The notes below the pieces were generated by a model. The model was not told the origin of the DNA, searched no databases, and was given only the letters and a program-made list of their open reading frames with translations. From contig JAAYMN010000010.1 in assembly GCA_012521345.1 (NCBI GenBank), forward strand, positions 1-35,330: 35,330 nucleotides of DNA. Direction: 5' to 3'. This document shows, one piece after another, positions 1 through 35,330 of this stretch; position 1 is the stretch's first letter, and every line of letters begins with the position of its first letter. This DNA comes from Bacillota bacterium. Its GTDB lineage: Bacteria; Bacillota; Dethiobacteria; Dethiobacterales; Dethiobacteraceae. Made by a program: the position numbers and the translations under genes.

Positions 1-74
1 CGGACATTACCGCCCACAACCTCCCCGCAGCAGGGAGTACTCTCTAACATTTCAGTTATTTTATGTTTAAAAGT

Positions 75-114
75 AAAATGGCCTCTAGGTTTTGCTTCCT
101 AAAGGCCATTTTTG
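75..114. terminator. Bidirectional hairpin terminator downstream of the PucR-type gene
   Basis: Arms at 75-89 and 98-112 pair over about 14 bp with one mismatch, around a short loop. A T-run follows on the plus strand and a shorter one on the minus strand. It could end the minus-strand regulator transcript and any plus-strand transcript entering from outside the window. Confidence 0.6.
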
Positions 115-125
115 TCTACAGTCTG

Positions 126-156
126 AATCAAGCCCGCCCGGCTTGATTTTTTATTT
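126..156 (+). terminator. Rho-independent terminator, plus strand
   Basis: A perfect 9-bp stem (126-134 with 140-148) with a 5-base loop is followed by a T-rich tail. The T-run lies on the plus-strand side, so it best serves a gene entering from the left edge. The T tail touches the stop codon of the convergent regulator gene. An almost identical hairpin core occurs at 8082-8110. Confidence 0.65.
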
Positions 157-1793
157 TATTCAACCTGTTTTTTCACACCGGCCGCTTTATCCGGAAGCTG
201 TGCTGATCGGCGCACAGGATAACGTACGGAAGTCTGCTTAAGGACGTCGGGTGCAGATTGTTTCAACCTGCCCAGAGTTCGCAGTACAATGCATGATAAA
301 AGAAGATGCAAACGCTCTCTGGCGCTTTCAAAGTTAATTTTAGTAAGCTTTTTTATGCAGCCAAGCCGGTAGGTCATTGTGCTGCGGTGAATAAAAAGTT
401 CAGCTGCGGCCGCTTTGAGACTTTTATTATGCTTAAGGTACGTTTCAAGTGTCATGAGCAGGTCGGTTCCATTTTCCAGGTCATAATTATATAGACGGAT
501 CGCCTCACGGTTGCAGAGCGGGTAAAGCGGCACTTCGGCGGCAATCCGCCCTACAATATATTCCGTTATGGCATCACCAAACAGGCTGATAGGTTTGTCC
601 TGTCCCGCTGCGGCAAGGGCAATTTTCGCATTACTATATTGCGCATCAAGCTGCAGCAGGTTATTGAACGGAAAACTCACACCGCACCGGGCTTTATGCT
701 TGACAAGCTGCTTTTCCAACTGGGGCAGGCATTTGGACATGAGATCAGCCGAATCATTATGTACCAAAAGCACAAGACAATCCATATACACCGTGGCAAT
801 AGCGTCAGGAAAAATCCGCTCATAGATATGCAGGTAGCGTGCAAGTGTCTCTGAAGTTGTTTCTTCCTTGGGAAATTTAATGAGCAGGAGTATGTAGTTG
901 TCATCAACATGCCAGCTTAACGAGGCAAGAATGTTGGCTAGCAGAAGGGGATCAACCGGCTCCCCGGCAATGATGGCGGCACATGCGTCGCGCAGGCCTT
1001 TACGGTTTCCGCAAGTGGCGGTCCTCAGGGCATATAAATTGGGGGCAAGCAGTTCCGCAACATATTCCAGCAGCATCATGTGACAGACGGCCAGGGGCTT
1101 GTTTGTTTCGGAAACTGTCAGTACCAACAGGCGGTTCCCTTTTTCAAAAAACTGGTGCGTCATAATTCTCGGCAGACCGGGGCCAAGCTCTACATAGTCG
1201 GTAAAGTTCATCCTGACAGCCTGCAAGTTGGCGCCGTGTTTCCTGGCCTCCGCCATGAGCAGCTCCGACCGCTTGCCCGTCTCGAGTGTCTCTTTCCAGT
1301 AGGGCACGTTGGCGTCCGGTGCAAAGCGGCTGCTGTAGTCAATCAGGTTGCGCTCAGTATCATAAAGGAGAACATGGTTTTGAAAAATTTCCGCGCACAA
1401 GTTCATGATTTCCCTAAGCGGCGCCTTGGCCCGCAGGGCGGCAACAAGAGCGCTTTCCAGCCGGTTGTATTTGAGAAAGATGTTTTGGATGGCGCTGAAA
1501 ACAACCAGCGGGTCGTCATCCTCAGCCATGATAAAACCCGTTAAATTCCTGCTTTGGAAAAATGCCAACGCTTCTGTGCCGCCGCCAACGCAAACAAGAT
1601 ATGGAGGGAGTCCACCTTCCGCCGCTTTCAGTTTCGACCATTCAGCAAAATACAGGATCTCCTTTTCATACGGCCCCTTGCCGAAGAGCAAAAAACGGAC
1701 ATCACTTAGAGTCAGCCCATGAGCCGGAGTACCGCAAACGTACAGTGGCGGCGGCGTCAGCGCAGCGGCAATAATCCCGGTATTCAGCTTCAT
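156..1793 (-). CDS. PucR/CdaR-family transcriptional regulator
   Basis: This is a predicted cytoplasmic DNA-binding regulator of 545 residues. The C-terminal region, roughly residues 440-515, carries the PucR-type helix-turn-helix: a Leu-rich helix (TLETYLKHNKSLKAAAAEL) followed by HRSTMTYRLGCIKKLT, the signature of the PucR C-terminal HTH family. The middle resembles the GGDEF-like/CdaR sensor region of these proteins. The N-terminus looks like a PucR-type purine-catabolism domain, but this is weaker. Family members regulate purine catabolism, sugar-diacid use or amino-acid use; the ligand here is unknown. The start is supported by a strong GGAGGGGAGG site just upstream. The gene is transcribed away from the alkaline phosphatase gene, from a good sigma-A-like promoter at 1844-1872. 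Whether it controls the phosphatase is only an inference from the divergent arrangement. Confidence 0.85.
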   Translation of the reverse strand: MKLNTGIIAAALTPPPLYVCGTPAHGLTLSDVRFLLFGKGPYEKEILYFAEWSKLKAAEGGLPPYLVCVGGGTEALAFFQSRNLTGFIMAEDDDPLVVFSAIQNIFLKYNRLESALVAALRAKAPLREIMNLCAEIFQNHVLLYDTERNLIDYSSRFAPDANVPYWKETLETGKRSELLMAEARKHGANLQAVRMNFTDYVELGPGLPRIMTHQFFEKGNRLLVLTVSETNKPLAVCHMMLLEYVAELLAPNLYALRTATCGNRKGLRDACAAIIAGEPVDPLLLANILASLSWHVDDNYILLLIKFPKEETTSETLARYLHIYERIFPDAIATVYMDCLVLLVHNDSADLMSKCLPQLEKQLVKHKARCGVSFPFNNLLQLDAQYSNAKIALAAAGQDKPISLFGDAITEYIVGRIAAEVPLYPLCNREAIRLYNYDLENGTDLLMTLETYLKHNKSLKAAAAELFIHRSTMTYRLGCIKKLTKINFESARERLHLLLSCIVLRTLGRLKQSAPDVLKQTSVRYPVRRSAQLPDKAAGVKKQVE

Positions 1794-1843
1794 AAGGCCT
1801 CCCCTCCGCCGGATTAAACAGTTAAATTTTGGATGGTAATGTC

Positions 1844-1872
1844 AGTATAATATACAAGCAATATAAAATCAA
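1844..1872 (-). promoter_or_regulatory. Sigma-A-like promoter of the PucR-type gene
   Basis: On the minus strand TTGATT (1867-1872) and TATACT (1844-1849) are separated by exactly 17 bases. The predicted start lies about 45 bases before the ATG at 1793. The -10 overlaps a plus-strand TATAAT (1846-1851) that has no matching -35. Confidence 0.55.
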
Positions 1873-2019
1873 CAGAAGACTGTACCGCCGGCACAGTAAA
1901 AATACAGAAAAACAATACTCGCAGTGCATTAACCCAACCTGCCTGCAGTGTTATTATGAAATTGTTCAGCTAGTCCAGGTCCTTTTGCCTGTACTGCTAA
2001 TCAAGAAAAGGAAGGCTGA

Positions 2020-3768
2020 ATTGCGAAAAGAATCAAGAAAATTCTGATTACTGCCCTTTTAATTCTTAGTTTTTCGGCAGTTTTTGCTACTCCCTCCGCG
2101 GCGGCGGCCGGAGCACCTAAAAACATAATTATTATGATTGGCGACGGGATGGGCTTCAACCAGGTCCTGGCGGCCGATTACTACCTGTACGGCAAAGCCG
2201 ATGCCAATCCCTTCGCCAATTTCCCGGTCCGCCTGGCCATGAGTACATATTCACTTGGCGACAGTCCGGGACCGGAGGATGATGCGGCGCAGGTGTACAG
2301 CCCGTCTCTCTACGGCAGGTTCGACGAATGGTGCATTAATGTGACGGAATCGTCAGCCGCCGCCACGGCCATGTCAACAGGTAAAAAATGTGCCAACCCG
2401 TCCATCGCCGTGGCACCGGACGGCAGGCTCCTCAGGCACACGTCCCAGGATTTCGAGGAGCAGGGCAAGTCGACAGGCGTTGTAACGTCCGTGCCCATTA
2501 CCCACGCCACGCCGGCCGGTTTTGTCGCACACAACGCCAAGCGCAGTGCATATGCCGCCATTGCGCAAGAAATGATTAAAGAAAGCGCCACTGACGTTAT
2601 TATGGGCTGCGGCCACCCGCTTTACAGCGACGACAACGAATTGTTTGCTGAACCAAACTACGGCTATATCCCCGAGGATCTCTGGCTCGATATGTCCGAC
2701 GGGGAGATCATGGGAGCCGATGCCAACCATGACGGCACTCCCGATCTCTGGACGTTTATTGAGACCAAGGAACAGTTTGAGGCGCTGCTTTCCGGTCCCG
2801 TTCCGGACAGGGTGCTTGGCGTTGCCCGCGCCTGGCAGACGCTGCAATGCCTGCGGGTAGAGGAAGACTGGGCCAAGCCGGCGTACACAACACCGTTCAA
2901 TACAGGCGTTCCGACTTTAGAAACAATGGTAAAAGGAGCTTTACGTGTCCTGAGTAAAAATCCCAAGGGCTTCTTCCTGATGATTGAAGGCAGCGCCCAG
3001 GAATGGGCGGGGCACTACAGCCAGCCGGGCCGCCTGATAGAAGAGCAGGAAGACTTCTATAACACTGTTCAGGCTGTTATCGACTGGATTGAAACCAACA
3101 GCAGCTGGGATGAAACGCTTCTCATCGTCACAGCCGACCACGAAACCGGCCTCCTTTCAGGCGCCGAGGGCATCCTCTCCCCGGTTGTCAACAACAGCAA
3201 AGGCGTCATGCCGACCATGTATTTCCATGTTGGCACCACCTACGGCATCCCCTGGCACAGCAGTCAGCTTGTCCCGTTTTATGCCAAGGGGGCAGGGGCG
3301 GAACTGTATTTTGCCGTCGCCGACCAGTATGACCCGTACAGGGGCTGGTATCTTGACAACACGGAAATCTCCGCTGTCATCCGCGAGCTGTGCGGCATTA
3401 AAAATACAAAATGTCAGGATATACTTGCCGCCAAGGAATTGGGGCTCGTGCCGGCAGGTCTGCAAAACTATGCGGCCGGGATCACCCGTGAAAACTTCTG
3501 CATACTGGCATATGAGCTGCTGCACAAAGCCGCGGGCACTGAAATCATCACACCGCATTACCAGAACGATCCAGATCCCTTCACGGACCATACGTCATAT
3601 ATCAGTTATAAAATCTTTACGCTATATAAGCTGGGCATTGTCAACGGTGTAGGCGAAAATAAATTTGCCCCCGACAAAATTTTGACCCGTGAGGAAGCGG
3701 CAACAATTCTCAACCGGATTGCAGCATATCTTGGCAGCATATCTTGGTGTATCCATCCCGCAGTCTAA
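2020..3768 (+). CDS. Secreted SLH-domain alkaline phosphatase, frame-disrupted
   Basis: This is a PhoA-superfamily alkaline phosphatase that would hydrolyse phosphomonoesters outside the cell. Visible motifs are the metal-binding IIIMIGDGMG near the mature N-terminus, the nucleophile region ESSAAATAMSTG, PITHATPAGF, and the distal metal site ADHETG. Part of one SLH (surface-layer anchoring) domain and a complete second one follow the enzyme. The signal peptide (KRIKKILITALLILSFSAVFATPSA) begins upstream of the first ATG (2134), so that ATG cannot be the true start. In this frame the only codon next to the AAGGAAGG ribosome site is ATT at 2020. A TTG at 2021 would fit if one A were missing in the following A-run. 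The frame ends early at 3768 because of a 13-bp tandem duplication at 3721-3746. The product as read lacks its last SLH domain. Confidence 0.8.
   Translation: MAKRIKKILITALLILSFSAVFATPSAAAAGAPKNIIIMIGDGMGFNQVLAADYYLYGKADANPFANFPVRLAMSTYSLGDSPGPEDDAAQVYSPSLYGRFDEWCINVTESSAAATAMSTGKKCANPSIAVAPDGRLLRHTSQDFEEQGKSTGVVTSVPITHATPAGFVAHNAKRSAYAAIAQEMIKESATDVIMGCGHPLYSDDNELFAEPNYGYIPEDLWLDMSDGEIMGADANHDGTPDLWTFIETKEQFEALLSGPVPDRVLGVARAWQTLQCLRVEEDWAKPAYTTPFNTGVPTLETMVKGALRVLSKNPKGFFLMIEGSAQEWAGHYSQPGRLIEEQEDFYNTVQAVIDWIETNSSWDETLLIVTADHETGLLSGAEGILSPVVNNSKGVMPTMYFHVGTTYGIPWHSSQLVPFYAKGAGAELYFAVADQYDPYRGWYLDNTEISAVIRELCGIKNTKCQDILAAKELGLVPAGLQNYAAGITRENFCILAYELLHKAAGTEIITPHYQNDPDPFTDHTSYISYKIFTLYKLGIVNGVGENKFAPDKILTREEAATILNRIAAYLGSISWCIHPAV
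3721..3746 (+). repeat. 13-bp tandem duplication that shifts the phosphatase frame
   Basis: The unit GCAGCATATCTTG occurs twice in direct tandem (3721-3733 and 3734-3746). Thirteen is not a multiple of three, so the second copy moves the reading frame. Removing one copy joins the upstream SLH domain in frame to a third SLH domain that ends at 3943. Confidence 0.9.
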
Positions 3769-3943
3769 TGTTACATTCAACGATGCCTCCTCCATCTCGC
3801 CCTGGGCTGCCGACGCCGTGAAAAACATGGCTGCACTTGGTATTATGACGGGCACCGGCGGCAACAACTTCTCCCCCAAGGCTCCATATACCGGCTATCA
3901 GGCAATCCTCACCATGCTGCGCATGTATAATGCAGTCAAATAA
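3747..3943 (+). pseudogene. Displaced third SLH domain of the alkaline phosphatase
   Basis: Read in the frame that results from deleting one copy of the 13-bp repeat, this stretch continues the phosphatase with GVSIPQSNVTFNDASSISPW, then a helix AADAVKNMAALGIMTGTGGN and a second helix, then a stop at 3943. The FxDxxxxxPWAxxAVxxMxxLGI pattern is a standard SLH repeat. It has no start or ribosome site of its own, so it is the cut-off C-terminus and not a separate gene. Confidence 0.8.
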
Positions 3944-3966
3944 TAGCTTTTTACCCCCCCAAACAA

Positions 3967-4006
3967 GCCGTCCTGGCCGTGTACGGCCGGGGCGGCGCTT
4001 TTTGTT
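3967..4006 (+). terminator. Terminator after the alkaline phosphatase gene
   Basis: A GC-rich stem of 14 positions (3967-3980 with 3983-3996, one mismatch) is followed by TTTTTG. It lies 24 bases after the stop codon at 3943, which supports 3943 as the original gene end. Confidence 0.75.
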
Positions 4007-4051
4007 TTGCGGGCAGTAAAGCCATTGTTCCGCTGCCGGCTATAAAAAATT

Positions 4052-4081
4052 ATTTGCCCATCGGCAAATTAATAGTATAAT
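4052..4081 (+). promoter_or_regulatory. mgtE promoter with overlapping inverted repeat
   Basis: TTGCCC (4054-4059) and TATAAT (4076-4081) are 16 bases apart and drive the M-box transcript. The -35 sits inside an inverted repeat, ATTTGCC-CATC-GGCAAAT (4052-4069), with 7-bp perfect arms. This placement suits a repressor site. Which regulator binds is unknown. Confidence 0.55.
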
Positions 4082-4093
4082 AAAATATAGAAA

Positions 4094-4293
4094 CTCTGTT
4101 AGGTGAGGCTACTATACAAACATACGCTACTACCCTGAAACATCGAGAGATGCCAAAGGGTGAACAGGTAACATCGGCTTAAGGTGTTACCTAATGTAGC
4201 TGGGTTTCCCTACGTTGTATAGTGCTAAAGCTTTACGAGAGGGGTATATTTTTTTGTATTGTTCCCTCACCTACTAATAGGTTGAGGGTTTTT
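4094..4293 (+). ncRNA. M-box magnesium riboswitch with transcription terminator
   Basis: The core matches the M-box (ykoK leader) class: TTAGGTGAGGCTACTATAC, the TACGCTACTACCC segment, a middle hairpin with AACATCGGCTTAAGGTGTTACC, AATGTAGCTGGG, and the closing GTGCTAAAGCTTTACGAGAG. P1 is CTCT (from 4094) with AGAG (to about 4241). A terminator stem (CCCTCACCTA 4264-4273 with 4278-4288) and TTTTT follow. GAGGGG at 4238-4243 can pair either into P1 or with CCCTC at 4264-4268. High Mg2+ is therefore predicted to favour P1 and termination, and low Mg2+ antitermination. The gene served is mgtE, the expected target of this class. Confidence 0.92.
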
Positions 4294-4321
4294 CAGTTTA
4301 TACTATGACGGAGGTGATTGT

Positions 4322-4429
4322 ATGGACCCTGGACCAGGAAGACAATCTGACCCGGAATTAAAAGGGCTTGGGAGCAGGCAGTCCTACATTCACTTCTATC
4401 GCACATGCCTCCTCCCGCACATATTGTGA
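4322..4429 (+). CDS. 35-residue leader ORF between the M-box and mgtE
   Basis: A short ORF with a strong ribosome site (GGAGGTGATT, 6-8 bases before ATG) lies after the riboswitch terminator and ends 35 bases before the mgtE ATG. The peptide begins MDPGPGRQSDPELKGLG and ends in a Cys/Leu/His segment. I know of no homologous protein family. The Asp-Pro/Gly-Pro start recalls the enterobacterial leader peptide MgtL (Met-Glu-Pro-Asp-Pro start), which destabilises ribosomes at low Mg2+. That similarity is of type and context, not proven homology. Codons 28-31 contain GCCTCCT, complementary to the mgtE ribosome site, so translation of the leader probably affects mgtE translation. It would be made only when the riboswitch allows read-through. 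Confidence 0.5.
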   Translation: MDPGPGRQSDPELKGLGSRQSYIHFYRTCLLPHIL

Positions 4430-4455
4430 TGTGACCACAAAGCAGAAAAGGAGGC
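4407..4455 (+). promoter_or_regulatory. Anti-Shine-Dalgarno hairpin in front of mgtE
   Basis: GCCTCCT (4407-4413, inside the leader ORF) is perfectly complementary to AGGAGGC (4449-4455), the mgtE ribosome site. A small inner stem (CACAT 4418-4422 with ATGTG 4429-4433) may help close it. Ribosomes on the last codons of the leader would open the hairpin, so mgtE translation should depend on leader translation. Confidence 0.5.
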
Positions 4456-4464
4456 TGATTTGCC

Positions 4465-5805
4465 ATGGATCTTACCACTATCACCAATCTGCTGGCAGAA
4501 AAAAACTATTACCGGGTAAAAGAAATTTTAAGCAACAGTCAGGTTGCAGATATTGCCGATTTCTTAAGCACGCTGGATGGGGCAACCGCTCTTTTGGTCT
4601 TTCGCCTTTTGCCCAAAGACATGGCGGCAGATGTTTTTGCCTACTTGTCTCCCGCCCGCCAATCAGAACTGTCAGCTTTGGTCAATGACAGGGAGCTGCA
4701 GCAGATCTTAGAAGATCTATACTTTGACGATAAAATTGACTTTTTGGAAGAAATGCCGGCTAATGTCGTTAAAAGAATCCTGCAAAACACCTCTGAAAAA
4801 GAAAGAAAACTGATTAATCAGTTCCTGAATTATCCGGAGGATTCTGCCGGCAGTCTGATGACCATTGAATTTGTTGATTTAAAAAAGGAAATGCTGGTGC
4901 GTGACGCGCTCGCTAAAATTCGTGAAACCGCACCTGATAAAGAAACCATTTATACCTGCTATGTAACTGACGCCAACCGCGTTTTGGAAGGCATCCTCTC
5001 CCTGCGCGACCTGGTTATTGCCGAGCCGGACCAAAAAATAGGCGATATTATGCGCCGGGAGATTATTTATGCCAATACCCACGATGATAAAGAAGATGTT
5101 GCCGAACTCGTGAAAAAATACGACCTGCTTGCCATTCCGATTACAGACAATGAAAAACGTCTGGTTGGCATCGTCACAGTCGACGACATCCTGGACGTGA
5201 TTGAAGAAGAGAATACGGAAGACTTTCACAAGATGGCGGCCCTGTCGCCTACGGACATGGAATACCTGGAAAGCGGCGTTTTTGCCATGGCACGCAAACG
5301 CATCGTCTGGCTGCTTGTTTTAATGCTTACAGCCACCTTTACCGGCTATATCATCCGCAACTATCAATCGACTCTGGAAAAAGCGGTGGCACTGACCGTT
5401 TTCATTCCCATGCTTATGGATACGGGAGGCAACGCCGGCTCCCAATCCTCAACGCTTATTATCCGCAGCCTGGCTCTCAATGAAATAAGCTTTCACAATA
5501 TCCTGCAGGTCATCTGGAAAGAATTCCGGGTCAGCCTGGTGGTGGGCCTGGCTTTGGCTGCGGTTAATTTCCTGAGGGTCCTTTTGATTGAACGCTATTC
5601 CATAGTCATTGCAGGGATAGTTTCCTTGACATTGATCTTTACAGTTATAACGGCAAAATTGGTGGGTTCAAGCTTACCCATTCTTGCCAAACAGCTTAAA
5701 ATTGACCCCGCCATTATGGCCAGCCCGCTCATTACAACCATTGTGGATACCATTTCCCTGATTATTTACTTCTCCCTTGCTTCCCGCATCATGCTTTTGG
5801 GTTAG
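4465..5805 (+). CDS. mgtE: Magnesium channel/transporter MgtE
   Basis: MgtE is a homodimeric inner-membrane Mg2+ channel closed by cytosolic Mg2+. Its 446 residues are normal for the family. In order these are the superhelical MgtE_N domain (about 1-125), a tandem CBS pair (about 130-250, including LEGILSLRDLVI and LVGIVTVDDILDVIEEE), a connecting helix, and five membrane segments from about residue 280. The conserved pore sequence MDTGGNAGSQSS and the helix with LKIDPAIMASPLITTIVD, containing the family's key Asp, are intact. The ATG follows AGGAGG at a 10-base distance. Expression is gated by the M-box upstream and probably also by the leader ORF. A terminator at 5841-5877 closes the unit. 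Confidence 0.97.
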   Translation: MDLTTITNLLAEKNYYRVKEILSNSQVADIADFLSTLDGATALLVFRLLPKDMAADVFAYLSPARQSELSALVNDRELQQILEDLYFDDKIDFLEEMPANVVKRILQNTSEKERKLINQFLNYPEDSAGSLMTIEFVDLKKEMLVRDALAKIRETAPDKETIYTCYVTDANRVLEGILSLRDLVIAEPDQKIGDIMRREIIYANTHDDKEDVAELVKKYDLLAIPITDNEKRLVGIVTVDDILDVIEEENTEDFHKMAALSPTDMEYLESGVFAMARKRIVWLLVLMLTATFTGYIIRNYQSTLEKAVALTVFIPMLMDTGGNAGSQSSTLIIRSLALNEISFHNILQVIWKEFRVSLVVGLALAAVNFLRVLLIERYSIVIAGIVSLTLIFTVITAKLVGSSLPILAKQLKIDPAIMASPLITTIVDTISLIIYFSLASRIMLLG

Positions 5806-5840
5806 CAAGAGCCCACCCCCGAATATGGATTGCCTTATGT

Positions 5841-5877
5841 AAAAAAGCAGGATTCCGCTTCGGAGCCCTGCTTTTTT
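5841..5877. terminator. Bidirectional terminator between mgtE and the radical SAM gene
   Basis: A stem of AAAAAAGCAGG (5841-5851) with CCTGCTTTTTT (5867-5877), and an inner CCG/CGG pairing, lies between two convergent genes. Both strands end in a T-run, so it can stop both transcripts. Confidence 0.85.
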
Positions 5878-5903
5878 ATACCACTTCTTGTTTGCCTTCC
5901 CGG

Positions 5904-6166
5904 TTAGTTTTCTACCCTCTGCTTTCCCGGAGCGGAATCTGAGCAACCGGGTTCTGCTCCCTTTAAATCCTCAACCAGGGAAACAATAGGATAGTAGTCG
6001 TTATAATGCTTCTGTAAAAACATGGCATTGCGCTTTTTAAACAACCTTTCCGCAAGCTTGTCGGCAATGGGGAGCAGCAGACGCTCATGGGCGCATAAGA
6101 CAGGCGACACCAGGTCGATGCTGCCGGTTGCCTGTTTATTCAGGCAGCCGCAGAAATGGTTGCAGC
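5904..6166 (-). pseudogene. Displaced C-terminus of the radical SAM/SPASM gene
   Basis: Shifted by one base relative to 6140-7078, this frame reads RCNHFCGCLNKQATG, then ...VLCAHERLLLPIADKLAERLF and a polar tail to the stop at 5904. RCNxxCGC is the second half of the Cys cluster started by CRECAV in the upstream frame. One extra C near 6165-6170 would give CRECAVRSRCNHFCGC and a protein of about 390 residues. There is no ribosome site for independent translation. Confidence 0.75.
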
Positions 6167-7078
6167 GCTTCTCACAGCACACTCGCGGCAGGTTTCCTTT
6201 TCTTTTTCATTTTGCCGGTATAATTGTTCCCGTTTTTTCTCATTGACTCCCGCATAGACGTCGCCGAGAGCGTAGTTGTCATCGCCGACAAACTGCACGC
6301 AAGGGTACAGACGGCCGTCAGGCGCCACTGAAAGCTGCTTCATGCCCAGTTCGCACCGTTCCCGGCAATATGTTTTATGGTTGATGTGCGAGCTTATTTT
6401 AACCTCAAAAGGGCTTAAGTAAAATTTTTCCTCGGCCAGCGTCAGCCGGTAGTAAAAAGCAGCCAGTCTCCGGTACTCCCCGGCCAGCGTTGCTAACTCA
6501 TCTTCCTGCCACGCCGCAGCGTAGTTTAAGGAGCAGATCAGATAACGAAAGCCCAGCCGGTAAAGGTGCTCCACCGACTCGGCAAAATATTGTGCCGTAT
6601 CAGGATTAACGGTCATGAGCGCCGGGGCGTAGGGACGGGCGGCAAGCAGCATTTGTGCCTTCTCCGCAAGCGTTTTATATGTGCCCCGGCCTTTTATGTC
6701 ACGGCGGTATCTGTCATGGGCGGCTTGAATGCCGTCATGACTTAAGGCGATAAAGAGATTGTTTCTGCGCGAGTACTCAAGAAAAGCTTCATCCAAAAGC
6801 AGACCGTTTGTCGTCACTTTATAGTGAAAATAACAACCGGCCCGCTTTTCTTTCCAGTTCGCATAAGCTATGGTTTCGTAAATCAATTCCTTGTACAAAA
6901 GAGGCTCGCCGCCGAAAAAAATAATACCGGCAGAATCGCCTCTGGGAGTCAGAGCGGCGGCCAAATCGACGGCCCGGTAGGCGGTGGCAAAACTCATGGA
7001 CTGCAGCCTGGAGCGGTTTACATAACAGTAAGCGCAGGCCATGTTGCAGTCATTGGTTAAATGCAAGGTAAAATGCAA
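6140..7078 (-). CDS. Radical SAM/SPASM-domain enzyme, frameshifted
   Basis: The N-terminus has the radical SAM [4Fe-4S] motif CNMACAYC (about residues 11-18), followed by FFGGEPLL, the SAM-binding GGEP motif. Near residues 235-270 it has the start of a SPASM auxiliary-cluster region (CRERCELGMKQLSVAPDGRLYPCVQF), then CRECAV. SPASM enzymes typically modify a peptide or protein side chain, as sulfatase maturases and RiPP maturases do. The closest general type is anaerobic sulfatase-maturase-like, but no sulfatase is present. The frame ends prematurely at 6140 in a run of Ala codons. The remaining Cys ligands lie in the next frame. The gene starts 15 bases after the lipoprotein-like gene 7093-7893 and is surely cotranscribed with it, which makes that protein the prime candidate substrate or partner. 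Confidence 0.85.
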   Translation of the reverse strand: MHFTLHLTNDCNMACAYCYVNRSRLQSMSFATAYRAVDLAAALTPRGDSAGIIFFGGEPLLYKELIYETIAYANWKEKRAGCYFHYKVTTNGLLLDEAFLEYSRRNNLFIALSHDGIQAAHDRYRRDIKGRGTYKTLAEKAQMLLAARPYAPALMTVNPDTAQYFAESVEHLYRLGFRYLICSLNYAAAWQEDELATLAGEYRRLAAFYYRLTLAEEKFYLSPFEVKISSHINHKTYCRERCELGMKQLSVAPDGRLYPCVQFVGDDNYALGDVYAGVNEKKREQLYRQNEKEKETCRECAVRSAATISAAA

Positions 7079-7092
7079 ATGTTATCATCCCT

Positions 7093-7893
7093 TTAGATAA
7101 TGTTTTGGCCTTTGAGCCAGTGCAAAAAATCACGTACTTGTTCCCGCAAATCTGCCTTGACCCGTTCCTTGAGCTTCTCTTCCATCAACGCAAAGTCACT
7201 GGCGCTGCCGTTGATAATCTCCTGAATTTCAGCCCTTTCATAATCGTAATGCGGGTCATAGAAAACAGCCACTTTCGCGCCACCGGTCTGGCCTTCCAGA
7301 CCTTGCGCCAGTATTTTGGCGGCTTCCAAAAAGCGATAACTCTCCACTGAAGACCAGAGAGTTTCATTTTTCTTTGCCCATTGCACAATATCATCCCGGG
7401 AGACAAATTCGAAAGCCAGTTTTTTATCCGCACAATAGCCGTCCAGCACCAGGTCGCCTTTTTGCTTGCCTGTATTCTCTTCTTCATCTGAATAGTAAAA
7501 TCTTGTCTCCGGCAGTGTTACACCCTGCAGAACAGGAGCCTCCTTTGTAAAGACAATACCTTCCCGCCGTGCTTCTTCCTGAATCACAGAAAAGGCTTCT
7601 TCCTCGGACAAAAAAGCGGGCGGAGCCACTGAAACACAGCCAAAACTGCCCCTGCCTACGCCCCTGATAAAGACAGGCGCAACCTGCACTGCATCCTGCT
7701 CTTTCTCCGTAGCCCTGTCTTTGTCGCTGCATGCCGTCAGGGTCATCAAGAGCAGCGAAGAAAGGGCCACGGCGACGTAGGCATTATTGCGCCAGCGTGC
7801 AGGCAGTGAAAGCAGGATCCCGGGATTTTTCAGCGTCTCTTCTTTATCCGGATATTTGGGGGTTTTATAACGCCTGACCGGTTTGACCTGCAT
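7093..7893 (-). CDS. Lipoprotein-like protein of unknown function, partner of the radical SAM enzyme
   Basis: This 266-residue protein has a basic N-terminal stretch of about 36 residues, then one hydrophobic segment ending in LLLMTLTAC, a good lipobox (LTA-Cys), followed by a charged linker. The predicted mature part faces the outside of the membrane. It contains the striking motif GVGRGSFGCVSVAPPAFLSEEEA (about residues 78-100), later a single Cys in DGYCADKK, and a Lys/Glu-rich helical C-terminus. I do not recognise a named family. AAGGAGGAGG lies 8 bases before the ATG, so the long n-region is real. The tight linkage to a SPASM enzyme suggests that the Gly/Ser/Cys motif is modified or carries a cofactor, but this is inference. 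Confidence 0.7.
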   Translation of the reverse strand: MQVKPVRRYKTPKYPDKEETLKNPGILLSLPARWRNNAYVAVALSSLLLMTLTACSDKDRATEKEQDAVQVAPVFIRGVGRGSFGCVSVAPPAFLSEEEAFSVIQEEARREGIVFTKEAPVLQGVTLPETRFYYSDEEENTGKQKGDLVLDGYCADKKLAFEFVSRDDIVQWAKKNETLWSSVESYRFLEAAKILAQGLEGQTGGAKVAVFYDPHYDYERAEIQEIINGSASDFALMEEKLKERVKADLREQVRDFLHWLKGQNII

Positions 7894-8074
7894 CTGAGAC
7901 TACCTCCTCCTTGCCGGGACGGTTAGACGAAGCCCGGATTCATTTGAACTTTATTCTATCTGACGCCCGGGGCCAGGGCAATGTTCCCGCCCCTCAAAAA
8001 CTTGCCAGGATTATTTTCCCATCTGCGGCACCCGCAACACTTTAAGACCGGTGAGTGCCTGCAGCGGTACGGCC

Positions 8075-8115
8075 GGGTAAAAAAATCAAGCCCGCCCGTG
8101 GCTTGATTTTTACCC
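8075..8115 (-). terminator. Terminator of the DUF438 gene
   Basis: A 16-bp stem, nearly perfect (8075-8092 with 8100-8115), starts directly after the stop codon. Its minus-strand descending arm contains seven Ts. The inner part is almost the same sequence as the hairpin at 126-148. Confidence 0.85.
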
Positions 8116-9342
8116 TTAATCAGCCAGTCTTTTTTCGCCGCTGATGGCCTGCAGCGGGGCAATATCCTGCGTCACTTCCATGACGCCGAGGAACTCCCCC
8201 TTGTCATTCCTGACGGCAAAATAACGGATAAAAACATACTTGTCTCCCATGCGCAGCCAAAAATCCTCATGGTCCTTTTTCCCCGACCGCAAATCCTCGA
8301 TAATTTTTTCCACGATATGTACACTTGCAGGAGGGTGGCAGTTCGTGACCTGTCGCCCAATAATTGTCTTCGGGCGGGCAAATATCCGCTCCCTGCCCTG
8401 GGAAAAGAATTTTACCGCTCCGTCTTTGTCCACGAATGTGATGTCGACGGGTAAAGTATTAAAAATTGCATTAATTTCCTCCGGTTTTAAGATACCGGCG
8501 GAAAACCTGATATACCCCTCGTCAAAAGCCTGTTCTCCCCCGGCCCGCTCTTTCGCCTCCACATCAACCCTGGCGGGCTGCCATTTCCCTTGCGGCCCTG
8601 CCAGCGTGTAGCCAATCTCGTCGCTCTCCTCCGCAATTCTGAGCCACTCGTCTTCCGCCAGGGTATCCGCCACCATGGGAAAGAGAATGTTTTCCTCCTT
8701 GAAAATCATTTCTTTTACCCTGTCAACCGCCGCCCGGGCCTTCGCCAAAAGCTCATCCCTGCCGCCGCTGTAGTCTGCCAGCGCCCGGCGCACTTCTTTT
8801 ATGGCGGTACGGATCTCGTCGTCCACACCCCACATAACTTTCGGCGGAGCCGTTATGCCGTATTTCTCAAGGTAGGGAAAAAGCAGGTTTTCCTTACGGG
8901 AGTAATGCTTGTCTACTTCCCAAAGGTCGGCAAAGGCCTCGGTCAAAAGGCGGACACTGTCAGCACCGTCATCCTCCTGAAAACGCTGCAGCAACGGCAG
9001 GATTTTTCCGTTGATCAACCCCTCCAGCGCCCTGTTCTCACGCTTGAAAGTATGCAGGGGATGTCCCGGTATTTCAGCAGGGTTCTGCGGTTTATGGATA
9101 TCCTCGATTGAACCTTTAAAGACGGCGGCATGAACATCGCACAGCCGCTGGATTTCTTCCACGGGCATGCCTTCCCTGATTAAGGCCTGTTCCATTTCCG
9201 CGATTTCACTGGCGGCAACTCCCTCTATTAGCTTTTCAAAACGCTCCTTGACCTCGTTCACGCTCTTCCCGTCATGCAGCTCTTTAATCAGCTCTTTCAG
9301 GACTTTTTGCCGATATTCCCTGTTGTTAATAACTTCGCTCAT
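8116..9342 (-). CDS. DUF438/hemerythrin/PAS-domain protein
   Basis: This is a predicted cytoplasmic sensor of 408 residues. It has an N-terminal DUF438 domain (about 15-80), a hemerythrin-like four-helix domain (about 90-235) with the spaced His/Glu residues GHPLHTFKREN, DKHYSRKENLLFPYL and EMIFKEENILFPM, and a C-terminal PAS domain (about 285-400) including NCHPPASVHIVEKI. This architecture is widespread in anaerobes. The hemerythrin part probably holds a di-iron site that senses O2 or NO, and the conserved Cys-His-Pro-Pro of the PAS domain may bind a cofactor. No output domain is present. A GGAGGCG site precedes the ATG. The gene stands alone, with its own terminator directly after the stop. 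Confidence 0.9.
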   Translation of the reverse strand: MSEVINNREYRQKVLKELIKELHDGKSVNEVKERFEKLIEGVAASEIAEMEQALIREGMPVEEIQRLCDVHAAVFKGSIEDIHKPQNPAEIPGHPLHTFKRENRALEGLINGKILPLLQRFQEDDGADSVRLLTEAFADLWEVDKHYSRKENLLFPYLEKYGITAPPKVMWGVDDEIRTAIKEVRRALADYSGGRDELLAKARAAVDRVKEMIFKEENILFPMVADTLAEDEWLRIAEESDEIGYTLAGPQGKWQPARVDVEAKERAGGEQAFDEGYIRFSAGILKPEEINAIFNTLPVDITFVDKDGAVKFFSQGRERIFARPKTIIGRQVTNCHPPASVHIVEKIIEDLRSGKKDHEDFWLRMGDKYVFIRYFAVRNDKGEFLGVMEVTQDIAPLQAISGEKRLAD

Positions 9343-9810
9343 CTCAGCGCCTCCTTTTATTCACTGATTATAGATCCTCTTTTCCTGAATGCCTCCTTGA
9401 TCCTCTCCGGAACCAGTTCCTTCCTTTTTTAAAAATATACATCGTTTTCCCAGGCAAATTCCTTAAATTATGCTTACACGTTTTCCTTTTTGGCATCCGC
9501 TTTTTGCTTTTTCCCACTCCCCGCAATTATAATGCTGTTTAACCAAAAGCAATATTCAAAAAGCCCCGTACCTTTATCGTCCCTGCCTTGGGCAGCCAAG
9601 GCGTAGACACGTCCGAAGGGCAGAAAACCATTCTTGCCGGTTGCAACATAGCAGAAGAAAGCATAGGTATACCCATTATTGTTCAATGGAAGTTGTGCGC
9701 TACGGTGAACCGGCTCTGGCAAAAAAAGCTTAAAAAGGGTATAATTAAGTCCAACAAAAAAGACGCGGCAGTAATTGCCTGCCGGTGCAGGCCGGGAGAG
9801 GAAATTACAT
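9343..9810. other. Intergenic region between DUF438 and LysE-type genes
   Basis: This is 468 bases between divergent genes. It holds a small inverted repeat, GGAAC-CA-GTTCC, at 9409-9420 upstream of the DUF438 gene. It also has a 15-codon ORF at 9686-9733 whose peptide MEVVRYGEPALAKKA resembles the start of peptide deformylase and then stops. The lysE-type promoter follows. No RNA gene is recognised. Open frames on either strand here lack ribosome sites. Confidence 0.5.
9716..9745 (+). promoter_or_regulatory. Sigma-A-like promoter of the LysE-type gene
   Basis: CTGGCA (9716-9721) and a consensus TATAAT (9740-9745) are 18 bases apart. The predicted start leaves a leader of about 58 bases before the ATG at 9811. 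Confidence 0.45.
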
Positions 9811-10455
9811 ATGGATTTATGGGGAATATTGCTTGGTGCTTTTTTCATAGGCTTTTCAGGTGCCATGATGCCCGGACCACTGCTGGGGGTTGCCATTGAC
9901 GGCAGCCTGAAAAAAGGCTGGACGGCGGGTCCATCTCTTGTCCTGGGCCACGGAATTCTGGAATTCTTTCTGATAATCGTTATGACATTCGGGCTGAAAG
10001 AATTTTTTGCCAAGCCGGTAGTTGCCGGGCTGATCGGGCTTTTTGGGGGCGCCTATCTGGCCTGGATGGGTTACGGCATGCTGAAGGCGGGCATAAAAAA
10101 GTCGGTTTCCATAGAAAACCCGGCTGCCGGCGGCAATGCCGGAGCAAAGAGTCTCGTGCTGGCAGGTGTGCTTGTCAGTGCCACCAATCCTTACTTTATC
10201 CTCTGGTGGGCAACAACGGGAATGGAATCGGTACGGCTTTCTTATGACCTGGGGCTGCTTGGCGTTTTCTGCTTTTTCTGCGGGCATATCTTCTCGGATT
10301 TTGTCTGGTATACGGCAGTTACCACGGCTTTATCCCGTGGCAGGAAAGTAATTCGTGATGCAGTTTATCACTGGATTATCATCCTGCTGGGGGCCTTTCT
10401 TCTGGTCTTTTCCCTCTATTTTTTGTTAAACGGATGGCTGATGCTTAAAGCTTAG
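9811..10455 (+). CDS. LysE/RhtB-family exporter
   Basis: A polytopic membrane protein of 214 residues, normal for the LysE family, which exports amino acids or small polar compounds. The first membrane helix carries the family's conserved start, GAFFIGFSGAMMPGPLLGVAI, and the middle has SATNPYFILWWATTG, matching the second conserved region. About six hydrophobic segments are visible. The ATG at 9811 with GGGAGAGG upstream is preferred over an upstream in-frame ATG at 9775, which lacks a ribosome site and would add a non-hydrophobic leader. The substrate cannot be inferred. The UPF0173 gene follows in the same direction after 78 bases, with no terminator between, so they may share a transcript. 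Confidence 0.9.
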   Translation: MDLWGILLGAFFIGFSGAMMPGPLLGVAIDGSLKKGWTAGPSLVLGHGILEFFLIIVMTFGLKEFFAKPVVAGLIGLFGGAYLAWMGYGMLKAGIKKSVSIENPAAGGNAGAKSLVLAGVLVSATNPYFILWWATTGMESVRLSYDLGLLGVFCFFCGHIFSDFVWYTAVTTALSRGRKVIRDAVYHWIIILLGAFLLVFSLYFLLNGWLMLKA

Positions 10456-10533
10456 GGAAGAGGAATTATTATCAGTTCAGGGAATCTATTACCAGGGCAA
10501 TGATAATATTAAAGCAAGGGAGGTTTTTGGGAG

Positions 10534-11223
10534 ATGAAAAACAAGATCAGGTGGCTGGGGCATGCCGCCTTTGAAATCACCACGGCAAAGGGAACAAGGA
10601 TCCTGATTGATCCCTGGCTGACAGGAAACCCCGCCTGTGCAGTCAAGGCCGATGAGCTTGAACCACCCGATTTGCTCCTTGTCACCCATGACCATCACGA
10701 CCATTACGGCAGCGATATACCAAAACTGCTGGAGAAAGGACAGGGGACCCTTATCTGCCAGCCTGAGGTTGCCGCCAAAGCACAAAAAAGCGGTGTGCCG
10801 ACTGCAAAAATAATAACAATGAACATTGGCGGCACTGTGGCAGCGAAAGGCGTAAAAGTCACCATGACCCAGGCCGTGCATTCAGCGGCGGCCGGTACCC
10901 CCTGCGGCTATATAGTTATGCTGGAGGACGGGAAAACTGTTTACCATGCAGGCGACACAGGCATTTTTGCCTCGATGAGGCTCCTCGCCGAAATCTACGG
11001 CATTGATGTTGCCCTTCTGCCCACCGGCGGCGTTTTTGTCATGGACCCGCTGCAGGCGGCCGCAGCGCTTGCTCTTTTGCAGCCCAAAATCGCAATTCCG
11101 ATGCATTACGGAACATTTCCCGTGCTGGAACAAACTGCCGACAAATTTATTGCCCTGGCAAAAGAAAAAGCGCCACAAGTGGCAATAAAAACACTGCAGC
11201 CGGGAGCAGCCACGGAATTTTAA
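10534..11223 (+). CDS. UPF0173-family metal-dependent hydrolase
   Basis: A metallo-beta-lactamase-fold hydrolase of 229 residues, the usual size. Conserved elements are WLGHAAFEI at the N-terminus, the metal-binding THDHHDHYG (residues 51-59), AVHSAA, the HAGDTG motif near residue 143, and PMHYGTFP near the end. This pattern fits the UPF0173/UlaG-like group, whose physiological substrate is not known. AAGGGAGG lies before the ATG. The gene ends 57 bases before a shared terminator and converges on the MFS-type gene. Confidence 0.92.
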   Translation: MKNKIRWLGHAAFEITTAKGTRILIDPWLTGNPACAVKADELEPPDLLLVTHDHHDHYGSDIPKLLEKGQGTLICQPEVAAKAQKSGVPTAKIITMNIGGTVAAKGVKVTMTQAVHSAAAGTPCGYIVMLEDGKTVYHAGDTGIFASMRLLAEIYGIDVALLPTGGVFVMDPLQAAAALALLQPKIAIPMHYGTFPVLEQTADKFIALAKEKAPQVAIKTLQPGAATEF

Positions 11224-11272
11224 AATATTCATTGCAACTGTCTAGTCGCTGTGCCCATGCCGGGCATGCAGT

Positions 11273-11304
11273 CAAAAAAAAGCGGTGGCTTAGCACCACC
11301 GCTT
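11273..11304. terminator. Terminator between convergent UPF0173 and symporter genes
   Basis: A 9-bp perfect stem (11280-11288 with 11296-11304). The minus-strand side continues into seven Ts (11274-11280), giving a strong terminator for the symporter gene. The plus-strand side is weaker. Confidence 0.85.
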
Positions 11305-11313
11305 CTTATTGTT

Positions 11314-12666
11314 TTAAGCACTAGCACTCTTTCTGGCGGCAATTTCTGCCTGCATGTTCTTGAGGCTTTCAGGAGTAATGCGATAGAGGAAGTAAATGCA
11401 AATGAAGCTGATGACCAGGATAACCGCAGGTACCAGGGTAAAGCCGGCCCTTAAAGCGCTGATCAGTTGCGGAGTGGGAGCTGTACCGGCTACATAGCCG
11501 CCAATGCCCAAAACAATAGGAATAACAACCCGGCTTAACAGGATACCGATTTTTAAGGGGAAAGCATAGAGCGACATGATAAAGCCTCTGGCGTTTTTCC
11601 CGGTCTTCCACTCGCCGTAGTCAACCGAGTTGGCATACATGGCAATGGCCACCGCATCAGGCATCCCGTAGCCCAGATAGGTAATAAACATGATTATCAG
11701 GAAGACAGTGGGGCTCATGGGCACGAAATAAACCAGCAGGAGGCCGATAACAAAGATTACCAGTGAAAGAGCGTAGGTATTCTTGTCACCGATCTTAGTG
11801 GCAATGGGACGTGCAAGGAGTGCACCGACAAAAAGCGAGATATTCATGCCGGTGAAGAAAGTGCCGACAATGGCCGGAGTACTCATAACGTCCCTCATAA
11901 AATACACTGCCATGCCAAAAATAACGAATCTGCCAAGGTATCTGCCGACATCGCCGATCAGCATGCCCAATAAGGGCGGGTTGACAAAGATTTGTTTGAT
12001 CATTTCCCAGACTGTCAGTCTTTCCTCGGCACTTACGTGTTTGTTATCAGCTTTGTGCGCATAGTCCATAGTGATGAATGTCAGGATATAATAGCAGGCG
12101 ATCATAACCAAGCCGCCCCAGAAAGCGAACCAGGTAAAATCGGACGGGCTTGTGGCTTGGCTTAATCTCTGGGAAATGAACAAGGAAAACAAAATAGCCC
12201 CTAAAGCATTAAACATACCCCTGTTGCTGGACATGGTAACTCTTTCTTTGCTGTCTTGTGACAAAACGGAGTTTAAGGCCAGATGCCCTGTATAGAAAAT
12301 ATTCCAAACCAGGTGGCTGATCGCAAAACCGATGGTAATTAAAACGGCATTAAGGGTGACACTGCCAATCTTGGCAAATTGGAAAATGTAGAAAAGCAAG
12401 GCTATCGGAGGCCCGATCAGCATCCAGGAATGAAATTTTCCCCATTTTAAGTTGGTCTTCTCCAAAACAATACCGCCTATGGGCACCCAGAAAACATCAA
12501 AGAAACCGGTAATAATCATGACAACGCCCAGTATCGCTACGGGCAAAAGCGCATAGTCGCTCAAAAAGACGGAAAAGAATTGAATTTCCAGGGTTACCCA
12601 GAACTGAAAGCCGAGCGACGGTATACCGAATAGGTTAATGATTGAACGCCTTAAGGGTTTTTCCAT
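11314..12666 (-). CDS. MFS transporter of the GPH (glycoside-pentoside-hexuronide) symporter type
   Basis: A 450-residue integral membrane protein with about twelve hydrophobic segments. The first cytoplasmic loop region GFFDVFWVPIGGIVLEKTNLKWGKFHSWMLIG matches the GPH/MFS_2 signature, in which an Asp-rich stretch is followed by the GK(F)R/H(x)W motif. Another typical element is YLGYGMPDAVAIAMYANSVDYGEWKTGKNARGFIMSLYAFPLKIG, close to the family's DYGEWKTGxR motif. GPH members carry sugars or organic solutes with Na+ or H+. No catabolic gene stands beside it, so the substrate is open. An AGGGGGG site precedes the ATG, and a promoter about 200 bases upstream is likely. Confidence 0.88.
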   Translation of the reverse strand: MEKPLRRSIINLFGIPSLGFQFWVTLEIQFFSVFLSDYALLPVAILGVVMIITGFFDVFWVPIGGIVLEKTNLKWGKFHSWMLIGPPIALLFYIFQFAKIGSVTLNAVLITIGFAISHLVWNIFYTGHLALNSVLSQDSKERVTMSSNRGMFNALGAILFSLFISQRLSQATSPSDFTWFAFWGGLVMIACYYILTFITMDYAHKADNKHVSAEERLTVWEMIKQIFVNPPLLGMLIGDVGRYLGRFVIFGMAVYFMRDVMSTPAIVGTFFTGMNISLFVGALLARPIATKIGDKNTYALSLVIFVIGLLLVYFVPMSPTVFLIIMFITYLGYGMPDAVAIAMYANSVDYGEWKTGKNARGFIMSLYAFPLKIGILLSRVVIPIVLGIGGYVAGTAPTPQLISALRAGFTLVPAVILVISFICIYFLYRITPESLKNMQAEIAARKSASA

Positions 12667-13193
12667 ATGATAATGCCCCCCTTATTTCAAAATCACACGC
12701 TTATAATCTACTGATAAATGCTAACAGTAACTGCCGCCAGTTTCCGGCTGCTTTTCTGTCTAAAAACACCACCTCCTGGAAAGCTCTCATATTTTAATCT
12801 GCTCCCTCCCTCCTTCCACCGGTGCTCTCAAACATCACTTGTCTTTAAGAAAAACATTACTAATAAAAATTATACTGAAATATTTTAATTTTAGCAACAT
12901 TATTTTACATTCTCTGTCTGACGACCGCCATTCTTTGGAATTAAAGGCAATAAAAAATGCAAGATAAGGGAACCCGTTTTTCTTAAGTTGCCAAAACAAA
13001 GGAAACCCTCTCTTGCATTTATAGCATAACACAATTCTATATTTTCGGCAATTACTTCTTCGGGTTGGCCAAAAAGCACAGAACCGGCCAAAATGCCTGC
13101 TATTCTTATATTTCTCGGGCTTGCTGCAAATATTGTCTTTGCAGCAGAAATTTACCAAATAATGTACAGGCTATCGCCAATGCCGGTGCACCG
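12667..13193. other. Long leader and intergenic region upstream of the symporter gene
   Basis: The stretch has no convincing full gene. The minus-strand promoter at 12869-12897 gives the symporter a leader of about 200 bases. Inside it, a 29-codon ORF (12701-12790, minus) starts MRAFQEVVFLDRKAAGNW and is preceded by a purine-rich GGAGGGAGGGAG about 12 bases before its ATG. It may be a leader peptide or chance. Bases 12900-13190 are AT-rich, with minus-strand codon-like open frames that lack starts and show no recognised family. Confidence 0.4.
12869..12897 (-). promoter_or_regulatory. Sigma-A-like promoter of the symporter gene
   Basis: On the minus strand TTGCTA (12892-12897) and TATAAT (12869-12874) are separated by 17 bases in AT-rich surroundings. 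Confidence 0.5.
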
Positions 13194-13232
13194 AAAAAGA
13201 CAGCCGGTTGGGATGCCGGCCTGCCTTTTTTT
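13194..13232 (-). terminator. Terminator of the DUF6530-type gene
   Basis: A hairpin built on CCGG/CCGG with flanking A-rich and T-rich arms (13194-13207 with about 13217-13232) lies 18 bases after the gene's stop. The minus-strand read ends in CTTTTT. Arms contain small bulges. Confidence 0.6.
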
Positions 13233-13249
13233 ATGCCAGACTGCCCGTT

Positions 13250-13729
13250 TTAGTATCCCATCTCTTTTAATATCAGGGAAAGCCTGCGCAGGCGCTCTCC
13301 CAGCAGCTCCCCGTCTTCACTGAGTACCTGGCTAAATAGTTTTATATCCTCATTAATTTTCTCATTGTCCATGCAGACAGCTACCGTCATGGCATCTCCC
13401 TGCAAAGCAACACGGTCGATGACCGGTTTTTCGGGATCGTACAAAAGCTCATACCGGTAAGCATCCTGAAAATAACGCAGCGCCCGGCAAACCAGAATCG
13501 CCAAATCAAGCACACGATGCAAGGGCAATTCTTCCGACTGCCGGGACCATTTTTCCCCGGTATGGCGCCAGACTTTGGCCGAGATTTCCACCTTCCCGCG
13601 GTCATTCCATTGAGCAAGCCCCAATGACAGGCCCTTGGCATCTGTCTGATAAGCATAACGGCCGTCAACGTTTTCATAGTTGTCCGCCACAATCACCGGT
13701 TTATGCTTTAAAGTTGTGGGTATCTTCAT
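13250..13729 (-). CDS. DUF6530-type conserved protein
   Basis: A 159-residue soluble protein with no signal peptide or membrane segment. The sequence KHKPVIVADNYENVDGRYAYQTDAKGLSLGLAQWNDRGKVEISAKVWRHTGEKWSRQSEE, the helix LHRVLDLAILVCRALRYF, and the C-terminal INEDIKLFSQVLSEDGELLGERLRRLSLILKEMGY match, from memory, the DUF6530 family found in anaerobic Bacillota. No function is known. AAAAGGAGGGG precedes the ATG. It has its own strong promoter with a palindrome just downstream of the -10, and its own terminator, so it is a regulated single-gene unit. Confidence 0.7.
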   Translation of the reverse strand: MKIPTTLKHKPVIVADNYENVDGRYAYQTDAKGLSLGLAQWNDRGKVEISAKVWRHTGEKWSRQSEELPLHRVLDLAILVCRALRYFQDAYRYELLYDPEKPVIDRVALQGDAMTVAVCMDNEKINEDIKLFSQVLSEDGELLGERLRRLSLILKEMGY

Positions 13730-13752
13730 TGCTTCCCCTCCTTTTAGTCAAC

Positions 13753-13765
13753 TACTAATTTAGTA
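13753..13765 (-). promoter_or_regulatory. Palindromic operator-like site in front of the DUF6530-type gene
   Basis: TACTAA-T-TTAGTA is a perfect 6-1-6 inverted repeat. It lies 12 bases after the -10 of the gene's promoter, at about +6 to +18, where a bound repressor would block transcription. No cognate regulator is identified. Confidence 0.45.
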
Positions 13766-13777
13766 AGTTACTTCTCA

Positions 13778-13806
13778 AGTATACACTTCCCGTTTCTCTG
13801 CGTCAA
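13778..13806 (-). promoter_or_regulatory. Sigma-A promoter of the DUF6530-type gene
   Basis: On the minus strand TTGACG (13801-13806) and TATACT (13778-13783) are exactly 17 bases apart, each with five of six consensus bases. Confidence 0.65.
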
Positions 13807-13854
13807 GTAAAAAAGCAGCATCACACTGCCCGCCAAAAGCACAGCAGAAACGCT

Positions 13855-14205
13855 GTGGGCAGACAAAAGCTTCCTGCAAGAAAAATACCTGTGGTCAAAA
13901 AACACCGCTATGTCGCACGCCAGTACTCGGGCAGAACGTGGTCAAGTGTTTCTATAATCGATACCGAAACATTTGAAGCAACCGTACTGCCGGAAAGTGA
14001 GGAAGTTCTTGCAATGGCGGATTTCGAAGCAACCACTGCTTCATACATGTCGGAGTTTGAAATTGACAACTGGCTATCCGAAACCGGCATTAAAATTAAT
14101 TTCGGCTGGTCCACTGAGAATAACCGCTGGATTCAAGGTTCCTACCATTATTCCATCCCCGCCAACTCATTTACAGTGGTTGAGATCGAAGAAACCGAGT
14201 GGTAA
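13855..14205 (+). CDS. Hypothetical acidic protein upstream of a TM2 gene
   Basis: An open frame of 116 codons with a GTG start and a coding-like composition. The N-terminal part is basic (RQKLPARKIPVVKKHRYVARQYSGR). The rest is acidic and probably folded (SVSIIDTETFEATVLPESEEVLAMADFEATTASYMSEFEIDNWLSETGIKINFGW...), ending EIEETEW. There are no membrane segments or signal peptide. No family is recognised. The start is uncertain because no good ribosome site precedes the GTG, and a second GTG lies 12 codons downstream. Its 3' end overlaps the TM2-domain gene by 26 bases, which suggests translational coupling. Confidence 0.45.
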   Translation: MGRQKLPARKIPVVKKHRYVARQYSGRTWSSVSIIDTETFEATVLPESEEVLAMADFEATTASYMSEFEIDNWLSETGIKINFGWSTENNRWIQGSYHYSIPANSFTVVEIEETEW

Positions 14206-14530
14206 AGCTTTCAGTGTAGGTTTAGCATATATACTTTACATTTTTTTCGGTTCTATAGGTGTCCATAAATTGTATATGGGCAAAACCCTCTGGGGAGTTA
14301 TTTGTCTTCTATTAGGGGTTTTAGGCTGGATTACTATTTTTGCAGGCGGGATTACCCTCTTGGCAGAAGACGCCGGCTCAGCAGCCGGGTTAGGTTCATT
14401 TGGTATTATTTGTCTTATTATACTTGGCATATTACTCTTGATTGATCTATTGACAATTCCAAGACAAATAAGAAAACAATATGAAAAAACAGAAATAGAA
14501 ATTATAAATAAACTATTGGAAAACAATTAA
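14180..14530 (+). CDS. TM2-domain membrane protein
   Basis: About 116 residues starting at a TTG codon (RSKKPSGKAFSVGLAYILYIFFGSIGVHKLYMGKTLWG). The GSIGVHKLYMGK turn between two hydrophobic helices is the TM2 signature (GGxGxHxFYxG). A further long hydrophobic segment and a basic tail (PRQIRKQYEKTE) follow. TM2 proteins are small membrane proteins with no settled general role. No Shine-Dalgarno site precedes the TTG, so translation probably depends on ribosomes leaving the overlapping upstream ORF. The later in-frame ATG would remove the first helix. The region is clearly more AT-rich than its neighbours, which hints at separate acquisition. A terminator follows the stop by 5 bases. Confidence 0.7.
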   Translation: MRSKKPSGKAFSVGLAYILYIFFGSIGVHKLYMGKTLWGVICLLLGVLGWITIFAGGITLLAEDAGSAAGLGSFGIICLIILGILLLIDLLTIPRQIRKQYEKTEIEIINKLLENN

Positions 14531-14535
14531 CTAAA

Positions 14536-14572
14536 CAGAAAAAGACCCTCAACTGGGTCTTTCTGCTTTTCT
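14536..14572. terminator. Bidirectional terminator between TM2 gene and tRNA-Ala
   Basis: A stem of AAAGACCC with GGGTCTTT, extended by CAG/CTG, lies between the plus-strand TM2 gene and the minus-strand tRNA. T-rich tails are present on both sides. Confidence 0.8.
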
Positions 14573-14574
14573 TA

Positions 14575-14650
<76 letters not shown>

Positions 14651-14715
14651 GTATGCCTTTTTCAATGACAAAGACTATTATAACGGCTTTCTGCGAGGTT
14701 GTCAACGGCCGCTGG

Positions 14716-15081
14716 CTAGTAATTACTGCCTTCGACAGCAAGTTCCACCCTGGGAGCATGGCCCCAGAGGCGTTCAAGCTTATAAAAATCCCTTGCCTCC
14801 GGCTGAAAAAGGTGGACGACCACAGAACCGTAATCCAAAAGTACCCAGAGCCCCTCGTCATAGCCTTCCTTGTGGAGCAGCTGGTAGCCTGCCGCTTTTG
14901 TTTTTTCCATAATGTTATCGGCTATGGCATGCAGTTGCAGTTTTGTTTTCCCGGTTGCAATCATGAAATAATCGGCAATTAATGAAACCTCTCCTATTTT
15001 CAGCACTACTATATCCTCTGCTTTTTTGCCCAGTGCGGCGGCCGCTATCAAATCGAGCAACATTTGGACGTCTGCGGTCAA
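14716..15081 (-). CDS. rsfS: Ribosomal silencing factor RsfS
   Basis: RsfS binds ribosomal protein L14 on the 50S subunit and blocks subunit joining when nutrients are short. The 121-residue length and the sequence DIVVLKIGEVSLIADYFMIATGKTKLQLHAIADNI, then GYDEGLWVLLDYGSVVVHLFQPEARDFYKLERLWGHAP, are diagnostic of the family. It follows the LytR_C gene by 12 bases. Its position after nadD-yqeK is the standard order in Bacillota. Confidence 0.96.
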   Translation of the reverse strand: MTADVQMLLDLIAAAALGKKAEDIVVLKIGEVSLIADYFMIATGKTKLQLHAIADNIMEKTKAAGYQLLHKEGYDEGLWVLLDYGSVVVHLFQPEARDFYKLERLWGHAPRVELAVEGSNY

Positions 15082-15093
15082 TAAGAACCCTCC

Positions 15094-16257
15094 CTATTCT
15101 CCGCTACTGTTTTCTTCGCTATCGTTTTCTCCCTCATGATAATTTTTCCCAATAATAACTGTCACTAATACATTGCTGTCTGCACTTTCTTCCTTTAACA
15201 GCTGTGCATTGGGGATTAAAAGGGCAACTTCCTTCGCGGCCTGCAAATTGTCGGTCCGGCAGATAACCTGTGTCACCTCATATTCAAAATTAGCCGCATT
15301 GCCCACGCTGACAACGTTAAACCCCTCCGACTCCAGCATGCTTGCCACCGCCCCGGCAATACCGGAAACCCCGCAGCCGTTCAGAACTTCTACAGTTATC
15401 CGGCTTCTGGGAAGGGAAATCGTTCCGTCCGCCAGCCAGCCTGAGAGGACGGGAATGCTTTCCGCATCAAGCGCCCAGTACCCGGTACCGTCTTTGTTGA
15501 CCACGGTGCCCGGTACAGGGTAGACCTGGACACTTTCCGCGTAAGAAGCGTCTTCAAAACTGCGGAGCAATGCAAGCACCCCACGCCAGGACAGGTTGGT
15601 CTGCAGGGCGGGAGCAACACTGCGAAAGCCGAAGAAATCCTTAACTATACCACCCTGGAGTGCTTCCCGCAGCACTGCCGCCAGGACCAGGCGGCGGCGC
15701 TCGGTTTTTTCCTGTGCATTCAGCCCGCCGGCGTTCAGGTAGGCAGGCAGGTTGTCGATGGCAAAGGACGGAATGCCGGCGTTATCTTTTTCCAGCCTGG
15801 ACACCAGCTTGCTTAAGGCATCTTCGCTTATTTCCATGAAGACATGAATTTGGGTTTGCAAAAGCTGCTCAACTGCCTGGATGAGGCCTGGGCGCCCTGA
15901 GGAAGACAAAACCTTTACCAGGTCAACAGGCACTTCCCCTTCAGGGTTTATCAGGGTTTCCACTGGCAGGGCAAGATGGCGGACAACTTTTTCCGCTGTA
16001 TGGACCGCCGCCAGGGAAAGGCTTGTCAGCCTCTCTTCCGGAGATATGGTATAAAGGAGTACATGCATTGCCTGTCCTTTCTCCGGCGCAGGCAGGTTCT
16101 GGGCCCAACTGCTTTCATCCTGGATCGCTTTAAGCGTACCGAGAAAACGTGATGCAAAAAACAGCAGGAGCAAAAAAGCAAAAATGGCCAACAGAAAGAG
16201 TAAACGGCTTTTCTTTAACCTGCGCCGTTTCGTCTTTACTGTATAAGAATAGGCCAT
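15094..16257 (-). CDS. Membrane-anchored LytR_C-domain protein
   Basis: 387 residues. A basic N-terminus (KTKRRRLKKSR) and one membrane helix (about residues 18-40) put the bulk outside the membrane. The middle (HVLLYTISPEERLTSLSLAAVHTAEK...) looks like a degenerate LCP (LytR-CpsA-Psr) domain without its usual Arg/Asp catalytic pattern. The C-terminal domain (about 285-375: ITVEVLNGCGVSGIAGAVASMLESEGFNVVSVGNA) is a clear LytR_C domain. A role in cell-envelope glycopolymer attachment is possible but unproven. The ATG at 16257 with GGGGAG upstream is chosen over an in-frame TTG 21 bases earlier. It overlaps no neighbour and begins 4 bases after the yqeK stop. Confidence 0.85.
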   Translation of the reverse strand: MAYSYTVKTKRRRLKKSRLLFLLAIFAFLLLLFFASRFLGTLKAIQDESSWAQNLPAPEKGQAMHVLLYTISPEERLTSLSLAAVHTAEKVVRHLALPVETLINPEGEVPVDLVKVLSSSGRPGLIQAVEQLLQTQIHVFMEISEDALSKLVSRLEKDNAGIPSFAIDNLPAYLNAGGLNAQEKTERRRLVLAAVLREALQGGIVKDFFGFRSVAPALQTNLSWRGVLALLRSFEDASYAESVQVYPVPGTVVNKDGTGYWALDAESIPVLSGWLADGTISLPRSRITVEVLNGCGVSGIAGAVASMLESEGFNVVSVGNAANFEYEVTQVICRTDNLQAAKEVALLIPNAQLLKEESADSNVLVTVIIGKNYHEGENDSEENSSGE

Positions 16258-16261
16258 GAGT

Positions 16262-16834
16262 CTACACTCCCCTTGCAATATTTTGCACCAGGTTGTTCCA
16301 GTAGGCTATGGTCCGGGGATGAATTATTTGTTCTTTTGAGAGCAGGTATGTTATTGTATTAGCTGTCGCCAGGCGCAATGCTTTGGAAAAATCAAGCTTA
16401 CTGACTCTCCTCACTTCTGCCACGCCGGGATAGCAGCGATAAGGTTCTATTTTATCTGCCACATAAATTATCTGGTCCAAAAGCGGCATGCCGGGAAAGC
16501 CAAGGGTATGGTTACTGATGGCGGAGAGGATTTCCTCGTCCGCAATACCCCATTCTTTGGCTACGACCGCCCCGACAGGCCCATGTAGAAGAACAGGTGC
16601 TTTTTCTGCATATTCATCGACAGGAATGTTGGCATTTCTGGCAAACTGTAAAAGCTTTGCATCCGGCCATTCCCTTGTACAGTCGTGGAGCCAGGCGGCT
16701 GTCCGGGCTTTTTCCGCATCAATCTCCAGCGTTTTTGCCAAAACCTCTGCAGTGTCTGCAGTCCCGCGGCAGTGGGCAAAAAGCCGGGGGGAAAGTAGTT
16801 TTTCCAGCTTTTTGGTGATTTGTGCCTCATCCAT
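16262..16834 (-). CDS. yqeK: YqeK, HD-domain Ap4A hydrolase
   Basis: A 190-residue HD-superfamily protein. YqeK cleaves diadenosine tetraphosphate symmetrically to ADP and needs a bimetal centre. Visible metal ligands are the early His in FAHCRGTADTAEVLA, the HD pair in AAWLHDCTREW, LHGPVGAVVA and SNHTLGFPGM. DQIIYVADKIEPYR is the family's conserved late motif. The ATG at 16834 is preferred to a TTG nine codons upstream. It sits in the usual nadD-yqeK-rsfS order, with an RRM gene inserted between nadD and yqeK and a strong hairpin just upstream. Confidence 0.93.
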   Translation of the reverse strand: MDEAQITKKLEKLLSPRLFAHCRGTADTAEVLAKTLEIDAEKARTAAWLHDCTREWPDAKLLQFARNANIPVDEYAEKAPVLLHGPVGAVVAKEWGIADEEILSAISNHTLGFPGMPLLDQIIYVADKIEPYRCYPGVAEVRRVSKLDFSKALRLATANTITYLLSKEQIIHPRTIAYWNNLVQNIARGV

Positions 16835-16856
16835 ATTCTCACCGTTTCTCCTTTTC

Positions 16857-16915
16857 GCCAAAAAGGCAGGCTTTTCCTGCTTCTGCCTTCCCTGGCAGCA
16901 GGAAAACCTGCCTTT
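16857..16915 (-). terminator. Long hairpin terminator between the RRM gene and yqeK
   Basis: Arms 16862-16880 and 16898-16915 pair over 18 bp with one bulged base, and the loop contains a second small CTGCC/GGCAG stem. The minus-strand read ends in TTTTT. It should stop transcripts from the RRM gene, so yqeK needs read-through or its own promoter. Confidence 0.7.
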
Positions 16916-16990
16916 CTCCTTATTTTATTAGTTGTATGAGGAAAAACCACGGGAAAAGCTCCAGCCGCAGGCAATGGGACACGACACATT

Positions 16991-17239
16991 CTAGGAAGGA
17001 CGCGGCTTTGCTTCGTTGACTACAAGTTTTCTGCCTTCCAGTTCACTGCCGTTTAATTCAATAATTTTTTCCGCATCCTGATCTTCAACTTCCAGGAAGC
17101 CATACCCGCGCGAACGGCCGGTTGCACGCTCCGTAATGATCCGGGCACTAATGATTTCGCCGTGTTCACTGAAAAACTCTTTCAGCTGCTCTTCCGTTGT
17201 GGACCATGGGATATTGCCAACATAAATGGTTTTTACCAT
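16991..17239 (-). CDS. Single-RRM RNA-binding protein
   Basis: 82 residues containing one RNA recognition motif and little else. RNP2 is TIYVGNIPW near the N-terminus and RNP1 is RSRGYGFLEV (about residues 46-55), with the usual GEIISARIITERATGRS between them. Bacterial proteins of this kind bind single-stranded RNA and are common in cyanobacteria and some Clostridia; the targets here are unknown. The ATG at 17239 is chosen because GAGGTGAG lies just upstream; an in-frame GTG four codons earlier is part of that ribosome site. It stands between nadD and yqeK and has its own terminator. Confidence 0.92.
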   Translation of the reverse strand: MVKTIYVGNIPWSTTEEQLKEFFSEHGEIISARIITERATGRSRGYGFLEVEDQDAEKIIELNGSELEGRKLVVNEAKPRPS

Positions 17240-17303
17240 GCCCGTACTCACCTCGCTTTCAGGTCCTGCTCATAGTATCTGAAGAAGCGCCGCTTTTATA
17301 CTT

Positions 17304-17951
17304 TTACTTTGCATCCCGGTAGAGGCCGTTTTTTAAAATATATTCATTTACCGAATCAGGCGTCAGGTACTTGATCGGCTTGCCGGCTGCAACACGCTGG
17401 CGGATCAGCGTGGAAGAAATTTGCATGGCAGGTATCTCCAGAATGGAAATATTGCTCAGTATTTCCGGGCATGCTTTGCCAATTGTTTCTTTCAGTTTGT
17501 GCAGGCTGTAGCCGGGGCGCGTAGCGGCAATAAAATGGCAGATTGAAAGCAGTTCTCGGTAGTCTTTCCAGGTGGGTATTTCCATAATGGCATCCGCACC
17601 GGTGATAAAATACAGTTTTACTTTCGGGCCGTAATATTCTTTAAAATAGCGAATTGTGTCGATGGTGAAACTGTAGCCTTGAGGCCGGTCGATTTCCACC
17701 CGTGAAACATGGAAATGCGGGTTGTTGATTGTCGCCAGCACCGTCATCATATAGCGGTGTTCCGGATCGGTCACTTCCCTGTCCGCTTTATGCGGCGGGA
17801 ACCCTGTCGGTACAAAAATAACTTTGTCCAGGTTGTACTGAATGCGTACCTCCTCGGCAATTACCAAATGTCCCAGGTGAATCGGGTCAAATGTGCCGCC
17901 TACAATGCCAATGGCTTGCTCCTCTCCCGACTGCGGCAATTGCACGCTCAT
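17304..17951 (-). CDS. nadD: Nicotinate-nucleotide adenylyltransferase NadD
   Basis: NadD joins nicotinate mononucleotide and ATP to deamido-NAD in NAD synthesis. The nucleotidyltransferase motif GGTFDPIHLGHL is at residues 18-29. FVPTGFPPHK, FITGADAIMEIPTWKDYREL and the C-terminal ISSTLIRQRVAAGKPIKYLTPDSV (the ISSTxIR motif) are all intact. Its 215 residues are typical. The ATG at 17951, behind GGGGTGG, is favoured over a GTG three codons earlier. It follows obgE by 15 bases and is likely cotranscribed with it. Confidence 0.96.
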   Translation of the reverse strand: MSVQLPQSGEEQAIGIVGGTFDPIHLGHLVIAEEVRIQYNLDKVIFVPTGFPPHKADREVTDPEHRYMMTVLATINNPHFHVSRVEIDRPQGYSFTIDTIRYFKEYYGPKVKLYFITGADAIMEIPTWKDYRELLSICHFIAATRPGYSLHKLKETIGKACPEILSNISILEIPAMQISSTLIRQRVAAGKPIKYLTPDSVNEYILKNGLYRDAK

Positions 17952-17966
17952 GCTATCCACCCCAAA

Positions 17967-19253
<1,287 letters not shown>

Positions 19254-19305
19254 TTACCACTCCTACAACAGCTGTCTGCATTATTGTGCGCCCGCTGCTC
19301 CGCGC

Positions 19306-19821
19306 TTATCCCAAATACAGGGAAACTTCACCGCCACCTTGGTTGAGGACAACCTCCAAACCGTTTTTCACCGCCTCGGCGGCAGCCTGCTGCCACAGGG
19401 CGCGGGTGTTTGCTTCATCCGCCAAGCTTAAGGTAAGACTGGGCCGCCGCCCGCCGCTGACAAAAACGTGCAAAATGCCGTTCGGAAACTGTTGCAAGGA
19501 AGTCTGTATGCTTTGCAGCGTCATCTGCAGTGCCGCCAAAACTTCAGGTTTTAGCAGCGGAAGTGTTCCGTCCACCCGGAGAAGATATGTACCCTTAAAA
19601 TCCTGCAGTAAAAACTCATACACTGCCAAGGCCAGGCGCGGGTCACCGCAGCCGATCAGGCGGCCAAACTGCTGAATTTCCATACTGGCTTTCTGAATAA
19701 AAGAAAGAAGCCTGTCCGTTTTCTGCAACTGGGCAAGGCCGCTGATAACCTGCAGGATGTTCAGAAAGTCATGACGGTAATGCTGCAGGAGTTTCTCCAT
19801 GGCTTGAGTCAGCTCTTTCAT
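19306..19821 (-). CDS. spo0B: Spo0B-type sporulation phosphotransferase
   Basis: 171 residues. Spo0B passes phosphate from Spo0F to Spo0A in the sporulation phosphorelay. The N-terminal helical hairpin has HYRHDFLNILQVISGLAQLQKTDRLLSFI, in which His17 of the RHDFLN motif is the expected phosphoryl acceptor. The C-terminal part (GRRPSLTLSLADEANTRALWQQAAAEAVKNGLEVVLNQGGGEVSLYLG) resembles the degenerate kinase-like domain and lacks ATP-binding motifs. The position between rpmA and obgE agrees with the Bacillus locus. A terminator after rpmA may separate it from the ribosomal genes. Confidence 0.85.
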   Translation of the reverse strand: MKELTQAMEKLLQHYRHDFLNILQVISGLAQLQKTDRLLSFIQKASMEIQQFGRLIGCGDPRLALAVYEFLLQDFKGTYLLRVDGTLPLLKPEVLAALQMTLQSIQTSLQQFPNGILHVFVSGGRRPSLTLSLADEANTRALWQQAAAEAVKNGLEVVLNQGGGEVSLYLG

Positions 19822-19906
19822 AACCTCTCCCTCAACAGAAGACCTTTATTTTGTTCCGGCATTTCTGAAAACGACATACCCGCTTGCCGCCGCATTGCAA
19901 ACGGAA

Positions 19907-19934
19907 GTAAAAAACCGGAGGGAATCTCCGGTTT
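19907..19934 (-). terminator. Terminator after rpmA
   Basis: A 9-bp perfect stem (19912-19920 with 19926-19934) with a 5-base loop, followed on the minus strand by a T-run. It lies 12 bases after the rpmA stop and ends the rplU-prp-rpmA unit. Confidence 0.85.
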
Positions 19935-19946
19935 ATCAGATCATAC

Positions 19947-20234
19947 CTAAACTGCTTTACCGTTGGCGTAAACGCTGACCTGCTTTTTATCCCGGCCCTT
20001 GCGCTCAAAGGAAACAACACCGTCAATCAAAGCGTAGAGCGTATCATCTTTCCCTCTGCCTACATTGTGCCCGGGATGAATTTTGGTACCACGCTGGCGA
20101 ACCAGAATACTGCCGGCAGACACGATTTGACCGTCTGTCCTTTTAATACCCAGGTACTTGGGATTGCTGTCACGTCCGTTGCGGGAACTTCCCACACCTT
20201 TTTTATGGGCAAAGAGTTGCAAATTCATAAACAT
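19947..20234 (-). CDS. rpmA: 50S ribosomal protein L27
   Basis: 95 residues with the L27 core [27 protein letters not shown] and [29 protein letters not shown]. The N-terminus [13 protein letters not shown] carries the Bacillota extension that ends in the LQLFA cleavage site. The protease Prp, encoded just upstream, is known to remove it so that the mature end reaches the peptidyl-transferase centre. A GGAGGTG site lies 7 bases before the ATG. Confidence 0.98.
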
Positions 20235-20247
20235 CGGGGTTCACCTC

Positions 20248-20571
20248 CTATTCTTCGCTCACTTGCAAAAATCCCGGGTAGCTCCGGTTGATTTCATCCA
20301 AGCCGACCAGCATACTCTCACCTAGAAGTGTCACCTGCTCCTGCAGGGCGGGAGCAAGGTCCGTCGGGATAGACAGGCTGAAATGCCCGTCGCTGATGTC
20401 CGCTTCCACGTCCAGACTTAAAAGGCGCTGCAGGCTGAAGAAAAATGTCTGTACCAGCACGGAAACGGCGGCACAGATAATATCTTCTCCTTTCGGCGCA
20501 CAGCCGGCATGGCCGTCGGCACAGACGCGCACAATGTGGCCGTTCCGCCTGGTGACACGGATGCGGATCAC
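20248..20571 (-). CDS. prp: Ribosomal-processing cysteine protease Prp
   Basis: 107 residues. Prp cleaves the N-terminal extension of L27 during 50S assembly. The catalytic pair is visible as His21 in DGHAG and Cys33 in GEDIICAAVSVLVQT, both in the family's standard context. It sits between rplU and rpmA with gaps of 3 and 13 bases, the conserved Bacillota order (ysxB in Bacillus). Confidence 0.96.
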   Translation of the reverse strand: MIRIRVTRRNGHIVRVCADGHAGCAPKGEDIICAAVSVLVQTFFFSLQRLLSLDVEADISDGHFSLSIPTDLAPALQEQVTLLGESMLVGLDEINRSYPGFLQVSEE

Positions 20572-20574
20572 CGG

Positions 20575-20886
20575 TTACGCCTCAATCTTTTCAATCAGTA
20601 CCCGGGTGTAAGGCTGGCGGTGCCCCTGCTTACGCCGGTAATTCTTTTTCGCCTTATATTTGAAGACTATAATCTTTCTGCCTTTGCCGTGGTCTAGTAT
20701 CTTGCCGCGGACAACGGCTCCCTCAAGATAAGGCTGTCCGACATGCAGCTTGTCGTCTTTTTTTACCGCCAAAACGTGGTCAAAGTTAACGGCTTCTCCT
20801 TTTTCCTGCGGCAGCAGTTCTACGTCGATAATTGTTCCTTCCTCGACACGATATTGCTTGCCGCCGGTTTCAATAATTGCGTACAT
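20575..20886 (-). CDS. rplU: 50S ribosomal protein L21
   Basis: 103 residues beginning [23 protein letters not shown], with [45 protein letters not shown] at the end; both are L21 signatures. It is the first gene of the rplU-prp-rpmA unit, with a consensus promoter and a structured leader upstream. Confidence 0.99.
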
Positions 20887-20972
20887 GAAGATCTGTCACC
20901 TTCCTATCCAGACTCACCGGACAAGGTACCGCTGTGGTTTTTTGACCTTGCCCGTGTGGTTGCGATGGCCGC
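20887..20972 (-). ncRNA. Candidate L21 leader RNA element
   Basis: The rplU transcript has a leader of about 85 bases. It includes the hairpin GGGCAAGGT with ACCTTGTCC around an A-rich loop, ending shortly before the ribosome site. Bacillota rplU leaders commonly carry the L21 leader, a presumed autoregulatory site. I judge by position and hairpin only and have not matched a covariance model. Confidence 0.45.
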
Positions 20973-20978
20973 TTCAAT

Positions 20979-21007
20979 ATTCTAGCATAGGGTCTGCCGC
21001 TTGTCAA
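20979..21007 (-). promoter_or_regulatory. Sigma-A promoter of rplU-prp-rpmA
   Basis: On the minus strand a perfect TTGACA (21002-21007) and TAGAAT (20979-20984) are separated by 17 bases. It starts 2 bases after the stop of rng. Confidence 0.8.
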
Positions 21008-21008
21008 T

Positions 21009-22685
21009 TCATACAATTTTGGCGCGGGCAAAGGTCTTGGTGACCTCCTGTATTTCCACGGTCACCGTTTCCCCCACATAGGCGCCTCCCGACTGGATGT
21101 CAATCACAAAACCGTTGATGCGGGCAATGCCGTCATAAGGGTTGTTGGCATGTGGCTCTTCCACCTTCACCAGGTGTTTTTCCCCCACGGCCACCGGATA
21201 AGCCAGTTTCTGCACTTCTTCAAGCGAACCGAAAGCAATGATGCGATATTTTTCCACGTGCATGTTTTCATTGCCGCGAATAAAAATGGTTTTGCCCGTT
21301 TCTTCCTCCAATTTACGCAGGTGGGAGCCGCCGGGGCCGATTATCAGGCCGGCCACGCTTTGATGCAGTTCCACCAGGACGGCCTCGGCGTCCAGCCCGT
21401 CCAGAAAGCTGCGCAGCTGCCTTTCCGTGCGGGCGCTAACCACATCGGCCGCCAGCACTTTGCCGCGCCCCTGGCAGTAGGGGCAAACCTGCTGCAGCAT
21501 TGCATCCAGCCCCTGTCGGGCTTTCTTCCTGGTCATCTCCACCAGTCCCAGGCCGGTCAAGCCTAAAACATGCGTTTTTGTCCTGTCCAGCTTGCTTTTT
21601 TCAACTAAAGTCGACAACACCTGCCGTCCGTGCTCTTCATTTTCCATGTCGATAAAATCAATAATGATGATACCGCCAATGTCCCGTAGGCGGATCTGGC
21701 GCATTATTTCCACAGCCGCCTCCAGATTTGTTTTCAGCACCGTATCCGCCAGGTTGGTTTTGCCCGTGTATTTTCCCGTATTGACGTCTATTACCGTCAG
21801 TGCTTCCGTATGGTCAAAAACAAGATAGCCGCCGCATTCCAGCCAGACAATTCTTGACAGGGCTCGCTCAATCTCCGCTTCAATGCCGTAAAAATCAAAA
21901 ATTGGAGTCTTTTTGCGGTAATATTCCACCCTGCTTTTCAGGGAAGGCTGAATAACCTCCAGGGTTTCCAGGATTTTTTCATACTCATAGCGTGTATCAA
22001 CAACCAGACTACTGATCTCTTCCGTAAAAAGATCCCGGATAATACGGTAAATCAGGTCCAAATCCTGATAAATGAGACTGGGGGCTGGCTGCTGCCGATA
22101 GCGCGCCTGCAGGCGCTCCCAGAGCGGCAGCAGGAAATTCAGATCCTGCTGCAGAACGGGCAGATCCACTCCTTCCGCCACCGTCCGGACAATCAAGCCC
22201 ATGCCGGGCGGGCGCAGGGAGGTAACAAGCTGCCGCAGGCGCTCCCGTTCTTCCGCATCCTCAATCCGCCGGGAAACGCCTGTATAATCCGCCGTCGGCA
22301 TCAATACCAGATGCCTGCCTGGTATGGTTATCTGCCGCGTCAGCCGGGCTCCCTTGCTGCCAAAGGGTTCCTTGACGACCTGGACCATAATTTCTTCACC
22401 GGGGCGCAGCAGCTGCTCAATGGACTTTTTCCCCTTTTCTTCACCGTTGGCGGCAGGCGGGAGATAAGCGTCATCCACATACAAAAAAGCATTACGCTCC
22501 AGTCCGATATCAACAAAGGCGGCCTGCATTCCCGGCAGAACATTGGCCACCACGCCTTTATAAATATTGCCCACCACCCGCTGATGCACAGGACGTTCCA
22601 GGTAGATTTCCACCAGCCTGTCGTCTTCCAGGACGGCAACGCGGGTTTGCTTATTGTCGCAGTTGATAATAATCTTTTTCTGCAT
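21009..22685 (-). CDS. rng: Ribonuclease E/G family endoribonuclease
   Basis: 558 residues. The enzyme cuts single-stranded RNA in rRNA maturation and mRNA decay. An S1-like domain (about 35-120, VVGNIYKGVVANVLPGMQAAFVDIGLERNAFLYV) is followed by the catalytic DNase I-like region with Asp300 (ALTVIDVNTG) and Asp343 (IIIIDFIDM), then the Zn-link CPYCQGRGKV (Cys401 and Cys404). The C-terminal stretch (ARINGFVIDIQSGGAYVGETVTVEIQEVTKTFARAKIV) looks like a TRAM-type beta-barrel, as in clostridial members. Its start overlaps the end of the DUF2344-type gene by 35 bases, so the two are translationally coupled. Confidence 0.96.
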   Translation of the reverse strand: MQKKIIINCDNKQTRVAVLEDDRLVEIYLERPVHQRVVGNIYKGVVANVLPGMQAAFVDIGLERNAFLYVDDAYLPPAANGEEKGKKSIEQLLRPGEEIMVQVVKEPFGSKGARLTRQITIPGRHLVLMPTADYTGVSRRIEDAEERERLRQLVTSLRPPGMGLIVRTVAEGVDLPVLQQDLNFLLPLWERLQARYRQQPAPSLIYQDLDLIYRIIRDLFTEEISSLVVDTRYEYEKILETLEVIQPSLKSRVEYYRKKTPIFDFYGIEAEIERALSRIVWLECGGYLVFDHTEALTVIDVNTGKYTGKTNLADTVLKTNLEAAVEIMRQIRLRDIGGIIIIDFIDMENEEHGRQVLSTLVEKSKLDRTKTHVLGLTGLGLVEMTRKKARQGLDAMLQQVCPYCQGRGKVLAADVVSARTERQLRSFLDGLDAEAVLVELHQSVAGLIIGPGGSHLRKLEEETGKTIFIRGNENMHVEKYRIIAFGSLEEVQKLAYPVAVGEKHLVKVEEPHANNPYDGIARINGFVIDIQSGGAYVGETVTVEIQEVTKTFARAKIV

Positions 22686-23358
22686 TAAAAGACACCTCTT
22701 TTCCCTTTAGCAACACAGCCATGGGTGCCTGCAGATACGCCCCCGCGGCAAGCAGGATCTCATCACGCTGCAGCCCGTCCCCCGGCAGCGCCAACAGTTC
22801 CAGCACTTCCCGCGGTTTTGCTCCCCCGTCTGCCCCCGCTAAAAGCAGCATGGTCAGCCGCCGCCCCGGCCTGTCCACGGCCAGCCGCAAAAGAGCCGGC
22901 CGGAGATCCACCGTTTTTTCTCCTTTTTTTCCCTGCCGCCGCACAGGCAGGGAAGCGGCGCCTAGCAGTTCCTCTACACGGGCTTCAATTTGCTGCACAT
23001 CGTCCGGCAAAGGCACCGACCAGGCCGCCGCCCGCACCAGGCTCATCAGCGGTGGAATGCCCTCCGGAACAGGGCGCCAGCATAAAACAGGAAGTCCTGC
23101 AGGTAGCGCGTCCTGCAGTTTCTCCATCTCGGCCGCCCCAATTCCTTTGGCAAAAGAGATATCGGCATATTCGGCTGTGCTCGCCACACCTACAGGCAGG
23201 GCGGAAGCAAAAGCTATTTTCGGGTGAGGGTTAAAACCCTGGCTGTAGACCAGGGGCAGGGCGGCGCGCCGAATGGCGCGCTGCCAGGTCCGCATCAGGT
23301 CAAGATGGGAAAGATAGCACATCAAATCTTGTTTGGCAAATTTAATCCAGATCCGCAC
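22651..23358 (-). CDS. TIGR03936/DUF2344-type radical SAM-associated protein
   Basis: 235 residues starting MRIWIKFAKQDLMCYLSHLDLMRTWQRAIRRAALPLVYSQGFNPHPKIAFASALPVGVAS, the distinctive start of this family (DUF2344). It has no Cys motif of its own and always accompanies, or is fused to, the B12-binding-type radical SAM protein encoded next to it. Biochemical function is unknown; a role in RNA modification is only a guess from its neighbour rng. It overlaps the upstream radical SAM gene by 17 bases and rng by 35 bases, so all three are probably made together. Confidence 0.92.
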   Translation of the reverse strand: MRIWIKFAKQDLMCYLSHLDLMRTWQRAIRRAALPLVYSQGFNPHPKIAFASALPVGVASTAEYADISFAKGIGAAEMEKLQDALPAGLPVLCWRPVPEGIPPLMSLVRAAAWSVPLPDDVQQIEARVEELLGAASLPVRRQGKKGEKTVDLRPALLRLAVDRPGRRLTMLLLAGADGGAKPREVLELLALPGDGLQRDEILLAAGAYLQAPMAVLLKGKEVSFNAEKDYYQLRQ

Positions 23359-25204
23359 GGGTACATGCTCCTTTATCTTCTTCCTCCGCCAAAAGCAGCG
23401 CCATGCCGCAGCCCAGGCAGCCTTCCCGGCAGTCGGGCGTTACTTCTCCCCGCAGTGCCCGGCGGTATTCACGCAGCAGGTATTTTTTGCTTACACCGGC
23501 ATCCAAATGGTCCCACGGCAGGGGAGCAGACTCCGCAAAACTTTTCTCGGCGCAGGCCGCCAGGTCCAGCCCATGCTCCGCAAAAGCCTGTTGCCAGAGG
23601 TCAAATCGGAAATAGTCATCCCAGCTGTCCAGCTTGCAGCCCAGTTCCGCCGCCCGCACAAGCACCGGCGCCAGTTCGCGCCCCCCCCGGGAAAGAGCAG
23701 CTTCCAAAAGGCTCATCTCCGCCCCGTGCCACTGAAAATGGACGCCGGGCAGGCGCAATGCCTGCCGCAGCAGTCGCTGGCGGCGCAGAATTTCGCCTTT
23801 GGGCAGCTGCCCGTGCCACTGGAAAGGCGTATGAGGCTTGGGCACAAATACAGAAACGGAAACCGTGACACGCGGCCGGCCGCGCCCGCCTGCCTCTTTA
23901 TAAGCCTGCATGACACGTCCCGCCAGGGCTGCAATGCCATGCAGGTCCTCATCGGTTTCTGTGGGCAGCCCCAGCATGAAATAAAGCTTTACGCTTGTCC
24001 AGCCGGCGGCGAAAGCCTCCCTGACGGCGGCCAGCAGGTCTTCTTCCGTAATATTTTTGTTGATAACATCACGCAGGCGCTGTGTGCCCGCTTCCGGGGC
24101 AAAAGTGAGCCCGCTTTTGCGCAGGCGCTGTACTTCCCGGGCCAGTTCCCCGGAAAATGAATCCAGGCGCAGTGACGGCAGCGACAGCGACACTCCTTCT
24201 TTGGCCAGCTCCACTCCCAGTTCATTGACCAGCTCCGTAATGGCGCTGTAGTCTCCCGTGCTGAGGGAACTTAATGCCATTTCCTCGTACCCGGTGGCTC
24301 GCACCATTTTGCGGGCCAGTGCTAGCAAAGTCTCCTTTTTTCGTTCACGGACCGGACGGTAGATCACTCCCGCCTGGCAGAAACGGCAGCCGCGGGTGCA
24401 GCCGCGGAAAAGCTCCAAGACCATGCGGTCGTGGACAATGTCGCTGTAGGGGACGATAAAAGCAGTCGGATAGGGAGCCTTGTCCAGGCTGGCGACCACC
24501 GCTCGCTTAACTCTGGCAGGATAGTGCGGTGCTACAGGTTTTGTCCCCAGGTAAACACCCGCCTCATCCCGCTCCTCCCGGTAAAAGGCAGGGACATATA
24601 CTCCCCGGATGCCGGACAGAAGCTCCAGGCGGCGCCGGCGGGAAAGGGCTTTCGTTTCTTCCAGAAGCCGCAGCACTTCCGGAAAAGCCTCTTCCGCATC
24701 GCCCAAAAGCACAAAATCAAAAAAAGGGGCCAGCGGTTCAGGATTAAATGCGCCCGGACCGCCGGCAGCCACAAAAGGATCCTTTTCGCTACGCTCGAAA
24801 GCCCAAAGCGGTATCCCCGCAAGTTTAAGCATGCGCAGGATGGTGGCATAAGACAGCTCGTACTGCAGGGTAAAACCTACTATGTCAAACTGCGAAAGCG
24901 GCGTCACCGTCTCCAGGGAGCAAAGGGGAAAACCCTCTTTGTGCATAATCTCTTCCAGATCACTCCCCGGCATGAACACCCTTTCCGCCGCCCAGTGCGG
25001 GACGGCGTTGATAATGTGGTAGAGTATTTTCAGTCCCAGGTGCGACATGCCGATTTCATACAAATCGGGAAAGGCCAGGGCTACTTTCATGCTGCACTGT
25101 TCATGTGCTTTGGCGACCGCGTTGATTTCATTGCCCAGATAGCGTGCGGGCTTTTGCACGCGCGGCAGGATTTTTTCCCGGAAATAAGCTTGGTAAGACG
25201 ACAT
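23342..25204 (-). CDS. TIGR03960-type radical SAM protein
   Basis: 620 residues. An N-terminal B12-binding-like Rossmann region (about 35-190, VALAFPDLYEIGMSHLGLKILYHIIN) is followed by the radical SAM core, in which Cys269, Cys273 and Cys276 form CTRGCRFC, with ALSSLSTGDYSAI and FAPEAGTQRLRDVINKNITEEDL downstream. The C-terminus holds a Cys-rich tail CREGCLGCG. This is the family usually paired with DUF2344 in Clostridia; its substrate is not known. The start at 25204, behind TGGAGG, is preferred over an ATG eight codons earlier. Confidence 0.94.
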   Translation of the reverse strand: MSSYQAYFREKILPRVQKPARYLGNEINAVAKAHEQCSMKVALAFPDLYEIGMSHLGLKILYHIINAVPHWAAERVFMPGSDLEEIMHKEGFPLCSLETVTPLSQFDIVGFTLQYELSYATILRMLKLAGIPLWAFERSEKDPFVAAGGPGAFNPEPLAPFFDFVLLGDAEEAFPEVLRLLEETKALSRRRRLELLSGIRGVYVPAFYREERDEAGVYLGTKPVAPHYPARVKRAVVASLDKAPYPTAFIVPYSDIVHDRMVLELFRGCTRGCRFCQAGVIYRPVRERKKETLLALARKMVRATGYEEMALSSLSTGDYSAITELVNELGVELAKEGVSLSLPSLRLDSFSGELAREVQRLRKSGLTFAPEAGTQRLRDVINKNITEEDLLAAVREAFAAGWTSVKLYFMLGLPTETDEDLHGIAALAGRVMQAYKEAGGRGRPRVTVSVSVFVPKPHTPFQWHGQLPKGEILRRQRLLRQALRLPGVHFQWHGAEMSLLEAALSRGGRELAPVLVRAAELGCKLDSWDDYFRFDLWQQAFAEHGLDLAACAEKSFAESAPLPWDHLDAGVSKKYLLREYRRALRGEVTPDCREGCLGCGMALLLAEEEDKGACTRADLD

Positions 25205-25331
25205 ACTGCCTCCAGATAATGAATGCATTTACTGTATTTTTTCCTTTTTACAATTTTACATGACTTGTGGTTTTCCCTCCCTGCACCTGAAAACCTGCCG
25301 GAAACTCATGCAAAAGTCTGTCTTTTCCCGC

Positions 25332-26225
25332 TTATTTTTTACTGTTGCAGGTCAGGGCGGCCTCCGCCCTGGCAAAAATGCCTTTGGCAATGACTGTGTC
25401 TACAATATCGTTTTCCATGGCTTCCCCCAGAATGCGGCCATCTTTTGCCACAATCAAAATCCGGTGATATTTTTTCATGGCAAAACGGCGCAGGATTTCC
25501 TTGAGCGGTGTATCCGGCAAGGCCAAAAGAGTTACCAGCGGCATCACCCCCTGTTTTTGCAAAAGCAGCTTTTTCCGGCTCAGACTGCGGATGAAGGCAT
25601 ACATGGCCGCAGTCCGCTCTTTCTCGGAAGCATAGTATAAAAAGAAAGCGGCCGCCACCAGGGTAATTTGCAGATTCCCCAGGTAATAAAGATACAGCGC
25701 CAAAAAAAACAGCAAGAGCGCCAGGAGCCGGCTGAGACGGATGGCCAGCTCCGTCGCCTGCTGAAAACCAAGCACACCGGAAAGGCGTGCTCTGAGAATC
25801 CGGCCGCCATCCAGGGGCAGGGCGGGCAGGAGGTTAAAAAAACCAAGGGTCAGGTTGCAGCGGATGAAAAAAAGCAGGATTTCGCTTTCCCGCCAGGCAG
25901 GGATGTTGGCATAGAAAAGCAGGCTTGCGGCAACAAGGGAGAAATTAAAAAGGGGCCCGGCCAGAGAAACAATACTTTCCACCTGCGGATCAAGCTCCAG
26001 GACATCTTCTATTCTGGCCACGCCGCCGAAGGGAAACAATTCCACCTCCCCCACTTCCAGCCCCTGGACCCGTGCTACCAGCAAATGGACAAGCTCGTGT
26101 CCGAGCACCAGGCCGAATAGTATCGCCGTTTCCGTGAGATAGCCCAAAAGGGCGAGAACGAAAAGCAAGACAAGAAAAAGCCAGTGAAAATGAAAGTTTA
26201 TACCGCCAAGCCGGAACAGTTTCAA
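25332..26225 (-). CDS. spoIVFB: SpoIVFB-type M50 intramembrane metalloprotease
   Basis: 297 residues. Site-2 proteases of this type cut pro-sigma-K in the mother cell during sporulation. Several membrane segments, the zinc motif HELVH (His43, Glu44, His47) and the second ligand motif LPALPLDGG (Asp139) are intact. A C-terminal CBS-like domain (about 225-290, VTLLALPDTPLKEILRRFAMKKYHRILIVAKDGRILGEAMENDIVD) agrees with SpoIVFB. The gene follows the M23-domain gene by 14 bases, the spoIVFA-spoIVFB pair. Confidence 0.93.
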   Translation of the reverse strand: MKLFRLGGINFHFHWLFLVLLFVLALLGYLTETAILFGLVLGHELVHLLVARVQGLEVGEVELFPFGGVARIEDVLELDPQVESIVSLAGPLFNFSLVAASLLFYANIPAWRESEILLFFIRCNLTLGFFNLLPALPLDGGRILRARLSGVLGFQQATELAIRLSRLLALLLFFLALYLYYLGNLQITLVAAAFFLYYASEKERTAAMYAFIRSLSRKKLLLQKQGVMPLVTLLALPDTPLKEILRRFAMKKYHRILIVAKDGRILGEAMENDIVDTVIAKGIFARAEAALTCNSKK

Positions 26226-26239
26226 ATGCTGCCTCTCCC

Positions 26240-27091
26240 TTAATAAATGTCCGTCCCTTCCTGCAGCGGGCTATCCTGCTTTATCACATTGCCGGAGTTG
26301 ACCAGGTATGTTTCCGGGTCCACAGGCTGCTTCTCCTCCCAGATTTCAAAATGCAAATGCCCGCCCCCGCCTTCCTTGGGCGCCACTTTTGCTATGACCT
26401 GCCCCGCCGCCACCTCCTCTCCGGCCGAGACGGCAACATCAGCAACACGCCCGTAAATTGTAACCATGTCATTTTCATGCATAAGATAAATGGTGGTCCC
26501 GTATATTTCATGTTCCTGCACCAGGTTGACCATCCCGGCAAAAGCTGCATAAACAGGGGAACCGGGGTCGGCGGCCACGTCAATCCCGTAATGCATCTCC
26601 AGACTTTCCCCGTCTGCAGCTACTCTCGTCCCGAAGGGGCTGGCCAAAACCCCATCCACCGGAGCAACCATTTTGCCTAAAGGCTCCCCTGGTTCATTTT
26701 CATCTTCAACCGCTGCCGGGGGAGCTTGACTACCTCTAAACCATTTAAATTCACGCATGGCCTGCATTACAGGCTTTGCCGCATCGATCCAGGATGCGGG
26801 ATCCATGTTGCTGACAGTAAGCCGGTAGGCATACTCAGTAATGCGCTCCGCCGGGGAAAAATTGAACAGGCTGCAAACCCCTAGGCAAAGCACTACAATA
26901 ATGGCGGTCACTGTCTTCTCAAACATGTTGTCCCGCAGCTGTCTGAGCAGTGCCTGCGGTATATCTGCCAAGCCCTCTCCCCCAAAACCGTCCACACCGC
27001 TGTAAGTGGACTGGCCGCTGCGCTCCCTCCGGCTTTCAAGCCGGGCACGCAGGCTTGAACGAGGTCTCTGCCACCTCTTCTTCTCTTTCAA
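26240..27091 (-). CDS. spoIVFA: SpoIVFA-like M23-domain membrane protein
   Basis: 283 residues. A long basic N-terminal region (KEKKRWQRPRSSLRARLESRRERS) precedes one membrane helix (TAIIVVLCLGVCSLFNF, about 77-95). A LytM/M23 domain occupies about 150-275: MHYGIDVAADPGSPVYAAFAG, a central segment ending VTIYGRVADV, and GGGHLHFEIWEEKQPVDPETYL. The HxxxD and HxH ligands are present, but the usual YxHL His is replaced by Arg (YGRV), so catalysis is doubtful. SpoIVFA tethers and regulates SpoIVFB. The start codon is TTG at 27091 behind GGGGAGTGAG. Confidence 0.82.
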   Translation of the reverse strand: MKEKKRWQRPRSSLRARLESRRERSGQSTYSGVDGFGGEGLADIPQALLRQLRDNMFEKTVTAIIVVLCLGVCSLFNFSPAERITEYAYRLTVSNMDPASWIDAAKPVMQAMREFKWFRGSQAPPAAVEDENEPGEPLGKMVAPVDGVLASPFGTRVAADGESLEMHYGIDVAADPGSPVYAAFAGMVNLVQEHEIYGTTIYLMHENDMVTIYGRVADVAVSAGEEVAAGQVIAKVAPKEGGGGHLHFEIWEEKQPVDPETYLVNSGNVIKQDSPLQEGTDIY

Positions 27092-27123
27092 TTTTTCTCA
27101 CTCCCCGGAGGTTTGTCCTTTTC

Positions 27124-27153
27124 CATGTATATTTATAAAAAGCATGAATATAC
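27124..27153 (-). promoter_or_regulatory. Sigma-E-like promoter of the spoIVFA-spoIVFB pair
   Basis: On the minus strand GTATATT (27147-27153) and TATACATG (27124-27131) are separated by 15 bases, resembling the mother-cell sigma-E pattern (kmATAtT, 14-15 bases, CATACA-T). It lies 33 bases before the TTG start. Confidence 0.4.
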
Positions 27154-27214
27154 CAAAATTATTTCCAAAGCATCCTGTCCGGGCCATAGGCCGGACTCAT
27201 TTTCTGCCGGAAAC

Positions 27215-27245
27215 AGAAAAACCTGCGGCTGCATATGCCGCAGGT
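27215..27245 (-). terminator. Terminator after rodA
   Basis: A 9-bp perfect stem (27221-27229 with 27237-27245) and a 7-base loop, followed on the minus strand by TTTTTCTG. It separates minCDE-rodA from the spoIVF pair. Confidence 0.8.
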
Positions 27246-27305
27246 AGAATATCCCCGACATTGATTCTATGTCTTGTCGACTTTTTTATTTGAGACGCAG
27301 TTCGG

Positions 27306-28412
27306 TCAGAACATCAGTTTCTGGCGGCGCATGCCGATGTTGAGAACAACGCCGATGGCCATCATATTCATCAGCAGGGAACTGCCGCCGTAGGACATGA
27401 AAGGCAGGGGCATCCCCGTTACCGGCATTATACCGATGGTCATGCCCACATTGACAAGGACATGAAAAGTCATCATGGTGGCAACGCCGATACAGACCAG
27501 CATACCAAAGGAATCTTTTGCCTGGGAAGCAATGCGGATAATGCGGAGAATCAAAAACATGAAAAGCACAAGCAGGATTACGGAGCCGACAAAGCCTGTG
27601 CCCTCGGCAAAAGCAGAAAAGATAAAATCAGTATGCTGTTCCAGTAGAAAACCGAGATAATTCTGCGTCCCCTGGGCAAAAAGGCCCTTGCCGTGAATTC
27701 CGCCGGAGCCGACGGCTATCAGCGACTGGATGATTTGATAGCCGTCATTGAGAGGGTCTTTGTAGGGATCAAGAAAAATAAAGAGGCGCATACGCTGATA
27801 ATCTTTCATGTTAAACCAGAGTAGCGGAAACCCGACAACTATCCCTATAAAGATATATGTCAGCAGGTGTTTAAAATTGGCGCCGGCCATAAAAAGCATG
27901 CCGAAAAGGATAACAATAAACACCAGCGATGTTCCCAGGTCAGGCTGTTTAAAAATCAGCACCATGGGCACAGCCACATGTAAAAATGCCGGCAGAGAGC
28001 TGAAAAAGCTCTCGAAGTTTCCTTCCTGCGCCGCCAGGTGCCGCGCCAGGGAGATGATAATGCCAAGCTTGGCAAACTCGGAGGGCTGCAGTTCAAACAC
28101 TTTCAGGTCAATCCAGCGCTGGGCGCCGCCGCTGTCCTTGCCGGCAAAAAGAACCAAGAGCAAAAGGGCGACATTGGCCAGGTAAATATACGGAGCAAAA
28201 CGGTAAAAATAGGTGTAATCTATACTTACAATTATGAGCATGAGAAAAAAACCGACTGCAAAACGGACAGCCTGGCGTTTGACATAAAATAATGGATCGG
28301 ATGTGGCATTTATTGTTGTACTCGCAATAATAATCAAGCTGATGCCGACAATGGCAAGCACATTTATCAGCAGCAGCCAGTCAAAATTGCGCCAGAGTCT
28401 GCGTTCAAACAC
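27306..28412 (-). CDS. rodA: Rod-shape protein RodA (SEDS glycosyltransferase)
   Basis: 368 residues with about ten membrane segments. RodA polymerises lipid II into glycan strands for cell elongation together with PBP2. Signature regions are SLIIIASTTINATSDPLFYVKRQ near the start, LQPSEFAKLGIIISLARHL, GDGYQIIQS-type text (LNDGYQIIQSLIAVGSGGIHGKGLFAQGTQNYLGFLLEQHTDFIFSAFAEG), and TGMPLPFMSYGGSSLLMNM. The GTG at 28412 with AGGAGTG upstream is the natural start; a longer reading would add 36 unrelated residues. It follows minE in the same operon. Confidence 0.95.
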   Translation of the reverse strand: MFERRLWRNFDWLLLINVLAIVGISLIIIASTTINATSDPLFYVKRQAVRFAVGFFLMLIIVSIDYTYFYRFAPYIYLANVALLLLVLFAGKDSGGAQRWIDLKVFELQPSEFAKLGIIISLARHLAAQEGNFESFFSSLPAFLHVAVPMVLIFKQPDLGTSLVFIVILFGMLFMAGANFKHLLTYIFIGIVVGFPLLWFNMKDYQRMRLFIFLDPYKDPLNDGYQIIQSLIAVGSGGIHGKGLFAQGTQNYLGFLLEQHTDFIFSAFAEGTGFVGSVILLVLFMFLILRIIRIASQAKDSFGMLVCIGVATMMTFHVLVNVGMTIGIMPVTGMPLPFMSYGGSSLLMNMMAIGVVLNIGMRRQKLMF

Positions 28413-28527
28413 GTTTTCACTCCTGACTCCATCGGGCGGCGGACAGAAAAAAATAGTGCACGGGGGCCTCCCGGCACTACTATTATACGGCAGGTTCAGC
28501 GGAAGGTAAAGCGGGAACAAAAGGGAA

Positions 28528-28794
28528 CTAAAAAGTGCGCCGGATGGCCTTGACGGCCAGATTTGCCTCCAGGACAGCCGTACCCTCGCTGCGGTGCATC
28601 TGAATCACCGTATTGCCCTCATCAATTTCCATGTATTTTGAAATAACGCGAATTATTTCTTCTTTAATGATGTCCAGGAATTCCGGTGAAACACTTGCCC
28701 GGTCGTGGACTAGCACCAGGCGCAAGCGCTCTTTCGCCACATCTTTACTGTCCTGCTTGCCCGTAAGGGCTTTGAGCAATGCTTTGAGGTTCAT
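28528..28794 (-). CDS. minE: Cell-division topological specificity factor MinE
   Basis: 88 residues. MinE stimulates the MinD ATPase and sets up the Min oscillation that keeps MinCD from mid-cell. The N-terminal membrane/MinD-binding segment and the helix DVAKERLRLVLVHDRASVSPEFLDIIKEEIIRVISKYMEIDEGNTVIQMHR match the family closely. It follows minD by 13 bases. Confidence 0.97.
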   Translation of the reverse strand: MNLKALLKALTGKQDSKDVAKERLRLVLVHDRASVSPEFLDIIKEEIIRVISKYMEIDEGNTVIQMHRSEGTAVLEANLAVKAIRRTF

Positions 28795-28807
28795 GATCCA
28801 CTCCTTT

Positions 28808-29608
28808 CTAGCCGCCGAAGCCGATGAGTTTTTTCAGCCTTCCCAGGAGAGAGCGGTTCCGGTAGAAATTAAGAAAAGGAACTTCCTCTCCCATAATCCT
28901 GCGGACGATATTGCGGTAAGCCTGTCCGGCAAGAGAACCGTTTTCCTGTGCGGCTACCGGCTCTCCCCTGTTGGTGGAAATAATGATTTTTTCGTCATCC
29001 GGCACAACACCAATCAGGTCAATTGCCAGGATTTCCAAAATATCGTCAATATCCAGCATGTCACCGCGCTTCACCATTTCCGGCCGCAGGCGGTTAATCA
29101 GCAAGCGGGGGCCGCGCAGCCCCGCCGCCTCCAAGAGGCCGATAATGCGGTCGGCATCGCGAACGGCAGAAACCTCCGGGGTGGTAACAATGATAGCCCT
29201 GTCCGCACCGGCAATGGCATTGCGAAAACCCTGCTCTATCCCTGCGGGGCAATCCACAAATACATAATCGAATTCTTCTTTCAACTCTTCGCAGAGCTTG
29301 CGCATCTGTTCCGGGCTGACGGCACTTTTATCGCGCGTCTGGGCTGCGGGCAGCAAATACAGGTTTTCATAGCGTTTGTCGCGGATTAATGCCTGTCTGG
29401 TACGGCAGCGTCCTTCGACCACATCCACCAGGTCATACACAATCCTGTTTTCCAGCCCCATCACCACATCAAGGTTGCGCAGGCCGATATCGGCATCAAT
29501 GAGCGCAACTTTTTTGTTTAACAGAGCCATTCCGACCCCGAGATTTGCTGTAGTGGTAGTTTTTCCCACCCCGCCTTTACCTGAGGTAATAACAATAACC
29601 TCTCCCAT
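28808..29608 (-). CDS. minD: Septum site-determining ATPase MinD
   Basis: 266 residues. MinD binds the membrane when ATP-loaded and recruits MinC. The deviant Walker A motif SGKGGVGKTTT (Lys11 and Lys16), DADIGLRNLDVVMGLENR and FVDCPAGIEQGFRNAIAGAD are intact. The C-terminus (SLLGRLKKLIGFGG) is the amphipathic membrane-targeting helix. The ATG at 29608 is chosen because MGEVIVITSGK is the family start; a longer frame adds 21 unrelated residues. Confidence 0.98.
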   Translation of the reverse strand: MGEVIVITSGKGGVGKTTTTANLGVGMALLNKKVALIDADIGLRNLDVVMGLENRIVYDLVDVVEGRCRTRQALIRDKRYENLYLLPAAQTRDKSAVSPEQMRKLCEELKEEFDYVFVDCPAGIEQGFRNAIAGADRAIIVTTPEVSAVRDADRIIGLLEAAGLRGPRLLINRLRPEMVKRGDMLDIDDILEILAIDLIGVVPDDEKIIISTNRGEPVAAQENGSLAGQAYRNIVRRIMGEEVPFLNFYRNRSLLGRLKKLIGFGG

Positions 29609-29648
29609 GCACTTCAATCCCTTCTTTTCAGTCTTTATTAAACGCGTT

Positions 29649-30305
29649 TCACCTGGCGGTAATCGCTGCAATCAGGATCCGGTCATCATTGACATAAGCA
29701 TATTCGGGGGTGTCGGGCAATGATACATTGTCCGGTGCACGGGAAATAACATCGGCAATGCGCAATTGTGTCGGCGCCAGGCGCAGGGCAGCAACGCAAG
29801 CATTTCTGTCGCCGCCAACACCGGCATGAGCAATCCCGCGCAGTGTGCCAAAAATAAAGATATCACCGTCCGCCACAACTTCAGCACCAGGATTAACATC
29901 GCCCATCACGATCACCGTACCGGGAAAACGGATATACTGCCCGGAGCGCAGTGTCCGCTTGATGACCAGGCAGTGTCCTTCCTGAAAACCGTCAAGGTTC
30001 AGCTCTTCCCTTTCTCTTTGACGCCTGGTAGCTCTCACGGCCGGGGAACGCTCTTCTCCGCTTTGTATCTCCGTAATCCGGAGGTGGCTGTACCTGGTAA
30101 TAACATCCACGAGGGCTTCCTTCTCTTCCTCGGACAATTCACGCCGGCCCACGTCAACTTTTACCGCGGCTTCACCAAAAAAAGCTGAACGTTCTTTCAG
30201 ACGTTCCGCCAGATCAGCCAAAATATCGTCAAAAGCAGCGTCTTCCAGGCAGAAGATTGTCAACCCGTCTCTTGTTCCTTTAAACTCAACGGCATATTTA
30301 TGCAT
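29649..30305 (-). CDS. minC: Septum site-determining protein MinC
   Basis: 218 residues. MinC inhibits FtsZ polymers when brought to the membrane by MinD. The N-terminal FtsZ-binding domain starts VEFKGTRDGLTIFCLEDAAFDDILADLAERLKE. The C-terminal beta-helix binds MinD and contains the typical RSGQYIRFPGTVIVMGDVNPGAEVVADGDIFIFGTLRGIAHAG. The ATG at 30305 follows GGAGG; a TTG six codons upstream is rejected. It is the first gene of minCDE-rodA. Confidence 0.96.
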   Translation of the reverse strand: MHKYAVEFKGTRDGLTIFCLEDAAFDDILADLAERLKERSAFFGEAAVKVDVGRRELSEEEKEALVDVITRYSHLRITEIQSGEERSPAVRATRRQREREELNLDGFQEGHCLVIKRTLRSGQYIRFPGTVIVMGDVNPGAEVVADGDIFIFGTLRGIAHAGVGGDRNACVAALRLAPTQLRIADVISRAPDNVSLPDTPEYAYVNDDRILIAAITAR

Positions 30306-30400
30306 AACGTCCTCCGTCGGCAAACCAATGTCTTCAGTTATTTTTCGTCAGAGAGCGCCATATTCCTGCCAGCACGTAAAATAAACGACATTGATTCTAT

Positions 30401-30429
30401 AAAAAGGAAAACGCTCCTGCGAGCGTTTT
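30401..30429 (-). terminator. Terminator overlapping the mrdA stop codon
   Basis: A 9-bp perfect stem (30408-30416 with 30421-30429) with a 4-base loop, followed on the minus strand by CCTTTTT. The stem includes part of the mrdA stop codon. Confidence 0.75.
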
Positions 30430-32218
30430 ACTCATTGATTTCAACGTTATCTTCAGCGTAATATTCGGCCAAAATCTGCTTGGCCAGCGGCACAGCCGCC
30501 TGGTAACCCAGGCCGCCGTGCTCAACGATGACGGCAAGGGCAATTTCCGGATTATCCGCCGGTGCAAAACCGAGAAACAGGCTGTGCGGCAGGATGCTGT
30601 CATCCTGACTGGCCTGGGCTGAACCTGTTTTGGCGGCCACTTTGACGGGCAGTGTCCGCAGGCTGCTTCCCGTTCCGCCCGGTTCGGTAACTGCCTTCAA
30701 CCCTTCATGGATGGTCTGCCAGGTAGTTTCGCTGACATCCATTTTGTTCAGCACTTCCGGCTCGGCAGAAAAAATCGTTTTGCCCTCGGGAGAAGTAATT
30801 GTCTGAACCAAATACGGCCGGTAGTGCGTTCCTTTGTTGGCCAGTATAGCCCCGTAGTTTGCCAGTTGCAAAGGCGTGATGGCATGCCCCTGGCCGATGG
30901 CCGCAGTCAGCACATTGCCCGGATACCAGGGCTTGCCCTCCTCCCGGCGCAGCAGTGTTCCCTTGACTTCCCCGGGCACATCCCTAAGGCCGGTGGGTTT
31001 TCCCAGGCCAAAGTCCTCAGCATATTCAATGATGGTGTCTATACCCATAATTTTGCCCAACTCAAAAAAGAAATTATTGCAGGAAACCTGCAGGGCACGC
31101 ACCACATTGGAAGCCCCGTGCACGGCGCCTCCATGGCAGCCCCTGGGAGGTTCTCCACGGAAATAAACCTTGCGGCCGACGCAAACAAAACGGGTCGTTG
31201 GGCTGATGAAACCTTCCTCCAGGCCCGCCGTACCTACAATCATTTTAAAAGTGGAGCCGATAGGGTAGGCGCCGGCAATGGCTTTATTGATCAGCGGCAA
31301 ATCCGAATCGCTCATTAATTGCAAATAATCTTGATTAAAAGTGTTGGGGTTGTAAGCCGGGTAGCTGGCCATGGCCCGGATTGCGCCTGAATTGGGGTCA
31401 ATGGCGACAACGGCCCCTTTGCCTGCTTGACTGTTGCCTCCTTCCTGCAGGCCAACGATGATATCGGCCAGTGCTTTTTCGACAATTCGCTGCAGGCGCG
31501 CATCCAGGGTCAGGGTCAAATTGTTCCCGGAAACGGGAGGAACTGTGCCAAGCTCCCTGACCCGCTGCCCGTAATGGTTTGTTTCCACCACTTCGGCGCC
31601 GTCCTTGCCCCGCAGGTATTCCTCAAACGCCAGCTCAATCCCTGTCTGCCCCACAATATCAGAGATGCGGTATCCTTTTTCCTTGCCCCATTTCTGATAC
31701 TGGTCGGCCTGAATGGTACCGACATAGCCAAGGACATGGGCTGCCAGTGTTTGCCCTGGATAAATACGGACAGGCGTGGTTTCAATAATCACACCCGGCA
31801 GTTCAGTCTGGTGTTCCGCCACCTTGGCCACGATTTCCGTAGAAACGTCGTCGGCAATGCGGATGGGAGCAAAACTTTTATACTGCTGCGTGGCAATTTT
31901 GCTTTTGATTTCTTCCGGGCTGACAGCCAGAATTTCGCTGAGCAGCGCAATCACTTCGTCCTTATAGGCTTTTTCCAGGTCCAGCAGGGACACGGCAAAG
32001 CCCGGCCTGTTTTTGGCCAGAACTTCTCCGTTGCGGTCCCTGATTTCACCGCGGGCCGCCGTGATAGGCAGTTCGCGCAGGCGGTTGTTTTCCGCTTTGG
32101 CAACATAATATTCATACTGATAAATCTGCAGCCAAGCCAGTCGGGCAGTCAGCAGCATGGTTACAATCAATACTGCCAAAACAAAAAAACGCAGTCTTTT
32201 TTGCAGGGATTTTGTCAT
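30428..32218 (-). CDS. mrdA: Penicillin-binding protein 2 (elongasome transpeptidase)
   Basis: 596 residues. This class B PBP cross-links peptidoglycan with RodA during elongation. A membrane helix (about 10-30) is followed by the dimerisation/pedestal region (RGEIRDRNGEVLAKNRPGF) and the transpeptidase domain with Ser322-xx-Lys325 (GSTFK), Ser379-Cys-Asn381 and Lys530-Thr-Gly532. All three active-site motifs are intact. It follows mreD by 8 bases, the usual mreBCD-mrdA arrangement. Confidence 0.97.
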   Translation of the reverse strand: MTKSLQKRLRFFVLAVLIVTMLLTARLAWLQIYQYEYYVAKAENNRLRELPITAARGEIRDRNGEVLAKNRPGFAVSLLDLEKAYKDEVIALLSEILAVSPEEIKSKIATQQYKSFAPIRIADDVSTEIVAKVAEHQTELPGVIIETTPVRIYPGQTLAAHVLGYVGTIQADQYQKWGKEKGYRISDIVGQTGIELAFEEYLRGKDGAEVVETNHYGQRVRELGTVPPVSGNNLTLTLDARLQRIVEKALADIIVGLQEGGNSQAGKGAVVAIDPNSGAIRAMASYPAYNPNTFNQDYLQLMSDSDLPLINKAIAGAYPIGSTFKMIVGTAGLEEGFISPTTRFVCVGRKVYFRGEPPRGCHGGAVHGASNVVRALQVSCNNFFFELGKIMGIDTIIEYAEDFGLGKPTGLRDVPGEVKGTLLRREEGKPWYPGNVLTAAIGQGHAITPLQLANYGAILANKGTHYRPYLVQTITSPEGKTIFSAEPEVLNKMDVSETTWQTIHEGLKAVTEPGGTGSSLRTLPVKVAAKTGSAQASQDDSILPHSLFLGFAPADNPEIALAVIVEHGGLGYQAAVPLAKQILAEYYAEDNVEINE

Positions 32219-32226
32219 AAGCTTCC

Positions 32227-32742
32227 CTACTCCTCGACAGATTTTTCGGGAAATAAAGCATGCCGCCGCTGGACACGGAAAAGCGGCGGGTAGATAACAC
32301 CCGTCAGAAAGAAATGGTAAGCAATCCTCACCGCCACATACTCCTGCAAATAGGCCGAAAAGGCATAGGGCAAGGGCAGTGCAAAAAGTTTTATCAAGAG
32401 GTAGGTAAAGAGATCGGTAAAAGCGCTGATGAAAGCAATTAGCGTCATCGGTGCCGCAGTCATATCCTTATAGATATCATCGGCAAACATCCCGGCCAGC
32501 GCACCTGCCAGCATTTTGACAGCGGCAAAAAAGCCAAGGGGAGAGCCAAAAAGGATATCCTGCAGCAGCCCGGCACACGCCCCTATGATGGCACCGTTTT
32601 TCGGCCCGCCCAGGATACCCAGGGACACTGTGACAATCAGCAAAAAATCAGGATGGACGCCGGCGGTGCCGGCCAGTGCCAGGACAGAGCCCTGCAGGGC
32701 GATACCAAGGACAAAAAGCAAAGCTGTAATTAAAACCACCAT
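32227..32742 (-). CDS. mreD: Rod-shape determining protein MreD
   Basis: 171 residues with several hydrophobic segments (ALLFVLGIALQGSVLALAG, FLLIVTVSLGILGGPKNGAIIGACAGLLQDILFGSPLGFFAAVKMLAGALAG). This is the normal MreD layout; it works as an inner-membrane part of the elongasome. Its ATG directly abuts the mreC stop codon. Confidence 0.93.
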   Translation of the reverse strand: MVVLITALLFVLGIALQGSVLALAGTAGVHPDFLLIVTVSLGILGGPKNGAIIGACAGLLQDILFGSPLGFFAAVKMLAGALAGMFADDIYKDMTAAPMTLIAFISAFTDLFTYLLIKLFALPLPYAFSAYLQEYVAVRIAYHFFLTGVIYPPLFRVQRRHALFPEKSVEE

Positions 32743-33651
32743 CTAGGAAACATCCCCTTCCTGCGGTGGTTCTTCCTTACTTTCCGGTTCTGTTACGGCT
32801 CCCGGAACCACGACAAAAACTTCTTCCAAACGGTTGAAATTGGCAGCGGGCTGCAGGGTGGCATAACTTGTCAGCCCCTGTTCGTCTTCCTCTACTGCCA
32901 GCACCGAACCGATTAAAAGTCCTTTGGGGAAAACTCCACCCAAACCGGAAGAAACCACTGTATCCCCGGGCAGGATATTGGCATCCCGCGGCAGCTTCAT
33001 CATCCGCAGGTAGCCGGGACTTTGCGGATCACTCTCCACTGTACCCACCGCCCCTGTTTCCCGGGAACGCTGGACAACGGCGCTCACACTGCGCCGCGTG
33101 TCGGTTAACAGCTGCACCTGGGCTGTGGATGGCGAAACGGAAAGGACGCTGCCGATGAGGCCGTCTGTGGTAATAACAGCCATCCACTGTTTTACGCCAT
33201 GTCTGGAACCTTTGTTAATGGTTACAGTGGAAAACCAGTTGTTCGGGTCCCGGGCAATTACTTCCGCTGCAATCAGCTCATATTCCGAAGTTTCACGCAG
33301 CCCAAGCATGCGGCGCAACCGCTCATTTTCCTTGCGCAGTTCCGTCAGGCGCGCCTCCAAGGCAACGGCCCGACTTAGCCGGGAGCGGAGTTCCGCGTTT
33401 TCCGCCAGCAATTCCTGGTAGTGTTTGATTGCCGCCAGCATTTCCTCCACCGCATAAGTCAGACGTTGAAAAGCCCCTTGAACAGGGGCTACTACTTCCT
33501 GCAAAATTATTTCCGGCCACGTTGCACCCTGCCGGTTAACCGTATAAGCGGCAAGCAGAAGTAAAAGAACCATAGCGGACAAAATGGCCAGCGTCTTCTT
33601 CAGAATTTTTTTCCGCTGATTTTTATTTTTGGGAATAAGCACCGGTTTCAC
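32743..33651 (-). CDS. mreC: Rod-shape determining protein MreC
   Basis: 302 residues. It has an N-terminal membrane anchor (about 18-38), a coiled coil (about 60-120, AIKHYQELLAENAELRSRLSRAVALEARLTELRKENERLRRMLGL), then the extracytoplasmic beta-domain (EVIARDPNNWFSTVTINKGSRHGVKQWMAVITTDGLIGSVLSV...SGLGGVFPKGLLIG). MreC links MreB to PBP2. It lies between mreB and mreD. Confidence 0.97.
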   Translation of the reverse strand: MKPVLIPKNKNQRKKILKKTLAILSAMVLLLLLAAYTVNRQGATWPEIILQEVVAPVQGAFQRLTYAVEEMLAAIKHYQELLAENAELRSRLSRAVALEARLTELRKENERLRRMLGLRETSEYELIAAEVIARDPNNWFSTVTINKGSRHGVKQWMAVITTDGLIGSVLSVSPSTAQVQLLTDTRRSVSAVVQRSRETGAVGTVESDPQSPGYLRMMKLPRDANILPGDTVVSSGLGGVFPKGLLIGSVLAVEEDEQGLTSYATLQPAANFNRLEEVFVVVPGAVTEPESKEEPPQEGDVS

Positions 33652-33672
33652 CTTTTATCCCGTCCCCGGCTG

Positions 33673-34746
<1,074 letters not shown>

Positions 34747-34748
34747 TT

Positions 34749-34776
34749 ATTATATCAGTTTTCAACACAGACACAA
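34749..34776 (-). promoter_or_regulatory. Possible sigma-A promoter of mreB
   Basis: On the minus strand TTGTGT (34771-34776) and a consensus TATAAT (34749-34754) are 16 bases apart. The -35 is weak. Confidence 0.35.
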
Positions 34777-34804
34777 TAGAGAAGATATTGTCAGCCAAAA
34801 GCAG

Positions 34805-35330
34805 CTACCGCAGTATGGGCAGCAGGCCTCGTTCCCGGAAACTGACAAACCTCCCGTCGCCGATCACCAGATGGTCAAGCACTTCGATGCCCAAAAGCCG
34901 CCCACCTTCACACAGGCGGCGCGTCACTTCCAGGTCCTCCCGACTGGGTTCGGGGTCTCCACTGGGATGATTGTGCAGCAGGATAACACTGGCACATGCT
35001 TTACGGATGGCCGGGCGAAAAACTTCCCGGGGGTGAACAAGGGAAGTATTCAGGCTGCCAATTGAAATCTCTTCCAGACCCAGGACTTTGTTTTTTGTAT
35101 CCAACAGCAAAATGCGAAAATGCTCCCGCTGGTAATGGCGCATTTCCTCCATGACCAGTTCCGCAGCCTCGGCGGGGGTGGAAACAACGGCCGCCTCCTG
35201 CCGCAGTCGGCTGCTGAGACGGGCGGCAAGCTCGGCTGCCGCCAAAAGTGTAATGGCCTTGGCCGGTCCCAGGCCCTTGATGGCCGTTAAGTCCTCCAGA
35301 CTGCTGCGCGGCAGCTCCGTTAGCCCGCCG
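34805..35330 (-). CDS. radC: RadC-family protein (UPF0758), cut at the window edge
   Basis: The visible part is about 175 residues and the 5' end lies outside the window. The start of the visible part (GLTELPRSSLEDLTAIKGLGPAKAITLLAAAELAARL) is the helix-hairpin-helix region. The JAMM-type metal motif VILLHNHPSGDPEPSREDLEVTRRL is intact. The old link to DNA repair is not well supported; the function is unsettled. It usually stands directly before mreB in Clostridia and Bacilli, as here. Confidence 0.96.
   Translation of the reverse strand, partial: GGLTELPRSSLEDLTAIKGLGPAKAITLLAAAELAARLSSRLRQEAAVVSTPAEAAELVMEEMRHYQREHFRILLLDTKNKVLGLEEISIGSLNTSLVHPREVFRPAIRKACASVILLHNHPSGDPEPSREDLEVTRRLCEGGRLLGIEVLDHLVIGDGRFVSFRERGLLPILR

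Follow-up and report, generated by a model that had tools for sequence, protein, structure and literature searches.

Why should an mRNA that already carries a magnesium riboswitch also carry a short open reading frame (ORF) between that riboswitch and its transporter gene? The question arises from a 35,330-nucleotide stretch of DNA from a Bacillota bacterium, here called the window, whose plus strand holds, in this order, an M-box, an intrinsic terminator, a 35-codon ORF and mgtE (Table 1). The earlier note on this DNA had described the ORF as lying behind a strong ribosome site and likened it to the enterobacterial MgtL leader. The ORF is present as described, with a 9-nt Shine-Dalgarno (SD) sequence, and its two neighbors are recognized by Rfam and Pfam.

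The aptamer lies far above the 44-bit gathering score of RF00380 and is joined to a terminator/antiterminator platform ahead of mgtE, as is usual for this family. In the terminator, 4264-4273 and 4278-4288 form a stem that runs into TTTTT; its 5′ arm CCTCACCTA (4265-4273) is the exact complement of TAGGTGAGG (4100-4108), the antiterminator arrangement typical of M-boxes. The hexamers just upstream are likely the promoter, a scan match by itself being no proof of function. Within the organism's fragmented assembly (130 contigs, 97% complete), searches return one M-box, one MgtE and no match to CorA, and the M-box/leader/mgtE transcript is the sole such gene found. An Rfam search of the leader region gives no family besides the M-box, no Pfam family matches the leader peptide, and no plasmid carrying the leader was found.

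Table 1. Features of the mgtE leader and gene in the window; pairings between RNA segments are predictions.
Feature	Position	Strand	Basis or remark
Putative promoter, TTGCCC-16-nt spacer-TATAAT	4054..4081	+	Consensus scan, 10/12 matches; sigma-A-like; just 5′ of M-box
M-box (ykoK leader) Mg2+ riboswitch aptamer	4088..4250	+	Rfam RF00380, 156.6 bits, E 3.6e-36
Antiterminator strand TAGGTGAGG in 5′ strand of aptamer P1	4100..4108	+	Sequence itself; complementary to 4265-4273
Riboswitch intrinsic terminator CCCTCACCTA / TAGGTTGAGGG + TTTTT	4264..4293	+	Pairs mostly kept in three relatives
RNA segment 1: leader SD, start and first codons	4307..4328	+	Fold, conserved pairs; pairs with 3′ part of segment 2 (4378-4400)
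Leader-ORF SD GGAGGTGAT	4310..4318	+	9-nt match to anti-SD complement; invariant in close relatives
Leader ORF, 35 codons, ATG start, MDPGPGRQSDPELKGLGSRQSYIHFYRTCLLPHIL (MDPGPG...)	4322..4429	+	
Conserved M-[DE]-x-x-P element, leader codons 2-5	4325-4336	+	
RNA segment 2	4370..4400	+	GGGAGCAGGCA (4370-4380) pairs with segment 3; GTCCTACATTCACTTCTATC with segment 1
RNA segment 3: TGCCTCCTCCC, anti-SD within end of leader ORF	4406..4416	+	Invariant in four species; partner is segment 2 or mgtE SD
RNA segment 4: mgtE SD AAGGAGGC	4448..4455	+	
mgtE, Mg2+ channel, 446 aa	4465..5805	+	Pfam PF01769/PF03448/PF00571; MgtE_N, CBS and MgtE domains

Two neighboring genes deserve brief mention. Near its end, the ORF at 2134-3768, alkaline-phosphatase-like by eye and with S-layer-type repeats, is frameshifted by a 13-bp tandem duplication at 3721-3746 (GCAGCATATCTTG twice), and its C-terminus resumes in another frame at 3689-3943; the duplication reflects a recent mutation or else faulty assembly. 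On the minus strand and convergent with mgtE is a radical-SAM-like ORF (6140-7078) that has a CxxxCxYC-like motif and is rich in cysteine at its C-terminus.

The three loci nearest by MgtE identity (L032, 95%; L033, 86%; L034, 84%) each hold an M-box, a terminator and an SD-led MDPGP ORF at an equal distance from mgtE. Scanned without regard to motif, the regions upstream of 80 related mgtE genes yielded 118 SD-preceded ORFs, 45 of which start M[DE]xxP, compared with none of 134 controls (reverse-strand 0/22, far-upstream 0/72, downstream 0/40); these counts ignore kinship and cover many families. An acidic residue occupies position 2 in 46% of the upstream ORFs (0-10% in controls) and proline position 5 in 42% (3-8%). 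The spacing is also fixed, as an acidic second residue is paired with Pro5 45 times, with Pro4 never and with Pro6 once (45/54 vs. 5/64 for Pro5, Fisher p 8e-18). Since MDPGP is kept in the three nearest relatives and the start is enriched over the controls, the window ORF is, on this comparison, more than chance. Conservation of a short ORF with an Asp/Glu-Pro start had been set beforehand as the test on which the proposal could fail, and the proposal survives it by a large margin.

What is conserved within the window region is confined to the peptide's first residues and five blocks of RNA. Between the window and L034, the reading frame across the later RNA blocks differs, and leaders range from 13 to more than 60 residues with no common C-terminus. 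Codon usage points the same way. Among 79 distinct M[DE]xxP leaders, Asp2 is encoded by GAT (39) or GAC (32), all four codons are used for Pro5 and likewise for Gly4, and Ser3 is drawn from both TCN and AGY. Across 20 groups of close relatives, pN/pS rises from 0.12 in codons 2-5 to 0.69 in codons 6-9 and 0.96 in codons 10-20, the lowest value being somewhat flattered as the groups were chosen partly by motif. The purifying selection on leader codons that the earlier note had proposed to look for is thus borne out, and the freedom of synonymous codons at Asp2 and Pro5 shows, as far as sequence can, that selection on codons 2-5 acts at the amino-acid level. Taken together, the pN/pS gradient, the codon data and the difference in frame indicate that residues 1-5 are kept for the peptide they form, and that any importance of the remainder of the ORF lies in its RNA. 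The best reading is that the conserved information consists of an M-[DE]-[small]-[small]-P start and an RNA switch, with the other residues as filler.

In the folding model, the five invariant blocks form three mutually exclusive helices in the window. The computed probability that the mgtE SD is unpaired is 0.15 on a ribosome-free leader, 0.67-0.69 with a ribosome at codons 1-5, 0.49-0.70 at codons 7-11 and 0.15 again at codons 13-23, while a ribosome at the stop codon leaves the SD open. L032 and L034 are predicted to switch as the window does, less sharply, and L033 stays closed throughout. Across 89 leaders, which are not phylogenetically independent, a ribosome at codon 5 changes opening of the gene SD by +0.118, compared with -0.018 in shuffles of the sequence from codon 6 to the gene SD (p 8e-8). 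The gene SD is also more closed than in the shuffles when the leader is empty (p 8e-5) and when a ribosome stands in mid-ORF (p 2e-5). An opening above 0.1 is found in only about 39 of the 89, so the remaining leaders may have other outputs. The region is computed to fold more favorably than its shuffles (z -2.3), and a covariation test on the four close species finds the helices invariant with almost no covariation, two pairs of helix 1:2 being broken in L033. The sequence and the folding model support a predicted RNA switch that would convert early ribosome trouble into mgtE expression.

The proposed course of events has two stages. Control of transcription by Mg2+ is known for the M-box aptamer family. 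High Mg2+ would fold the M-box and stop the transcript at 4264-4293, whereas low Mg2+ would allow read-through, and ribosomes would then initiate at the strong leader SD. With adequate Mg2+, they would clear the Asp/Pro codons and cover 4370-4380, leaving 4406-4416 to pair with the mgtE SD and keeping mgtE translation low. At low Mg2+, the nascent fMet-Asp-Pro-Gly-Pro would slow or shed the ribosome. Faltering ribosomes would sit on segment 1 and seldom on segment 2, so that segments 2 and 3 could pair and free the mgtE SD. After complete drop-off helix 1:2 could re-form, and pausing or repeated initiation may outweigh release. We infer that the ORF is translated, that its peptide causes ribosomes to pause or destabilize, that Mg2+ sets how often this happens, and that mgtE expression rises as a result. 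By analogy with the enterobacterial leaders, ribosome destabilization would be the means by which the peptide senses Mg2+; MDPGP has one acidic residue and is a weaker motif than the EPDP of MgtL.

Is the leader then an accessory of the riboswitch? RF00380 scores above the family cut-off in 119 of 349 Bacillota genomes, and 58 of 110 M-box loci examined (the window and 109 others) hold a leader ORF whose second residue is acidic and which has two or more D/E/P among residues 2-6. Several sub-types occur at these loci (MDxGP, MDxDP, MDDPYPG, MDDPDAD, MEYDDWD, MDSPHSS), ahead of mgtE, PRC-type mgtE-like genes or corA, with MDGDSS as a further one; they have only D/E/P chemistry in common, which a physico-chemical effect would predict. 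Most of the 80 related mgtE loci have no M-box, and 53 of the 80 have a leader as defined above (acidic second residue, two or more D/E/P). That many carriers lack an M-box argues that the leader peptide is independent of the riboswitch and may be a sensor in its own right rather than its accessory, the sensing of Mg2+ itself being suggested by analogy. Of 83 mgtE genes sampled evenly over the phylum, 24 are preceded by the strict motif and 43 by an acidic/Pro start; for corA loci the counts are 7 and 12 of 29, several of the acidic/Pro ORFs lying far upstream and probably reflecting chance. The earlier note had suggested that this transcript may combine a riboswitch with a nascent-chain Mg2+ sensor. 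Conservation and the computed switch support that reading, but the motif is not specific to M-boxes and also stands before corA. The finding is larger than first stated, and comparison of sequences lends its interpretation good support.

A blind search of 200 genomes with a strict DNA pattern gave raw counts near chance, the informative hits being those with uORF geometry (15-50 aa and no more than 200 nt from the next gene). Eight of nine such matches precede Mg2+ transporters, the remaining one a symporter. Seven of the eight are confirmed by Pfam (three CorA, four MgtE-type), and the eighth is MgtE-like and truncated in its locus (L241). For four of them (L238, L239, L245, L250), no M-box is reported at the site, with filters that can lose weak matches. 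We attribute to chance the short-ORF matches before genes for other functions (L221, aromatic exporter; L231, symporter; L235, FliP). Leader peptides starting Met-Asp/Glu-x-x-Pro ahead of Mg2+-transporter genes are thus, by these surveys, widespread in Bacillota, with the window ORF as one case, and ribosome faltering on them at low Mg2+ probably switches the transporter on.

Individual loci show how the arrangement varies. At L039, which has no M-box, a strong SD precedes a MEDGPG leader lying 121 nt ahead of mgtE, the element standing alone. L035 and L036 have variant leaders 5′ of mgtE (MNTDTDSWP and MGTDSDSWP) with Asp at 4 and 6 and Pro at 9, retaining the acidic chemistry at altered spacing, and a long helix joins the leader-ORF region to the mgtE SD. 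In several complete genomes of one genus (L209, L211 and L212, from genomes G238, G188 and G352), an M-box is followed by an MDSGPVS(K/R)QDW leader and a PRC/CBS MgtE-like gene. At L055, a fluoride riboswitch (crcB motif, 3782-3855) lies downstream of mgtE on the same strand.

Among described systems, MgtL (Met-Glu-Pro-Asp-Pro) sheds ribosomes at EPDP when Mg2+ is low, turning mgtA on (PMC11282234). The start of MgtL, from Escherichia coli and Salmonella, itself fits M-[DE]-x-x-P, but it has more acidic and proline residues, no M-box, and acts through Rho-dependent transcription termination rather than a sequestered mgtE SD. With mgtE as its gene and the mgtE SD as its output site, the window leader stands outside MgtL proper, as MgtL-like in its working and not an orthologue. 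Salmonella mgtQ requires Asp2 and Glu5, and frees the mgtB ribosome site by exchanging helices 1:2 and 3:4 for 2:3 (PMC8092293). The window shares with it a short ORF, immediately ahead of an Mg2+ transporter, that has Asp2 and one more acidic codon, the same helix topology, and, here by computation, release of the transporter SD by early ribosome failure. MgtQ differs in having eight codons, in lying between mgtC and mgtB under PhoP with no riboswitch, and in carrying Glu5 where the Bacillota leaders have Pro5; there is no sequence homology, and phylum and transporter are other. What the window has of the MgtL/MgtQ type is a short SD-led ORF in an Mg2+-transporter leader, selected acidic and proline residues within the first five codons, and alternative structures that depend on ribosome position, the last by computation and not in all relatives. 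CorL of E. coli and Salmonella is an Mg2+-responsive uORF before corA, its translation inverse to corA expression (PMC11552253), but it is Rho-dependent, enterobacterial and free of an M-box.

A classical M-box (RF00380) likewise has a complete aptamer, terminator and antiterminator 5′ of mgtE, but ends there, whereas the window adds a predicted translational stage that is present elsewhere without an M-box. The M-boxes of M. tuberculosis pe20/rv1535 are followed by conserved uORFs (uORF2/Rv1805A) of unknown role (PMC12810186). Alike are the small ORF after an M-box, a conserved proline-containing N-terminus, and switching among SD, anti-SD and anti-anti-SD; in Mycobacterium, to which the system is confined, the uORF is instead the regulated product, the M-box itself is translational and the proline is at position 7. 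The window peptide, with Pro at 3, 5 and 11, has none at 7 and is no Rv1805A, which we compared by its description (PMC12810186). The earlier note's statement that no M-box locus with such a leader had been described must be narrowed by these uORFs, and holds insofar as none of them is an acidic/Pro leader to which sensing has been ascribed. The mgtE motif SRC-65-1, a structured mgtE leader that includes the SD, is a riboswitch candidate confined to Thioalkalivibrio with no leader ORF described (PMC11109978); this motif and a 26-genome motif survey were checked and differ from the window element. The window leader is no orthologue of MgtL, CorL, MgtQ or Rv1805A, and in its proposed working is like the first three. 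Our literature search, with most subscription journals outside its scope and an earlier report possible, found no report of such Bacillota leaders.

The modeled RNA switch would respond to a pause of any origin, and the leader could be a true attenuator sensing translation capacity (EF-P/YfmR-type factors, Pro-tRNA charging or ribosome quality), with Mg2+ acting via the M-box or indirectly. In these leaders Gly, Ser, Asp or Val stands ahead of Pro5. In B. subtilis without EF-P, ribosomes stall at Asp-Pro repeats, and YfmR relieves the stalling (PMC11381351). A proline or tRNA sensor would, however, be expected to have Pro runs, whereas one proline and one acidic residue are conserved, and the tie to MgtE and CorA, which are unrelated in fold, fits Mg2+ better; capacity sensing seems to us rather unlikely. 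It is improbable that the leader merely raises or couples basal mgtE translation through reinitiation, with no sensing, since specific N-terminal residues would be needless and leader stop and mgtE start are 35 nt apart in the window, even though the stop codon of some leaders lies only a few bases from the start of the gene.

Two further explanations were weighed. A functional small protein, for example a transporter regulator like MgtS or MgtR, would account for the conserved SD, start and N-terminus, and has a parallel in the conserved uORF product, of unknown role, under mycobacterial M-boxes (PMC12810186). The frame shifts over the RNA blocks and the neutral 3′ part of the ORF led us to reject it as very improbable, and the variable length, lack of a common C-terminus and lack of a Pfam match also speak against it. 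Slimmer still is the chance of a purely RNA element, SD-like and structured, with an incidental ORF. Segments 1-4 are indeed invariant among close species and folding is better than in shuffles, but the amino acids stay the same despite changes at third positions and even between Ser codon boxes, on which grounds this reading was rejected, and the D/E-P start recurs across the phylum with unrelated downstream RNA. We therefore favor, as fairly probable, the view that the ORF encodes a regulatory peptide akin to MgtL and MgtQ and adds a second Mg2+ control to an mRNA that already has one. Elements of this kind would act on both mgtE and corA throughout Bacillota, whether or not an M-box is present. 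On this best reading, the M-box gates transcription and the nascent chain gates translation.

We give about even chances to the wider claim that nascent-chain Mg2+ sensing by acidic/Pro starts is phylum-wide in Bacillota, serves both mgtE and corA, is often riboswitch-free and follows the same M-[DE]-x-x-P grammar as enterobacterial MgtL. If true, bacteria in general would sense Mg2+ through the ribosome itself, with the M-box as just one layer above it. Leaders that destabilize ribosomes in response to Mg2+ were formerly known from a few enterobacterial loci; the same residue chemistry now appears before two unrelated families of Mg2+ transporters, in many Bacillota families and partly under a riboswitch. 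This poses a testable question, whether these bacteria read Mg2+ via ribosomes as well as an aptamer and how both divide the range, and offers about a hundred natural variants for learning which early nascent chains destabilize ribosomes. The regions upstream of mgtE in many genomes would gain a regulatory ORF.
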